Part shown: piece after piece, positions 1 to 64,000 of the stretch
Numbering within the stretch: position 1 is the first letter of the stretch
How the letters are laid out: each line of letters begins with the position of its first letter
DNA from: Bordetella parapertussis
Lineage (GTDB): Bacteria > Pseudomonadota > Gammaproteobacteria > Burkholderiales > Thiobacillaceae
DNA: 64,000 nucleotides
Direction of reading: 5' to 3'
Assembly: GCA_945890495.1 (NCBI GenBank)
Contig: CAMDCO010000002.1
Location: 1 to 64,000 of the forward strand
Translations under genes and position numbers: made by a program
Notes under the pieces: generated by a model
Told to the model about the DNA's origin: nothing
What the model saw: the letters and a program-made list of their open reading frames with translations, nothing else
The model's database searches: none

Positions 1-98
1 CCAATACCTGTGCCCGGTTCGCTTCTTTGTGACTCATCAGTTTGTCCATCTTCAAAATGTCCGCCGCCAGTTTTAACTGGGCCAGGTTGTATCACCTG

Positions 99-140
99 CG
101 GACATTTCTACTTGGGAGAAACCGGACATTACTACTTGGG
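99..140. repeat. two 18-bp near-identical direct repeats CGGACATTWCTACTTGGG, possibly an IS terminal remnant
   Basis: cggacatttctacttggg at 99-116 and cggacattactacttggg at 123-140; inverted atgtccg nearby at about 56-62. Confidence 0.4.
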
Positions 141-224
141 GCTAACACAAGGTCAAATAGCATTGACCCGCCTACGGGCGCGTGGCAGTCTTCTGTTCCC
201 TGTACGCCAGACCCTGTCCCGACT

Positions 225-2843
225 GTGATCGCTACTTACAATTACTGGATTGTTGCCCTGTCCTTCGCCGTGGCCTTTTTCACCGCCTACCGCGCTATCC
301 GCTTGGCCGACGGACTCGCCACCTGCGCTGATGACGCCGCCAAATCACGCATTCTGAACGGCGCCATCACACTGGGGACCGGCATTTGGGGCATGCACTT
401 TATTGGCATGCTCGCCCTGCATCTCCCCGTTCAGCTGTCTTATGACCCCTTTATGACCTTGTGGTCGGGCCTTTTTGCCGTTGTGGCCGCGGGCTTTGCG
501 TTCTGGCAGATCCGAAACATCTCACACGATGGACTCCCTTTACTGGGAGTCGCGATCGCCATGGGGGCTGGGATTGCGATCATGCACTATGTCGGCATGG
601 CGGCGATGCAGATGGAGCCGGCCATCGAGTACGACCCCTGGCTGTTCGCACTCTCCATCCTCATCGCCGTGATCGCCGCGTTTGCCGCCATCAAGGTCAT
701 GATCGTCCTGCCGAGGTACCGGAATCACCCAAGATTGAGGTGGTTTCAACTTGCAAGCACAACCCTGCTGGCGCTAGGGATCTCCGGCATGCACTACACG
801 GGCATGGCTGCCGCCCAATTTCAGCCGGGCACGATATGCCTCGCCGATCCGGGCAGCCTAAGCCCCCATCGGTTAATGGGACTGGTGGCCTTCATGGCCC
901 TGTTAGCGCTCACGCTCAGCCACTTTACGGCGCCCTATTCCAAACAATCAAGAAACACCCTTCTGGCCGAGAAGTCCCTGCCCATACTGGTCTTCGTCAT
1001 CCTGACCGGTCTCTCCTTTTCCACTTGGGTCAGCGAGAAAGAAAAAACACAAGAACGCCTATTTTACGAGTTCAATCATCATGTTGAACGCCTTACCGCC
1101 TTCGTCGAGCAGCAAATTTCCGAGCATCAGGAGGCCTTGTACGACCTGACCGCCCTGTATGCGGCCTCCAAAGAGGTCGATCCCGATGAATTTCAAACCT
1201 TCGCGGGACGGCTGGCCAGTCAAGATCGGTATTACGGCATTCAATCCATGGGCCTCCTGCGCCCGCAAGGATCGGCGCACGGCACCTCTTCCAACCCCAC
1301 ACCGACGCAGGACCTTCAAAAAAATTGTTTTTCCTCCGCCTTGCGAGTCCGCGACGCCGACTTGGTCCCACTTTTCAAGACAGGAAAACTGGCCGATCCC
1401 TTGCCGCCCTTGGTCTGGAGTCAGGCCCTGCAACGGGGCCTGGGCAGCGCTCTAGCCGCAGAAAAACCTGCTCTGGTCTTGCTCCATAGCCCTGTCCAAA
1501 GGCCTTTGACGACCACAGGAAAGCGCACGAATGCCATCGTGGTTTATCCCGTTTTCCACAACAATAAACCGCATCACACCCTGACATTGCGCTGTTCCAA
1601 CCTGCTGGGATGGGTCTATGCGAACATCGACATGAACACGATGCTGGGCCCCATGCAGACCCCGGAGTTCATGCGCCTTGACCTCTACGAGGGCACAGAA
1701 GCGCTAGAAAGCGCACGAATCTGGAGCACTTCCGCGCCAACACCACCCAACAAGACAAGCCCCCCTGCGGCGAAATACACCGCCACAGAGCCACTGCATG
1801 CAGGCAACGCCAACTGGACCGTCAAGGTTTCTCAGTTCCACACAACAGAATCTGATGACTACAACCCGTTCATGCTTATTCCCATCCTAGGCATGGCCAT
1901 CGCTATCTTCATGGCGATATTGGTATTTCTGCTCAACCAAGCAAGAACCCGCGCATTCGAAAGCACCGCCAAGGTTGAACACGAACTCATAGAAAAAGAA
2001 AAACTGGTGAACTTCATCACGGAGCAAAACCTCCATCTTGAACACACCTCACAACTTAGGACGCAGTTTTTATCCACCATGTCGCATGAACTCCGGACCC
2101 CGCTAAACTCTATTCTCGGTTTCTCGGAGGTTCTTGCGAATGCCCACAAAGGCCCTCTCAATGAGGCCCAGCAGCAGATGCTTCATCATATCCAAACGAG
2201 CGGACAACACCTGCTCTCACTCGTTAATGACACCCTGGACCTTGCCAAGATAGACGCGGGCAGAATGTCCCTGGATCTGGAACACACCGACGCCTACAGC
2301 CTGATGGCCGATAGCTTGGGCAGCGTTCAGGGACAGGCGGAGATGCGCCACATGGCCTTGGTCTTGCACGCGGACAAGACACTGGGCCTTATCTGGACGG
2401 ACATTCGCAAGGTCCGACAGATTGTCTATAACCTGCTCTCAAATGCCCTCAAATTCAGCCCGGATGCCAGTCGCATCACCCTGCAAGCCAAACGGGTGGA
2501 TCGCCTCCTCGCTGGACATCTATCCGGTAAAGAGCCCTCGTTTTGCCTCATGTTCGAGCAGGATTTATCGAGCGCATTCCTTGAGATTTGTGTCGAGGAT
2601 CTCGGTATTGGCATTGCCGAGAAGGATTTCCCCAAACTTTTCAAACCCTTTTCACAGCTAGACAGCCAGATCTCCCGTCAATTTGGCGGAACAGGCCTGG
2701 GTCTGGCCTTAACAAAAAGCCTGGTAGAACACCTGGGGGGCGGCATCGCCGTGCAAAGCCGGGTCCGCGGAGGATCTCGTTTCACCGTCTGGATCCCCTG
2801 GCGAGATGAAGCGCCTACCCCGACGCAAAAAGCCCTGCAATAA
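225..2843 (+). CDS. MHYT/CHASE-domain sensor histidine kinase
   Basis: Repeated MHF/MHY-G-M motifs (GMHFIGM, IMHYVGM, GMHYTGM), extracellular CHASE-like region, HisKA (MSHELRTPLNSILGF) and HATPase G-boxes. GTG start at 225 is more plausible than ATG 42. Confidence 0.85.
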   Translation: MIATYNYWIVALSFAVAFFTAYRAIRLADGLATCADDAAKSRILNGAITLGTGIWGMHFIGMLALHLPVQLSYDPFMTLWSGLFAVVAAGFAFWQIRNISHDGLPLLGVAIAMGAGIAIMHYVGMAAMQMEPAIEYDPWLFALSILIAVIAAFAAIKVMIVLPRYRNHPRLRWFQLASTTLLALGISGMHYTGMAAAQFQPGTICLADPGSLSPHRLMGLVAFMALLALTLSHFTAPYSKQSRNTLLAEKSLPILVFVILTGLSFSTWVSEKEKTQERLFYEFNHHVERLTAFVEQQISEHQEALYDLTALYAASKEVDPDEFQTFAGRLASQDRYYGIQSMGLLRPQGSAHGTSSNPTPTQDLQKNCFSSALRVRDADLVPLFKTGKLADPLPPLVWSQALQRGLGSALAAEKPALVLLHSPVQRPLTTTGKRTNAIVVYPVFHNNKPHHTLTLRCSNLLGWVYANIDMNTMLGPMQTPEFMRLDLYEGTEALESARIWSTSAPTPPNKTSPPAAKYTATEPLHAGNANWTVKVSQFHTTESDDYNPFMLIPILGMAIAIFMAILVFLLNQARTRAFESTAKVEHELIEKEKLVNFITEQNLHLEHTSQLRTQFLSTMSHELRTPLNSILGFSEVLANAHKGPLNEAQQQMLHHIQTSGQHLLSLVNDTLDLAKIDAGRMSLDLEHTDAYSLMADSLGSVQGQAEMRHMALVLHADKTLGLIWTDIRKVRQIVYNLLSNALKFSPDASRITLQAKRVDRLLAGHLSGKEPSFCLMFEQDLSSAFLEICVEDLGIGIAEKDFPKLFKPFSQLDSQISRQFGGTGLGLALTKSLVEHLGGGIAVQSRVRGGSRFTVWIPWRDEAPTPTQKALQ

Positions 2844-2950
2844 AGGTCGCATTGTATTTACATATCAATGCGTTATTGCAATCCAACGGGGCCGTTCCAA
2901 ACCGCGAGGCGGCCCCGTGCACTCACGCCATCAGGCGTTTATTTGACTCC

Positions 2951-3179
2951 TGGTGATTGGTAGTGGATCTGGCCACATTACACATTTTGGCAACCACGGC
3001 GGCCATGGCCCATGTAGGGGCAGGCCCCCGTGCCTGCCCTAACGGTGAATGGGCAACCACAGGGGGGGTTGCCCCTACGAAAATCAGGCAAGCACAGGGT
3101 TCTCCCCCTCCCCTCCGCAATTCCTCCTCGCGGGTCCGTACGATGAATTGCACTACCCACTCGATTTCATATAGAGCCG
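2951..3179. repeat. dispersed palindromic GC-rich repeat (copy A)
   Basis: Near-identical to 38841-39102; core GTAGGGGCAGGCCCCCGTGCCTGCCC ... GGGCAACCACAGGGGGGGTTGCCCCTACG. Confidence 0.85.
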
Positions 3180-3180
3180 T

Positions 3181-3468
3181 TTATTTGACCCGGCCAAAGG
3201 TGCGCATCACATCGCAGGGGTTGCCGCGCACGGTCGGTAGGCTGACACCCTTGGCAGCGGCGCGCCGATCCACCTCTTGACGGTGTTGCGTCATGTAGGT
3301 GTTGCACTCGGCATAGGACGACATGTCTTGCAACTTCTTGGCGTGAGCGGCCTGCTCGTCCGCCGTCATCAACTCTGAACCGCGAAAGCCGCCCGAGGCG
3401 TATTGAGGAAAGGCGTGGGCGGCCGCGCTGACCAGCATCAACCCCGCAACAACAATCAGATTCTTCAT
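3181..3468 (-). CDS. small secreted protein with signal peptide
   Basis: MKNLIVVAGLMLVSAAAHA signal sequence. Confidence 0.55.
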   Translation of the reverse strand: MKNLIVVAGLMLVSAAAHAFPQYASGGFRGSELMTADEQAAHAKKLQDMSSYAECNTYMTQHRQEVDRRAAAKGVSLPTVRGNPCDVMRTFGRVK

Positions 3469-3515
3469 CGTAACAACTCCATGGAAAGGGCCGCCTAAGA
3501 AAAGGGCCCCATAAG

Positions 3516-3541
3516 AAAAGGGCCCCATAACGGGGCCCCTA
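3516..3541 (-). terminator. Rho-independent terminator downstream of the DsrC/TusE-like gene
   Basis: GGGCCCC-GTTAT-GGGGCCC followed by TTTT on the minus strand. Confidence 0.7.
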
Positions 3542-3618
3542 TTCTAGCCGAGCCTTAGACCCCGCGTCTGGCGGGATGCGCGGCCAGCGGTCAAACGCAA
3601 CCGATCAGACGCAACTGA

Positions 3619-3951
3619 TCAAACGCAACCGGTCGGCTTGGGCGTACCTGCGTAACGACCCGCCTGCTTGGCCGGACCAAACGGGAAGATGTCGAAGAGG
3701 AATTTCTTTTCGCCCCATTCCGAACCAAATTCTTCCTTCAGGCCCTTTTGCAGTATCCGCAGGTTGGGCGCCGTGCCGTACTCGTTAAAGTAGTCACGCA
3801 TGTAGTGGATGATCTTCCACTGGTTTTCACCCAGTTCCAGTTTGTCCTGGCTGGCCAGGTAACTAGCGACCTCCTCGGACCAATCCGACAGGTTCACCAG
3901 ATAACCCTCCGGGTCGGTCTCAACGATTTGGCCATTGATGTGGAGTTCCAT
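3619..3951 (-). CDS. TusE/DsrC/DsvC family sulfur-carrier protein, C-terminal Cys only
   Basis: MELHINGQIVETDPEGYLVNLSDWSEEVA...GTPKPTGCV family signature. Confidence 0.9.
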   Translation of the reverse strand: MELHINGQIVETDPEGYLVNLSDWSEEVASYLASQDKLELGENQWKIIHYMRDYFNEYGTAPNLRILQKGLKEEFGSEWGEKKFLFDIFPFGPAKQAGRYAGTPKPTGCV

Positions 3952-4028
3952 GTTCTTTCCTCTCGTTCAAAAGGCAGCCTAGGGCCGCACAGATCTATTG
4001 TTGACAGTTTTAATCAAGTATTAAAGGC

Positions 4029-4055
4029 CAAAAAAGGCCCGCACGGATACGGGCC
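4029..4055 (-). terminator. Rho-independent terminator
   Basis: GGCCCG...CGGGCC stem followed by TTTTTT on the minus strand. Confidence 0.7.
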
Positions 4056-4062
4056 TCTTTAC

Positions 4063-4611
4063 TTAGGACTGCGCAATCATGCAGTACAGCATGGGGATGG
4101 ACAGCATGGTATTGAAACGCGAGGTCAGCATGGCCAGGCGTGCGGCCTTGGCCTTGTCCGCCGCTTCGACGACCACGATACCGAGCGCCTTCTTCTGGTT
4201 CGGCCAAATGATGAACCAGACATTGAAGGCCATCACCAAGGCCAGCCACATGCCGATGCCGATCATCTGCAGCTCCAGGGTCAGGGCCTCAACCAAGTAA
4301 CCGGCACCGGCGGCCACCAGCAGACCCGTAACCACGGTCGCCAAGGCGGCCCAGCGGAACCAGAACAGCGCGGCCGGGGCAATCACCTTGCCAATGGCCG
4401 GCTTGTGTTCGTCGGGGATCTTGGGCATGGACGGGATTTGCACGAAATTGAAGTAGTACAAGAGGCCAATCCACAGCACGCCAGAGATCGTGTGCGACCA
4501 GCGCAGGCCATTGACCAAATCTAGCCCACCGGTGGTCATAACCATCACGATGACCAGCAGCAAGACACCCGCAGATACCGTGCGGCCCAAGGATTGAAAA
4601 ATAATGCCCAT
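4063..4611 (-). CDS. membrane protein, urate hydroxylase PuuD-like N-terminal domain family
   Basis: Multi-TM; WSHTISGVLWIGLLYYFNFVQIP motif. Confidence 0.65.
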   Translation of the reverse strand: MGIIFQSLGRTVSAGVLLLVIVMVMTTGGLDLVNGLRWSHTISGVLWIGLLYYFNFVQIPSMPKIPDEHKPAIGKVIAPAALFWFRWAALATVVTGLLVAAGAGYLVEALTLELQMIGIGMWLALVMAFNVWFIIWPNQKKALGIVVVEAADKAKAARLAMLTSRFNTMLSIPMLYCMIAQS

Positions 4612-4775
4612 GTTATTTCCTCTCAATAAAATCAGTAAAGTCAGTTAGTTACCTTAACAGACCAACCCCTCTAGGGTCAGATGGCTTGCATTGTAAATAC
4701 CTGACGAATTTTGTCAAGTTTAGGAGATGTCTATCCGGTGATGGACTGATGCGACAAAGCCTGAAAAGCCTTTAA

Positions 4776-4788
4776 AAATCAACGATGT
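4776..4788 (+). repeat. candidate attL core AAATCAACGATGT
   Basis: Exact 13-bp match to 37440-37452. Confidence 0.65.
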
Positions 4789-4808
4789 TGGCAATTCATG
4801 GTGGCGCA

Positions 4809-4822
4809 TGTTGCACCAAATG
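4809..4822. promoter_or_regulatory. candidate integrase arm-type site TGTTGCACCAAATG
   Basis: Exact 14-bp match to 37346-37359; followed by the related TGTTGCACTAAAAG. Confidence 0.5.
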
Positions 4823-4883
4823 TTGCACTAAAAGCTCATCTGTCCAGCCGATCACGTCAAATCACTGGACGGATTGAGCCCAT

Positions 4884-4910
4884 AAAAAAACGGCCACAAA
4901 TGAGGCCGTT
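4884..4910 (-). terminator. Rho-independent terminator immediately 3' of the tRNA-like gene
   Basis: AACGGCC-TCATTTGT-GGCCGTT followed by a T-run on the minus strand. Confidence 0.8.
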
Positions 4911-4983
4911 GGTGATGCGGGGCAGGAATCGAACCTGCCACACTCGTTCATTTGAACGGCTCTACCTTTTGAGCTACCGCATC
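4910..4983 (-). tRNA. prophage-borne tRNA-like gene with atypical anticodon arm; specificity not assignable
   Basis: GATGCGG-TA-GCTC-AAAAGGTA-GAGC...GGCAGG-TTCGATT-CCTGCC-CCGCATC-A-CCA; acceptor, D and T arms intact, CCA encoded, 74 nt in total. Confidence 0.65.
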
Positions 4984-5187
4984 GTTGAATTGCTTGCAAA
5001 ACCATTTCGCATCGTCTTCAAAAACAAAACCAGCTCGGGTTTGAGCCTTGGCATAGGCAGCCAAGTTTTCGATCTGATCAAGCGGCCTGTACGCCACAAA
5101 GCACTGGTACGTGAAACCGGACTTGCCGACCAGGTAGTGCATTTGTGGGTCTGACCCCTGAGTTTTTGCGTCATTCATGGCTTGCAT
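4948..5187 (-). CDS. phage hypothetical protein whose 3' end overlaps the tRNA-like gene
   Basis: ORF MQAMNDAKTQGSDPQMHYLVGKSGFTYQCFVAYRPLDQIENL...; about 10 bp after the PrtN-like gene. Confidence 0.5.
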   Translation of the reverse strand: MQAMNDAKTQGSDPQMHYLVGKSGFTYQCFVAYRPLDQIENLAAYAKAQTRAGFVFEDDAKWFCKQFNDAVAQKVEPFK

Positions 5188-5197
5188 TTTATGGGCC

Positions 5198-5464
5198 TTA
5201 GTGAGATCGGCTGAGCTGGTCGCATTCTTTGATCGCCGCCTCTCTTCGCTTGTCGAGATATTCGGCCAAGTCTTGCAGGTGCACACCCTTGGCGCATTTT
5301 TGCGAACCTTCGATTCGCACAAGTGGAATCTTGATTTCGCCAGCACTGACCTTGCGGACAAATTTGGCGCTGTCCAAGTGTGGGAAATAGTCTTTGCAAA
5401 CCACATCAACCGGGATAACCGCCCTTGCGTTGTATTGCGCCATCAGCAAAAAAGCGGTGTTCAT
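5198..5464 (-). CDS. pyocin activator PrtN-like regulator
   Basis: MNTAFLLMAQYNARAVIPVDVVCKDYFPHLDSAKFVRKVSAGEIKIPLVRIEGSQKCAKGVHLQDLAEYLDKRR matches PrtN family layout. Confidence 0.75.
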   Translation of the reverse strand: MNTAFLLMAQYNARAVIPVDVVCKDYFPHLDSAKFVRKVSAGEIKIPLVRIEGSQKCAKGVHLQDLAEYLDKRREAAIKECDQLSRSH

Positions 5465-5742
5465 GACATTCCCCCCCATGCACTGACCAACGGCCTGGCG
5501 TCATAACGCTGAGCGCTGCGCTCAGACCCGGCCCAGTTGTGACCTTCAAAACCTCCATCATGGCTTTCTGCGGCCTGAAATAAGCCTGGCCGGTTGTAAA
5601 TTGTTCGTCCCCAAGCATCGCGGCGCGTGATGTTCACCAGTCTGCCGTTTTTGACATTGTTGTAAACCTGATCGCGCGAAAAACCAGCGTCAATCACTTC
5701 GGCCATGGTTCGCGGTATTTCACAAAAATCAATGATGTTCAT
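5461..5742 (-). CDS. phage hypothetical protein
   Basis: ORF with ATGA-type overlaps to its neighbours. Confidence 0.6.
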   Translation of the reverse strand: MNIIDFCEIPRTMAEVIDAGFSRDQVYNNVKNGRLVNITRRDAWGRTIYNRPGLFQAAESHDGGFEGHNWAGSERSAQRYDARPLVSAWGGMS

Positions 5743-6035
5743 GACTTCCCCGTTGCCTTGGCTATAAGCGCACGGATTTTCTCGGATATTGCAGCAACAT
5801 GCTCTGCCTTATAGGCTGGATCAAGCTCGGCATCCTCAATAAATGGCAATGCCGTACATAGCATTTCAAGCAATTCAGGCGCGGCAGCGATCAATCTCGC
5901 ATTCGCCTCATCCTCATCGCCCAAAGTCAAATAAACGGCTGCAATATCTTTTATGACACCGGAGTAGTCTTCTGCCTTTTGAACAATATCGCCGCATCCA
6001 AGGTGAACCCAAGGCCCTGGTGTGTGCTTGCTCAT
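5739..6035 (-). CDS. phage early protein with HTPGPW motif
   Basis: MSKHTPGPWVHLG...NARLIAAAPELLEML, a common phage early family. Confidence 0.7.
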   Translation of the reverse strand: MSKHTPGPWVHLGCGDIVQKAEDYSGVIKDIAAVYLTLGDEDEANARLIAAAPELLEMLCTALPFIEDAELDPAYKAEHVAAISEKIRALIAKATGKS

Positions 6036-6424
6036 GTCGCCACCCCCATTTGATTGGCCGCATGCTTTGCCGCCATCCAAGCGCCAAATGCCAGCGTGTA
6101 GCCGTCAAGGTATTTGGGGAAATCAGCATCCTCACTGCCGGGGATGATTTCACCTTGCTGACCGTCACCCATCCACCAGGCGTCATACCATTCCTTGAAC
6201 TCTTTGGACTCTTGCGGAAATCTTGGAGGTTTACGCTGCTCCAACAGCTCCAGCGCGATCTGGCGCAAGATGTTGTATTTACCCTCAAGCTCAACGCCTT
6301 GCTCGTTGGCCCAGCGCTCTTCAAGCAATCTGTCAAGTCGCTTTTCAGCATCGCTTCGGGTGTCTTTTTTCAACAGTGCCATCGTTTCTTCTTCGCTGGC
6401 GTAGGGGTCTTGTTTTTTGCTCAT
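6032..6424 (-). CDS. phage hypothetical protein
   Basis: ORF in a tightly overlapping minus-strand operon. Confidence 0.6.
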   Translation of the reverse strand: MSKKQDPYASEEETMALLKKDTRSDAEKRLDRLLEERWANEQGVELEGKYNILRQIALELLEQRKPPRFPQESKEFKEWYDAWWMGDGQQGEIIPGSEDADFPKYLDGYTLAFGAWMAAKHAANQMGVAT

Positions 6425-6639
6425 GCTGGTTCTCCTGATGTGATTTCAATTTCGGGTTTAAATGCCTCAATGGCTCTTCCAAGCCGCTTTGCGGCCTCGA
6501 TCTGATCTGGTGTCATGTGGTCATGCGGGCCAAGGCCCAGCATTGGCCGCAACGGCTGGCCCACTGGTGAGCTGCCGCCCTGGTGGTGCCATAGTGCAAA
6601 GCAAATGGCCGCATACACCTCCGGTACAAGCGCTTGCAT
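6421..6639 (-). CDS. phage hypothetical protein
   Basis: ORF in minus-strand operon. Confidence 0.5.
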   Translation of the reverse strand: MQALVPEVYAAICFALWHHQGGSSPVGQPLRPMLGLGPHDHMTPDQIEAAKRLGRAIEAFKPEIEITSGEPA

Positions 6640-6641
6640 GG

Positions 6642-6863
6642 TCACAACTCCACCTCCGTTTTGACACTGGTGTAGTGCGGGATGTAGCCGCCCTGCACGT
6701 AATAGGTTTTTTGGCACTTGGGGCAATCCGTTGACCCCGTGCCCTCAAGCCATGGCAAGCGGTAAAGGTCGCCTGGGTCTTGCAGCATTTCATCGTCGGT
6801 CATGGTGTGGCCGCAATGCGGGCACGTTGGTTTTCTGGTTTGGAATGTGTTGATGTCATTCAT
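6642..6863 (-). CDS. phage zinc-ribbon protein
   Basis: CPHCGH...CPKC motif. Confidence 0.6.
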   Translation of the reverse strand: MNDINTFQTRKPTCPHCGHTMTDDEMLQDPGDLYRLPWLEGTGSTDCPKCQKTYYVQGGYIPHYTSVKTEVEL

Positions 6864-6864
6864 G

Positions 6865-7047
6865 TCATTGCATCCTTGAAATTGGCACATGCACACAGGC
6901 TTTGCTTTGATGGCTTTGGACGTTGACCAGTGGGACAACATTCCAAATCGTTTGGTCTGGATGGTCGATCCAGCGTTTGCAGTTGCGGCAGCGCTCAGAC
7001 GGCTGCTGCGGCCTGCATCGGTTGTAAGCGGCGGGCATTGGCGTCAT
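6865..7047 (-). CDS. phage small hypothetical protein with Cys pairs
   Basis: MTPMPAAYNRCRPQQPSERCRNCKRW...; ATGA overlap with upstream ORF. Confidence 0.4.
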   Translation of the reverse strand: MTPMPAAYNRCRPQQPSERCRNCKRWIDHPDQTIWNVVPLVNVQSHQSKACVHVPISRMQ

Positions 7048-7433
7048 GAGTTGGCCTTCATGGCGTTTTGGCACTTGACGATCACATGCACAGGCGGATT
7101 GCCTCCCCACATCTTCATCAGCTTGGGACAATTGCTTGGCGGCTTGACCGGGCCAGTTGGAATGGCCGCGACAACAGCCGCACAAAAAATGGCAACAGCA
7201 AAAAACAACAACATGGCCCGCGCAAGATGCTTGATGTACATGCACGATGCACTCGCCACCAGCGGCGCATGGCTTGGGTACCGTTGCTTGATTCGGGCAA
7301 CCCTTGCGCCGCCTGGATGGCCTGGGCAATGGCTATCTTGACAACCCGGCATTGCATGACAAGCGCCACCGGCTGGACAGCCTTGGCCGCGATCACATTT
7401 CCCGGCTGGGTTGCAACAGCTCCAGTCGTTCAT
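7044..7433 (-). CDS. phage Cys-rich protein with one predicted TM segment
   Basis: MNDWSCCNPAGKCDRGQGCPAGGACHAMPGCQDSHCPGHP then a hydrophobic segment. Confidence 0.5.
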   Translation of the reverse strand: MNDWSCCNPAGKCDRGQGCPAGGACHAMPGCQDSHCPGHPGGARVARIKQRYPSHAPLVASASCMYIKHLARAMLLFFAVAIFCAAVVAAIPTGPVKPPSNCPKLMKMWGGNPPVHVIVKCQNAMKANS

Positions 7434-7669
7434 GCCAGCAACCCCCTTTGCGCTGTCGCCTCCACAAACTTGATGAAAAGAAATCCGCCCGCCCTCACCA
7501 TTTCTCGCCATGGTTTAAAAAAGTGAAAAGGCTCACCAGCTTGGGCGCACAAATTCAGGGTTTTTTGATCCACACCAAATGGCGTGAAGTGAGCGCATTC
7601 CTCACCTTTGGCGCATTCACTGCCATCAGGGTTTTGGCCTTTGCACAAAACAAGAATGTGCGTGGTCAC
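7430..7669 (-). CDS. phage hypothetical protein
   Basis: ORF in minus-strand operon. Confidence 0.5.
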   Translation of the reverse strand: MTTHILVLCKGQNPDGSECAKGEECAHFTPFGVDQKTLNLCAQAGEPFHFFKPWREMVRAGGFLFIKFVEATAQRGLLA

Positions 7670-7766
7670 AGCGGGGCCTCCTCAGCATCAACCGGGTAAA
7701 CCGGCTGGCGTGATTTGCGCGGCTCACGGTATGGCGGCAATGGAAACATGGCAAAAGGCCAAGTGT

Positions 7767-8231
7767 TCATGCCCCAGTGCTCCCAAATCCACCATCGCCA
7801 CGCTCGGTGTCGCCCAGCTGGTCAACCAGGTCAAAGTGCACGTAAGGGCTTGGCACGATCATGGCTTGGGCCACACGGTCACCGGGCTTGATCTGCATGG
7901 GCCGGTATTCAGCGCTGGCGTCCATCGTCAGCTTCACCTGGACGGTGCCTCGGTAATCGCTGTCAATCACGCCAACGCAATTGCTCAGGCGCAATGCGTT
8001 TTTGAAGCCATGGCCGCTGCGGCTGAAAATCAGCATCACATGGCCCACAGGAATTTCAAAGGCAAGACCAATGTTGCACAGCACGGGGCTGCCGCTCAAC
8101 ATGTTGACGGGCGCTTGGCCGCCATTCACCTCCACTGCAACCAGGTCAAAGCAACCAGCGCCGCCCGATCCATAGACCGGCAGCACTGCATCAGGGTGGG
8201 TTTTTTGTGTTTTAAGAAACATGGTGTTCAT
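7767..8231 (-). CDS. dut: dUTPase
   Basis: Trimeric dUTPase motifs: SRSGHG, NCVGVIDSDYRG, RVAQAMIV, GDGGFGSTG. Confidence 0.9.
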   Translation of the reverse strand: MNTMFLKTQKTHPDAVLPVYGSGGAGCFDLVAVEVNGGQAPVNMLSGSPVLCNIGLAFEIPVGHVMLIFSRSGHGFKNALRLSNCVGVIDSDYRGTVQVKLTMDASAEYRPMQIKPGDRVAQAMIVPSPYVHFDLVDQLGDTERGDGGFGSTGA

Positions 8232-8770
8232 AGGTCAATGATTTCAATGTCATGCGGCTGGGTCTTGCCGCGCAAAATGTCCAGAATGCGTTTTTCGGTC
8301 AGGCGATGCGCCTTGATCAAGGTGCGCTCTGGCAAAGTCTCCAAAATCGTGGCGTAGTCCTCCAAAATGCCGCGCACCGCCACAAGGCCTTGCCCATCCA
8401 GACGGATGTTTCCGCCTTTGAGGTTTCGTTTGCCAGCCATCGCCAAAGCGGTGATCGCGTCTTGCAAAAGGCCTTGCGTGTCCTCAACCTGCACCACCTC
8501 GCCATCGCAGTCCAGCCAATAGCCGTGGTTGGCAGTGATTAGCGTTTCCATGAGGTTCACGGCATCGCTGCACACGCGCCAATCGTCTTTGGTGGGCTCT
8601 GGCGCACGTTCAATGGCCGTCAACCCTTGCCACATGCGCGTGAGCTGGTAAGAGCGTCGCTGCAATGGCATGGGCTCTGTCGGGCTGGCCGACAGCTCGG
8701 TCAAGATGCTGTACGTGCAAGCCTGGGCCTGATGGTTGCGCTTGCGGGCATAGGTAGATTGCTTGCGCAT
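8228..8770 (-). CDS. phage hypothetical protein
   Basis: ORF in minus-strand operon, overlapping starts and stops. Confidence 0.6.
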   Translation of the reverse strand: MRKQSTYARKRNHQAQACTYSILTELSASPTEPMPLQRRSYQLTRMWQGLTAIERAPEPTKDDWRVCSDAVNLMETLITANHGYWLDCDGEVVQVEDTQGLLQDAITALAMAGKRNLKGGNIRLDGQGLVAVRGILEDYATILETLPERTLIKAHRLTEKRILDILRGKTQPHDIEIIDL

Positions 8771-9252
8771 CAAGTGCCTCGCGTCAGGTCGTGTTTGAAC
8801 GGCAAACCCACGCATTGCGCATGAATGCCGCGCGGCTGCACCGGCTTGCCATTGACCAGGCTGGGCAGCTCATACGCCCGGTACCGCCCTTCGGCAATCG
8901 GCAGGCGGCGCAGCTCATGGCCGTCATAAGTTGGCCGCTGCATGATGTTGGCCTGATCGCCCGATTTGGCTTTGACCTTGCCAACGGCACTGCTCGGGTC
9001 GCGGCCCCACATGTAGAGGCTCGTGCGGCCCTTGCGGCCCACGGAATAGGCCCGTTGCTGCGCAATCAGTGCATGGATGGCCCTTGCCACCGAAATGGTG
9101 GGCTCATCCAGTCGCAGGGCAATGCGCTCGGCGCTGATTGGCTCTGGTGCATTAAGCAAATCGGCCTCAACCCGGCTGCGCATGCTGTCATCGCGCCGCT
9201 TGGCCGGCACCTGGACATGCAAGCCACCACGGGAATCGGTCATGCGCGTCAT
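8770..9252 (-). CDS. phage hypothetical, possible winged-helix region
   Basis: ISAERIALRLDEPTISVARAIHALIAQQRAYSVGRKG resembles a wHTH. Confidence 0.5.
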   Translation of the reverse strand: MTRMTDSRGGLHVQVPAKRRDDSMRSRVEADLLNAPEPISAERIALRLDEPTISVARAIHALIAQQRAYSVGRKGRTSLYMWGRDPSSAVGKVKAKSGDQANIMQRPTYDGHELRRLPIAEGRYRAYELPSLVNGKPVQPRGIHAQCVGLPFKHDLTRGT

Positions 9253-9554
9253 CGACCCGCCCCCTTGGCCTCGGCCTTGAGGGCTGCATAAGCAATGCAA
9301 TCCTCAGCGCTGTCGGCGTGATAGCCGGGACGCTGAAACAGGCGCACATCCTTGAGCAACTGCAACAACAGCCAGCCTTCGGATTCAGCCAATGCATGGC
9401 CCGTGATGGCGTTGAATGCAGCCACCGCCTTGCCCATAGATCGTTCGCCGCCTGGCTGGTCATAGGTCGATGCGCGGGCCTCCATGTGACTCTTGGCCTT
9501 GCCCATCAATTCGGGTGCTGTCTGCGCTTTTTGTGCGGTCTTTGGCTTGGTCAT
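9249..9554 (-). CDS. DUF6378-like phage protein
   Basis: RASTYDQPGGERSMGKAVAAFNAITGHALAESEGWLLLQLLKDVR. Confidence 0.65.
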   Translation of the reverse strand: MTKPKTAQKAQTAPELMGKAKSHMEARASTYDQPGGERSMGKAVAAFNAITGHALAESEGWLLLQLLKDVRLFQRPGYHADSAEDCIAYAALKAEAKGAGR

Positions 9555-9561
9555 GATGGCC

Positions 9562-10407
9562 TCACGCATTGCCCAGCAACACCGCATAGCCGCTTTGCTT
9601 GGACACCGCCTCCACATACCCGGCAAAGGCATCTTCAACGGCCCGCTCGGGTCGATCCAGCTCGTACCAAAACTTGACCTGGCCGTTGCCCAGTCGGTAT
9701 TTCAGGCGGGCACGAAGTTTGTAGCCATCGCCGTTTTTGAAAATGCGCAAGCCCAGTGCAAATTCTTTGGGAATCTGGAGCGCACCATTGGCCCCGGCGC
9801 TGGCATTGATGGTCTCGGTGTAGCCCAGCTGCACCTGGCCGTCATGCAGGCGCTTGGCGCTGCTGAAATTGATGTCTGTCTTGGCCTGGATGGTGGTCGC
9901 CACCTCCAACAGCTGCTGCGCGGCGGGCTCGGTAATGTCAGCCAAGTTGTCTTCAATGAACTCGGCAAAGTCGGTTTGCGTTTTGGCGCGGTTGTGGCCA
10001 TTGTTCTCCAGCCAACGCTGAAACTCTGGCGTGAACTTGGCATGAAACTTGGCCTGATGGTCGCGCCATCCCGCATAGGCTGCGCGGTTGTCATTGAAAA
10101 CGGCAGTCATCGTGCGCGTGTCGGGGTTGGCATAGATGTAACCCGTTGCCTCGCATTGCTGCTCTTTGCAGAAAGTAATAAAGCTGTCCACGCTGGCAAG
10201 CTCAATCACGCCTTGTTTGCGGTGCGGCGCGGGCCCGGCCTTGCGCACCTGGTCGGTCACATCCTTGTGGCTATAGCCTGGTGGCACGTTCACAAAATAG
10301 GCGTGGCCCACGGTCTCGGGCTTGAGTGCGGCGGCGGCCTGATTCATCAAGTGCTCGGCAATGTCAAAAAGCGCGGGCGTGTCTTGCATGGTGATTTCTT
10401 CGGTCAT
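9562..10407 (-). CDS. DUF2303/YfdQ-like phage protein
   Basis: 281 aa; family-like sequence (ASVDSFITFCKEQ..., FNDNRAAYAGWRDHQAKF). Confidence 0.7.
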   Translation of the reverse strand: MTEEITMQDTPALFDIAEHLMNQAAAALKPETVGHAYFVNVPPGYSHKDVTDQVRKAGPAPHRKQGVIELASVDSFITFCKEQQCEATGYIYANPDTRTMTAVFNDNRAAYAGWRDHQAKFHAKFTPEFQRWLENNGHNRAKTQTDFAEFIEDNLADITEPAAQQLLEVATTIQAKTDINFSSAKRLHDGQVQLGYTETINASAGANGALQIPKEFALGLRIFKNGDGYKLRARLKYRLGNGQVKFWYELDRPERAVEDAFAGYVEAVSKQSGYAVLLGNA

Positions 10408-10457
10408 GGTGGTTTTGGTTTGAAGTTGGGTGGATTGAACGGGTGATGGCTTGGCAA

Positions 10458-10808
10458 TCAGCTGGCCTGCTTGAGCGTGACCAGCGGCGTTTCGGCGGGT
10501 GCCCTGGCATCGCGCAAGTCGAGGTCGTGTTGGCGCGGGTGTTGGCGTGTGGGCTCGGCGTCATCCGTGAGCCAGAAAAAGTCGGTGGGCTGCTCTGGCT
10601 TGGGCAGCTCCAATTTGCGGTCAGCGGCAATGGTCACCTTGTCAACATCACCGCCGCGCGTGGCCGCCGAAACTTTGATCTTGATGGTCAGTGCACCGCT
10701 GCGGCCCGTGTTCTTCACGGTCTGCAACAAGTCATGCAGGTCTTGCGTCAGCAAGGAATGGGTTTGCCCCAAATTGAGGTCTTGAAGAAAAACAGAAAAG
10801 GCTTTCAT
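10458..10808 (-). CDS. phage hypothetical protein
   Basis: ORF in minus-strand operon. Confidence 0.5.
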   Translation of the reverse strand: MKAFSVFLQDLNLGQTHSLLTQDLHDLLQTVKNTGRSGALTIKIKVSAATRGGDVDKVTIAADRKLELPKPEQPTDFFWLTDDAEPTRQHPRQHDLDLRDARAPAETPLVTLKQAS

Positions 10809-10823
10809 GGTCTTGCTCGGTGG

Positions 10824-11108
10824 TTAAAAAATCTGGGGTTGATCGAGGTCGAATTCGCCGGGTACACGCTGGGTGACCCATTGGCCGGTGGCCGGGTTGA
10901 TGCGGCGCACCAGGCTCACGCGCCGGGTGGTGTTGCGTGTGAATTCCGCTTTGCGATCGGCGCTGGCTTTGCAGCGGATCACGCGAGACCAGGTGGGGTG
11001 TTCCATGGCTTGCGCGAAATTCAGTGGTTTGAGTTGCTTGCACCGCGCGGCCAGCTGCTCAAAGGCGTGGTGCAACTGCTCACACGTGGGCGGCGGCAGC
11101 TTGTCCAC
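10824..11108 (-). CDS. phage hypothetical protein
   Basis: ORF in minus-strand operon. Confidence 0.5.
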   Translation of the reverse strand: MDKLPPPTCEQLHHAFEQLAARCKQLKPLNFAQAMEHPTWSRVIRCKASADRKAEFTRNTTRRVSLVRRINPATGQWVTQRVPGEFDLDQPQIF

Positions 11109-11116
11109 GGCTTGGC

Positions 11117-11257
11117 TCAGCCTTGCAACTCGAATTCAGCGGGGCTGATGCTGGAGCCCAGCACCCACAGCCCAAAGATGACGGCCATGACCGTGGGCCA
11201 AAACCAGCGTGGTCGGCCAAGGCGGTGATAGAGGTTTTCCAACAGGTAGGGGCTCAT
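11117..11257 (-). CDS. small phage membrane protein
   Basis: Read by hand: MSPYLLENLYHRLGRPRWFWPTVMAVIFGLWVLGSSISPAEFELQG; SD AAGGAG upstream. Confidence 0.55.
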   Translation of the reverse strand: MSPYLLENLYHRLGRPRWFWPTVMAVIFGLWVLGSSISPAEFELQG

Positions 11258-11297
11258 GTGAAATCTCCTTGAATAATTGGCAATGGGCAGATTATTT

Positions 11298-11333
11298 ACC
11301 CAAAGGGAATGTCAGTCAATACCCAAAGGGGAA
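11298..11333. promoter_or_regulatory. candidate left operator (two sites)
   Basis: ACCCAAAGGGAA (11298-11309) and ACCCAAAGGGGAA (11321-11333), reverse complements of TTCCC(C)TTTGGGT. Confidence 0.6.
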
Positions 11334-11386
11334 ATTTTTTGAGAAAATAGCAACACCCGCGCTGGGCGGGTGCTTCAAGGAATCAC

Positions 11387-11656
11387 ATGCAAGAGGAAAA
11401 ACAACAGGCAGACAAGTCGGCAGCTGCTGCCGCTGCGGCCAAAAAAATCATGAACCACATGGGTGGCTTGGCCTATGAGCTCAACCGGGCCGAATACGGC
11501 ATCAACAGCGCGATTGGCCGATGCCGTGCATTGCACCTGGTAGATGTAGAGTCAGAATTGCTGGCCTTGTCGAGCCATCTGGAGCGCATCACGGCCACGA
11601 TTCAACCGGCCATCTTTGTCGATCTGAGTGGGTTGATCAACGATTCCGATGCCTGA
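11387..11656 (+). CDS. phage hypothetical protein between the candidate operators
   Basis: MQEEKQQADKSAAAAAAAKKIMNHMGGLAYEL... Confidence 0.5.
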   Translation: MQEEKQQADKSAAAAAAAKKIMNHMGGLAYELNRAEYGINSAIGRCRALHLVDVESELLALSSHLERITATIQPAIFVDLSGLINDSDA

Positions 11657-11700
11657 AATCGTCCAGCCTGATGACCAGGCCTGACCGGTTGGCTTTGTTG

Positions 11701-12090
11701 TCAGCCGGTGGTGCCGTTGGCTGGGGGTGGTTTCGCAAGCGCATCAAGCAATCGTAGGGCTACTGCCAGCTGATCGTCTGGCAATCCTTCCATGAGCTGT
11801 GTGATTTTGATTCGCGCATTGCCATGACCAGAAAGCTCAGAAGCTGTGATTGGGTTATCCATCCATCCGCGTTCAAGACCTAAGGCTTCTTCAATTTCAC
11901 GAGCCAAAGAGTCGCCCATGTTGTAGGTTTTGCCACCACGTTCATGTCTGACATTTGCATTAAGGATCCGCGTTAGTTTGGCGGTGTCATTTCGGGCATA
12001 TCCAAGTAGATGACAAAGGTTTGCCATTCCATTGTGCTTTTCGACCAGCTCCCTCAGTCTTGATCGCCTAATTTCTTCTGATGTTTGCAT
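11701..12090 (-). CDS. CI-like phage repressor (XRE-type HTH)
   Basis: HTH-like N-terminus (GMANLCHLLGYARNDTAKLTRILNANVRHERGGK); divergent from a Cro-like gene. Confidence 0.75.
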   Translation of the reverse strand: MQTSEEIRRSRLRELVEKHNGMANLCHLLGYARNDTAKLTRILNANVRHERGGKTYNMGDSLAREIEEALGLERGWMDNPITASELSGHGNARIKITQLMEGLPDDQLAVALRLLDALAKPPPANGTTG

Positions 12091-12125
12091 CTTTACATTC
12101 CACCAAAAGTAAGACTCTTAAAAAA

Positions 12126-12163
12126 TTCCCCGTTGGGTTGTTGTGATAATCCCCAATGGGGAA
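12126..12163. promoter_or_regulatory. candidate right operator (two sites)
   Basis: TTCCCCGTTGGGT (12126-12138) and CCCCAATGGGGAA (12151-12163). Confidence 0.65.
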
Positions 12164-12167
12164 TACA

Positions 12168-12467
12168 ATGCAACACATGAAGAAATTGAAAGATTGGCTG
12201 GACAAGAAAAATGGCAGGCGCATTGAGCTTGCTCGCGCCTTGAATGTTCCACAGTCCTTTGTGACAAAGCTGGCATCTGGCGAACGTCCAATCCCAATAA
12301 ACCACATGGCTGCCATTGAGGTCTTCACCGAGGGTGAGGTGACTCGGCGTGACATGCGGCCCGATGACTTCGCCCGCATCTGGCCCGAGCTGGCCGACAC
12401 CACCGCAACCGAACTGGTGCGTTCAATCCGCGCCAGCATGCAGCAACCCCAAACCCTGGAGACTTGA
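12168..12467 (+). CDS. Cro/YdaS-like antirepressor
   Basis: MQHMKKLKDWLDKKNGRRIELARALNVPQSFVTKLASGERPIPINHM HTH. Confidence 0.75.
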   Translation: MQHMKKLKDWLDKKNGRRIELARALNVPQSFVTKLASGERPIPINHMAAIEVFTEGEVTRRDMRPDDFARIWPELADTTATELVRSIRASMQQPQTLET

Positions 12468-12480
12468 AATGAATTTGCGC

Positions 12481-12840
12481 TCAGTGCCTTTGCACGTCCT
12501 TCTCGCCGATGAGGTCGCTGACCCCGCTCACGTTGGCAGCAAACCAATCCCGCAAGGTTCTTGCATCGCGCAAGTTCAGATTGAAGGCCAGCCAGCCAAA
12601 CCCACTGTTTCGCGCATAGAGCCTGATGCGGCCATCCCGCAAGACCTTGGCCTGCATAGCGGGCGAGTCCTCTACCGTGATGGGGGTTTGATTGATTGAT
12701 TCGTCGTTTGGGCTGGGCCGCAAAGCGCTGACCGCTGGCTGCATGCCAGCGCGAATCTCTGCCAGCGAAGAAATCAATTTGTCCAGTGATGGCGCGTCCA
12801 ATCTTTGCGCCATCGCCTTGAGCTGGTGTGTTTCGTTCAT
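12481..12840 (-). CDS. phage hypothetical protein
   Basis: ORF opposite to its neighbours. Confidence 0.5.
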   Translation of the reverse strand: MNETHQLKAMAQRLDAPSLDKLISSLAEIRAGMQPAVSALRPSPNDESINQTPITVEDSPAMQAKVLRDGRIRLYARNSGFGWLAFNLNLRDARTLRDWFAANVSGVSDLIGEKDVQRH

Positions 12841-13022
12841 GACCTGGCCCTTTCTTGTGGGATGTGAGTTGAGGGATTTTCATTCTATGAGTCAGGGTCA
12901 GGTCGCCTTGTTTCCCCGCCATGGTGGCGTGACCGTTTGCGCTGGTCTGTGCGTCAGCGTCCGCAACTCCATCGGGCAGTGCTGAGCGTAGATCGGCGGG
13001 GTTTTTTTCATGGAGCATAAAA

Positions 13023-13232
13023 ATGACAATTGATGACCGTAAGCATTCCGAGCCCATCAAAGCGTGGCTCACAGAGCGTGAGTTGGTAGACCTCACCAAA
13101 CTGGCGGCACGTGAAGACCGCAAGCTGAGCGAGATGATCCGTGTGATTGTTCGTCGGCACATGTATGGACATATCGGCGCATCGTGCGAAGAATCAACGG
13201 GCGCAAATAGTGCCGATGAGGGCCGCGCATGA
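13023..13232 (+). CDS. small ribbon-helix-helix-like protein
   Basis: KAWLTERELVDLTKLAAREDRKLSEMIRVIVRRHMYG. Confidence 0.5.
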   Translation: MTIDDRKHSEPIKAWLTERELVDLTKLAAREDRKLSEMIRVIVRRHMYGHIGASCEESTGANSADEGRA

Positions 13233-13422
13233 TGACCAGCCAGCCTACAGCGCACCCCGCTCCCCAATCGGTAGGAATTCGCCTTGCATGTGTGTGCGTG
13301 TCAGTCGCCCTTACTGACGCCACTGTCTGCAAACCCCCCAGGTTAGGTTCTTCCGCCTCTGAAAATAATGAGGGTCATTCGCGGCGCGATGGCTTTGTAG
13401 ACAGTCGAGGCGCAGGTTACTG

Positions 13423-15771
13423 ATGGCCTCGAACTACGAAGATGTGCTGGGCCAGTTGCACTCGGCAGGACTGGATGTCCAGTCGCTTGAAATCGGCAAG
13501 CTGACGCGCTGCCGGATAGAGGGCACCAAAGAAAAGCGCGGCTGGTACCACCTGCATGAAATGCGCCTGGCGACTGGCGATGACCTGATCGTTGGCAGCT
13601 ACGGCATTTGGCGCGGCGCTGAAAACCACGCCACCAAGATCGACATTCGCAAGACCGAGATCAGCCAAGAGCAACGCGCCAGTTTGCGCCGCCGCCTGGC
13701 CGAAGACAGCAAGCGGGCCGAGCTGGCCCGCAAGGTTGATGCGGAGCGGGCCGCTCGAAGGGCGTCCGCCGCCTGGAAAAAGTGTTCCGAAGATGGCGAT
13801 TGCGACTACCTCCACCGCAAGGGGGTGGGAGCGCACGGCGTTCGCTTTAGCCCCAACAGCGGGGCGATGGTCATCCCCATGCTGGACACGGCCAACAACA
13901 TTCATGGCCTGCAAATCATTCGCGGCAAGAAAGACGGCCAGCGCAAACTGGGCAAAGAGTTTTGGCCTGCGGGCCTCATCAAAAAATCACACTTTCACCT
14001 GATCGGCCTGCCTGGCCCTTTGCTGCTGATCGCTGAGGGTTATGCAACAGCGGCCAGCCTGTATGAGGCCACTGGCATTCCGGTGGCCGTGGCTTTTGAT
14101 GCTGGAAACTTGGCCCCGGTGGCCGTAGCCTTGCGTAAGCGGTACAAAAAAACCCGCATGCTCATTTGTGCGGATGACGATGTGTTCAGCGCTGGCAATC
14201 CAGGCGTGACATGCGCAAGCGCTGCCGCGCTGGAGGTTGGCGGCGCTTATGTGGCACCCGTTTTCTCTGACGAAGCCAAGCGCCGTGAGGCCTTTGAGTC
14301 CAATGGCACCAAGATCACTGACTTCAATGACCTGCACCTGGCCGAAGGCCTGCATGTTGTTCGCGCCCAGGTGCAAGGCCGCATCTCGGAATTGGGTTGG
14401 ACGCTTGGCACAGCCGCCGCGCGTGACAGCTCAGCACAGGGGGAGGGGAGTGGTGAAAAACAGCCACTCAAGCCCATTGATTCGCTGGATGAGCTGCTTG
14501 AGCGGTTTTCTCTGGTGTACGGCCAAGGCGGCACGGTGTTTGACCACCAGGAGCATTGCCTTGTCGCCTTGAGTGACATGCGCGATGCTTGCGTGGCGCG
14601 TGAGCTGCACCGCTCATGGGCCGAGCATCCTGATCGGCACCTGGTGCGTGTGCAAGAGGTTGGCTTTGATCCCGCCTGCACCGATCCGAACATTCACTGC
14701 AATCTTTGGGCGGGATGGCCCACCACGCCAAAAGCGGGCAATTGTGAAAACCTGCTCGATCTGTTGCGCTACATGTGCGCAGGCGACAGCAAGCCCGAAG
14801 AGCTTTTCCAGTGGTGCATCCGTTGGCTGGCTTACCCGATCCAGCATCCCGGCGCAAAGATGAAAACAACGCTGGTAATCCATGGGCCTCAAGGCACCGG
14901 AAAAAACATGTTTTTTGAAGCCATCATGGGCATTTATGGCTCGTATGGCCGTGTGATTGACCAGTCGGCCATCGAAGACAAGTTCAATGACTGGGCCAGC
15001 CGAAAGCTATTCTTGATTGCCGATGAGGTGGTGGCGCGGTCTGACCTGTACCACATCAAAAACAAACTCAAGGCCTTCATCACCGGCGAGTGGATTCGCA
15101 TCAACCCAAAGAACATGGCGGCCTATGAAGAGCGCAACCATGTGAACATGGTTTTCCTTTCAAATGAGGCCATGCCCGTGGTGCTGGAAGAGGATGACCG
15201 GCGACATGCGGTGATCTGGACACCTGAAAAGCTCAGCCGCGAGTTTTATGCGGGCGTCAAGGCTGAAATTGATGGCAATGGTGTGGCCGCTTTGCATGAC
15301 TACCTGTTGCACCTTGATTTGGGCGACTTCAATTCGGCCACGCTGCCGCCCATGACCGATGCCAAGCGCGAGCTGATTGACCTGAGCCTGGACAGCCCCA
15401 GTCGGTTCATGCTGGCTTTTGAGGCTGGCGATGTGGACGGCTTTCCTGGCAAGCACACACCCAAATTGCTCTCGCCTTGTCTGAGTCAAGACCTGTTTGA
15501 CCTGTACCACGAATGGTGCAGGCGGGTAGGCCTCAAGGCGCTCAACCAGCCGCGCTTTGCCAATGCCCTCAAGCGCAAGCATGGGGCAGCGGTAGAGCGA
15601 AAACGATACGACAGTGAATCGGGCCTCAAAGGGCCATCAGCCATTTCGTTTCTCAAGGGTGGGCATGAAATGCCGCCTGGCCGATCTGAAAGCGAGTGGA
15701 TTGGCGAACGAGTGGGCGTCTTCAAGATGGCACTCAAGGACTTCAAAGGCATGGGAGGTGTCGGGCGATGA
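13423..15771 (+). CDS. phage primase/helicase (Toprim plus DUF5906/P4-type helicase)
   Basis: Toprim-like LLIAEGYATAASLYEATG, Walker A GPQGTGKN, LIADE motif. Confidence 0.85.
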   Translation: MASNYEDVLGQLHSAGLDVQSLEIGKLTRCRIEGTKEKRGWYHLHEMRLATGDDLIVGSYGIWRGAENHATKIDIRKTEISQEQRASLRRRLAEDSKRAELARKVDAERAARRASAAWKKCSEDGDCDYLHRKGVGAHGVRFSPNSGAMVIPMLDTANNIHGLQIIRGKKDGQRKLGKEFWPAGLIKKSHFHLIGLPGPLLLIAEGYATAASLYEATGIPVAVAFDAGNLAPVAVALRKRYKKTRMLICADDDVFSAGNPGVTCASAAALEVGGAYVAPVFSDEAKRREAFESNGTKITDFNDLHLAEGLHVVRAQVQGRISELGWTLGTAAARDSSAQGEGSGEKQPLKPIDSLDELLERFSLVYGQGGTVFDHQEHCLVALSDMRDACVARELHRSWAEHPDRHLVRVQEVGFDPACTDPNIHCNLWAGWPTTPKAGNCENLLDLLRYMCAGDSKPEELFQWCIRWLAYPIQHPGAKMKTTLVIHGPQGTGKNMFFEAIMGIYGSYGRVIDQSAIEDKFNDWASRKLFLIADEVVARSDLYHIKNKLKAFITGEWIRINPKNMAAYEERNHVNMVFLSNEAMPVVLEEDDRRHAVIWTPEKLSREFYAGVKAEIDGNGVAALHDYLLHLDLGDFNSATLPPMTDAKRELIDLSLDSPSRFMLAFEAGDVDGFPGKHTPKLLSPCLSQDLFDLYHEWCRRVGLKALNQPRFANALKRKHGAAVERKRYDSESGLKGPSAISFLKGGHEMPPGRSESEWIGERVGVFKMALKDFKGMGGVGR

Positions 15772-15799
15772 CCGAATGCGCTTTGTCTCGGCCTGTTTT

Positions 15800-16045
15800 G
15801 TGCGGTATGTGCGGTATCCCGTGCGGTATCCAGTGCGCTATCAAACCATTGATTTTCAAGGCTTGTGCGGTATGTGCGGTATCAATCCTTACACGGACGC
15901 ACAGGCGCACATGCGTGTGCATGCGTGTGCGTGTGCATGCACATGTGTGTAGGCATACCGCACATACCGCACATACCGCACACGCCAATCAAATCAAGCA
16001 CTTACACGTTTCGCCATACCGCACAACATCCCCCACATACCGCAC
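15800..16045. repeat. iteron cluster: GTGCGGTAT direct copies followed by inverted copies
   Basis: Perfect GTGCGGTAT at 15800, 15809, 15821, 15865, 15874 (degenerate GTGCGCTAT at 15833); ATACCGCAC at 15955, 15964, 15973, 16016, 16037. Confidence 0.8.
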
Positions 16046-16055
16046 AAAAAGAAAG

Positions 16056-16304
16056 ATGGACAGAAAAAAACAAACAGCCCTGATCCGTTGCACCCCTGAA
16101 AACGCCAAAAAGTTTCAGGAAGTGGTCAAGACCTGGCCTCAATTGCATGACCTGGTGAAGTCTTTGCAAGAGCAAAACCTTTTCCCCGGCCTCAGGGCCA
16201 TGCAAATCACGCTCACAGGCGACGATGAAACCATTGCCAAGGGGTTGGATGCCCTGATCGAACAAAACGCCTCTATGGCCCCAAAAACAGAAAGCCAGCC
16301 ATGA
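16056..16304 (+). CDS. phage hypothetical protein
   Basis: MDRKKQTALIRCTPENAKKFQEVVKTW...; upstream ATGs would read through the iterons. Confidence 0.55.
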   Translation: MDRKKQTALIRCTPENAKKFQEVVKTWPQLHDLVKSLQEQNLFPGLRAMQITLTGDDETIAKGLDALIEQNASMAPKTESQP

Positions 16305-17011
16305 AGATCAAAGTCGATGTCGATGACGCCAAGGTCAAAGCGGCCATGGCCACCAGCCTCAAGCAAGTCAAATTCGCAGTGGCATCCGCCCTGACGAAGA
16401 CGGCTGTCGAGGTCAAAAGAGCCATTCCTGGCGCACTTGACCAAGCGTTTGACCGACCAACGCCATTCACTAAAAACGGCACGTACACCAAACGCGCCAC
16501 CCGCGATGAGCTGGTGTCTGAGGTTGGCTTCAAGGACATCCAATCCAAGTATCTTGCTTTGCAGGCCGATGGTGGAATTTATGACCCGCATGAGGCGGGC
16601 ATCCGACTGCCTGGAAACATTCAGCTCAATGCCTTTGGCAACATCCCGCGCGGCCTGATCGCCAAGCTCAAAGAGGCGGCGGACAACGGCCAACTCAGTG
16701 CGGCCATTGCTCGGCGTATCGGGGCCAGTGGCACCAACCGCAGAAAAGGCCAAAAGGGTCAGCCGCTGCAATTGTTTTTTGGAGTTCCGCAAGGCGCTGG
16801 GTGGGAAAACGCCCCGCTGGGCATTTGGCGGCGCATTGCTGGCAGTGCGGGGGGGCCGGGTAAGTTGATCCCCGTCATCGTGTTTGAAGACACGCCCGCA
16901 AAGTACGAAAAAAAGCTGGATATGGAAGCCATTGCCAGTCCGGTGGTGGAAGCCAAATTTAAGCAAATTCTTGATCAGGAAATCGACAAGGCATTGGCGA
17001 CAGCAAGATGA
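16301..17011 (+). CDS. minor tail protein Z-like / phage virion morphogenesis protein
   Basis: 236 aa; GPZ-like N-terminus and composition; located before the terminase. Confidence 0.55.
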   Translation: MKIKVDVDDAKVKAAMATSLKQVKFAVASALTKTAVEVKRAIPGALDQAFDRPTPFTKNGTYTKRATRDELVSEVGFKDIQSKYLALQADGGIYDPHEAGIRLPGNIQLNAFGNIPRGLIAKLKEAADNGQLSAAIARRIGASGTNRRKGQKGQPLQLFFGVPQGAGWENAPLGIWRRIAGSAGGPGKLIPVIVFEDTPAKYEKKLDMEAIASPVVEAKFKQILDQEIDKALATAR

Positions 17012-17616
17012 CATCAAGACCAGAAACGCTGTCGGTTCCTAAGTTTTCCGAATACATCGGGTGCAAGCGCACGTACGCCTATCAGCTCAAAAAAGAGGGG
17101 CGGTTGGTCTTGACCGATGACGGCAAGATGGTGCGGGTGGCCGACAGCATTGCGCGAATAGCTGAGACGCGCGATCCATCCAAATTGGGCGTCGCCACTC
17201 GGCATGCGCAAGCTCGTGGCGCACAGGCCATGACCGGCCACACAGCTCAGCAATCAGAGGTTGGCGGTGATGATGCTGAGCAAGATGCCGAATCTGAAAC
17301 CAAGCCCGGCACCCGTGCTTACGATTTTCAAAGTGCCAAGGCCAAGCGTGAGCACTGGGCCGCCGAGCGTGAGCATGCCGCTTGGCGCAAAGAGGCTGGG
17401 GAGCTGATGGAAAAAGGCGATGTGGTGTCGGCGCTTGCAGACGCCGGGGCCACATTGCGAGGCAGGCTGGAGGCTTGGACAGCGACATTGCCACCTCAAC
17501 TGGTTGGCCGAGATGAGGGGGCAATTCGCGCCACCCTGACCGACCAGGTTGAAAGACTGCTGCTCGACCTGGCCGACAAATTCAACCGCATGGCGGGTGA
17601 GGCCGAAAATGCTTGA
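17008..17616 (+). CDS. terminase small subunit (Nu1-like)
   Basis: N-terminal HTH (VPKFSEYIGCKRTYAYQLKKEGRLVL) directly upstream of TerL. Confidence 0.7.
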   Translation: MTSRPETLSVPKFSEYIGCKRTYAYQLKKEGRLVLTDDGKMVRVADSIARIAETRDPSKLGVATRHAQARGAQAMTGHTAQQSEVGGDDAEQDAESETKPGTRAYDFQSAKAKREHWAAEREHAAWRKEAGELMEKGDVVSALADAGATLRGRLEAWTATLPPQLVGRDEGAIRATLTDQVERLLLDLADKFNRMAGEAENA

Positions 17617-19543
17617 TCGGGTGAAATTCTCCAATCCATGCGTTTCGGGTTTCAAGGCTTTGGCGCGTTCACTGTCGCCGCGCAAACCCCTGACCGTGAG
17701 CCAATGGGCCGATCTTGAGCGCAGGCTTTCGAGTAAAGGCAGCGCACAAGCGGGCCAATGGGTGACAGAAAACAACCCGCCATTGCGTGAGCCCATGGAC
17801 TGCATGAGTGCGCGAAGCGCCGTGCATGACACCGTGCTGATGTTTCCAATTCAGTTTGGCAAAACCGAAGTGGCCGTCAATGCCTTGGGCTACTGCATGG
17901 ATCACGATCCGGGCCCGATCATGGTCTGTTTGCCTGGCGAAGTCTCCATGAACAAGTGGGTGGCGCAAAAACTTACACCCACCATTGAAGAAACACCGGC
18001 CATGAAACGCGCCTTGACCAGCGTTGCCAGCCGCGATTCATCCAACACCCGCACCTTCAAAGACTTTGCAGGCGGTCAGCTTTACATCGAACATGCAGGC
18101 AGCCCCAGCCGCCTCAAGTCCACCACCGTCCAAAAACTCATCGTCGATGAGGTGGACGAATTCAGCAACAACCTCAGCGGCGGCGATGATCCCTTGGCAA
18201 TGTTGGAAGGCCGCACCAGTGCATTTCCGTCCACCTACAAACGCCTCTACATCAGCACACCCACCATCAAAGGAATCAGCCGCATTGAATCGCTATGGAA
18301 TAAAAGCGATCAGCGCCGGTTTTTTGTGCCATGCCCACACTGCTCACACATGCAGCATTTGGAGTGGGGCGGGCTGCATTGGAGCGCAGACGGTTCACAA
18401 GTTTGGTACACCTGCCAAGAGTGCGGCGCACAGATTGATGAGCATCACAAAACCAGCATGATCAAGGCGGGCGAATGGCGACCAACAAACCCCGGTGCCA
18501 AGGTTCGCGGCTACCACATCAACTGCCTCTACTACCAATTTGGATTGGGGCCGCGCTGGGCCGATCTGGTCGAGACTTGGCGCGAAATTCAAAATGATCC
18601 TGCACGGCTCAAGACTTTCATCAATGACCGCCTGGCCGAGCCCTGGGAGGATGCGGCCATGCGGGCCGTGCGCCACAACGCCATTGCAGACAGGGCTGAG
18701 CAATACCCGCTGCGCGTTGCGCCGCGCGGCGCTTTGGTGGTCACAGCTGGCGTTGACACTCAAGACAACCGATTGGCCGTTCACATTGTTGGCTGGGGCC
18801 GAGGCCTTGCGTTTTGGACACTGGATTACATCGAGCTGCCTGGAGATCCAGCCGATGAGCCCGTGTGGGCCGCGCTGGCCGACTTGCTCAATCGGCCCAT
18901 TGAGCGTGAGGGCGGGGGCAGCATGCGCATTGAGGCCATGTGCCAAGACGCTGGCGGCCACCGCACCGAGGCCGTCAAAAACTTTGTCAGGCAAAGGCGC
19001 GTCAAGCGGCCCATGGCGATTTTTGGAGCGGTACCAAACAACGCACCAATTCTCAGCAAAGGCAAGCTCCATGACATCGACTGGAAGGGGCGAAGCGACA
19101 AAAAAGGCGTGATGGTCTATCACGTTGGCACCGTGGGCGCAAAGCACTGGCTCTACAGCCGTTTGAGTGCCGATGCCGACAAGCAAATTGAAGACCGCAT
19201 GACCCATTTCAGCGATCAGCTTCAGCCCGAGTTTTTTACCGGCCTGGTGGGTGAGATTTACAACCCCAGCAAAAACAGATTTGAAAACCGGCGAGGCGCT
19301 CGAAACGAGCCACTTGACACGTGGGTCTATGCCTTCGCGGCAGCTCACCACCCCGAATTGCGCTTGCATCGGGCCACCAAAACAGACTGGGATCGCATCG
19401 AAGCCTACCTGGATGGCAAGCCGGTGCATGCCGAAATTCAAGCGCCCACCGAAATGCCTGAGCCATCGCCCGCGCCCACCAAAAACAACCCCGTCATCAA
19501 CCGGCAAAACCGCCGACCCAACATGCAGCCACGATCATGGTGA
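17609..19543 (+). CDS. terminase large subunit (lambda GpA family)
   Basis: PIQFGKTEVAVNALGY, LIVDEVDEF, CPHCSHMQHLEW...CQECG, nuclease-domain GVDTQDNRL. Confidence 0.92.
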   Translation: MLDRVKFSNPCVSGFKALARSLSPRKPLTVSQWADLERRLSSKGSAQAGQWVTENNPPLREPMDCMSARSAVHDTVLMFPIQFGKTEVAVNALGYCMDHDPGPIMVCLPGEVSMNKWVAQKLTPTIEETPAMKRALTSVASRDSSNTRTFKDFAGGQLYIEHAGSPSRLKSTTVQKLIVDEVDEFSNNLSGGDDPLAMLEGRTSAFPSTYKRLYISTPTIKGISRIESLWNKSDQRRFFVPCPHCSHMQHLEWGGLHWSADGSQVWYTCQECGAQIDEHHKTSMIKAGEWRPTNPGAKVRGYHINCLYYQFGLGPRWADLVETWREIQNDPARLKTFINDRLAEPWEDAAMRAVRHNAIADRAEQYPLRVAPRGALVVTAGVDTQDNRLAVHIVGWGRGLAFWTLDYIELPGDPADEPVWAALADLLNRPIEREGGGSMRIEAMCQDAGGHRTEAVKNFVRQRRVKRPMAIFGAVPNNAPILSKGKLHDIDWKGRSDKKGVMVYHVGTVGAKHWLYSRLSADADKQIEDRMTHFSDQLQPEFFTGLVGEIYNPSKNRFENRRGARNEPLDTWVYAFAAAHHPELRLHRATKTDWDRIEAYLDGKPVHAEIQAPTEMPEPSPAPTKNNPVINRQNRRPNMQPRSW

Positions 19544-19896
19544 AAACAACAAGCCCACGCACATCCAAAGCCCAAACATCAGAGCATGCCGTGATTGACT
19601 TTGATGCGCTGCACATGGTCAAACACACTGACGATGTTGTCGAGTACACCTTGCGATGCGTTCTTGCGCTCACGCCGCGCCTTGAAAAAGCCGTGATCGA
19701 GGCCGCTGAAAAACAGGTGCGCGATGTGTTTGGTGGCGATAGGCTTTATGTGGCAAGGCGGCCCGGTGAAGGCACAAGCCAACGCAATGAAGAAATCAGG
19801 CGACTGCATCGCAATGGTGAGCGTGTGTCGTACTTAGAGCGTAAATTTCAACTTTCTGCGCGGCAAATTTATCGCATCATTGAAGATAGCCTGTGA
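19537..19896 (+). CDS. Mor-like transcriptional activator
   Basis: GEGTSQRNEEIRRLHRNGERVSYLERKFQLSARQIYRIIEDSL HTH, Mor C-terminal style. Confidence 0.65.
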   Translation: MVKTTSPRTSKAQTSEHAVIDFDALHMVKHTDDVVEYTLRCVLALTPRLEKAVIEAAEKQVRDVFGGDRLYVARRPGEGTSQRNEEIRRLHRNGERVSYLERKFQLSARQIYRIIEDSL

Positions 19897-19971
19897 CATT
19901 CTTTGCCTTGTCCATGTCACATACCAATAGGCACAGTTGGCAAAACCCTGGCGCATTTGCGTCTGCCAACC

Positions 19972-20526
19972 ATGCCAGAAATCCCAACAAACGAACCTTC
20001 AACCATCATTGCCGGTGACACCATTCGGTGGCTCAAAACCCTGACCGATTACCCGGCCAGTCAGGGGTGGCTGATGGCGTACACGCTGATCAATGCTGCC
20101 GGAAAAATCACCATCAATGGCACGGCCAGTGGCGACAGCCATTTGATTGAGGCATCGGCCACCACATCGGCTGCATGGGCCGCTGGTGACTATGACTACC
20201 GGGCCCAGGCCTCCAAGGCTGGCGATGTGTTCACAGTGGGCCAAGGCCGCATCACGATTCAGCCCAGCTTTGCGGCCAACACCCTGGACAACCGAAGCCA
20301 AGCCCGCAAAGCCCTTGAGGCCGTGCAGGCGTATTTGTCCAATTCCAACAACATCGCTGCCGCTGAATACGAAATTCAGGGCCGCAAACTCAAGCGCTTT
20401 ACGCTGCCTGAGCTTTGGGCGCATCGTGATCGTTTGCGCGTAGAGGTCAGCAAAGAGGAACAGGCTGGCCGCATTGCGTCTGGCCTGCCTGACAACAGCC
20501 GTGTTTATGTGAGGTTTGGTCGATGA
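19972..20526 (+). CDS. phage head-tail connector-region protein (gpW-like position)
   Basis: Between terminase and portal; domain similar to connector-associated proteins. Confidence 0.5.
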   Translation: MPEIPTNEPSTIIAGDTIRWLKTLTDYPASQGWLMAYTLINAAGKITINGTASGDSHLIEASATTSAAWAAGDYDYRAQASKAGDVFTVGQGRITIQPSFAANTLDNRSQARKALEAVQAYLSNSNNIAAAEYEIQGRKLKRFTLPELWAHRDRLRVEVSKEEQAGRIASGLPDNSRVYVRFGR

Positions 20527-22025
20527 ATTTACTGGCCCGCATTTGGAGCGGCATTCGCCGCTCACCTCAATCCATCCCGCATGTGCGCCGGTTTCAGGCC
20601 GCGCGGATTGATCGGCTTTCCGCTGACTGGCTTGGCACTCAGCAATCTATCAATGAAGAGCTGCGCGGTGACCTGGACAGGCTTCGCGCCCGTGGCCGCG
20701 ATTTGGCAAACAACAACGACTATGCGCGGAAATTCCGCGACATGGTGCAAAACAACATCATCGGCCCAGCCGGTATTCGCCTGCAAGTGCGGGTTGAGGA
20801 CAGCCCCGGAAAACCCGACCGCCTTGCCAATCTGGCAATCGAGTCGGCCTGGCGCGAATGGCAATTTGTGGCCGATCTGACCGGCCATCAGCATTTTCGC
20901 GACATGTGCGAAACGATGGTGGGCGGTTTGCCCAGCGATGGCGAATTTTTGGTGCGCATGGTGCGTGGCGCTGATGCTGGCAACAAGTTCAATTTTGCGC
21001 TCCAGCTCATTGACGTTGATCGCATTGACACCACGTTCAATGGCCGCTACGGCTCCAACACCGTGATCATGGGTGTTGAGGTGGATTCTTATCGCAGGCC
21101 GATCGCCTTGCACATTTTTGCCGCACACCCCAATGACGGAGCCAACAGCAACCGTCAGCGCATTCGCCTGCCAATGCAAGATGTGATCCACGCATTCAAG
21201 GTCGAGCGGGGCGAGCAATTGCGCGGCATCCCATGGATGGCACCAGGCATGCTCAGCCTGCACCATCTTGGAGGGTTCAAGCTGGCCGCATTGCTGGCTG
21301 CCGAGCATGGTGCAAATCACTATGGGTTTTTTGTCACCCAAGACGGCCAAGCGCCGATTGGTGGGGTCGATGCAGCGGGCGAGACCGTCACCACCAGCCT
21401 CCCCGGCTACTTTGACACGATCCCGGCTGGCACCGACATCAAGCAACTTGACAGCAAATACCCCTCAGAAAACTTTGGGCCGTTTGTCAAAACAACTCTT
21501 CAGCGCATCGCCAGTGGCTGGGGCGTTGCCTACCACTCGCTTGGCAACGATCTGGAGGGCGTGTCCTTCAGCTCCATCCGATCTGGCACGCTGGAAGAGC
21601 GTGATCGCTGGATGGGAGATCAAGAGTGGTTCATTGCAGGCTTTATGGAGCCGGTGTATCGCGCCTGGCTGCAAATGGCGCTGCTGTCGGGTGCCGTGGT
21701 CATGCCAAACGGCTCACCTTTGCCATTGGCAAAACTGGACAAGTTTTCCCGTCACGAATGGATGCCGCGCCGTTGGGATTGGGTTGATCCGAAAAACGAC
21801 ACCGAGGCCAACATTCTCAAGGTCAAAGCTGGCTTGATGAGCCCGCAAGACCTGTGCGCCGCACAGGGTTACGACTTTGAAGACACGCTCAAAGCCATCG
21901 CAGACGCGCAAAAGCTGGCAAGTGAGTATGGCGTCCCCCTGACGGCATACGACTCGCTACCGGGGGCCACTTCGGCAACCGCTGCCGCACCTCAACCCAA
22001 ACCCGGCAGCGGCACCGGGTCGTGA
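20523..22025 (+). CDS. portal protein (lambda family)
   Basis: RARGRDLANNNDYARKFRDMVQNNIIGPAGIRLQ typical of lambda-type portals. Confidence 0.92.
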   Translation: MNLLARIWSGIRRSPQSIPHVRRFQAARIDRLSADWLGTQQSINEELRGDLDRLRARGRDLANNNDYARKFRDMVQNNIIGPAGIRLQVRVEDSPGKPDRLANLAIESAWREWQFVADLTGHQHFRDMCETMVGGLPSDGEFLVRMVRGADAGNKFNFALQLIDVDRIDTTFNGRYGSNTVIMGVEVDSYRRPIALHIFAAHPNDGANSNRQRIRLPMQDVIHAFKVERGEQLRGIPWMAPGMLSLHHLGGFKLAALLAAEHGANHYGFFVTQDGQAPIGGVDAAGETVTTSLPGYFDTIPAGTDIKQLDSKYPSENFGPFVKTTLQRIASGWGVAYHSLGNDLEGVSFSSIRSGTLEERDRWMGDQEWFIAGFMEPVYRAWLQMALLSGAVVMPNGSPLPLAKLDKFSRHEWMPRRWDWVDPKNDTEANILKVKAGLMSPQDLCAAQGYDFEDTLKAIADAQKLASEYGVPLTAYDSLPGATSATAAAPQPKPGSGTGS

Positions 22026-22071
22026 CATTTTTGTCTTGTCGATGTCACGCCAACAAAACGAAAGTCACCAC

Positions 22072-23997
22072 ATGAGCAAAAACATTCCAGCCAATTTGGA
22101 GCGCCACCTGAAAAAAGGCCGCAGTGAGCGAGCCCTTGTGGTCGAGCGCCAAGCCATTGATGAAGAGGCCCGCACGGCAACGCTGGCATTTGCCAGTGAA
22201 GCGCCGTATGAGCGCTGGTGGGGCGTCGAGATTCTCGATGTCGGTGCCACCAGCATGCGCCAAGGCCGTATGCGCAGTGGTGCAAACCTGCTTATGGATC
22301 ACGACACAAGAGATGTTGTCGGGGTCGTCGAATCTGTCGAAATCGGTGCTGATCGGGTAGCTCGTGCCGTGGTGCGCTTTGGAAAAAGCGTTCGTGCAGA
22401 GGAAGTGTGGCAAGACGTTCGCGAAGGCATCCGCCGCAACGTGAGCGTCGGCTACATGATTCACAAAGCCGTACTGGTCGAAACCGTGGATGGTGTGGAA
22501 ACCTACCGCATTACCGACTGGGAACCCTTTGAAGTCTCCCTTGTCAGCGTTCCCGCTGACGCATCTGTTGGCGTTGGTCGCAGCGCCGAAGACGAAGAAA
22601 AAAGAGGCATGACAGTCCAAACAACCGTCTGGTCTGAGTCCGGTGAAGCGGCTCAAACAGTCGTTTGGACAGAGGCCTCGGAATCTGAGTCCGAGGAAGA
22701 CGACAGCGACAACAACACAAACCAATCAGCCAATCAATCCACAGAGGAAAAAACCATGACGAAAGTCACTACCGAAGAGCGTAACCACGCTGCCGAAATC
22801 TCCAAAATTGCCGCCACCATCCCCGGCGGTGCCGATCTGGCAATGTCCGCCATTCAGCGCGGCCTGTCGGTCGAAGAATTCCAGCGCGAAGCCCTGGAAA
22901 AAATGTCCACCAAGGGCGTGCCCACTGCCGACATCGGCATGAGCAACAAAGAGGTCAAGCAATACAGCATCCTCCGCGCCCTCAATGCCTTGGCCAATCC
23001 GCAAGACGCCAACGCTCAACGCGCCGCCGCTTTTGAGCGTGAGTGCTCAGATTCCGCCGCTCAGATTCTGGGCAAAGAATCGCGCGGTTTCATGGTGCCG
23101 TTTGAAGTGCAAAAGCGTGATTTGAACGTCACCACGGCCACTGCCGGTGGCAACCTGGTTGGCACCAACTTGCTGTCTGGCAACTTCATTGACCTGCTGC
23201 GCAACGCGATGGTCATTGATGGCCTGGGCGCTCAGTTCTTGACTGGTCTGGTCGGCAAGATCGCCATTCCAAAGCAATCCGGTGGCGCAACCGCTTACTG
23301 GGTGGCTGAATCTGGCGCTCCCACAGAAAGCCAGCAAACCATTGCCCAAGTGACCATGCAGGCCAAGACCGTTGGTGCATTCACCGACATCAGCCGCCAG
23401 CTGCTCAAGCAATCGAGCATTGACGTTGAGGGCTTTGTGCAGCGCGACCTGGCAGCTGTGCTGGGCTTGGCTATTCAACAAGCCGCCATCAGCGGTACCG
23501 GCCAAAACAACCAGCCCTCGGGCCTGTTGACGCTGATCACCCCCAGCGTGATTGGTGGCACCGATGGTGCTGCACCCACCTGGGCCAACATCATCGAACT
23601 TGAAACCGATGTGGCCGTTGCCAACGCCGATGTGGGCTCCATGGGTTATCTGACCAACGCCAAGGTGCGCGGCAAGCTCAAGGGCACCACCAAAGCCAAC
23701 AACCAAAACGGTTTTGTTTTCGAGCAAGGCGACATGCCTTTGAACGGCTACCGCGCTGGCATCACCAACGCTGTCCCATCCAACCTGACCAAAGGCGCAG
23801 GCACCGACTTGTCGGCCATCCTGTTTGGCAACTTTGCCGATTTGCTGATCGGCATGTGGGGCGGCCTTGACCTCACGGTTGACCCCTACAGCGGTTCAAC
23901 TTCGGGCACCGTGCGTGTGGTGGCTCTGCAAGATGTGGATGTCGCCATCCGCCACGCCGAGTCGTTTGCAACCATGGTGGATGCCATCACCGCCTAA
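22072..23997 (+). CDS. prohead protease fused to HK97-fold major capsid protein
   Basis: N-terminal S78-like protease (GANLLMDHD...RRNVSVGYMI...EVSLVSVPAD); C-terminal capsid (GGNLVGTNLLSGNFIDLLRN..., KQSSIDVEGFVQRDLA). Confidence 0.88.
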   Translation: MSKNIPANLERHLKKGRSERALVVERQAIDEEARTATLAFASEAPYERWWGVEILDVGATSMRQGRMRSGANLLMDHDTRDVVGVVESVEIGADRVARAVVRFGKSVRAEEVWQDVREGIRRNVSVGYMIHKAVLVETVDGVETYRITDWEPFEVSLVSVPADASVGVGRSAEDEEKRGMTVQTTVWSESGEAAQTVVWTEASESESEEDDSDNNTNQSANQSTEEKTMTKVTTEERNHAAEISKIAATIPGGADLAMSAIQRGLSVEEFQREALEKMSTKGVPTADIGMSNKEVKQYSILRALNALANPQDANAQRAAAFERECSDSAAQILGKESRGFMVPFEVQKRDLNVTTATAGGNLVGTNLLSGNFIDLLRNAMVIDGLGAQFLTGLVGKIAIPKQSGGATAYWVAESGAPTESQQTIAQVTMQAKTVGAFTDISRQLLKQSSIDVEGFVQRDLAAVLGLAIQQAAISGTGQNNQPSGLLTLITPSVIGGTDGAAPTWANIIELETDVAVANADVGSMGYLTNAKVRGKLKGTTKANNQNGFVFEQGDMPLNGYRAGITNAVPSNLTKGAGTDLSAILFGNFADLLIGMWGGLDLTVDPYSGSTSGTVRVVALQDVDVAIRHAESFATMVDAITA

Positions 23998-24020
23998 GTC
24001 TGACGAAACGCAAACGCTCC

Positions 24021-24317
24021 ATGTTCACCGAAGACCTCAGCCCGTTTTTTAACTCCAGCGAGCTGGCCGACACGGCCACGCTCAACGGGGTGGCCGTGGT
24101 CGGTGTCATGGAGCCCGGTTATCAGGGCGCAAGCCTCGAAGGCTTTGGCGTGGCGGCTGGCACATCGCCAACCTTCATGCTGCCTTCGGCCAGCGTTCCT
24201 GCTCAGCCTGAGGGCAAAACGCTTGTGGTGAGTAACGGCCCAGCTGCTGGCACTTACCGCATCGCCAATGCCCGCCATGACGGCACCGGAGTTTGCATTC
24301 TCGACTTGCTCAATTAA
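24021..24317 (+). CDS. head-tail joining protein (FII-like)
   Basis: Size, position and sequence MFTEDLSPFFNSSELADTATLNG. Confidence 0.55.
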   Translation: MFTEDLSPFFNSSELADTATLNGVAVVGVMEPGYQGASLEGFGVAAGTSPTFMLPSASVPAQPEGKTLVVSNGPAAGTYRIANARHDGTGVCILDLLN

Positions 24318-24334
24318 CCCGAAAGGAAAAAATC

Positions 24335-24796
24335 ATGACCGTCCGTTCTTCTGCTGGTACCACGCTGAAAATCAGCGCATCCGCCCCCGCCACCTTTGAT
24401 GCTGCTGGCTATGCCGCCTTGACCATGACCACCGTTGGTGAAGTCACTGATCTGGGTGAGTTTGGCCGCGAATTCAACCTGATCACGCACAACCCCATTG
24501 GTTCGCGTGGCACGGTCAAGCTCAAAGGCTCTTTTAACGAAGGCTCGATCAACGTGCAGCTTGGCCTGGACACCGACGATGCAGGCCAAATCCTTGCCAA
24601 GGCAGGCGCACTATCTGACAACGACTACAGCTTTGTCATCACCACTCAAAACGGTGACAAGTACTACTTCCAAGCCAAAGTCATGTCGTTCAAGGTTGGC
24701 GTGGGTTCCGTGGACAGCGTGACCAGCGCAACCATGACCCTTGAATTGACCACCAACAGCGCAGGCGTTGGCGTGGTCGAGTCCCTGGCTGCCTAA
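24335..24796 (+). CDS. major tail tube protein
   Basis: EVTDLGEFGREFNLITHNPIGSRGTVKLKGSFNEGSINVQLGLD. Confidence 0.75.
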   Translation: MTVRSSAGTTLKISASAPATFDAAGYAALTMTTVGEVTDLGEFGREFNLITHNPIGSRGTVKLKGSFNEGSINVQLGLDTDDAGQILAKAGALSDNDYSFVITTQNGDKYYFQAKVMSFKVGVGSVDSVTSATMTLELTTNSAGVGVVESLAA

Positions 24797-24907
24797 GACC
24801 CTCCGTGCACCTGCTTGGCCCGGTTCGCTTCTTTTGCGGGAAGCGGCTGGGCCAAGTAAGGGCAATTTCACATGACCTCATCAACTCCCCGCAAAAGGAA
24901 ATCAACA

Positions 24908-25297
24908 ATGTTTGAAATCACCACCCTGGCCGCCAAAGACACCTTCACGCTTGAATTGCTCAATGGCAATGACGAACCCTTGCTGGATGGCAGCGGCAAG
25001 CCTTTGAGCGTCACCGTGTACGGCCCTGGCAGCAAGGCCTACCAAAAAGCCAACTCACAGCGCACACAGCGCATGCTGGATCGCATGGCCAAAAAAGGCA
25101 AGGTCAAACTCAGCGCCGAAGAGCAACAGCGCGAAAACGCTGCATTTTTGGCCGCATGCACCGTGTCTTTCAACGGCTGGGCTTACCAGGGCGACAACAC
25201 AGCATTTGAGGCCGCCTACAGCGATCCATCCATCGGCTTCATTGCTGATCAGGTCGGAAAAGCCATTGGTGACTGGGCAAATTTTATGAGCGCCTGA
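24908..25297 (+). CDS. tail assembly chaperone (G-like), upstream frame
   Basis: Position between tail tube and tape measure; ends next to a slippery heptamer. Confidence 0.7.
   Translation: MFEITTLAAKDTFTLELLNGNDEPLLDGSGKPLSVTVYGPGSKAYQKANSQRTQRMLDRMAKKGKVKLSAEEQQRENAAFLAACTVSFNGWAYQGDNTAFEAAYSDPSIGFIADQVGKAIGDWANFMSA
25279..25285 (+). promoter_or_regulatory. candidate -1 ribosomal frameshift site A_AAT_TTT
   Basis: X_XXY_YYZ in the 24908 ORF frame; the -1 frame stays open through 25770. Confidence 0.65.
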
Positions 25298-25770
25298 TTG
25301 ATGACCTGGCGGTCTATGTGCAGCAAACCGCCTGGCTTCAAACGGCACCCCAACCCAAAAGCAAAACCCTCAAATCAGAAAAGGCCACAGAGAAACCCAT
25401 GACCAGAATGCAGCAAATCGAGAATGCGGGCCGCACTCCCGATTTGCCGCCCATCGGTGCGGCAGGCCACCTTGTTGGCTATCTGTTCGATGCTGGCCCG
25501 GTTTCTCATGGCGCTATGGGGCCGGTGCCGCTGTCACATGCAGATTTGTCTGCATGGCAAGCCAATACCGGCATTGAGCTGCAAGCTTGGGAGGCCCGAG
25601 GCCTTCGCAAGCTCAGCATCGCCTACGTGGTCGCCAGTCAGGATGCGCAGCAACCCGATTGCCCGCCGTTCTACATCGAAAAACCCGCCAATGATCATCG
25701 CCAAGCCGTCTCCGATGGTGTGCGTTCGATTTTTGGTGCACGTGCGCAGGTCGCACGAAAGGATCACTGA
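25286..25770 (+). CDS. tail assembly chaperone extension (GT-like), reached by -1 frameshift and/or own start
   Basis: -1 frame reads YERLIDDLAVYVQQTAWLQTAP...; stop at 25768-25770. Confidence 0.6.
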
Positions 25771-25772
25771 GC

Positions 25773-28700
25773 ATGCAAGCCGGTGCAGTCAACATCAAGC
25801 TCATGGCGGACATTGCCGATGTGCAGCGCAAGTTCGATGAGATGCAGCGCATGAGCCGTCAGGTGGCAAACAACATTGCTTCATCGTTTTCAGGGGTTGG
25901 CGCAAAAATTGGCGCAGCTTTGAGCGTTGGCGCTTTGGCGGCGTGGGTCAAATCCAGCGTTGACGCCATGGACGCCATGAATGATGTCAAAGAGCGCACA
26001 GGCCTTGCCACCAAAGAAATTGCAGGCTTGCAAGTCGCACTAAAAATGTCAGGCATGCAGGCCGAATCGCTTGAGGGCGCCATGAGCAAGCTGGCAAAGA
26101 ACATGGCCGCAGGCGATGCCGCATTTGCGGCCATGGGGCTGTCGGTCAAAAACACCGATGGAAGCCTGAAAAGCTCACGCCAAATGCTGGGCGAATTAGC
26201 TGATCAGTTTGCGGGCTATGAAGACGGCGCAGCCAAAGCCGCACTTGCGCAGGAATTGTTTGGCAAAAGCGGTGCAGAAATGATCCCGCTGCTCAATGGC
26301 GGCTCCAAAGCACTGGAAGAGTTTGATGCCATGGCTCAAAAGTTGGGCCTGACAATGGACGATCAAACTACCGCCAATGCTGCCAAATTCAATGACACGC
26401 TTGACCTGATTGGCATGGGCGTGCAAGGTGTTGGCCGTCAAGTTGCATCGCAGCTGCTGCCAACGCTTTCTGGTCTTGCAGACCAATTTTTTACAGCCAT
26501 GACCAAAGGCGACAACTTGAAAAAAATTGCCGACGCACTGGCAATTGCGCTCAAGTCGCTGTACGTGGTCGGCGTAGGCATTGTTGGTGCATTCAAAGCA
26601 GTTGGGGACACCTTGTATGCAGTTGGTGCCCAAGCCATCGCCATCCTTAAAGGCGACTTCAAAGGTGCGGTTGAGGCGGGCAATCGCTGGCAATCCGACA
26701 TGAAGGAAAACTGGACGAGCTCACTTGATTCGATCAAGGATGCCTGGAATGCTTCGGGCAGTGCGGGCATGGATGCCATGACCAACCAAGCCGCCGCCAT
26801 GCGTAAGGCGGCCCCATTGGTCGAGGACTACAAAAAACAGCAAGAGCTTGCAGCCAAAGCCGCAGAAAAAGCGGCTGAAGAGCAAAGAAAAATGGCCGAC
26901 AGCGGTGCCAAGCTGTATCAAAGTTTGACTCAGATTGACAGTGGTCTTTCAGGCGATTTTTTAGAAAAGTGGAATAGCCTCAATGCCGCCTACAAGGCAG
27001 GCAAGCTCACAGTTGATGAATTGACCGATGCCCAGCGGCTGCTGCTGGATCAGCAACCCTTCATGAAAAAAGCTGCCGAGGATCGCGCCAAGCTCGAAAA
27101 GCAAATCAATGACGAAATGGCAAAAACGCTGGGCGATGCTTGGAAACAGGTGGACGCCGTGGATGCTCAGGCCAAAGCGCAGGAAATGGCAAATGCCACC
27201 TACGGCCAAGGCAAATCAGCCCTGGCCGAATTGACTTTGGCTGAAATGGAAAACCAGTTGGCCGCCATAGAGGCCACAGAAAACATCATTCCGGGCTATG
27301 TGCAGGCGCTGGAGTCGCGCATTGATGCCCAAAAGCGTTTGATCAAAGCCATGAAAGACGGCGAAGTTTTGGAGGCCAATGACAAAACGGCCAAAAAAGC
27401 CGCCGAAGAATGGGAGCGCACCGCCAACAAGATCAACGACAGCATTGTGGACGCCCTGATGCGAGGCTTTGAGTCTGGCAAGGATTTCGCCAAAAACATG
27501 CGTGACACCATCGTCAACATGTTCAAAACGATGGTTTTGCGCCCGGTAATTCAAGCCATCATCAGCCCTGTTGGTGCCGGTGTTGCTTCTGCCTTTGGCG
27601 TACCAGGTGCACAGGCTGCCGGTGTTTCGGGCTCGTCGCTGGGCATGATTGGCACCATCAAAAGCATTTATGACACCGTGGTCGGCGGCTTTGCGGCTCT
27701 AGGCGATAAGGTGGCTTTTGCGGCCAATGACATTGGCGCATGGCTGGTCAACAACACAACAGGCGTTTTGAACCAAGCTGGGTCTTCATTGATGTCATCG
27801 GCTGGTGCCATTGGCACCGCTGCATCGTATGCGGGCGGCGCATTGGCAGGCTACGGCATCGGCACCGCCATCAGCGGCCAGTATGCCGCCTTTGGCAACA
27901 AAAACATTGCCACAGTGACCGGCACAGCCATTGGCGCTGTCATTGCTGGCCCCATTGGCGCGGCCATCGGCGGTGCCATTGGCGGCCTGGTCAATCGCGC
28001 CTTTGGGATGGGAGCCAAGGAAACACAGGATTACGGCCTGACGGGCCAGTTTTCTGCATTCGGTGCCAATGTGAGCCAATACAGCAAATGGCATCAAGAG
28101 GGCGGCTGGTTCCGGTCTGATCGCTCTGGCACCGACTATGCGGGCGTCAGCTCAGAGCTTGGGAAATTCCTCAACAGTGCAGTTGGCATGACGGCAGCGG
28201 CCACCAAAGCCTATGCAAGCGCCATTGGATTGAGCGCTGATGCCGTCAATGGGTTTTCGCAGTCAATCAATATCAGCCTCAAAGGCCTTGACGATGCAGC
28301 CAAGGAAAAGGCCATTGCAGCGGCCATCACTGGATTTGGTGACGCCATGGCTCAAACCGCCTATGGCGGCACCCTTGCCATGTTTGCAAAAGAGGGCGAA
28401 AGCGCCTCCGTGACATTGGCCCGACTTGGCAACAGTCTGATGACGGTCAACCAGGTGCTAGACACCCTAAATCAAAGCCTTTTGGCAACCAGTGCCATGG
28501 GTGCTGATGCAGCCAGCAAGTTGCTTGACCTGGTAGGCGGAGCCGATGCGTTTGCCACTTTGACCAGTGCTTACTATCAGGCCATCTACACCGAGGAAGA
28601 ACGGCTGGCAAAGACTCAACAACAGCTCACAAAGGCGTTTTCTGCCGCCTTTGGTGGCACGGCCTTGCCGCGCACTTTGGCAGCCTACAAAGCCCTTGTA

Positions 28701-30032
28701 GATGCTCAAGACCTCACCACCGAAGTTGGACGCCAGCAATATGCCGTTTTGTTGCAGTTGGCACCCGCATTTGGCGAAGTGACCAAAGCAGCCATGGCAA
28801 CCGCTGATGCGGCGCAAAAAGAGGCAGAAACAAAAATTGCAGCTTTGAGAGCCAGTGGCAAAAGCATCAGCGAATGGCTTGCGGCCTTGCGCATCAGCAC
28901 AGGTTCACCATCGGTGTCGATGTCGTCCGCGCGGACGCAATACCTGCAAACCCTCAATCTGGCCCGCGCCAATGACCAGTCAGCCCTGGGCTCCATCACG
29001 GGCATGGCCGACCAGTACATTTCCGCCGCCAAAGGGCAGGCCACTAGCAACGCGCAATTCGCGGCCATCGTGGCGCAAGTCAGCGCCGAGGTTTCTGGTT
29101 TGCCGGCGGTCAAGGGCTACCAGCAAGAGACGCTTGACGTGCTGTCATCCATCCGTGAAACCATTGGCCTTGTTGGAGACAGCATCAGCGAAGAGGTTTT
29201 CACGCTTGCGCGAACCACAGTCAAGGAATTCGCAAGACTTGATACCAACGTCGATGGACTTCTGACATTCGACGAATTGGCAAAAGGCCTCAAAGGCATT
29301 GCTACCGATCAGCAAATTGCAAATCTGATCAGCACTGTTGACCTCAATGGAGATGGTCAATTGAGCGCACTTGAGCTGGTCAATTCAGCCGTGGACACCG
29401 TTGGAAGTTACAGCAGCGGCACCATGGACAACACGGCGGATGCGCTCAAAGCATCGGCCAAACAAATCGAAGCGCTGGTGTTCATGAACAACGATGGCCT
29501 CATGGCTGTGTCGAAAAACACAGCGGCCAGCCTCGACTACTTGGCCCCGATGCGCGACTACCTCCGCAACATTGATGCCTCTACTGCCAAGACCGCTGCC
29601 AATCCGGTGGTTGTCAATCAATCAAGCGGCGGCGGACTGATTGGCAAGGTGCTGAGCTTTTTTGGGTTTGCATCGGGCGGCGTGTTTGGCGGACATGGCA
29701 TTTACAACACGCCAACACCATTCATGTTCGATGGCGGTCAACTTGGCGTGATGGGCGAAGCTGGCCCCGAGGCGGTCATGCCATTGGAGCGCATGGCCGA
29801 TGGCGCATTGGGCGTTCGCGCCTTGCCCAGTTACATCTACACCCAGCAAGGAAGCCCAGATCAGACGGCATATATGGCCGCTTTGGTGTCCGAAGTCAGT
29901 GCATTGCGATCCGAAGTCTCCGACCTTCGATCTGAAGCTCGCGCAACCGCTGTCAACACAGGCAAATCTCAGCGTTTGCTAGAGCGCGTGACGCAAAACG
30001 GCGATGCAATGCAAACAGTGGCGGTCGTTTAA
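25773..30032 (+). CDS. tape measure protein (1419 aa) with EF-hand-like motifs
   Basis: Long Ala/Gly-rich and coiled-coil protein between chaperone and tail-tip genes; DTNVDGLLTFDE and DLNGDGQLSALE. Confidence 0.9.
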   Translation: MQAGAVNIKLMADIADVQRKFDEMQRMSRQVANNIASSFSGVGAKIGAALSVGALAAWVKSSVDAMDAMNDVKERTGLATKEIAGLQVALKMSGMQAESLEGAMSKLAKNMAAGDAAFAAMGLSVKNTDGSLKSSRQMLGELADQFAGYEDGAAKAALAQELFGKSGAEMIPLLNGGSKALEEFDAMAQKLGLTMDDQTTANAAKFNDTLDLIGMGVQGVGRQVASQLLPTLSGLADQFFTAMTKGDNLKKIADALAIALKSLYVVGVGIVGAFKAVGDTLYAVGAQAIAILKGDFKGAVEAGNRWQSDMKENWTSSLDSIKDAWNASGSAGMDAMTNQAAAMRKAAPLVEDYKKQQELAAKAAEKAAEEQRKMADSGAKLYQSLTQIDSGLSGDFLEKWNSLNAAYKAGKLTVDELTDAQRLLLDQQPFMKKAAEDRAKLEKQINDEMAKTLGDAWKQVDAVDAQAKAQEMANATYGQGKSALAELTLAEMENQLAAIEATENIIPGYVQALESRIDAQKRLIKAMKDGEVLEANDKTAKKAAEEWERTANKINDSIVDALMRGFESGKDFAKNMRDTIVNMFKTMVLRPVIQAIISPVGAGVASAFGVPGAQAAGVSGSSLGMIGTIKSIYDTVVGGFAALGDKVAFAANDIGAWLVNNTTGVLNQAGSSLMSSAGAIGTAASYAGGALAGYGIGTAISGQYAAFGNKNIATVTGTAIGAVIAGPIGAAIGGAIGGLVNRAFGMGAKETQDYGLTGQFSAFGANVSQYSKWHQEGGWFRSDRSGTDYAGVSSELGKFLNSAVGMTAAATKAYASAIGLSADAVNGFSQSINISLKGLDDAAKEKAIAAAITGFGDAMAQTAYGGTLAMFAKEGESASVTLARLGNSLMTVNQVLDTLNQSLLATSAMGADAASKLLDLVGGADAFATLTSAYYQAIYTEEERLAKTQQQLTKAFSAAFGGTALPRTLAAYKALVDAQDLTTEVGRQQYAVLLQLAPAFGEVTKAAMATADAAQKEAETKIAALRASGKSISEWLAALRISTGSPSVSMSSARTQYLQTLNLARANDQSALGSITGMADQYISAAKGQATSNAQFAAIVAQVSAEVSGLPAVKGYQQETLDVLSSIRETIGLVGDSISEEVFTLARTTVKEFARLDTNVDGLLTFDELAKGLKGIATDQQIANLISTVDLNGDGQLSALELVNSAVDTVGSYSSGTMDNTADALKASAKQIEALVFMNNDGLMAVSKNTAASLDYLAPMRDYLRNIDASTAKTAANPVVVNQSSGGGLIGKVLSFFGFASGGVFGGHGIYNTPTPFMFDGGQLGVMGEAGPEAVMPLERMADGALGVRALPSYIYTQQGSPDQTAYMAALVSEVSALRSEVSDLRSEARATAVNTGKSQRLLERVTQNGDAMQTVAVV

Positions 30033-30041
30033 GGGATAGGC

Positions 30042-30926
30042 ATGAAAGTCATCAAGCCAACAACATTCACGCCATCCATGCTGATCAGCAGTAATGCTGT
30101 CGAGGTATATGCCGCCTACAGCGCTGTCACCAGCTATTCAAAAGACAATATCGTTGATTACGGCACGCGCCTCTACCAGAGCCTGGTCAACAATAACCTT
30201 GGCAATACGCCAAGCACTAGCCCACTGTATTGGCTTGATATTGGCCCAGACAATATCCATGCGATGTTTGACAACCAGATCAGCACATCCACGGCCAGCA
30301 CAACACCTCTGTCGGTTGTTTTCAAGCCGGGTATTTTTAACAGCCTGGCTCTGCTGGGACTCGTCGGCAACTCGATGAGCGTGACCGTGCGCGACGGTAC
30401 AGGCGGGCCAATCACGTATTCCGCCACATTTGCGCTGGATGGAACCATCATTTCAGATTGGTATCAGTATTTTTTCGAGCCATTTGTGCAGAAATCCGAA
30501 GTGGTGATGACGGACATTCCGCCATTCAGCAATTCAGAGGTGACGATTACGCTCACTGGCGGGTCAACAGTTCAGGTTGGCTTGTGCGGTTTTGGCACGT
30601 TCTATTTTCTTGGCGATGCTGAATATGGTGCGAATGTCGGGATTACGGATTACAGCCGCAAAGACACCGATGATTTTGGCATTACCACCTTTGTCCAGAG
30701 GGCGTACAGCAAGCGAATGAGTGCCAGATTGATGCTGGACACGGCGCAAATCAATCGCGTTCAAAGAATCTTGGCAGACATTCGGGCAAATCCATCCATC
30801 TGGATTGGCGCTGATGGGGACGATTACTTGCCAACACTGATGCTTGGCTATTACAGAGACTTCTCCATCGAAATTGCCTATCAAAACAAATCATTTTGTT
30901 CACTTGAAATTGAAGGATTGACCTGA
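30042..30926 (+). CDS. minor tail protein
   Basis: Between tape measure and tail fiber; YSAVTSYSKDNIVDYGTRLYQSLVNNNLGNTPSTSPLYWLDIGP carbohydrate-binding-like module. Confidence 0.65.
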   Translation: MKVIKPTTFTPSMLISSNAVEVYAAYSAVTSYSKDNIVDYGTRLYQSLVNNNLGNTPSTSPLYWLDIGPDNIHAMFDNQISTSTASTTPLSVVFKPGIFNSLALLGLVGNSMSVTVRDGTGGPITYSATFALDGTIISDWYQYFFEPFVQKSEVVMTDIPPFSNSEVTITLTGGSTVQVGLCGFGTFYFLGDAEYGANVGITDYSRKDTDDFGITTFVQRAYSKRMSARLMLDTAQINRVQRILADIRANPSIWIGADGDDYLPTLMLGYYRDFSIEIAYQNKSFCSLEIEGLT

Positions 30927-32425
30927 TGTCGATTACCGCACTTCCCACGCCGCCCAGCCGAACTGACCCGGCAAACTTTGCAACTCGTGCCGATGCGTTT
31001 ATGGCGGCATTGCCGACATTCGCCACCGAAGCCAATGCACTTCAAACCGATGTCAACGCCAAGCAAGTTGCCACAGCGTCCAGTGCCACTGAGGCCGCTG
31101 TCAGCCTGGCTGAAACGCAACTTGCATCCGAATCCGCCCTGGCCGCCGCGAACTTCAAAGGCCACTGGAACACTCTGACCGGAGCATTGAACAAACCTGC
31201 TTCTGTCATTCATGGCGGAAAATTCTGGATTCTGCTGAACAATTTGGCAAACGTTGCCACCAGCCAGCCCGGCGTCTCTTCCGATTGGGCGGAGTCACTT
31301 CAAGACGGCATCGTCACGACTGAAAAACTGGCTAATTCGGCTGTGACCTCAGACAAGTTGACCGCAGGTGCAGCCACAGGATCAAAGCTCGGCTCCGATG
31401 TGGTGGTGACCACTGGAAATCAATCCATTGCAGGCATCAAGACGTTTGGGTCATTCCCTGTTTTGCCTTCCACCACTGGAATTTTCATCAAGGCCGATTC
31501 AAGCGCGGTTGCGTTTACCAAAACTGGCAATGGTACCGCCAGCATCAAGGCGGGGACATTGGTTGACGTTGGCGGAAAGATGATTTTCTTTGCCTCCGAT
31601 ACGGCCATCACAATGCCAACGCTGACCGCCGGCAACGATTACGCTATTTGGGTCAACCCGGATGCATCCATTCAGGCCACATCTAGCTTCACTTCGCCGC
31701 CAGCAACCGGATCGCGCAAGATTGGTGGCTTTCATTACGCCCCAGGCGGTCATTCGGGCGCATCTGGTGGCGGCAACAGCACCCCACAAATCAACGCCTA
31801 TTCGATGTGGGATCTTAAATTTCGCCCAGCCTGCCCAGATCCGCGCGGCATGGCGCTGGTGGCTGATGGTTTCTGGTCTGACATCTACCTGCTTGGCGTC
31901 GATCACCTGACCAATGGCACCAGCAAATACAACGTCACCATTGCTGACGGCTCCAGCCCACCCAAAATCCCCACAAAATTTGGCGGAAACGGTACCAGTA
32001 CCTATGGATCGTTGACCTGGTGGGAGGCCACTGAAACTTTACGTCACCACGGAAAACGCGCACCAACTTATTCGGAATTTTCCGCTTTGGCGTTTGGAAC
32101 CACCGAAGCCACCTCCATTGGATCAGACCCCGGCTCCACCACCTGGAATGCCACCTACATCAGCAAATGGGGCATGGCGCAATCGTCCGGCAACATGTGG
32201 ATTTGGGGCGATGAATTTGGTGGCGGTGCAGCGGCAGCAGGTTGGACAGCCAACACAGGTGGTCGCGGCTCAACGTACCAAATGGAAAACGCCGTGATCT
32301 TTGGGGGCAACTGGGGTGAAGCGTCGAACTCCGGTTCGCGTTGCTCGTCCTGGTACTTCTCCCCCGCGAACTCGGTCAGCCTCATCGGGGCTCGCGGCGT
32401 CTGTGACCACTTGATTCTTGATTAA
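30926..32425 (+). CDS. tail fiber / DGR target protein with C-terminal C-type lectin (FGE-sulfatase-like) variable domain
   Basis: Fiber-like N-terminus; C-terminus WGMAQSSGNMWIWGDEFGGG...NAVIFGGNWGEASNSGSRCSSWYFSPANS...GARGVC; contains VR. Confidence 0.93.
   Translation: MSITALPTPPSRTDPANFATRADAFMAALPTFATEANALQTDVNAKQVATASSATEAAVSLAETQLASESALAAANFKGHWNTLTGALNKPASVIHGGKFWILLNNLANVATSQPGVSSDWAESLQDGIVTTEKLANSAVTSDKLTAGAATGSKLGSDVVVTTGNQSIAGIKTFGSFPVLPSTTGIFIKADSSAVAFTKTGNGTASIKAGTLVDVGGKMIFFASDTAITMPTLTAGNDYAIWVNPDASIQATSSFTSPPATGSRKIGGFHYAPGGHSGASGGGNSTPQINAYSMWDLKFRPACPDPRGMALVADGFWSDIYLLGVDHLTNGTSKYNVTIADGSSPPKIPTKFGGNGTSTYGSLTWWEATETLRHHGKRAPTYSEFSALAFGTTEATSIGSDPGSTTWNATYISKWGMAQSSGNMWIWGDEFGGGAAAAGWTANTGGRGSTYQMENAVIFGGNWGEASNSGSRCSSWYFSPANSVSLIGARGVCDHLILD
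32288..32406 (+). repeat. DGR variable repeat (VR)
   Basis: 119 bp aligned to TR with no gaps; 12 mismatches, all at TR adenines. Confidence 0.97.
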
Positions 32426-32441
32426 GGCGGCGACAGCCGCC
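32426..32441. promoter_or_regulatory. DGR target-site hairpin downstream of VR
   Basis: GGCGGC-GACA-GCCGCC directly after the TAA stop, absent after TR. Confidence 0.75.
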
Positions 32442-32453
32442 GCCACCTGACTG

Positions 32454-32834
32454 ATGACACCTGAACTGGATGCCACACAGACCTATGAGCCCATGGCCGT
32501 GGTCGAAAAGTACGAAGCCGTGATTTCGTACCTGTACCCTATTGCGCAAAACTTGCCGCGCAAGCATGGGGTGGTGCGCGACATGTTCATTCAGTGCCTC
32601 ATGGGTCAGGTGCAACTCTTTGTAGAGGCCGGGAAGTCCAGTCAGGTTTCCCGCCTTTACATCGCGGATGCGGGCATGTCGCATCTGCGATTTTGGCTGC
32701 GGTTTTTGTCTAGCGAAAGCGTCAAAGGAATCACACCACATCAAGTCAAAACCGCGCAGGCGTTGTTGGCTGAGGTGGGGAAAATTCTTGGAGCGTGGAT
32801 CGGAAAACAAAAACGCAGAGGGCAGCATGGGTAA
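32454..32834 (+). CDS. avd: Avd-like DGR accessory variability determinant
   Basis: 126 aa, helical/basic, between VR and TR; EKYEAVISYLYPIAQNLPRKHGVVRDMFIQCLMGQVQLFVEAGKS resembles the Avd/S23-like four-helix family. Confidence 0.88.
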   Translation: MTPELDATQTYEPMAVVEKYEAVISYLYPIAQNLPRKHGVVRDMFIQCLMGQVQLFVEAGKSSQVSRLYIADAGMSHLRFWLRFLSSESVKGITPHQVKTAQALLAEVGKILGAWIGKQKRRGQHG

Positions 32835-32835
32835 T

Positions 32836-32954
32836 AACGCCGTGATCTTTGGGGGCAACTGGGATGAAACGTCGAACTCCGGTTCGCGTTGCTCGAACTG
32901 GAACAACTCCCCCGCGAACTCGAACAACAACATCGGGGCTCGCGGCGTCTGTGA
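32836..32954 (+). repeat. DGR template repeat (TR)
   Basis: 119 bp, rich in AAC codons (10 in VR frame); starts just after the avd stop codon. Confidence 0.97.
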
Positions 32955-33130
32955 GGGCTGGAATTTTGTTTTGATGCTCCATCATCGTCACGGCATGATG
33001 GGCAGGCCATTTTCCATGTGGTCAGCCTTGCTGTCCTGCTTCGGCAAACACCTTTGGGGGTTCGGAAAAACGACGAGTAGCCACGGGAAACCGTGTGTGA
33101 AAGTCGTGTCCGGCTTGAAGGCAGGTTTGC

Positions 33131-34117
33131 ATGGGTAAAAAGTACAAGCGCCTGATTGATCGCGTTGCAGACATTGACAATCTGCGCGATGCACTTGCCA
33201 AGACATCATCAGGCAAGCGCATGACCTGGGGCTATCTTGAATTCAAGGAATACGCTGAATTAAATCTTGAGCGCCTACAGGCCGAAATCATCGATGGCAC
33301 ATGGCGGCAGGGTGGATTTCGTGAGTTCATCGTTTATGAACCCAAGCCGCGAAGCATCCATGCGCTGGAATTCAAGGATCGCGTGGCCCAGCACGCACTG
33401 GTAAACGTGATCGGCCCTATTTTTGAAAAAACCTTGATGCCCGGAACGTTTGCATGCCGTGAAGGAATGGGTACGCATGCGGGCGTCAGGCACGTCCAGG
33501 CTGGGCTGCGCCGCACTGGTGCCACGCACTTTCTGAAAACCGATTACAGCAAATTTTTTCCGAGCGTCGATCGCACCGTTTTGCATGAGCTGATCCGAAA
33601 AAAAATCAGTTGCCCGCAAACGCTGAGACTTATTGAGGCCATGTTGCCTCCACATGGCAAAGGTCTTCCAATTGGCAGTCTGACCAGCCAATTGTTTGCC
33701 AATGTTTATGGCGGTGAAGTCGATCGCTTCATCCATTTCAATCTGGGTGCAAAAGAGTGGACGCGCTACATGGACGACATTGTTGTGCTATCCAGTAACC
33801 CCTATGAATTGCGCCACTGGTTTGAGGATATTGAAAAATTCAGCATCGAGCGCCTGGGATTACGCATGAGCAAATGGCAAATCTCGCCCGTCACGCGCGG
33901 AATTAACTTTCTTGGCTATCGGATTTGGCCGCGCCATAAATTGATGCGCAAACAGTCCGTCACAACAGCAAAGCGAAAAATCAAGCGGTACATCCAAACA
34001 AATGACAGCGAATCACTCAACAAATTCTTATCCTCATGGCGCGGCCATGCGGCGCATGCCGACACCTGCAATTTATTCAATCACCTGGAGTCCACTTATG
34101 GAATCAAATGCAATTAA
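33131..34117 (+). CDS. DGR reverse transcriptase
   Basis: RYMDDIVVLS active site; GLPIGSLTSQLFANVYGGEVDRFI with the DGR-type IGxxxSQ motif. Confidence 0.97.
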   Translation: MGKKYKRLIDRVADIDNLRDALAKTSSGKRMTWGYLEFKEYAELNLERLQAEIIDGTWRQGGFREFIVYEPKPRSIHALEFKDRVAQHALVNVIGPIFEKTLMPGTFACREGMGTHAGVRHVQAGLRRTGATHFLKTDYSKFFPSVDRTVLHELIRKKISCPQTLRLIEAMLPPHGKGLPIGSLTSQLFANVYGGEVDRFIHFNLGAKEWTRYMDDIVVLSSNPYELRHWFEDIEKFSIERLGLRMSKWQISPVTRGINFLGYRIWPRHKLMRKQSVTTAKRKIKRYIQTNDSESLNKFLSSWRGHAAHADTCNLFNHLESTYGIKCN

Positions 34118-34349
34118 CTCGCGAGAAGATCTAGACGCGATTGCCGACACGGAAAAACACACTCAATTCATAAAGATGCTCGAAGGCAGCATTTTCAGAA
34201 TTGAAAAAGACAGCGTTGCCAAAAAATGGATCGCCATTGAAGACGTTTCAATCATCGAAAAATTTGGATTCACTCGGGATGATTTCCCGGATGCACAGCC
34301 ACCAGAGTTTCCTGAGTGGCGAGATGATCCAGAGCCGTTTTTTCAATAA
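34098..34349 (+). CDS. hypothetical protein overlapping the 3' end of the RT gene
   Basis: MESNAINSREDLDAIADTEKHTQFIKMLEGSIFRIEKDSVAKKWIAIEDVSIIEKFGFTRDDFPDAQPPEFPEW; 20-bp overlap with RT. Confidence 0.65.
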   Translation: MESNAINSREDLDAIADTEKHTQFIKMLEGSIFRIEKDSVAKKWIAIEDVSIIEKFGFTRDDFPDAQPPEFPEWRDDPEPFFQ

Positions 34350-34374
34350 TCCGCAAATAACAGTAGAGGCATAA

Positions 34375-34773
34375 ATGGCTGAGCCAGCTACCACATCTGC
34401 CGCCGCTGTCACCATGGTGGCTGCTACAGCTTCGGTGCCGTCATTGATCGCTTTTGGCGTCCCGCTGGGCCTTCGCCCGGATGTGTTGCTGGCCGGTTTC
34501 GCTGGTTCGCTGGTCGCCATCATTTTGCTCAATAGCGTCCCATCCACCGGAGATACCTGGCAGCACTTGATCAGTACCACATTGCGGCGCATGGCCGTGG
34601 TGCTTGCCAGCGCCTTGACAGCTGGTTATTTGACGCCCATGGCCTTGATGGTTGGCAACATGCCAGACTCACTTTTTCTTGGCGGCGCTTTTGCCGTTGG
34701 TGCCGGTGCGCAGCATGTTTTGCGCACCGCCATCATTCGCTTTGGCTCTGTTAAGTCTGCCGGGAGCATCTGA
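34375..34773 (+). CDS. holin-like membrane protein
   Basis: Three or more hydrophobic segments, lysis-module position. Confidence 0.55.
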   Translation: MAEPATTSAAAVTMVAATASVPSLIAFGVPLGLRPDVLLAGFAGSLVAIILLNSVPSTGDTWQHLISTTLRRMAVVLASALTAGYLTPMALMVGNMPDSLFLGGAFAVGAGAQHVLRTAIIRFGSVKSAGSI

Positions 34774-34774
34774 C

Positions 34775-35098
34775 ATGGAAACCATCATGCAATGTGTGCA
34801 CTGGATGGCGGCCATGATTGTTTTGGCCGAAGGTCTCAACAAGCTGGAGCGCACCGCACCATTCAGGCCCGGCATTGATGTGCGCACGCGCATCGTTGAT
34901 GGCCTCAAGGCCTTGGCATGGTGTCTGCTGGCAATTGGCGCAGGTGGTGCGGTCATTGCCCCGGCGCTCCCGTTGCTGGGCATCGACCAAATCGCAGCCG
35001 GGACATTGATGCGCGTGGAGCGACCAACACTGGCTGAAACGGCGGTCATGACCGGCTTTGCCGTGCTGATCATCCGAACCCGCATCAAAGAGGGCTGA
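34775..35098 (+). CDS. small phage membrane protein (lysis region)
   Basis: Hydrophobic segments; ATG at 34775. Confidence 0.5.
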   Translation: METIMQCVHWMAAMIVLAEGLNKLERTAPFRPGIDVRTRIVDGLKALAWCLLAIGAGGAVIAPALPLLGIDQIAAGTLMRVERPTLAETAVMTGFAVLIIRTRIKEG

Positions 35099-35101
35099 CC
35101 C

Positions 35102-35545
35102 ATGAAGCTGACAGTTTTGCGCAGCCCAAGCCATGGCGGTGCCACCATTGGCAAGCTCTACATTGACGGCGCTTTCAGCTGCCACACGCTGGAAGATGAA
35201 GTGCGGGAAATTCCCGGACAACCCGTCCATGAGTGGAAAATCAAAGGCAGCACAGCCATTCCATCGGGCATTTATCGCGTGGAGTTGCAAGACTCGCCGC
35301 GCTTTGGCCGCGACACTTTGACGCTTATTAACGTGCCTGGCTTTGAGTTCATCCGTATCCATGCAGGCAATACAGCACAAGACACCGAAGGTTGTCTGCT
35401 GCTTGGCATGCGGGCCACTGATGTCAGTTTGGTGGGTGGTACCAGCCGGCCTGCCGTGGAGCTGGTCAAAGCCAAAGTAAAGGCGGCCATCAAGCGCGGG
35501 GATGGCGTTGAAATTCACATCCAAAACCCCACGGAGATTGCCTGA
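35102..35545 (+). CDS. DUF5675 family protein, putative lysis enzyme
   Basis: GKLYIDGAFSCHTLEDEVRE...AIPSGIYRVEL...FEFIRIHAGNTAQDTEGCLLLG. Confidence 0.8.
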   Translation: MKLTVLRSPSHGGATIGKLYIDGAFSCHTLEDEVREIPGQPVHEWKIKGSTAIPSGIYRVELQDSPRFGRDTLTLINVPGFEFIRIHAGNTAQDTEGCLLLGMRATDVSLVGGTSRPAVELVKAKVKAAIKRGDGVEIHIQNPTEIA

Positions 35546-36048
35546 TGCCATTTTTTGCAGCCGTGCCGTGGCGATCAATGGCCGTTCTGGGCGTTTTTTT
35601 GCTAGGGGTGTGGCTTGGGTACCAGTGGCATGCAGGAATGGCCGCAAAGGCCCAAATTGCAGCGCATGCAGAGGCAGAAAAAAACAGGCAAGCCATTCAG
35701 GATATAGCCGACCAGCGGGCCATCGGACACGCCGAGCGCATTCGCACCCTCAACACCCAACTTGGAGCCGCCCATGCGCAAATTTCCCAGCTCACTCGCC
35801 GCGATTGCCTTGACCCTGGCACTGTCGGCATGCTCAACACCATCGGCCCCGCCTTGCCAGCCGTTGCCAGCCAATCTGAGAATTCGCCCCCAGCCCCTGC
35901 CGCCAATTCAGGCCACGGGCTCCGATTCAGCACCAGTCGAGACCTTGCCGAGCAAATAGCCGTCTGCCGGGCTGCACACACTGAGCTGGCCGATCAGCTC
36001 AATGCCATCTTGGACATTGAAGAGGCCAGACATGCGCAAAAGCCCTGA
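35545..36048 (+). CDS. Rz-like i-spanin
   Basis: N-terminal TM then helical periplasmic domain; lysis cassette position. Confidence 0.7.
   Translation: MPFFAAVPWRSMAVLGVFLLGVWLGYQWHAGMAAKAQIAAHAEAEKNRQAIQDIADQRAIGHAERIRTLNTQLGAAHAQISQLTRRDCLDPGTVGMLNTIGPALPAVASQSENSPPAPAANSGHGLRFSTSRDLAEQIAVCRAAHTELADQLNAILDIEEARHAQKP
35774..35959 (+). CDS. Rz1-like o-spanin lipoprotein nested in Rz
   Basis: MRKFPSSLAAIALTLALSACSTPSAPPCQPLPANLRIRPQPLPP: lipobox and Pro-rich, alternate frame inside Rz. Confidence 0.75.
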   Translation: MRKFPSSLAAIALTLALSACSTPSAPPCQPLPANLRIRPQPLPPIQATGSDSAPVETLPSK

Positions 36049-36214
36049 CCAGGATGTTGGCGATTGGCGCAAAGAAAACGGAAAAAAGCGCCTCAAGCAA
36101 CTGATCGAGCGCAAGACTGGAGCCAGTCGCGCCGAAATGCGTGAACTCATGGAGCGCTATGAGCGCGAAGGCGGACGCCTGGATGAGCTGGAGCCGCCGC
36201 CACGCATCGATTGA
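36032..36214 (+). CDS. small basic phage protein
   Basis: MRKSPDQDVGDWRKENGKKRLKQLIERKTGASRAEMRELMERYE. Confidence 0.45.
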   Translation: MRKSPDQDVGDWRKENGKKRLKQLIERKTGASRAEMRELMERYEREGGRLDELEPPPRID

Positions 36215-37299
36215 TCAAGCTGCGCGGCTTGCTGGCAAACACCCTTGATCCACGGCCATTCGGCATACTTGTCCCCCGTTTGCTCAATGTGGGTGTATCG
36301 CCGCAAAGAAACCCAGCTTCGGTGCCCTGAAACGCATGCCACCTGGGGGATGGTCTTACCAAGCTCAAACAACCTGGAAACACCGTCATGCCTCAGGTCA
36401 TGAAACCGGATGTCAACAATGCCAAGCACCTTGCATGCGCGGGTGAAATATGAGCTGATCGTTTTGGATTGGTAGGGGAAAATGAATTTCCCGGTTCGCG
36501 GCTGCAACTGGATGATGGCCATGGCCTCGGGCGGGATGTCCACGCGCACATCGTTGCCCATTTTTTCGCCGGGGTGTTTCATGTTGCGCACGATGATGGT
36601 CGATTTGGCCTCATCAAGATCGGCCCACTCCAACAGCGTGATTTCCTCTTGCCGTCTGGTGCTGAAAATGCCAAAACCGACCAGGTGGCGCATGGGGTAG
36701 GCCTTGGCCCCGTTCTTGGCCTCGTACAGCTCAAAATGCGCCATCAGCTTGTCCAGCTCCTCGATGCTTGGCCGCTTGTCTCGGCGGCTGGATCGACCAA
36801 TCACGCCCAGCCTGTCTGCCACCGTCCTGGCGTCATCCATGGCCTGTTTGTCGAGTGGATAGCCCCACGCTGGCCGTGCAATCGCAAAAACAGAGGCCAA
36901 GTGGCTCATGTAGTTGCCAGCGGTGGAGGGGTGTCCACCGATGGATTTGGCAAAGGCCATCAGCTCAGGGCTGCCAATTTCGGAGCAACGCATCCTGCCG
37001 ATGGGCGCGGCCTTGATGGTTGCCAGCACCTGTTTTTTGGTTTTGCCGTAGTTGCGGCGCGATTCCTTGATGTATTTGTCGATCACATCGGCAAGGAACG
37101 GATCGCCCGACCTGGCCGCATCCATGCCGCCTGGCTGAGCCAGCTCCCGTTCGCGCAACTTCAACCAGGCACTGGCAGCTGGATGCCTGTCAAAGGTTTG
37201 GGACTCGGTGTGCACCACCTTGCCGCCCACCTTGATCCTGATCTGGGCCAGATAGGCGCTGGAGCCGTCCTTGCGCTTTCGTGCTGTAATGGTTCCCAT
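36157..37299 (-). CDS. int: tyrosine recombinase / phage integrase
   Basis: C-terminal RHLVGFGIFSTRRQEEI, FHDLRHDGVSRL, GHRSWVSLRRYTH catalytic signature; start likely MGTITARKRKDGS. Confidence 0.92.
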   Translation of the reverse strand: MGTITARKRKDGSSAYLAQIRIKVGGKVVHTESQTFDRHPAASAWLKLRERELAQPGGMDAARSGDPFLADVIDKYIKESRRNYGKTKKQVLATIKAAPIGRMRCSEIGSPELMAFAKSIGGHPSTAGNYMSHLASVFAIARPAWGYPLDKQAMDDARTVADRLGVIGRSSRRDKRPSIEELDKLMAHFELYEAKNGAKAYPMRHLVGFGIFSTRRQEEITLLEWADLDEAKSTIIVRNMKHPGEKMGNDVRVDIPPEAMAIIQLQPRTGKFIFPYQSKTISSYFTRACKVLGIVDIRFHDLRHDGVSRLFELGKTIPQVACVSGHRSWVSLRRYTHIEQTGDKYAEWPWIKGVCQQAAQLDQSMRGGGSSSSRRPPSRS

Positions 37300-37345
37300 G
37301 GTTTTCGGTGCAACATTGAAAATTTGTAGCACTGAAATGTAGCAC

Positions 37346-37359
37346 TGTTGCACCAAATG
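37346..37359. promoter_or_regulatory. candidate integrase arm-type site TGTTGCACCAAATG
   Basis: Identical to 4809-4822; preceded by two related TGTAGCACTG motifs. Confidence 0.5.
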
Positions 37360-37439
37360 AGCCAAAACAATCAGAAATGACATTAAACAAGACAGACAAA
37401 AAGCCAGCGCAAGCCATTGATTTTGAAGAAAAACCTTTG

Positions 37440-37452
37440 AAATCAACGATGT
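37440..37452 (+). repeat. candidate attR core AAATCAACGATGT
   Basis: Exact match to 4776-4788. Confidence 0.65.
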
Positions 37453-37560
37453 GGCGGTTGAGCATTGCGCCCATTAGCGCTTGGGTAGCACAACACTCCG
37501 CACAACACTCGCACATACCACTCAGCAATGAGCGCTTAGCGCCAAGGCGGCGCCAGCGTA

Positions 37561-38334
37561 TCACGACAAAATCAATTTCACGCCAATGAGGATCGTGGTC
37601 ACCTCAAAGGCGCGTTTGATCCAGCGGTTGCCCTGACGAATGGCCAGGTGGGTGCCAAGGTAACCGCCCAGGAGGGAACCCGCCAGCAAGGCGGGCATCC
37701 AGTCCCAGGCTACCGTACCCAAGATACCGAGCACCACAGCACCGGTGCCGTTCCAGAAGAAGCCGCACAGGATCAGGGTGTAGGCCACGGCACGCTGATA
37801 ATCAAGGCCAAACCAGCGGATCAGCCATAGGGTGAGGAACAGGCCGGTTCCCGAGGTGATCGAGCCATTGAGAAGGCCCACCCCGAACAACCCCACCACA
37901 CCGATCCACAGTCCGGCCCCGTGCCAGTTGCGGGGCGCGTGGACCATACCCAGTTGCGGTTTGAAGACGGAATACAGACCCAATCCGGCGGTCAGGAGAC
38001 CCAACAGAAGGATCATCGGCCGTTCCGGGGCGCGTAACACCCACGAGGCCCCGATGATCACGCCCGGCAGGCCGGCCGCCAGGATAATGAGGCTCTCTCG
38101 CCAGGCCAAGCCGCCTTCGCGCCCATGACGCAAGAGGGCACCCACGCCGAGAAAAACGCTCGCGACCTTGTGGGTCGCCAGGGCCACGCCAAAGCTCAGG
38201 CCGAGAAAGATCAAGATGGGAAACTGGATCAGCCCCGCGCCGCCACCCGAGAGGGCCGAGAAGAAATTAGCCACCAGAGAGGCGGCAAACAGAACCCCGG
38301 TATCGATACCGGACAGGGTCATCGCACCCTCCAC
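37561..38334 (-). CDS. TauE/SafE family sulfite/anion exporter
   Basis: Multi-TM, GGGAGLIQFPILIFLGLSFGVALATHKVAS. Confidence 0.85.
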   Translation of the reverse strand: MEGAMTLSGIDTGVLFAASLVANFFSALSGGGAGLIQFPILIFLGLSFGVALATHKVASVFLGVGALLRHGREGGLAWRESLIILAAGLPGVIIGASWVLRAPERPMILLLGLLTAGLGLYSVFKPQLGMVHAPRNWHGAGLWIGVVGLFGVGLLNGSITSGTGLFLTLWLIRWFGLDYQRAVAYTLILCGFFWNGTGAVVLGILGTVAWDWMPALLAGSLLGGYLGTHLAIRQGNRWIKRAFEVTTILIGVKLILS

Positions 38335-38338
38335 GCCG

Positions 38339-38716
38339 TCACCCGCGTAAAAACCGCGCGCTCCAGACGCCCAACGCGGTCATGGTCAGCGAGCCAAACA
38401 GGTGCAGGCCCGCCGTCAGCATGGCCCAGCCGATCTGTCCGCGCGCCAGTTGGGTAAAGACTTCGGCCGAGAAGGTCGAAAAGGTCGTCAATCCCCCCAG
38501 AAAACCGGTCACTAAAAACAAACGCCATTCCGGTGACAGATCCGGGTTGTTCAGGAAGAAGGCCAGGGCAAGACCCACGAGATAACCGCCGAGGAGATTG
38601 GCTGCCAAGGTGCCATAGGGCAGGACCGGAAAGACCGGATTGAGCCAGAGACTCAAACCCCAACGGAGCCAGGCCCCTAAGGCCGCACCAATGCCAACCG
38701 CAATAAAACCACCCAT
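38339..38716 (-). CDS. crcB: fluoride channel CrcB/FluC
   Basis: GAALGAWLRWGLS...PYGTLAANLLGGYLVG...GFLGGLTTFSTFSAE. Confidence 0.93.
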   Translation of the reverse strand: MGGFIAVGIGAALGAWLRWGLSLWLNPVFPVLPYGTLAANLLGGYLVGLALAFFLNNPDLSPEWRLFLVTGFLGGLTTFSTFSAEVFTQLARGQIGWAMLTAGLHLFGSLTMTALGVWSARFLRG

Positions 38717-38840
38717 CGCCGCCCTTCTTCCAAGATTGAGGCCACAGGATAGTGAGGCCACTGGGCAATTGCAAGGCTCGCCGTCAGGGTGGGCGGGTGA
38801 GACCCGTAGCGCCCGTAGCGGCTATAGAGAAAGGGGCTCT

Positions 38841-39102
38841 TGGTGATTGGTAGTGGAACTGGCCACATTACACCTTTTGGCAACCACGACGGCCATGGCC
38901 CATGTAGGGGCAGGCCCCCGTGCCTGCCCTAACGGTACATGGGCAACCACAGGGGGTTGCCCCTACGAAAATCAGGCAAGCACAGGGGGGGGTGCCCCTA
39001 CGAAAATTAGGCAAGCACAGGGTTATCCCCCTCTCCTCCGCAATTCCTCCTCGCGGGTCCGTACGATGAATTGCACTACTCACTCGATTTCATATAGAGC
39101 CG
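38841..39102. repeat. dispersed palindromic GC-rich repeat (copy B) with internal tandem duplication
   Basis: Same family and orientation as 2951-3179; extra approx. 33 bp from duplicated TGCCCCTACGAAAATYAGGCAAGCACAGGG. Confidence 0.85.
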
Positions 39103-39259
39103 AGAAAGGGCTGCATCTGTGCAGCCCTTCTCATTCCCAGCGATACGGCATCGCCGCATCGCCAATCGTTCAAACAAGAAGAACCGATCGGGCAACACCA
39201 CCCGACCAGCCCCCGTTCAAACCGACCCGTTCCGTTGAGTGGGTCTTAGTAGCGGGCTC

Positions 39260-39751
39260 TTAGTTCAGTTTATCCGGACTAAAGACGCTCTCGACCAGGA
39301 GGGCCGCATCTGACTGCGGACGGTGACACTGAATGCAATTCCAGCGCCCCATGTAGAGGTCATTGGTCTTGCCGACATAGTGGCTGCGCGGTGCCGGGGT
39401 GGCCTGGCCCTTCTCCAGCTTGGTACCGATCAGGTCGGGCGTGCTGTGACAGGCCACACACAGGTTGCTATCCCGGGTCACCGGCACAAAATCATCGATG
39501 TTGTGCGGAACCTGAGGCGGTGCGGTGTGATACGAGGTTGCCAGTAACAGATTATTCCCAGGATCCGCCTTGGAATACTGCGTCACCGGTGGCGTCGGCA
39601 CATCATAGACACTGGTCTTTTCCAGACCCAAGGTTGCATCGTTAATCGCGGCCACCTTCACAGTGGGGGCCTTGGCCGTCTGACCGCAGCCGGAAAGACC
39701 CAAAATCGCGCCAGCCAATAGTCCAGCCCATGCCATATTCTTGCTCATCAC
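39260..39751 (-). CDS. napB: periplasmic nitrate reductase diheme cytochrome subunit
   Basis: Two CxxCH motifs (CVACH, CIQCH); lipobox-like LSGCG. Confidence 0.88.
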   Translation of the reverse strand: MMSKNMAWAGLLAGAILGLSGCGQTAKAPTVKVAAINDATLGLEKTSVYDVPTPPVTQYSKADPGNNLLLATSYHTAPPQVPHNIDDFVPVTRDSNLCVACHSTPDLIGTKLEKGQATPAPRSHYVGKTNDLYMGRWNCIQCHRPQSDAALLVESVFSPDKLN

Positions 39752-40680
39752 ACTCTCCTTTGCGTCTCACTCACGGAAACAGAACCCTGTGCCTGCGCGT
39801 TATGCGCACGGATCAGGGGCTTGAAATCAAAAACCAGACTACCTTCCGGGCATACCGGCGTGCAGCGTCCACAATTGCTGCACTCACCGGAGAACACGAA
39901 ACCTTTTTCCTCCAGAAGCTTCAGATTCAGCACCTGAGGTTCTGGACAGACCTTGGCACACTCACCACAGTGGGTGCAGTTCGTCTTGTCAAAACGGACC
40001 CTGAGCGTGGGATTGATCTTGCCAACCAGCGACCAGAAGGCCCCTAGCGGGCACAGATGACCGCACCAGCCATGCTTCAGGATGAACAGGTCGAACAGGA
40101 AGATGGCCAATACCACCGCTGCGCCAAATCCCAGCCCAAAAAGGATCTCGCGATGCATCATGCCCACCGGGCTCACCCATTCGAACGCCGCCACCCCGGT
40201 CAGAACAGACAGGATCAGGGTCAGCACCAGCACAAAATAACGCGTGTTGCGCGGCAGGATAAAGGTTGGGCGGATATCGAAACGCACCCGCAACCAGCCC
40301 GCCAGATCAGTCACCGGGTTAACCGGGCAGGCCCAAGCACAGAACACCCGCCCACCGACCAGACTATAGAAACCCAATACAATCGCTGCACCAAGGATCG
40401 CCTCGGTCTGCAGAACATGGCCGGCGAGAAAGATCTGCAGGGCCGCAAAGGGGTCGGCCATCGGGATCAGGCCAATGAACTTGGAACCCGACAGGTTGCC
40501 CGACAGGAGGGGCACATCCTTCGCCACCTCCCAGCCCCAATGTATGGTCCCAAAGAACAACAGCAGGGTGACAAACTGGCTGAGGCGGCGCAGCACAATA
40601 TAGCGCCACGACCAGAGCTTTTGACCCAGACTGCGCTGGGAGAGATCGTGCGAACTGTCGTGAGCGCTACGCATGATCAC
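39748..40680 (-). CDS. napH: quinol dehydrogenase membrane component
   Basis: Polytopic; CAWACPVNPVTD, two C-terminal 4Fe-4S motifs. Confidence 0.9.
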   Translation of the reverse strand: MIMRSAHDSSHDLSQRSLGQKLWSWRYIVLRRLSQFVTLLLFFGTIHWGWEVAKDVPLLSGNLSGSKFIGLIPMADPFAALQIFLAGHVLQTEAILGAAIVLGFYSLVGGRVFCAWACPVNPVTDLAGWLRVRFDIRPTFILPRNTRYFVLVLTLILSVLTGVAAFEWVSPVGMMHREILFGLGFGAAVVLAIFLFDLFILKHGWCGHLCPLGAFWSLVGKINPTLRVRFDKTNCTHCGECAKVCPEPQVLNLKLLEEKGFVFSGECSNCGRCTPVCPEGSLVFDFKPLIRAHNAQAQGSVSVSETQRRV

Positions 40681-41456
40681 AATCCACCGTCATTCAGATA
40701 ATCGGACGCACTGCCCTTGACCGGGCCAGACGGCGCGTTGGTGGGTGCGGCGATGGTCGGCGCACTCCCCGTGGCGTCAAATTCTTGGGTAATGGAATCC
40801 TCACGAGTCCAGCCCAGACGGTAATGATCGCCAATCTTGCCCTGTATCAGGGCGTGCGGCAGGATGCGGATCGCCGGCTCGGTGGTCGGACAGGCCCGCA
40901 CGCAAATACCGCAACCCGTACAGGCGTCCGAGTGCACCATAGGGATGAACATCGCGTGTTTGGAGATCTGCCGTGGGTGCGTCTCAAGGGTGATGGCCTT
41001 GCCCTTGATCGGGCACTCGCGGTGACAGATCTCGCAGCGCAAGCCCTTCCAAGACAGGCAGTTCTCGGTATCAATGACCGCCAAGCCCATGCGTGAGTCA
41101 TTGATATTTTTCAGCTTCGGCGACAAGGCCCCGGTCGGGCAGGCCTTCATGCACGGAATGGTCGGACACAAATAGCAAGGGATCTCACGCGGTTCAAAGA
41201 ACGGCATACCGATGGGCAAGTTCCCGCCCGCCGGCTCTAGCTTAAGGGTATCGAACGGACAGGCCACCACACACTGGCCGCACTTGATACAAGCGGCATT
41301 GAAATCATCATCCGGCAAGGCACCGGGAGGGCGCAACGCAAAGGGCTGCGCGCGGGCCTCCTGACGCAACAGGTAGGCCCAACCCAAGCCCCCGGTGGAG
41401 GCCAAGGTCGCTCCCTGCATCAAGCGCAACAGAAAATCGCGACGGTTAGCGGACAT
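40677..41456 (-). CDS. napG: ferredoxin-type quinol dehydrogenase component
   Basis: Multiple CxxCxxCxxxCP clusters; N-terminal RRDFL. Confidence 0.9.
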   Translation of the reverse strand: MSANRRDFLLRLMQGATLASTGGLGWAYLLRQEARAQPFALRPPGALPDDDFNAACIKCGQCVVACPFDTLKLEPAGGNLPIGMPFFEPREIPCYLCPTIPCMKACPTGALSPKLKNINDSRMGLAVIDTENCLSWKGLRCEICHRECPIKGKAITLETHPRQISKHAMFIPMVHSDACTGCGICVRACPTTEPAIRILPHALIQGKIGDHYRLGWTREDSITQEFDATGSAPTIAAPTNAPSGPVKGSASDYLNDGGL

Positions 41457-41563
41457 ACTTCATTTCCATAATCTTTGGAGCCACTTACCCGGAGACACCC
41501 TATGCCCCCGGGTGAGGGACCCCCTCACCACGACCTCCCCGCAGGGAGGCCGTCCAGCTAGAC

Positions 41564-44320
41564 TCAGGCCTTGTAGACCTTCACCGAGCACTTCTTGTAG
41601 TCGGTCTCTTTCGAGATCGGGCAGGTCGAATCCAGACAGACCTTATTGATCAGCACGGACTCGTCGAACCAAGGCACATAGACCAAGCCGCGCGGCACGC
41701 GATTGCGGCCACCGGTCTCAATCCGCACCTTGACCTTGCCGCGCCGCGACTCGACCCAGACCAGATCGTTGCGCTTCAGACCGCGCGCATCGGCATCCTT
41801 GGGATGGATCCAGCACACGGCGTTGGGCACAGCGCGGTGCAGTTCGGGCACGCGACGGGTCATCGAACCGGAGTGCCAGTGTTCCAGCACACGGCCCGTA
41901 CACAACCAGAGGTTGAAGTGGGTATCCGGCTCTTCGACAGGGGTGGCATAGGGACGGAAGTAGATTTTGGCCTTGCCGTCGAGCTTGACCTTGACGCTGC
42001 CGTCACCCGGCTTGTCAAGGTCACCCATGACCAGCGCGTTGCCATTGTTGCCGTAGAAGTCGATGCCTGAACCCTTCTTGCAGTACGGGTCATGTTCTTC
42101 GTTGAAACGCCAACCGGTCTCGACCCACTTGCCATCCTTCAACACCACCGGCCACTTCAGGCCGCGCACCGCGTCGTCGTAGTAGACATCGAACGGGGCG
42201 AGGTCGTGACCGTGACCGACGCCAAACTCGCGATACTCTTCGAACATCGCCTTCTCGACGAAGAAGCCCAGCTTCTCGGCGATATGGTTGCCATGACCCT
42301 TGGCCACGGGATCCGGCCAGGCAAACTTCTTGTGCTTCGGGGTCGCAAACAAGGCGTCGTAAAGGCTGGTCTCCGGGCCATAGCCCATCTTGGCGGCCTC
42401 ATCCAGCACGGACGGCAGCTTGCCATCCTCAAAGCCCGGGGCCTTGAGACCGGCGATCTTCTGCTCGCCCCAGCAATCCTTGATCTTGATGCGTTTGGCC
42501 ATCTCAAGCAGGATCAGCATGTCGCCCTGCGCCTCGCCGACCGGCTTGACCTGCTGCCGCCAGCACTGGGTGCGCCGTTCAGCGTTGCCGTAGAAGCCCC
42601 ACTTCTCGAAGATCATCGCCGCTGGCAGGACCAAGTCGGCCACCTTGGCGGATACGGTCGGATAACCGTCGCAACAGACAATGAAGTTGTCCATGTCGCG
42701 CGCGCCCTTGATCCAGTGGTTCAAGTTCGCGGTGTTCTGCCACGGGTTGTTGACCTGTACCATGGCCCACTTGCAGGTGCCGTCCTCCAGATCACGCATG
42801 ATCTTGACGAAATGGCTACCCATCTGCGGGTTAAGGGTCTTGGCCGGCAGGTTCCAGACCTTCTCGGAAATTGCGCGGTGTTTCGGATTCATCACCACCA
42901 TGTCAGCCGGCAGGCGATGGGAGAAGGTACCCACCTCACGCGCTGTACCGCAGGCAGAGGGTTGACCGGTCAGGGAGAAAGCGCCATTGCCCGGCATCGA
43001 TTGCTTGCCGACCAGCATGTGGTTCATGTAGCACTGCTCGTTGACCCAAGTGCCGCGCTGGTGCTGGTTGAAGCCCATGGTCCAGTAGGACACCACCTTG
43101 CGCTTCGGGTCGCAGTAGTAATCGGCGAGTTCCTTGATCTTTTTCTTGAAGGACTCGTCCGACTCGTCCGGATCGCCCTTGGCCGTTGCTACACAATAGT
43201 CGGCGTCGTACGGTTCCAGTGCCTTGGCAAAGTCCTCGAAGGAGATGGCCCAATCCTTGCCCGCCGTAGCGGCATTGGCCTGCGGCACCACATCACCCGC
43301 CTTCTTGCGCTGGCCAATGGCCTCCCACTTATCGAGGACGCGCGTCTGTTCGTTCTTGACCACTTCCATCTCCGCCGGCGAGGCGAACTTTTCGGCATTC
43401 TTCGGACGGAAGCCATAGCCAATGTCGTAGGGGCCGGTGGCGAACACGGTGTGCTTCTTGACGAAGTCCCAGTTCACCGCATCGCGCTTGATGATCTCGC
43501 GCGCGATGTAGTTCTGAAGGGCCAGATCGCCACTGGGTTTGAACACAATCTCCAGATCGGCAATGTCCGAGGACATGTTCGAATAGGTAGACAGGTTGAC
43601 CACCTTCATGTCCTTGTGGGTCAAGCGACGGTCGGTGATGCGCGACCACAGGATCGGGTGCATCTCGGCCATGTTGGCACCCCAGAGGACGGCGGTATCG
43701 GTGTGCTCGATGTCATCATAGTTACCGGCCGGCTCGTCGATGCCGAAGGTCTGCATGAAGGCGGCTACCGCCGAGGCCATACAGTGACGGGCGTTGGGGT
43801 CGATGTTGTTAGAACGGAAACCGGCCTTCCACAGCTTGGCGGCCACATAGCCCTCGGGCACGGTCCACTGACCGGAGCCGAACATACCGACACCATGCGG
43901 GCCCTTTTCCTTGTAGGCCGCGAGGAATTTTTCGACCATGACATCCATGGCGGTATCCCACGACACGGGCACGAACTTGCCCTTCTTGTCGAACTTGCCA
44001 TCGGTCATGCGCAGCAATGGGGTGGTCAGACGATCCTGACCATACATAATCTTGCCGTTGAAATAGCCCTTCACGCAGTTCAGGCCCTTGTTGACCGGCG
44101 CCTTGGGGTCACCCTTGGTGGCCACGATACGGCCATCCTTGGTCGCAATCATGATGCCGCAACCGGTACCACAGAAGCGGCAGGCCCCCTTGTCCCATTG
44201 CCAGCCCGCCTCGGACTGGGCGACAGCGGCCTCGGCCTGCTCAGACAGCGGCAAACCTACGGTCGCGGCCGCGCTGGCGGCCACACTATTCTTCAAAAAC
44301 TCACGACGGGTGATTCCCAT
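41564..44320 (-). CDS. napA: periplasmic nitrate reductase catalytic subunit
   Basis: TAT signal [18 protein letters not shown] 4Fe-4S motif; molybdopterin domains. Confidence 0.97.
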
Positions 44321-44344
44321 GGCATCTGCTCCTTTGGCTAATGA

Positions 44345-44656
44345 TCAGGCGTTGAGATAAGCCGGCACACACACAGAGGTGTCTTCGGCAAGTTCGGCGG
44401 GCATAGCGTCATACGCATGCTCGTCGTCGGCAAAATAGTGATAGACCATATCTGCCATTACGACATGGGGCATGGCCTTGATCCGCTTCACGCCTTCAAT
44501 CTCGGCGTGAATATCGGTCGCCTCCTGCACCACAATGATGCGACCCGATTCCGGGTCCGTTTGATGCACCTCAAGCCCCTCCTGGGCCGCAAGGTCAGCA
44601 ACCACCTGTGGCACCCATTCGGGTTTGGCAATGACGAGGATTCCTGACAAGTTCAT
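44345..44656 (-). CDS. napD: NapA chaperone
   Basis: MNLSGILVIAKPEWVPQVVADLAAQEGLEVHQTDPESGRIIVVQEA. Confidence 0.88.
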   Translation of the reverse strand: MNLSGILVIAKPEWVPQVVADLAAQEGLEVHQTDPESGRIIVVQEATDIHAEIEGVKRIKAMPHVVMADMVYHYFADDEHAYDAMPAELAEDTSVCVPAYLNA

Positions 44657-44721
44657 ACTTTATCCTTTCTCTACAGAGTCTCTATATATCCATATCCCGT
44701 TAACAAAAACTATCTTCCAAA

Positions 44722-44735
44722 TTGACACTTGTCAA
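44722..44735. promoter_or_regulatory. FNR/CRP-superfamily-like palindrome TTGACACTTGTCAA
   Basis: Perfect 5+5 inverted repeat upstream of napD. Confidence 0.5.
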
Positions 44736-44799
44736 TGAGATTAAGCCCGTTCCACGATGGATGATGTCTCTATATTGAGATCTGTGAATCTGCAAAACA

Positions 44800-44813
44800 T
44801 TGACTAAGATCAA
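44800..44813. promoter_or_regulatory. FNR-like box TTGACTAAGATCAA
   Basis: One mismatch to TTGATnnnnATCAA in the nap/ppk intergenic region. Confidence 0.6.
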
Positions 44814-44870
44814 GCACCCGGGGGCATTAAAACACCATTCCTTGACTCAAGACAAGTTCATCCCAACATC

Positions 44871-44888
44871 CTGTCACAAATATGTCAT
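44871..44888 (+). promoter_or_regulatory. Pho-box-like CTGTCACAAATATGTCAT
   Basis: Two CTGTCA-like heptamers 11 bp apart, upstream of ppk. Confidence 0.5.
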
Positions 44889-44953
44889 GGAAGCATCATC
44901 TCGCTTGGCTTAGCATAGAGGGCATCTTCTGACCAAGCCGCCTTCGGAACCTC

Positions 44954-47005
44954 ATGCCCACACAAGACCGCCTCATCAATCGTGAACTTGGCATCCTGGA
45001 ATTTAACCGCCGAGTCTTGGCGCAGGCTGAGGATCTGGCCACCCCACTTCTGGAACGGTTGCGCTTTCTCAGCATTACCTCCAGCAACATGGACGAGTTC
45101 TTCGAGGTCCGCGTCTCGGGCCTCAAGGAACAGATGGAGCTGGCCCCCAGCCAGCGTGGCCCGGATGGTCTTACCCCGCGTCAGGCCTATGCCCTGATCA
45201 CCGAAGTGGCACACCAGATCGTCGCTCGCCAATACGAGGTGCTCAACCGTGAGGTCCTTCCTGCGCTCGCCGCCGAAGGCATCCGCTTCTTCCGCCGCAC
45301 GCACTGGACAGACGAACAAGCCGAGTGGATCCGCAATTTCTTTTTTAGCGATCTCATGCCCGTCCTCACCCCTATCGGACTGGATCCCTCGCACCCCTTC
45401 CCCAATGTCCTCAACAAGAGCCTGAATTTCGCCGTTGAACTCTCCGGAAAAGATGCCTTCGGCCGCAATTCAAACCATGCGATCGTGCAGGCACCGCGCG
45501 TCTTGCCGCGCGTGATTCAGCTCCCCCCCGAGATTGCCGGCTGTGACTACGGCTTCGTGTTCCTGTCCTCCATCCTGCACGCCCATGTCGGCGAACTGTT
45601 CTCCGGCATGGAGGTCCTCGGCTGCTACCAGTTCCGCGTCACCCGCAATTCTGAATTGTTCGTGGATGACGAAGAGAACAAAAGCCTGCGCGAACAACTG
45701 GCCGGTGGACTCCCGCAGCGCCACTTTGGCAACGCCGTACGCCTGGAGGTAGCCGACAGTTGCCCGGCCGAGATGCGCAACTTCCTGCTGCGTCAATTCC
45801 ACCTGAACGAAAAAGATCTCTATCAGGTCAATGGCCCGGTCAACCTGGTGCGTTTGATGAATGTGCCGGATGTGGTTGATCGGCCGGATCTCAAGTTCCC
45901 GCCCTTCAGCGCCGCCCTCCCCGGCCAACTGCTCAAACAGCCGGATATTTTCAAGGCGGCGGCCCAAGGCGACATCCTCCTTCACCACCCCTACCAGAGC
46001 TTCCAGCCGGTCATGGATTTTCTGCGCCAAGCCTCAGTCGACAAGCAGGTCCTGGCCATCAAGCTGACCGTATACCGCACCGGCAGCGAGTCCGAATTGA
46101 TGCAACACCTGATTGCCGCCGCTCAGAACGGCAAAGAGGTCACTGCCGTGGTCGAACTGAAGGCCCGTTTTGACGAGGAGGCCAACATCAACTGGGCCGA
46201 GCGCCTGGAAAAGGCCGGCGCCCATGTCGTTTATGGCGTGGTCAGTTACAAGACCCACGCCAAACTGGCACTGGTGGTCCGCCGCGAAGACGGAAAGATC
46301 TGTCGCTACGCGCACCTCGGTACCGGCAACTATCACCCGCGCACCACCCGCCTGTACACCGACTTTGGCCTCATCACCAGCAACCCGGCGCTGTGCGAGG
46401 ATGTCAACGAGGTATTCACCCAACTGACCGGGCTGGGCCGCGCCAAGGCCCACAACCATCTCTGGCAAGCACCGTTCACCTTGCACCCGCACATCATGGC
46501 GGCCATTCATGCGGAGACTGAGCGTGCCAAAAAAGGGGAAAAGGCCGCGATCATCGCCAAGATGAATGCCCTGCTCGAACCCAAGGTAATCAATGCGCTA
46601 TACGAGGCCTCACAGGCCGGCGTACAGATCGACCTCATCGTGCGTGGCGTGTGCGCCCTGCGCCCGGGCGTGCCGGGCCTGTCCGACAACATCCGCGTGC
46701 GCTCCATCCTCGGTCGCTTTCTGGAACACCATCGGGTGTTCTATTTCCTCAATGGAGGCGCCGAGGATGTGTACCTTGCCAGCGCCGACTGGATGGATCG
46801 CAACTTCTTCCGTCGCATCGAGACCTGCTTCCCGGTGCTGGATCCCAAACTCAAACGCCGCGTCATCAATGAAAGCCTCAAGGCCTCACTGAAAGACAAT
46901 GTCAGGGTTTGGGAGATGCAACCCGACGGCAGCTACCGCCGTCGCGCCCGCCGTGGCAAGCTGTTCGAGGCCCAGACCTTCCTGCTACAGGCCCTGTCGA
47001 ACTAA
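44954..47005 (+). CDS. ppk: polyphosphate kinase
   Basis: NRELGILEFNRRVLAQA, HHPYQSF, LGTGNYHPRTTRLYTD. Confidence 0.95.
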   Translation: MPTQDRLINRELGILEFNRRVLAQAEDLATPLLERLRFLSITSSNMDEFFEVRVSGLKEQMELAPSQRGPDGLTPRQAYALITEVAHQIVARQYEVLNREVLPALAAEGIRFFRRTHWTDEQAEWIRNFFFSDLMPVLTPIGLDPSHPFPNVLNKSLNFAVELSGKDAFGRNSNHAIVQAPRVLPRVIQLPPEIAGCDYGFVFLSSILHAHVGELFSGMEVLGCYQFRVTRNSELFVDDEENKSLREQLAGGLPQRHFGNAVRLEVADSCPAEMRNFLLRQFHLNEKDLYQVNGPVNLVRLMNVPDVVDRPDLKFPPFSAALPGQLLKQPDIFKAAAQGDILLHHPYQSFQPVMDFLRQASVDKQVLAIKLTVYRTGSESELMQHLIAAAQNGKEVTAVVELKARFDEEANINWAERLEKAGAHVVYGVVSYKTHAKLALVVRREDGKICRYAHLGTGNYHPRTTRLYTDFGLITSNPALCEDVNEVFTQLTGLGRAKAHNHLWQAPFTLHPHIMAAIHAETERAKKGEKAAIIAKMNALLEPKVINALYEASQAGVQIDLIVRGVCALRPGVPGLSDNIRVRSILGRFLEHHRVFYFLNGGAEDVYLASADWMDRNFFRRIETCFPVLDPKLKRRVINESLKASLKDNVRVWEMQPDGSYRRRARRGKLFEAQTFLLQALSN

Positions 47006-47020
47006 GCCGTCTTGCCCTGT

Positions 47021-48496
47021 CTAGCGCCCCACGCGCAGCAGACGCCAAGACGCAGAGAGATCCTGCCACTGCCGTAACTCAATCTCCAGGGCGGCCCGGG
47101 TCAGAGGGCCATCCTGTGCATCGGGACGCCCCAGGTTCAAGGTGCATGCGCCCGCCCGACACTGCAGACGCACATCGGCCACCCCCTCGCCGGTCCGGTT
47201 CTGGTTCAGCAGCAGCGCTAGACGCAAAGGTAAGACCAGCCGCCAGGCCGGATCATCCGCAGCCAACGCGAGCTTGACCAACCCACCCCGACTGGCACGC
47301 ACGATCCGTGCCAGAAACGCCTGATCCTGACGCGAAAAGCCGGGCATATCGGCGTTCTCCAAGATGTAGGCGGCATGTCGATGCTGACCGCTATGCGCAA
47401 TCGACAAGCCGATCTCGTGCAGGCGTGCCGCCCAGCGGGCAAAGCGCAAGGTCACCGCATCGGCCTCGCCCGTGCCCGCGAGCAAGGCCAGGGTCGTCGC
47501 CTCCACCCGCTGTGCCTGAACCCTATCCACATGGTAGCGACGCATGAATTGGCCAACAGTGACCTCGCGCATATCTTCATGATGGCTCCGCCCCAGGAGG
47601 TCCCAGAGGATCCCTTCGCGCATGGCCCCCTGCGCCACCGTCATGGTCTCAATATCAAGGGCATCGAAAACGCCCGCCATGACGGCCAGCCCGCCCGCGA
47701 TCACCGGCCTACGATCCGGTTTGAGGCCGGGCAACTCCAACACACGGGTATTGCCCGCCGCGACCATACGGGCACACAGCCACTTGAGACCAGCGCGCGT
47801 AATTGCACCGTCGGACTGGCCATTCTGCAGCAGGATCTCGCCCAAGGCCCGGGCCGTTCCCGAGGAGCCGATCACCGTCTCCCAGCGGCCACGCCGAAAC
47901 TGCGCCGCCACAGGGCCCAACGCAACCTCAGCCGCCAGACGGGCCTCCTTCATGGCCGCCTTGGTCACTTCCCCTCGCGGGAAGAAGCGGCTGGAATAGA
48001 CCACGCAGCCGATGCGCGTACTCTCCCGCTCGCTCGGTTGGTAACCGCGCCCGATGATGCATTCGGTCGAACCACCGCCGATATCGACCACCAGACGCGG
48101 GGCCTCGTCATGCGCCAGACTGTGCGAGACCCCCAGATAGATCAGACGCGCCTCTTCACGCCCCGCCACCACCTCAATATCGAACCCCAGCGCGGCCCGC
48201 GCCCGCACGAGAAAATCCTCGGCATTGCGCGCCACCCGCAAGGTATTGGTGCCCACCACCCGCACCGACTCCGGCGGCATCCCGCGCAGGCGTTCGCCCA
48301 TGCGTGCCAGGCAGTCCAAGGCACGCCGCTGCGATGCGGCATCCAGCATCCCGCTGGGCGTCAGGCCCCCGGCCAGGCGCACGCTTTCCTTGTGGGCATC
48401 GAGGTAATACAGCTGTTCCCCCTCAACCCGGCCTACCTGCAGGTGAAAACTATTGGAACCCAGGTCAATCGCGGCCAGCAAAGCGGGGGAAGTCAT
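47021..48496 (-). CDS. ppx: exopolyphosphatase / GppA
   Basis: AAIDLGSNSFHL, VVDIGGGSTE. Confidence 0.92.
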   Translation of the reverse strand: MTSPALLAAIDLGSNSFHLQVGRVEGEQLYYLDAHKESVRLAGGLTPSGMLDAASQRRALDCLARMGERLRGMPPESVRVVGTNTLRVARNAEDFLVRARAALGFDIEVVAGREEARLIYLGVSHSLAHDEAPRLVVDIGGGSTECIIGRGYQPSERESTRIGCVVYSSRFFPRGEVTKAAMKEARLAAEVALGPVAAQFRRGRWETVIGSSGTARALGEILLQNGQSDGAITRAGLKWLCARMVAAGNTRVLELPGLKPDRRPVIAGGLAVMAGVFDALDIETMTVAQGAMREGILWDLLGRSHHEDMREVTVGQFMRRYHVDRVQAQRVEATTLALLAGTGEADAVTLRFARWAARLHEIGLSIAHSGQHRHAAYILENADMPGFSRQDQAFLARIVRASRGGLVKLALAADDPAWRLVLPLRLALLLNQNRTGEGVADVRLQCRAGACTLNLGRPDAQDGPLTRAALEIELRQWQDLSASWRLLRVGR

Positions 48497-48538
48497 GAAA
48501 CACTCCGGTCATACGCGGACCCCATCGGTCCATGCCTA

Positions 48539-49768
48539 TTATGCGAAGAAAAGACCCGCCACCGCTACCGCAACGATGAATCCGGCCAGGTCAGCGGCAA
48601 TACAACCCGTGATGGCGTGACGGGCGTTACGGACACCGGCCGCCCCCAGATAGACCGCCAGGACATAAAAGGTCGTTTCCGTGCTGCCCTGCACGATACA
48701 GACCAGCCGCCCGATGTAGGAATCGGCCCCAAACGACTGCATGGCCTCAATCATCATGGCGCGCGAACCGCTGCCCGACAGCGGCTTCATAATCATGGTC
48801 GGCAGGGCATCGACCCAGCGCGCATCAAAGCCCAGCGCCAGAACCCCGGTACGCACCGCATCTGTAAAACCGTCCAGCGCCCCGGATGCGCGCAGCAAAC
48901 CAATGGCCACCAGCATGGCGACCAGATACGGGATGATGGCAATGACCGTCTGAAAGCCCTCCTTCGCCCCGTCAATGAAGGCCTCATAGGCATTCACCCG
49001 GCGCCAGACGGCTCCGATCAGAAAGGCGGCGATCAGACCCAGGAGGAGGAGGTTACTCACCAAGGCGGACTGCACGCTGACCTCGGTCGCCGGCAGGCTC
49101 AGGAACCAGGCCGAGACACCGCCGACCACCAGGGTCAGGCCGGTCAGCCAGGCCATCACCACGACATTGAACAGAGGTAGGCGCTGGATCGCGGCCACCG
49201 TCAGGAAACCGGCCATGGTCGAGGCATAGGTTGCCATCAGGATGGGGATAAAGACATCGGTCGGGTCGGCCGCGCCCATCTGCGCCCGGTAGGTAAAGAT
49301 AGTGATAGGCAACAAGGTGACCGACGAGGCGTTGATGACCAGAAACAGGATCATCGCGTTGCTGGCGCTATCCGGCGTGCGGTTCAGGGTCTGCAACTCG
49401 CGCATCGCCTGGATGCCCATCGGGGTGGCCGCATTGTCGAGCCCCAACACATTGGCGGACAGATTCAGGGTCATCGAACCCAGGGCCGGATGGCCGCGTG
49501 GCACACCCGGAAAGACCCGCGCCAGCAAAGGCTCCAGGAGACGGGTCAGGGCGCGCAGAAAGCCGGCCTGTTCACCGACGCGCATCAGCCCCAGCCACAG
49601 GCACATCACGCCGGTCAGACCGAGGGCAATCTCGAAGCCGGTCTTGGCACTGGCAAAGCTGGCCTGCATGACCTGCGCGAAGATGTCGGTCTGGCCGTGA
49701 ACCGCAAATTGCCACAGCGAGGCCGCAATCGCCACCAGAAAGAAACCGACCCAAATGGCGTTCAGCAT
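48539..49768 (-). CDS. SpmA-SpmB-like fused nucleoside-recognition/spore-maturation membrane protein
   Basis: LDNAATPMGIQAMRELQTLN and PLSGSGSRAMMIEAMQSFGADSYIG. Confidence 0.85.
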   Translation of the reverse strand: MLNAIWVGFFLVAIAASLWQFAVHGQTDIFAQVMQASFASAKTGFEIALGLTGVMCLWLGLMRVGEQAGFLRALTRLLEPLLARVFPGVPRGHPALGSMTLNLSANVLGLDNAATPMGIQAMRELQTLNRTPDSASNAMILFLVINASSVTLLPITIFTYRAQMGAADPTDVFIPILMATYASTMAGFLTVAAIQRLPLFNVVVMAWLTGLTLVVGGVSAWFLSLPATEVSVQSALVSNLLLLGLIAAFLIGAVWRRVNAYEAFIDGAKEGFQTVIAIIPYLVAMLVAIGLLRASGALDGFTDAVRTGVLALGFDARWVDALPTMIMKPLSGSGSRAMMIEAMQSFGADSYIGRLVCIVQGSTETTFYVLAVYLGAAGVRNARHAITGCIAADLAGFIVAVAVAGLFFA

Positions 49769-49793
49769 CGCGCCGAGCCTTGGCTATCCATCG

Positions 49794-50342
49794 CTAGCGA
49801 TCCATCTCAAGCGTGAACACACCCATGCGATATCGGGTCTGCGCCGGCTGATAGTGTTCGACCGTGGGCATGGTAATGCCACGGCCCTGCGCCTGCAGAT
49901 GGGCGTCGAGCGCGGCATAGGCACGGCCCGGGGCCAAGGCCCGACCCGCCCGCACCCGAACCTCAAGAACGGGGCGTTCCGGGATCGTGGCCACCGCCAA
50001 TGGTGCTTTCACCTCGGTGCCCGATGCGACCTCATAGCCGACCCGAGCGCGCCGCTGGGTCACGATGACCGTATCGGGATTGGAAAGCAGCACCGTGATC
50101 GGCGACCCGAGGGCGATCCCCTGCTCCTGCAAGGCCTGTTCTGCCTTCAACTCAAGGGCCGGCAATTTTGAATAATCGCCGCTCTGTTCAAGGTAGGCGT
50201 AGAGATAAGGGCCACGCACCGCCGAGGTAATCTCCACCGCAGCGAATCCACCCCACCAAGCATAGAGCAGTAGCAGGGGCAAGACAAAGGCGAGGAGAAA
50301 GGGAAGCCAGGATCTTCGGGTCATGGAACGCGAAGATAGCAC
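49794..50342 (-). CDS. GyrI-like domain membrane-anchored protein
   Basis: N-terminal TM then small-molecule-binding-like domain. Confidence 0.55.
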   Translation of the reverse strand: MLSSRSMTRRSWLPFLLAFVLPLLLLYAWWGGFAAVEITSAVRGPYLYAYLEQSGDYSKLPALELKAEQALQEQGIALGSPITVLLSNPDTVIVTQRRARVGYEVASGTEVKAPLAVATIPERPVLEVRVRAGRALAPGRAYAALDAHLQAQGRGITMPTVEHYQPAQTRYRMGVFTLEMDR

Positions 50343-50400
50343 AGGCGGCGCACGACCCGAATCAAGATGTCAGGTAGCGGACATCCAAACGAAGACCGCA

Positions 50401-52350
50401 CTAATGACGCGATGCCAGTGCCCGCGCAATCCGATTTCGGTCAACCGTTGGCCGTGGCACCCGCTCGGTGAACCAGCGGCGCACATCGTCATCAAGACCG
50501 ATGCCGTGCATGAAGTTGTAGATCGCCTTGTTCAGACCCTCACCCAGGGTCGCGTGATCAACACCCGTCGGATCGACAAAGGCCACATCGTTGCGGGCAA
50601 AGCCGCCGAACGGCACCGGCTGGAGTTGAATCCCGTAGGCCTCGGGATTTAGACCGACGGGCGAATGCACCGTGCAAGCGAAACGATGAAAGAAGCCCGA
50701 CTGGATGCAACCCTCGGCAAACAACTGGCGCACCAGTTCAAGGGCATCCACCGTGTCCTGCACCGTCTGGGTTGGAAAGCCGTACATCAGATAGGCATGG
50801 ACCAAGATACCCGTTTCACTGAAGGCGCGCGTCACTCGGGCCACCTGATCCACGGACACGCCCTTTTGCATCAGCGCAAGGAGGCGGTCACTGGCCACCT
50901 CCAACCCACCGGAGACGGCGATGCAACCGCTGTCGGCTAGTTGCTGGCACAGCGCCGGGGTAAAGGATTTCTCAAAGCGGATATTGCCCCACCACGAGAT
51001 CGCCCGGTTGCGCCGCGTCAGTTCCTCGGCCAGGGCCTTGAGCGCCTTGGGCGGCGCGGCCTCATCGACAAAATGAAACCCGGTCTGCCCGGTCTCGGCG
51101 ATGATGGTTTCGATACGATCGACCAGTGTCGCCGCCGCTACGCCATCGTAACGACCGATGTAATCGAGACTGACATCGCAAAAGCTGCACTTCTTCCAGT
51201 AGCAACCGTGCGCCACGGTCAGCTTGTTCCAACGCCCATCCGACCACAAGCGGTGCATGGGGTTGAGCATGTCGAGCAGCGACAGATAGCGATCCAGCGG
51301 CAGGCCTGCCCAAGTCGGCGTACCCACCTCGGCAAAGGCGATGTCGGCGTCCGCACAGGTGAAGTAGCGCACCTGACCATCGACCCGGGCGAAGGTGCGC
51401 AGCAGTCCCTGCCTCGGCCGCTGTCCGGCCACATGGTCAAGCAAGTTGAGGATCGGTCGCTCACCATCATCGAGGGTAACGAAGTCGAAGAAATCAAACA
51501 CCCGCGGTTCGGCCAGTTCACGCAACTCGGTATTGACGAACCCCCCGCCCAGGACGGTGATGATGTTGGGGTCCAGTGCCTTGATCGTCTGGGCGATGCG
51601 AAAGGCCGCATAGACCGAACCGGGGAAGGGTACCGACAACAGCACCATGGTCGGGCGATGGCGCTCGAGCGTGGCCTGGGTCAAGGCCTGCAAGGTGCGA
51701 TCAATCCAGTTCGGCGGCTCGGCCAAGGCCGTCGCCAGCGCATCAAAATGAGATTGCGCCCGCGCCAGCGACTCGGCATAACGCACGAACTCAAAACGCG
51801 CATCCACCGCCGCGCGTAGTACATCGGCCAGGTCGTCGAGATACAGGGTGGCCAGATGGCGCGCCCGGTCCTGCACGCCCAAGGCACCAAAGGCCCAGGC
51901 CAACGGGTCGCCCCCGTCCGGATCGATAAATTCGTCGAGCGCGGCAAAACGCGGCCCTTCTGGCAAAAAACCCCGTCCGCCGATGCGAAAGGCCATAGAC
52001 GGATCGCGCCCCTGCAGGAAGGCAATCGCCGGGCCCACCGTCGCAACATAACGATCAAACTGGGCGACAAAGGTATCCAGCACGGGCGACTGACGCTCCG
52101 CATCGGGCAGCGCCTCGATGTGAGCGCGCATCACATGCAGGCCCTCCGCCGAGAACAACTCCAACACCAAGGCCAGCGCCAGATCTTCCTGCACGGCATC
52201 AACCCCGCGCGAACGCAGGAAGCCGGTCAGATAGGCCGTCGAGGAATACGGCGTATTGAGCTGCGTCATCGGCGGGATAATGGCCAAAACCGTCGCCCGA
52301 ACGCGCGCCAAGTCGCTCGCCGTCGAGAGAGTCACGCTAACGGACATCAC
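50401..52350 (-). CDS. B12-binding-domain radical SAM protein
   Basis: CYWKKCSFCDVSLDY cluster motif; N-terminal B12-binding-like region (LGGGFVNTELRELAEP). Confidence 0.85.
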   Translation of the reverse strand: MMSVSVTLSTASDLARVRATVLAIIPPMTQLNTPYSSTAYLTGFLRSRGVDAVQEDLALALVLELFSAEGLHVMRAHIEALPDAERQSPVLDTFVAQFDRYVATVGPAIAFLQGRDPSMAFRIGGRGFLPEGPRFAALDEFIDPDGGDPLAWAFGALGVQDRARHLATLYLDDLADVLRAAVDARFEFVRYAESLARAQSHFDALATALAEPPNWIDRTLQALTQATLERHRPTMVLLSVPFPGSVYAAFRIAQTIKALDPNIITVLGGGFVNTELRELAEPRVFDFFDFVTLDDGERPILNLLDHVAGQRPRQGLLRTFARVDGQVRYFTCADADIAFAEVGTPTWAGLPLDRYLSLLDMLNPMHRLWSDGRWNKLTVAHGCYWKKCSFCDVSLDYIGRYDGVAAATLVDRIETIIAETGQTGFHFVDEAAPPKALKALAEELTRRNRAISWWGNIRFEKSFTPALCQQLADSGCIAVSGGLEVASDRLLALMQKGVSVDQVARVTRAFSETGILVHAYLMYGFPTQTVQDTVDALELVRQLFAEGCIQSGFFHRFACTVHSPVGLNPEAYGIQLQPVPFGGFARNDVAFVDPTGVDHATLGEGLNKAIYNFMHGIGLDDDVRRWFTERVPRPTVDRNRIARALASRH

Positions 52351-52454
52351 TTTGAAAGCCCATGATGATGAAAGTCATGCCCGTTCCTCTCCCCCGGCCC
52401 CTACCCCGCGAAGGGGGGAGGGGAGCTTCGCGAGTTGCCGGTGCGACTTTCACA

Positions 52455-54077
52455 TCAAGCCTTCACCATAGAAAGCGCGACCGCCTCGGCCACGCGGATA
52501 CCGTCTACCGCCGCCGAGAGGATGCCCCCCGCGTAGCCGGCCCCCTCGCCCGCCGGATAGAGGCCGCGCGTGTTGATACTCTGGAAACCGGTATCGCGGG
52601 TGATGCGGATCGGCGACGAGGTGCGCGTCTCCACCCCAGTCAGCAGGGCATCCGCCATGGCAAAACCCGGGATCTCCCGGTCGAAGGCCCGAATCGCCTC
52701 ACGCAGGGCTTCGGCCACATAAGGCGGCACACAGGTCGACAAATCCGTCATGTGCACGCCCGGTTGATAGGACGGATCGACCGTACCCCCTTCGGTGGAG
52801 GGCCGCCCAGCGAGAAAGTCGCCCACCCGCTGGGCGGGCGCCGCATACCGGCCACCGCCCGCCGTGAAGGCCTGCGATTCCCAATGACGCTGGAACTCGA
52901 TGCCGGCCAGGGGATCGTCGCCGGGGAAGTCTGCCGGCGTCACCTCAACCACCAGCGCCGCGTTGGCGTTGCGCTCGGCACGCGAATACTGGCTCATGCC
53001 ATTGGTCACCACGCGCCCCGGTTCGGAGGCCGCCGCCACCACCTGCCCGCCCGGACACATGCAAAAACTATAGGCCGCACGGCCATTGGCGCAGTGATGC
53101 ACCAGCTTGTAATCGGCCGCGCCCAGGCGTTCATTACCGGCCGCCGGGCCAAAGCGGGCGCGGTCGATCAAGGCCTGCGGATGTTCGATGCGAAAGCCGA
53201 TCGAAAACGATTTGGCCTCGACAAAAACACCCTGACGATGCAGATTGGCAAAGGTGTCGCGCGCGCTGTGGCCGATGGCCAGCACCACATGGTCAGTCGC
53301 GATCCACTCGCCATCGGCCAGAACCACGCCGCGCACCTGCCCCGCTTCAATGTCCAGCCCCTCGACCCGGCTGTTGAATCGCACCTCGCCCCCCAGAGCG
53401 TGGATCGTGGCGCGGATGTGTTCGACCATCTTCACCAAGCGGAAGGTGCCGATATGCGGCTTGCTGACATAGAGAATCTCGTCCGGCGCACCGGCCTTAA
53501 CAAACTCAGTCAGGACCTTGCGGCCCAAGTGGTTGGGGTCCTTGATCTGGGTATAGAGCTTGCCATCCGAAAAGGTGCCGGCACCGCCCTCGCCAAACTG
53601 CACATTCGATTCCGGGTTCAGTTCACCCTGACGCCACAGGGCCCAGGTGTCCTGGGTGCGTTCACGCACCGCCTTGCCGCGTTCCAGCAGGATGGGACGA
53701 AAACCCATCTGCGCCAGCAATAAACCGGCCAAAAGACCACAGGGCCCGGTGCCGATAATGACCGGACGAGACGAGAGATTAGCCGGGGCCTGCGCCACAA
53801 AACGGTAGGTGGTATCGGGGGTCGGGCCGATATTGGCGGTGTCCATCTGCGCCTCTAAAGAGCGCAACACCGCCGCCTCATCGCGCAGTTCTACATCCAG
53901 CGTGAAGACAAAAACAATAGCGGATTTCTTACGGGCATCGTAACCACGGCGGAACACACGGTAGCCAAGCATATCGTCGGCACGAACGGCCGCCGGGGCA
54001 AGGCGGCGCAGGATCGCGGCCGAGATGTCCGCCTCGACATAATCGAGCGGCAGTTTGATCTGGGTCAGGCGCAGCAT
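52455..54077 (-). CDS. FAD-dependent dehydrogenase (NAD(P)/FAD-dependent oxidoreductase)
   Basis: RPVIIGTGPCGLLAGLLLAQMGFRPILLERG; FCMCPGG. Confidence 0.88.
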   Translation of the reverse strand: MLRLTQIKLPLDYVEADISAAILRRLAPAAVRADDMLGYRVFRRGYDARKKSAIVFVFTLDVELRDEAAVLRSLEAQMDTANIGPTPDTTYRFVAQAPANLSSRPVIIGTGPCGLLAGLLLAQMGFRPILLERGKAVRERTQDTWALWRQGELNPESNVQFGEGGAGTFSDGKLYTQIKDPNHLGRKVLTEFVKAGAPDEILYVSKPHIGTFRLVKMVEHIRATIHALGGEVRFNSRVEGLDIEAGQVRGVVLADGEWIATDHVVLAIGHSARDTFANLHRQGVFVEAKSFSIGFRIEHPQALIDRARFGPAAGNERLGAADYKLVHHCANGRAAYSFCMCPGGQVVAAASEPGRVVTNGMSQYSRAERNANAALVVEVTPADFPGDDPLAGIEFQRHWESQAFTAGGGRYAAPAQRVGDFLAGRPSTEGGTVDPSYQPGVHMTDLSTCVPPYVAEALREAIRAFDREIPGFAMADALLTGVETRTSSPIRITRDTGFQSINTRGLYPAGEGAGYAGGILSAAVDGIRVAEAVALSMVKA

Positions 54078-54112
54078 GGTGTCTATCCGGCGTGGCGCGT
54101 AAAGGCGCGTAT

Positions 54113-54557
54113 TTTAACGCGCATTGCGCCGATCGGTCCTCTGTAGGGGCAGGTCCCTGTACCTGCCCTGGCGGTGCATGGGCAACCACGGGGGGTTGCC
54201 CCTACGAAGAGATACACCGCGCCCCCGTAGGGGCAGGCCCCTGTGCCATGCCCTCGTCTGATTAACGCGCATTACGCCGATCGGTCCCCCGTAGGGGCAG
54301 GTCCCTGTACCTGCCCTGGCGGCGCATGGGCAACCACGGGGGGGTTGCCCCTACGAAGAGACACACCGCGCCCCCGTAGAGGCAGGCCCCTGTGCATGCC
54401 CTCGTCTGATTAACGCGCATTGCGCCAATCAATCCCCCGTAGGGGCAGGTCCCTGTACCTGCCCTGGCGGTGCATGGGCAACCACGGGGGGTTGCCCCTA
54501 CGAAGAGACACACCGCGCCACCGTAGGGGCAGGCCCCTGTGCCTGCCCTCGTCTGAC
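54113..54557. repeat. tandem array: three copies of a 148-bp unit
   Basis: TAACGCGCATT at 54115, 54263 and 54411 (148-bp period); shares the GGGGCAGG...CCTGCCC and GGGCAACC...GGTTGCCC core with 2951-3179 and 38841-39102. Confidence 0.9.
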
Positions 54558-54604
54558 CCATCGGCCAGAGATCTGGCCTGCTACACGCTATCGACCGATG
54601 GCGT

Positions 54605-54919
54605 CTAAACCTCGACCCAGACCTGCCCTGCCTCGACCTTGGTGGGATAAGTGCGCAAGGCGCAGTCGGCCGGCTCGTTAAGGGCCTGTCCGCTCGCTAG
54701 GTCAAACCAACTCCCGTGTAGCGAACACTTGATGCGATCATCGCGCACACAACCAAAGGCAAGGGAATAGTCCTCGTGTGTACACATCTCATCAATACAA
54801 AAATAGCCCGACTGACCATGGCACAACAGCAGCTTTCGGCCCGCCACAGCGACGCGTTTCATTGCCAGCGGCGCAAGCTCGTCCGGTCCGCCCACGCTGG
54901 CGACGACGCTCCAGCCCAT
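54605..54919 (-). CDS. Rieske [2Fe-2S] ferredoxin
   Basis: CTHEDYSLAFG...CSLHGSWFDLASG. Confidence 0.92.
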   Translation of the reverse strand: MGWSVVASVGGPDELAPLAMKRVAVAGRKLLLCHGQSGYFCIDEMCTHEDYSLAFGCVRDDRIKCSLHGSWFDLASGQALNEPADCALRTYPTKVEAGQVWVEV

Positions 54920-56064
54920 CAGCGCACCCGCGCCAATGCACGCCCAGAATCCAACGCCGCACGCGCCTGCGTCATGGCCTCGGCAAGGCCTCGTGCCTTG
55001 CGCGTCTGAACCATAATCAAGGCCGCCGTCAGGGCCAATGAGTCATAGGCCGGGCCAGGTTCACCGCCCAGTGCCGCCATACCCACCCGCGCTGCCGCCG
55101 CCGCAGTCGCGGCAACATCCACCATGATCGCCACCTCATCGCCCTCGCGCCCCGACTTGGGCAGGTCATCAGGCAGGGGCACGGAACGCACGGTCTGCTC
55201 AACACCCAGCGCCCGTGGATCGACATCCGCCTCAACCAGTTCGCCCCGATCCTGATAGAGGTGGTATTTACCGGCCTGACGCAGCGAGGGGATCACGCCC
55301 CCCTCGACGCCGCGAATGATGAGGGCCGAGTCGAACCCGGCGTGGCGTGCCAGCATCGCATAGACCGGCGGATAGGGTTTGTGCACAAAACCGGTCACAA
55401 AATGGGTATGGCGGCGACCGGCAATGGGCCGCGCGCAGACCTCAATCGTGGTCAGCACCTGGCGTTTGATCATGCGCTGACGCAGGGGCACCAAGGCGCT
55501 AAGGCCGGGACAAAACTGCGCTTGGTCGATATAGGTCCAGCCGATGGCGGGGTCGGACAAACGCGCCGCCGCCGCCGCCGGATCGAGGTCAACCGGAACC
55601 CCCGCCGCGGCCAGGACATGGCGAGCGGTCACACCAAACTTGGGGCCAATGTCCTGCGTGCTGTGACTGACCGCGGGCAGACCCAGTTCGGCCAGCAGCG
55701 GACCAAGAAACGGGGCCGCCGGCAGACAACGGTTATAGCCGTCATAGGGGTCGGCGATATCAACGACCTCGTCCACCGCCGCCGTCACCCGCCGCGTTGC
55801 CGCCAGCACCCCGTCCAGAACCCCCTTGTTCTCGTCCGCCGTCTCCCGCTTCATGCGCAAGGCGATAAAAAAGATTGCCGCCTGCACCGGATCGATATGG
55901 CCCTCCAGGATGCCGGTCATGCCCTGCGCGGCCTCAAGCTGAGAGATATTTTTAGACAGTTCCGGGCCGGTAGCCACACGCTGGATGATGGAGTGCATCA
56001 CCCGCTGGTAGTCCTGAGGCGTCATTCCGGTCTGGGAATCGGGGGTCATCTGAGAGGTACTCAT
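54919..56064 (-). CDS. anthranilate phosphoribosyltransferase-like (TrpD2/YbiB family)
   Basis: Glycosyltransferase family 3-like fold sequence: ADPYDGYNRCLPAAPFLGPLLAELGLPAVSHSTQDIGPKFGVTARHVL. Confidence 0.75.
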   Translation of the reverse strand: MSTSQMTPDSQTGMTPQDYQRVMHSIIQRVATGPELSKNISQLEAAQGMTGILEGHIDPVQAAIFFIALRMKRETADENKGVLDGVLAATRRVTAAVDEVVDIADPYDGYNRCLPAAPFLGPLLAELGLPAVSHSTQDIGPKFGVTARHVLAAAGVPVDLDPAAAAARLSDPAIGWTYIDQAQFCPGLSALVPLRQRMIKRQVLTTIEVCARPIAGRRHTHFVTGFVHKPYPPVYAMLARHAGFDSALIIRGVEGGVIPSLRQAGKYHLYQDRGELVEADVDPRALGVEQTVRSVPLPDDLPKSGREGDEVAIMVDVAATAAAAARVGMAALGGEPGPAYDSLALTAALIMVQTRKARGLAEAMTQARAALDSGRALARVR

Positions 56065-56127
56065 CGGCGGCTATTCATAAGCAATTCATAAACAAGGTAC
56101 GCAGGATAGGGGGGCATCATCCCGCCG

Positions 56128-57474
56128 TCAACGCTGCCCCAAAGAGGGTTTTCGCAATTTTCGATACAAGGTCCGCTCGCTGATGCCCAAGGCGCGTGCC
56201 GCCGCCGCCCGGTCGCCGCCCAGCCGCGCCAGCGTCTGCTGCACCAGGGCCTGCTCGACGCCCACGAAAGAGTCCGATGAAACAGCCGCCGAGAGCGGCA
56301 AGGACAGCACCTCTGCCGTGAGGGTGTCGCCATCGGTCAGCAAGAGGGCGCGTTCGATCAGGTTACGCAATTCGCGCACATTGCCCGGAAAGGCGTAGGC
56401 CCGGAGCGCCGCCATGGCATCGGCCTCCATTTTCACGGCCCGGCCGGGCGCCAGACGCGCCAGCAACATATCGACCAGCAAGGGCAGGTCCTCGCCTCGC
56501 TCGCGCAGGGGCGGTAACAAGACAGGAAAGACCGCCAGACGGTAGTAAAGATCGCGTCGAAAGGTCCCCGCCTCGACCATGGTGGCCAGGTCGCGATGCG
56601 TGGCGGCCACCAAACGAAAATCGGCGCGCAAGATCTCCACCCCGCCCACACGACGGAAGGTGCCCGATTCAAGCAGGCGCAACAACTTGACCTGCATGGC
56701 CAGAGGCACATCGCCCAATTCGTCGAGGAACAGGGTCCCGCCAGCGGCATGTTCAATCAGACCGATCTTGCGCTGGTTAGCGCCGGTAAAGGCCCCCTTC
56801 TCGTAGCCAAATAGCTCCGATTCGAACAGCGACTCGGTCAGACCGGAGCACTCCACCGGGACAAAAAGCTGCTCGCGACGCGGGCTTAGGTGATGCACGG
56901 CCTGCGCGGCCAGTTCCTTGCCGGTACCGGACTCGCCCAACAGCAGGACGGGGGTCATGGAGGGTGCGGCTCGATTGATCAACTCCAACATGCGCAGGAA
57001 AGGCTGGGAACGGCCCACCATCGTGGTCGCCCCGGCCGTCAGCGGGCTCTTCTTGCCCAGCGGCAATGCCCGCTCGCCCATGAACTGGATCCGTTCGATA
57101 AAGGCCGTCACCACGCCTTCCGCATCCATCAACGGGGTCAATTCGACATCGACATACTCCTCGCCATGGGGCGTGTGGTGCAGGTGCAGAAGTCTATTGG
57201 GACGCTTGTTCTTCAGAGCGGCCTGCAAGGGGCACGATTCGCCGCATTCGTCACACGGACGCTCGTAACGATGCGACACCGCATAGCAGAAACGCCCAAC
57301 CACAGCGTCATCCGTCATGGCCGCCTGATCCTGCCTATAGGTTCGGATATAGGCCGGGTTGGCCGCCAAGATACGATAGCGCGTATCCACAAGAATGCGC
57401 GGTTCGGGCAGCGCATCAAAAAAAGAACGGAACTCCGAAGTGATCTCCATGCGGCCATTAAGCCACAAACTCAC
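56128..57474 (-). CDS. PAS-containing sigma54-dependent NtrC-family activator
   Basis: [27 protein letters not shown] (sigma54 contact), Fis-type C-terminal HTH; PAS with [10 protein letters not shown]. Confidence 0.92.
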
Positions 57475-57487
57475 CGCTTATGCCACA

Positions 57488-57509
57488 TATGTCACACATG
57501 ACTGACATA
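57488..57509. promoter_or_regulatory. candidate activator binding site (UAS)
   Basis: Inverted repeat TATGTCA-CACATGAC-TGACATA. Confidence 0.55.
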
Positions 57510-57590
57510 ATTGACACAACACCCGCCAACCGATCTCGTGGAAAATACGCAACCAATTGATTTCGCTAAAAAATTATTTTATTTATTAGT

Positions 57591-57605
57591 TGGCACGCGT
57601 ATTGC
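57591..57605 (+). promoter_or_regulatory. sigma54 promoter -24/-12
   Basis: TGGCAC-GCGTA-TTGC, exact consensus elements and spacing. Confidence 0.85.
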
Positions 57606-57616
57606 GTATATAAACA

Positions 57617-57740
57617 CGCAGACCGGAACGATTTGCCATACGGGAGGGACACCCGGCAGAACGCAACGGTTTGTTGTAGCACTCTCCTCTTTTGTGCAGT
57701 GTTTGGGAGGGGGTCGCAAGACCTCCTCCCCCTTTTTTTT
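57617..57740 (+). ncRNA. candidate sigma54-dependent leader/sRNA ending in a Rho-independent terminator
   Basis: Lies between the sigma54 promoter and the hemoglobin ORF; ends in an 11-bp stem with GCAA loop and T8. Confidence 0.5.
57705..57740 (+). terminator. strong Rho-independent terminator / attenuator
   Basis: GGGAGGGGGTC-GCAA-GACCTCCTCCC then CC and TTTTTTTT. Confidence 0.85.
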
Positions 57741-57787
57741 GCCCGCTGCCATTGAACCCCCCGTCCAAACCCCCACTCTTCCTTACC

Positions 57788-58198
57788 ATGACACACGCGA
57801 TCCAAAGCCACTACGACCGTCTTGGCGGCGAACCCATCATCCGCCGGCTCACCGAACGATTTTATGCCCACATGGATGAGCTACCTGAGACCTATGGCAT
57901 CCGCAAACTTCATGCCGAAGACCTAGCCGACTCACAACAAAAACTGTTCGAGTTCCTCTCCGGTTGGACTGGTGGCCCGCAGCTCTTCGTCGAACGGCGC
58001 GGACAGCCGATGCTGCGCCGCCGCCACATGGGCTTCCCCATCGACAGCAGCGCCCGCGATCAATGGATGCTCTGCATGCGCCTAGCGCTTGATGAGGTCG
58101 TCAGCGATGTATCGCTCCGCGAAGATCTCTACACCGCCCTCTTAAAGCTTGCAGATCACATGCGCAACCAGCATGATCCTGCCCAATCCCCCTCCTGA
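57788..58198 (+). CDS. truncated hemoglobin (group II-like)
   Basis: YDRLGGEPIIRRLTERFYAHMDELPE...FLSGWTGGPQLFVERRGQPMLRRRHMGFPI. Confidence 0.9.
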   Translation: MTHAIQSHYDRLGGEPIIRRLTERFYAHMDELPETYGIRKLHAEDLADSQQKLFEFLSGWTGGPQLFVERRGQPMLRRRHMGFPIDSSARDQWMLCMRLALDEVVSDVSLREDLYTALLKLADHMRNQHDPAQSPS

Positions 58199-58223
58199 TA
58201 GACCAACCCCGAAAGGAATCTCC

Positions 58224-58604
58224 ATGTCCGTAACCCCCATGCAACTCGTCGCCGAGGCCCGTGCCCAGGTTCAGGAAGTCGATCCCCAATCCGCCTGGGA
58301 CAGCATGTCCGGCCCGGTTCAAGTGCTCGATGTACGCGAAGCCGGTGAATTCGAGGCCGGGCGCATCCCGGGCGCCGTCAATGTCCCGCGTGGCATTCTG
58401 GAATTCCGGATTGGCGAACTGCCGGATTTCGTCAACAAGGCCGCGCCCGTCCTGATCTATTGCCGAACCGGCGGACGCGCCGCCCTGGCCGCCGTGCAAC
58501 TGTCCCGAATCGGCTACACCAACCTCAAATCAATCACCGGTGGCATCATGGGCTGGCAAGCGGCCAACCTGCCGGTCGAGACCGAGAAGACCGATTACTA
58601 CTGA
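58224..58604 (+). CDS. rhodanese-domain protein
   Basis: VLDVREAGEFEAGRIPGAVNVPRG, active-site loop CRTGGR. Confidence 0.9.
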   Translation: MSVTPMQLVAEARAQVQEVDPQSAWDSMSGPVQVLDVREAGEFEAGRIPGAVNVPRGILEFRIGELPDFVNKAAPVLIYCRTGGRAALAAVQLSRIGYTNLKSITGGIMGWQAANLPVETEKTDYY

Positions 58605-58633
58605 TCAAATCGCCCCGCCAACAGGCGCGCCGC

Positions 58634-59185
58634 CTATTTCGCAGGCGGTGCCAGCCTGATTTCTGGCACGACGCGCGTATTTTCGCCGTCAACGATGAAC
58701 CAAAGCTCGCCCTCCTGCAGCGTACATTGCAACTGCATGCCCCGCGCCGCGAAGGCCGCCAGCGCACGAGAATCCTCCGCCGTCACATTGATGATGGCGA
58801 GATTGTCCTGTTTCTGCAGCGCCGCCTTGTTCTGTTGCCACCACATGTCGGCAACGCGTCCGCCGTAGGTCACCACCACGACCTGCCGTGCTCGGCCGCA
58901 AGCGCGACGGATACGCTTCTCATCAGGCAGACCCACCTCGACCCAAAGATCAATGACGCCGGTCAGGTCCCTAGCCCACAGATCCGGTTCATCGTCAGAC
59001 GACAAACCCTTGCCGAAGCTCAATGCCTCACTCGCATACAAGGCGAAGGCGAGCACACGCACCATCATGCGCTCATCCGTTTCTGACGGATGACGAGCAA
59101 CCGTTAGTGTGTGATTCTGGTAGTAATTGCGATCGAGATCAGCGATCTGCAATTCCACCCTGAAAATTGTCGATTTGAGAGCCAT
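58634..59185 (-). CDS. YaeQ family protein
   Basis: MALKSTIFRVELQIADLDRNYYQNHTLTVARHPSETDERMMVRVLAFAL. Confidence 0.92.
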   Translation of the reverse strand: MALKSTIFRVELQIADLDRNYYQNHTLTVARHPSETDERMMVRVLAFALYASEALSFGKGLSSDDEPDLWARDLTGVIDLWVEVGLPDEKRIRRACGRARQVVVVTYGGRVADMWWQQNKAALQKQDNLAIINVTAEDSRALAAFAARGMQLQCTLQEGELWFIVDGENTRVVPEIRLAPPAK

Positions 59186-59280
59186 AGTAGAGCCGTAGTG
59201 CGCGCCTGATGCGGCGGCGCATTATCCACGATCCCTGTCTGCGCCGCAGCTATAACGGCGCAGCCGCCCGGGGCAATCCG

Positions 59281-59415
59281 CTATTTATTGGCCGGAGTTT
59301 GGATGGGCGAATGTCCCTTGCCACCCCCAAACGGGGCCGCCGGCACGACCGTTTTGGTCTTGTCCTTCTTGGGTTTCTTCTGCTCGCGATTACTGCGTAT
59401 CTGACCTTTGGCCAT
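59281..59415 (-). CDS. small conserved basic protein
   Basis: Read by hand on the minus strand: MAKGQIRSNREQKKPKKDKTKTVVPAAPFGGGKGHSPIQTPANK. Confidence 0.65.
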   Translation of the reverse strand: MAKGQIRSNREQKKPKKDKTKTVVPAAPFGGGKGHSPIQTPANK

Positions 59416-59477
59416 GGGATTCTCCTTTTAGAGGTAAGGATGTGAGGCGACCCCTCACACGCGATCCGTTCTGTGAC

Positions 59478-59567
59478 TGGCGGAAGCGGTGAGATTCGAA
59501 CTCACGAAGGATTCTCATCCTCGCCGGTTTTCAAGACCGGTGCATTAAACCACTCTGCCACGCTTCC
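59478..59567 (-). tRNA. tRNA-Ser(TGA)
   Basis: GGAAGCGTGGCAGAGTGG...CTTGAAA...GTTCGAATC...CGCTTCCGCCA; long variable arm. Confidence 0.95.
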
Positions 59568-59673
59568 CTATCGTTCCTACAAACCAACACTCGCCGGTTT
59601 TAGCTCCGGCCGGGCTACGCCCTTAACCGGCAAGCCGGTTAGCCGGTGCGTATTGTAGCCGAAGCGGCCGCTC

Positions 59674-61056
59674 CTAATCCTGCGCGCAACGACGCAACAA
59701 CTCAAAAAAGGGCAGCGCCTTGGTCAGGCATTCCTGATACTCCGCCTCCCAGATGGAGTCGGAAACGATGCCACCGCCGGCCCAGAACACCATGTGGTCG
59801 TCGTGCTGAACCGCCGTGCGGATGGCAATATTGCTGTCCATGTCACCGGCATCGCTGATCCATCCGAGGCTGCCGCAATAGACGCCGCGCCGACAGTCTT
59901 CCAACTCAGCGATAATCTCCATGGCCCGCCGCTTGGGCGCACCGGTGATCGATCCACCCGGAAAAGCGGCCTCCAGCAAGTCTACCGCGTCACGATCGGC
60001 GGTTAGCCGACCAGTCACCGTACTGACGAGGTGATGGACCCGGGCATAGCTTTCTGGCCTAAAGAGTTCGGGTACAGCCATGCTGCCCGGCACGCAAACT
60101 CGGCCTAGATCATTGCGCAGCAGATCAACGATCATCAGGTTTTCGGCTCTATCCTTAGGCGACGCGGATAATTCCTCGCGTAACGCATTATCAATCAACG
60201 GATCGGGGTCACGCCGACGCGTACCTTTGATCGGCCGGGTCGTCACATCGCCGTCCTTAATGGCTAAGAATTGCTCCGGCGAGGTGGACAGCACAGCCCC
60301 GCCGGGATAGCGCATGAAGGCGCCGTAGGGCGCCGGGTTGATCTGCCGCAAGTGCTGATAGGCCAGCCAGGCATCGCCCTCAACCGGGACGGAAAGGCGT
60401 TGCGCAATATTGACTTGGTAACAATCGCCGGCGGCGATGTAGGCCTGCACCTGTTCCAGCGCGAGGCGATAGGTGTCCATCGTAAATCGGGCGGAAACGG
60501 GCCCCGTGATCCGAAAGGGGGTATACCCCGGAGCCGGCTGCACCGTCCCATACAGGCGTTCCGCCCATTGCTGCGCAAGGGATTGAGGGTCGGCCAGATA
60601 CGCCGCCGTGACCAAGGTCGTGGATCGCATCTGATGGTCGACGATCAGCGCCCAGTCATAAAGGCCGACCGCCATCTCCGGCAGCGCATCGCTCCCCACC
60701 GCAACCGGTTGGCGATCGATTTGAGCCGCCAGATCGTAAGCCCAATAGCCCATCGCACCGCCCGCAAAAGGGATGCCGGGCAACGCCGAACCGGAACGCT
60801 GAGCCAGTTGTTCCCGTAGCAGTTGCAAGGGGTTTTCGTTACGCTCGCTAACCCCGCGTGAATCGGTGATGCGGGTACGCCCCGCCTGGGTCAGCAGGGT
60901 CGTGGAGGGGGCCGCGCTGAGGATGTCATAGCGGCCGAGGCAATGGCCATCGTGCGCACCACTATCCAGCCAGATGGCCCACGGCTCATCGGCTATTGCC
61001 GCGAAAAGAACACGGGTATCGCCTTGATAAGGGAGCGGCAACGCACGCAGGGACAT
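59674..61056 (-). CDS. pabB: aminodeoxychorismate synthase component I
   Basis: Chorismate-binding motifs: GDCYQVNIAQRL, RPIKGTRRRDPDPLIDNALREELSASPKDRAENLMIVDLLRNDLGRV, PGGSITGAPK. Confidence 0.92.
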   Translation of the reverse strand: MSLRALPLPYQGDTRVLFAAIADEPWAIWLDSGAHDGHCLGRYDILSAAPSTTLLTQAGRTRITDSRGVSERNENPLQLLREQLAQRSGSALPGIPFAGGAMGYWAYDLAAQIDRQPVAVGSDALPEMAVGLYDWALIVDHQMRSTTLVTAAYLADPQSLAQQWAERLYGTVQPAPGYTPFRITGPVSARFTMDTYRLALEQVQAYIAAGDCYQVNIAQRLSVPVEGDAWLAYQHLRQINPAPYGAFMRYPGGAVLSTSPEQFLAIKDGDVTTRPIKGTRRRDPDPLIDNALREELSASPKDRAENLMIVDLLRNDLGRVCVPGSMAVPELFRPESYARVHHLVSTVTGRLTADRDAVDLLEAAFPGGSITGAPKRRAMEIIAELEDCRRGVYCGSLGWISDAGDMDSNIAIRTAVQHDDHMVFWAGGGIVSDSIWEAEYQECLTKALPFFELLRRCAQD

Positions 61057-61064
61057 GATGAATT

Positions 61065-61140
61065 TGGTGCCGACAACAGGAATCGAACCCGTGACCTACT
61101 GATTACAAATCAGTTGCTCTACCAACTGAGCTATGTCGGC
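61065..61140 (-). tRNA. tRNA-Thr(TGT)
   Basis: GCCGACATAGCTCAGTTGGTAGAGCAACTGATTTGTAATCAGTAGGTCACGGGTTCGATTCCTGTTGTCGGCACCA. Confidence 0.97.
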
Positions 61141-61189
61141 GAATGGTGTATTGGAAAATACCGGGGTGATTATAACGAAAGGTCCGAGA

Positions 61190-61627
61190 CTATTTGACGA
61201 TGTGCAGGGACGGTTTGCCTCGGGACGGCTTTACCGCTTCACCCTGCGCCGGGTTCGAAACAGGTGCAGAATCCAACACGCCGTCCTGATCATTGTCGGC
61301 ATCGCTCCCCATCGCGTCCGGAACCGCAAAACTCATGCCTTCGCCGGTCTCACGGGCATAGATGGCCAAGACATTGGCGACCGGGGCCTCCACGCGCTGG
61401 GCCACGCCGCCAAAACGGGCGCTGAAGCTGAGCCAGTCGTCGGTGATATCGAGACCCTGCACAGACTCCGGATGCACATTCAGGGTGATTTCGCCGTTGC
61501 GGGCATAGCCCGGCGGAATCTGCGCCTGAGCGTCCGCGCGGAGGGTGAGATACGGGGTGTAGCCCGCGTTAACGCACCATTCGTAAAGGGCGCGCAACAA
61601 ATAGGGCTGTTGAGAAAGCACCGGCAC
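61190..61627 (-). CDS. sspB: ClpXP protease specificity-enhancing factor
   Basis: SQQPYLLRALYEWCVNAGYTPYLTLRADAQ...ILAIYARETGEGMSF. Confidence 0.92.
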   Translation of the reverse strand: MPVLSQQPYLLRALYEWCVNAGYTPYLTLRADAQAQIPPGYARNGEITLNVHPESVQGLDITDDWLSFSARFGGVAQRVEAPVANVLAIYARETGEGMSFAVPDAMGSDADNDQDGVLDSAPVSNPAQGEAVKPSRGKPSLHIVK

Positions 61628-61635
61628 CGGAGGCC

Positions 61636-62235
61636 TTATTTGCGCATCGATTTTTCGACCGGGGTCAAGGCATCGACGAAGGTCGGGCGAGCAAACAGCA
61701 TCTCGGCATATTTAAGGATGGGAGCGGCCTGACGCGGCAACTGGATGCCGTAATGCCCCAGACGCCACAGGAGCGGGGTCATCGCCACATCCACCATGGT
61801 GTAGTCATCGCCCATCATGTAGCGGTTACGGGCAAATAACGGGGCGATCTGGGCCAGGTTGTCGCGTATCTGCGTACGGGTCTTGTCCATCTGTTTGTTG
61901 TCCGGATTAGACAATTCCCGCACCTGCGAAAACAGGTCCTTTTCGAGGTTATGCAACATCAACCGGGCGCGGGCACGCATCGCCGGATCGGCTGGCATCA
62001 ACTGGGGATGCGGAAAACGCTCGTCAATATACTCATTGATGATGTTCGACTCATACAGGATGAGATCGCGTTCCACCAGAATAGGGAGGTGGCCATACGG
62101 GTTGAGCGAGGCGACCTCCTCTTGACGATCGAAGTCATCAATGTGCTTGATGTCGAAGTCCATGCCCTTTTCAAACAAGACAATGCGACAACGGTGGCTA
62201 AATAAGCACGCGGTGCCCGAGTAGAGAGTCATCAT
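61636..62235 (-). CDS. sspA: stringent starvation protein A
   Basis: GST-like fold, MTLYSGTACLFSHRCRIVLFEKGMDFD. Confidence 0.92.
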   Translation of the reverse strand: MMTLYSGTACLFSHRCRIVLFEKGMDFDIKHIDDFDRQEEVASLNPYGHLPILVERDLILYESNIINEYIDERFPHPQLMPADPAMRARARLMLHNLEKDLFSQVRELSNPDNKQMDKTRTQIRDNLAQIAPLFARNRYMMGDDYTMVDVAMTPLLWRLGHYGIQLPRQAAPILKYAEMLFARPTFVDALTPVEKSMRK

Positions 62236-62253
62236 ACAAAACAGCCTTTACGA

Positions 62254-63036
62254 TCAGTGGATATCTTTCCAGTAAGCCTTTTTCAGGTAGAACGCGATGA
62301 TAAGGAAAATACCCAAAAATAGCAGTACAAAAACACCTATCCGACTACGCGTAGGTGCCGCAGGCTCCCCCATCCAGGTCAAATAATTGACCAGATCACC
62401 CACCATGAGATCGTACTCAGCCGAGGACAAACGACCCGGTTTGTTCAACTCAAGGCGATCAATAACGCTGTGCGTCTTGCCGTCTTCACCCAGCTCGGCG
62501 CGCATGACGGCCACCTGATGACCCTGTAGACCGGCCAACACATGCGGCATGCCGACCTTGTCGAAGACGGTGTTGTTCCAGCCTGTCGCCCGCGTATCGT
62601 CGCGGTAGAAGCCACGCAGATAGGTATAGATCCAATCCGCGCCCCGCGAACGGGAAATCACCGACAGGTCCGGCGGCGGTGCGCCAAACCATTCCTTGGC
62701 ATCTGACGGGCGCATAGCGGCCGTCATGGTGCTGCCCACCTTATCGCTGGTGAAGAGCAGGTTCTCCTTGATCTGCGCCTCGGTGAGGCCGATGTCGGTC
62801 ATGCGCACAAAACGCATATAGCCCGCCGAGTGGCAAGACAGGCAGTAATTGGTAAAGGTACGGGCGCCGCGTTGCAGGGACTCGTGATCATCGATATTGA
62901 CCGGTGCGCGATCCAGATGGACAGCAGTCGAGGCCTGGGCCTGCAGCGGGGTACACAGCGGCGCGGCCAACAGGGCAAGGGCAAAGATCTTGCGGAGGCG
63001 CGCGGGGGCGAGGGTCATAAAGTTCATGTTCGTCAT
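62254..63036 (-). CDS. petC: cytochrome c1
   Basis: CLSCHSAGYMRF; C-terminal TM. Confidence 0.93.
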   Translation of the reverse strand: MTNMNFMTLAPARLRKIFALALLAAPLCTPLQAQASTAVHLDRAPVNIDDHESLQRGARTFTNYCLSCHSAGYMRFVRMTDIGLTEAQIKENLLFTSDKVGSTMTAAMRPSDAKEWFGAPPPDLSVISRSRGADWIYTYLRGFYRDDTRATGWNNTVFDKVGMPHVLAGLQGHQVAVMRAELGEDGKTHSVIDRLELNKPGRLSSAEYDLMVGDLVNYLTWMGEPAAPTRSRIGVFVLLFLGIFLIIAFYLKKAYWKDIH

Positions 63037-63044
63037 CCTCGTCT

Positions 63045-63995
63045 TCAGGAGGTCACACGATCCGGCTCGGCGCGGTACGAATCATATTTCGTGTACCACG
63101 GCATCAGCAGGAAAAAGGCAAAGTAGATCACCGACAGGACACGGGCGATCCAGGTATACAGGGTGGTCGCAGGCAAAATTCCGAGCACCCCAAGACCGAT
63201 GAAGGCAAGAACAAAGACCCCTAGGGCGATCTTATATTTCGGACCCCGGTAACGGATCGACTTGACCGGCGAGCGGTCCAACCAGGGCAGGAGGAAGAAG
63301 ATCACCACGGCCACGCCCATGGCTACGACGCCGGGGAACTGCGATCCAAAGATAGGCGGCACCGCACGCAGGATGGCGTAGTAGGGGGTGAAGTACCAAA
63401 CCGGGGCAATATGCTCCGGGGTCTTCATCGGATCGGCCGGGATAAAGTTGTTGGCCTCGATGAAATAGCCGCCCATCTCGGGTGCGAAGAACAGGATGGC
63501 CGAGAACACAATCAGGAACACCACCACACCGAGGATGTCCTTCACCGTGTAATACGGATGGAAAGGAATGCCATCCAACGGCAGATGCGTCACGGGATCC
63601 TTGTTCTTCTTGATCTCGACGCCGTCCGGGTTGTTAGAACCGACCTCGTGCAGGGCCACCAAGTGGGCCGCCACCAGACCGACCAACACCAGCGGCAGGG
63701 CGATAACATGGAAGGCGAAGAAACGGTTCAGCGTCGCATCACCCACCACAAAGTCGCCCCGGAGCAGGGTGGAAATATCCTCGCCAATAAAGGGGATGGC
63801 AGAGAACAGATTGATAATGACCTGAGCGCCCCAGTAGGACATCTGACCCCACGGCAGCAAGTAACCCATGAAGGCCTCAGCCATCAGCATCAGGAAGATC
63901 AGCATGCCGAAGATCCAGATCAGTTCACGCGGCTTGCGATACGAACCGTAGAGCAGGCCACGCATCATGTGCAGATAGACCACGATGAAGAACAT
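63045..63995 (-). CDS. petB: cytochrome b of bc1 complex (truncated by window edge)
   Basis: LPWGQMSYWGAQVIINLFSAIP, PEHIAPVWYFTPYYAILRAVP. Confidence 0.95.
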   Translation of the reverse strand: MFFIVVYLHMMRGLLYGSYRKPRELIWIFGMLIFLMLMAEAFMGYLLPWGQMSYWGAQVIINLFSAIPFIGEDISTLLRGDFVVGDATLNRFFAFHVIALPLVLVGLVAAHLVALHEVGSNNPDGVEIKKNKDPVTHLPLDGIPFHPYYTVKDILGVVVFLIVFSAILFFAPEMGGYFIEANNFIPADPMKTPEHIAPVWYFTPYYAILRAVPPIFGSQFPGVVAMGVAVVIFFLLPWLDRSPVKSIRYRGPKYKIALGVFVLAFIGLGVLGILPATTLYTWIARVLSVIYFAFFLLMPWYTKYDSYRAEPDRVTS

Positions 63996-64000
63996 CGAGG

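Follow-up and report, generated by a model that had tools for sequence, protein, structure and literature searches.

A complete prophage-borne diversity-generating retroelement of the BPP-1 type, in all probability active at least until recently

The diversity-generating retroelement (DGR) of phage BPP-1 (mtd-avd-TR-brt, NC_005357) is a well-studied model. The VR of its receptor-binding protein Mtd sets the tropism of the phage, the role of the IMH and IMH* segments is known from work on this system, and the hairpins of phage DGRs were found to carry a GRNA loop on a stem of 7-10 bp (PMC3240598). More than 30,000 DGRs have been described by Roux et al. (PMC8144416), including phage clades with widespread activity whose targets are mostly tail proteins. 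The DGR described here therefore adds a clear new example to a system whose mechanism is already well known.

All parts of a BPP-1-type cassette are present in the window, i.e. the whole stretch of 64,000 nucleotides analysed (Table 1). The order target-avd-TR-RT, which the initial annotation had likened to that of the BPP-1 DGR, is borne out by the coordinates and by the homology of each part. We are highly confident that this is a complete DGR of the BPP-1 (Brt/Avd/Mtd) type which was active at least until recently.

Table 1. Positions in the window of the prophage and of the parts of its DGR, with the supporting evidence.
Feature	Position	Strand	Evidence
Prophage carrying the cassette, ~32.7 kb	4740..37474		Gene content; att junctions; unoccupied site in congeneric genomes (two)
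Target gene, Mtd-type receptor-binding protein, 499 aa	30926..32425	+	phmmer to Mtd; Pfam mtd_2nd; phrog_11262; AF2 model
VR, adenine-diversified part, C-terminal CLec of the target	32288..32406	+	12/12 mismatches at TR A; 17/17 differences to sibling L003 at TR A
3' part of VR IMH, VR and TR differing independently of adenine (6/14)	32407..32420	+	Comparison with TR and BPP-1
DNA hairpin/cruciform after the target stop codon, GGCGGC-GACA-GCCGCC (second register, 7 bp, to 32444)	32426..32441	+	z -4.4 as ssDNA; similar hairpins in relatives; GRNA rule
avd accessory protein, 126 aa	32454..32834	+	NCBIfam NF033474; Pfam bAvd; phrog_3206
TR, 119 bp; homology runs on through IMH* to 32968	32836..32954	+	VR/BPP-1 comparison; all 119 bp identical in L003
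Spacer part of the DGR RNA, Rfam Phage_DGR	32976..33114	+	RF03022, full model 1-127; spacer identical in L003
DGR reverse transcriptase, 328 aa	33131..34117	+	phrog_1423 E 1e-114; 8ub7_A E 4e-135; 61% to Brt; tree
Tyrosine integrase, right end of the prophage	36157..37446	-	PF00589; phrog_1

The reading frame of the reverse transcriptase (RT) is intact and its catalytic motif undamaged: YMDD is found at residue 213 (nt 33767), and the DGR-type IGxxxSQ motif, which had been noticed together with it, reads IGSLTSQ. Across its entire length the protein is 61% identical to BPP-1 Brt, and all 328 of its 328 residues were aligned to the solved BPP-1 DGR RT (8ub7_A, E 4e-135). The proposed comparison with DGR RT families gave phrog_1423 (E 1e-114). 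In a maximum-likelihood tree the RT was grouped with Brt in a clade of 23 rows (support 100/99), outside of which the distant chromosomal RTs fall. An assignment to group II intron or retron RTs was rejected on the basis of this placement and of scores below the respective cut-offs (TIGR04416, 101 bits, cut-off 300; retron St85, 49.5 bits, cut-off 235). The Avd-like ORF exceeds the curated cut-off of NF033474 (105.5 bits, cut-off 80) and additionally matches Pfam bAvd and phrog_3206. In many related DGRs the RT frame is open for about 200 codons further upstream, through spacer and TR, resulting in open frames of 530-640 aa (L014, L016, L022, L028, L029, L047, L089 and others); the open frame in the window comprises 332 aa.

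Recomputed from the raw sequence, VR and TR form a repeat pair of 119 bp without gaps at an offset of 548. Within the cassette they differ at 12 positions, each of them at one of the 27 adenines of TR, and none of the 92 non-adenine positions of TR is changed in VR (hypergeometric P = 1.8e-9). The substituted adenines, replaced by T (6), G (4) or C (2), all lie in codon position 1 or 2 and lead to eight residue changes in the target (D464G, T466A, N475S, N477Y, N478F, N484V, N485S, N486L). No TR codon can be converted to a stop codon by an A-to-N change. The coordinates, the counts and the residue changes of the initial annotation were reproduced throughout. Its repeat extent of 119 bp applies to the adenine-restricted part but not to the end of the repeat, as comparison with BPP-1 extends the homology through the IMH/IMH* segment to 32420 and 32968. 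The repeat had been ended at 119 bp because the IMH/IMH* difference begins there, with 6 of 14 bp mismatched independently of adenine. VR and TR of BPP-1 likewise differ within this segment. The GC run of the IMH is interrupted by one T in the window cassette, compared to (GC)14 in BPP-1. The host genome assembly, about 81% complete, contains one VR and one TR; no second copy of either was found.

The hairpin following the target stop codon was folded as ssDNA (z -4.4). Its GACA loop conforms to the GRNA tetraloop rule; the stem comprises 6 bp in this register, slightly below the published range, and 7 bp with a loop of 5 nt in the alternative one. Similar hairpins at a similar distance behind VR are present in most of 72 related loci. 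Between TR and RT (spacer 32955-33130), the full model of RF03022 was matched with 103 bits (gathering threshold 50), so that by covariance model a structured RNA spacer adjoins TR as in other DGRs.

A natural record of the action of the DGR is provided by L003, an IMG/VR contig carrying a fragment of a sibling phage from another sample, which is gapless and colinear with the window over 4,355 bp (95.9% nucleotide identity). TR (0/119 differences) and the TR-RT spacer (0/176) are identical in both phages, and avd (5/381) and RT (9/987) show about 99% identity. VR, compared over 107 positions, shows 17 differences, and all of these are at TR adenines (17 of the 24 adenine sites changed, none of the 83 remaining sites; Fisher P = 1.5e-14). 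Accordingly, dN reached 0.24 in VR (dS 0.04) compared to 0.003-0.004 in avd and RT. This corresponds, between two natural phages, to the population sequencing that had been proposed as a check, with changes in VR confined to TR adenines and an unaltered TR. The natural siblings agree with a transfer in one direction. What these sequences record is activity of the DGR at some time since divergence from L003, which may extend to the current lysogen.

Two further IMG/VR contigs, L004 and L005, show 81-82% nucleotide identity to the window over 10 kb, cassette included, and carry additional VR alleles together with nearly the same TR. In L003-L005 TR is identical to that of the window or has 2 differences, and the VR alleles differ from the window VR at TR adenines. 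Of 86 related loci, 72 possess a VR/TR pair with adenine bias, arranged in the same order. When the mismatches of about 65 related loci, made non-redundant, were pooled, 896 of 962 fell on A, a value that is supportive only, because the loci had been accepted by an adenine-bias filter. The divergence between L003 and the window (32300-36654) is patchy: dS amounts to 0.03-0.05 in avd and RT and to 0.30-0.41 in the genes at 34375-35545, and divergence is low again near 35500-35900. This suggests recent block recombination including the DGR cassette.

Most TR adenines are located in AAC codons, so that relaxed selection on these codons would mimic an adenine bias if VR and TR were an ordinary duplication that has drifted, the bias arising from chance or from codon selection. 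Such an origin, already very unlikely from the sibling comparison, is extremely improbable: differences outside of adenines are lacking both in the cassette (0/92) and between the siblings (0/83), TR itself is unchanged, and the DGR RT, Avd and RNA directly adjoin the repeats. VR and TR are a DGR pair.

It might also be that the cassette was silenced recently, its parts still being recognizable while homing has stopped in the prophage of the window. The single VR in the assembly, the somewhat short hairpin stem and the T in the GC run of the IMH would be in line with this. However, relatives with diversified VRs possess the same short stem and the same T-interrupted IMH, the ORFs for RT, avd and target are intact, RT and avd are under purifying selection (dN/dS about 0.07-0.14), and VR differs at the 17 adenine sites from that of a sibling with identical TR. 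We regard recent silencing as very improbable and a DGR active at least until recently as the appropriate reading.

The biochemical steps of retrohoming, including RNA expression, cDNA synthesis and RT dependence, can be outlined from the work on BPP-1 and from homology. Transcription would yield an RNA that covers TR together with the structured spacer, and the RT-Avd complex would copy TR to cDNA with errors at adenines. The mutated cDNA would then take the place of VR in the 3'-terminal part of the Mtd-type gene (mutagenic retrohoming). The direction of transfer would be set by the IMH/IMH* mismatches, with help from the hairpin that follows the stop codon, and TR would never be overwritten. 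The expected outcome is a tail-tip protein with a CLec face variable at 12-13 positions, presumably for binding to changing host receptors.

The target gene begins at 30926, upstream of the interval 32288-34117 to which the element had been assigned. Residues 147-499 of its product match Mtd in a phmmer search (E 3e-124) with about 59% identity over residues 173-499. Matches to Pfam mtd_2nd and to the tail protein family phrog_11262 were also detected, as well as a weak BppL_N motif at 159-174. An AF2 model of residues 175-499 (mean pLDDT 82) has 1yu0 (Mtd-P1) as its best PDB match (TM 0.91 (TMq), rmsd 2.1). The Mtd intermediate and CLec domains occupy residues 185-499. Residues 1-184 form a non-Mtd N-terminus unrelated to Mtd residues 1-51, and the N-terminal beta-prism of Mtd is absent from the target. 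As judged by alignment and model, the target is a homologue of Mtd in its head only, and VR lies in its C-terminal domain of predicted CLec fold. In the TR of BPP-1, 12 codons contain adenine (Mtd residues 344, 346-348, 350, 357, 359, 360, 364, 366, 368 and 369), and all of them align to adenine-bearing codons of the window TR, with residue 485 as one extra. The "C-type lectin-like tip" of the initial annotation was correct and is made exact by the homology to Mtd. Its "tail fiber" is a loose term for what is an Mtd-type receptor-binding protein with a foreign N-terminus, because here the Mtd head is mounted on an anchor other than that of Mtd, and the phage possesses a tape measure protein and a major tail protein.

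Among 47 complete related targets the modules preceding the same Mtd head are of at least 14 unrelated kinds (23-840 aa), and the N-terminus of the BPP-1 type occurs in only 6 of the 47. The joint between N-terminus and head lies at nearly the same junction across the related targets (L004-L083; window 30926-31480). Somewhat in favour of the idea, we propose that the diversified Mtd head and avd-TR-RT together constitute a portable receptor-sampling unit, spliced at one nearly fixed junction, just before the intermediate domain, onto unrelated tail anchors. If so, phages with different tails would gain a ready-made, self-diversifying receptor-binding tip. The common head on many unrelated anchors marks where such a tip can join other tails. 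A man-made equivalent, a laboratory T7-Mtd chimera, is present in the database (LR745708).

A benefit through switching of host range or receptor may be expected from BPP-1 and from homology. Alternatively, a working DGR might diversify this protein for a different role, e.g. escape from receptor masking in one host or surface adhesion. This appears unlikely, given the close homology of the target to Mtd, whose VR determines tropism in BPP-1 (PMC3240598), and the place of the target gene between tail genes and lysis genes.

The cassette had been described as complete and prophage-borne, and both hold. The prophage encodes repressor, primase, terminase, portal, capsid, major tail protein, tape measure protein, spanin and integrase, and its two junctions are exact: CTATCCGGT is followed by GATGGACTG at 4739/4740 and TTGCGCCCAT by TAGCGCTTG at 37474/37475. 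The unoccupied site CTATCCGGTTAGCGCTT is present in two congeneric genomes, and the joined phage ends were found in L005. A direct-repeat search for att sites gave short matches only, and the junction was obtained from the relatives instead. Copies of a 266-bp repeat at 2947 and 38837 were rejected as att sites, as they belong to a dispersed repeat with more copies at 54 kb. Of this family, one copy lies on either side of the prophage (2947-3179, 38837-39102), and the copies at 54 kb form a tandem set (54114-54556). In L004 the insertion is in dusA, and the integrase end runs straight into the DusA reading frame (L004 10300-11299). The prophage of the window retains a replacement start for dusA (WRLSIAP), yet its neighbours on the two sides are other genes (4740, 37474; compare L005 10300-10400). 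None of five genomes of the genus, which are incomplete, contains a DusA above the TIGR00742 cut-off; in hosts lacking dusA the phage may therefore turn to a secondary site. At residues 1153-1203 of the tape measure protein (25773-30032), a calcium-binding pair of EF-hand-like type scores close to the Pfam cut-off.

Gene P12026_20 of Marinomonas phage P12026 shares with the target the Mtd domain, the similarity extending into the N-terminal region (35% over 67-498), and this phage, too, has a major tail protein. It differs in that the annotation up to 6 kb from P12026_20 includes no reverse transcriptase. With the BPP-1 DGR the cassette shares the gene order, an RT of the same length and 61% identity, Avd, the Mtd head (about 59% identity), the RNA spacer family, IMH/IMH*, a hairpin with GRNA loop and the residue positions of all 12 diversifiable codons. 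In contrast to BPP-1, an unrelated N-terminus of 184 residues replaces the beta-prism of Mtd, the tape-measure/major-tail module of the phage differs from the structural set of BPP-1, the hairpin stem comprises 6 instead of 8 bp, a T lies inside the GC run of the IMH, and residue 485 is diversifiable in addition, where the TR of BPP-1 has the Ala codon GCG (Mtd 367). With its complete BPP-1-type DGR in another phage background and a sibling recording the action of the element, the prophage offers a useful natural comparison to the one well-studied model.
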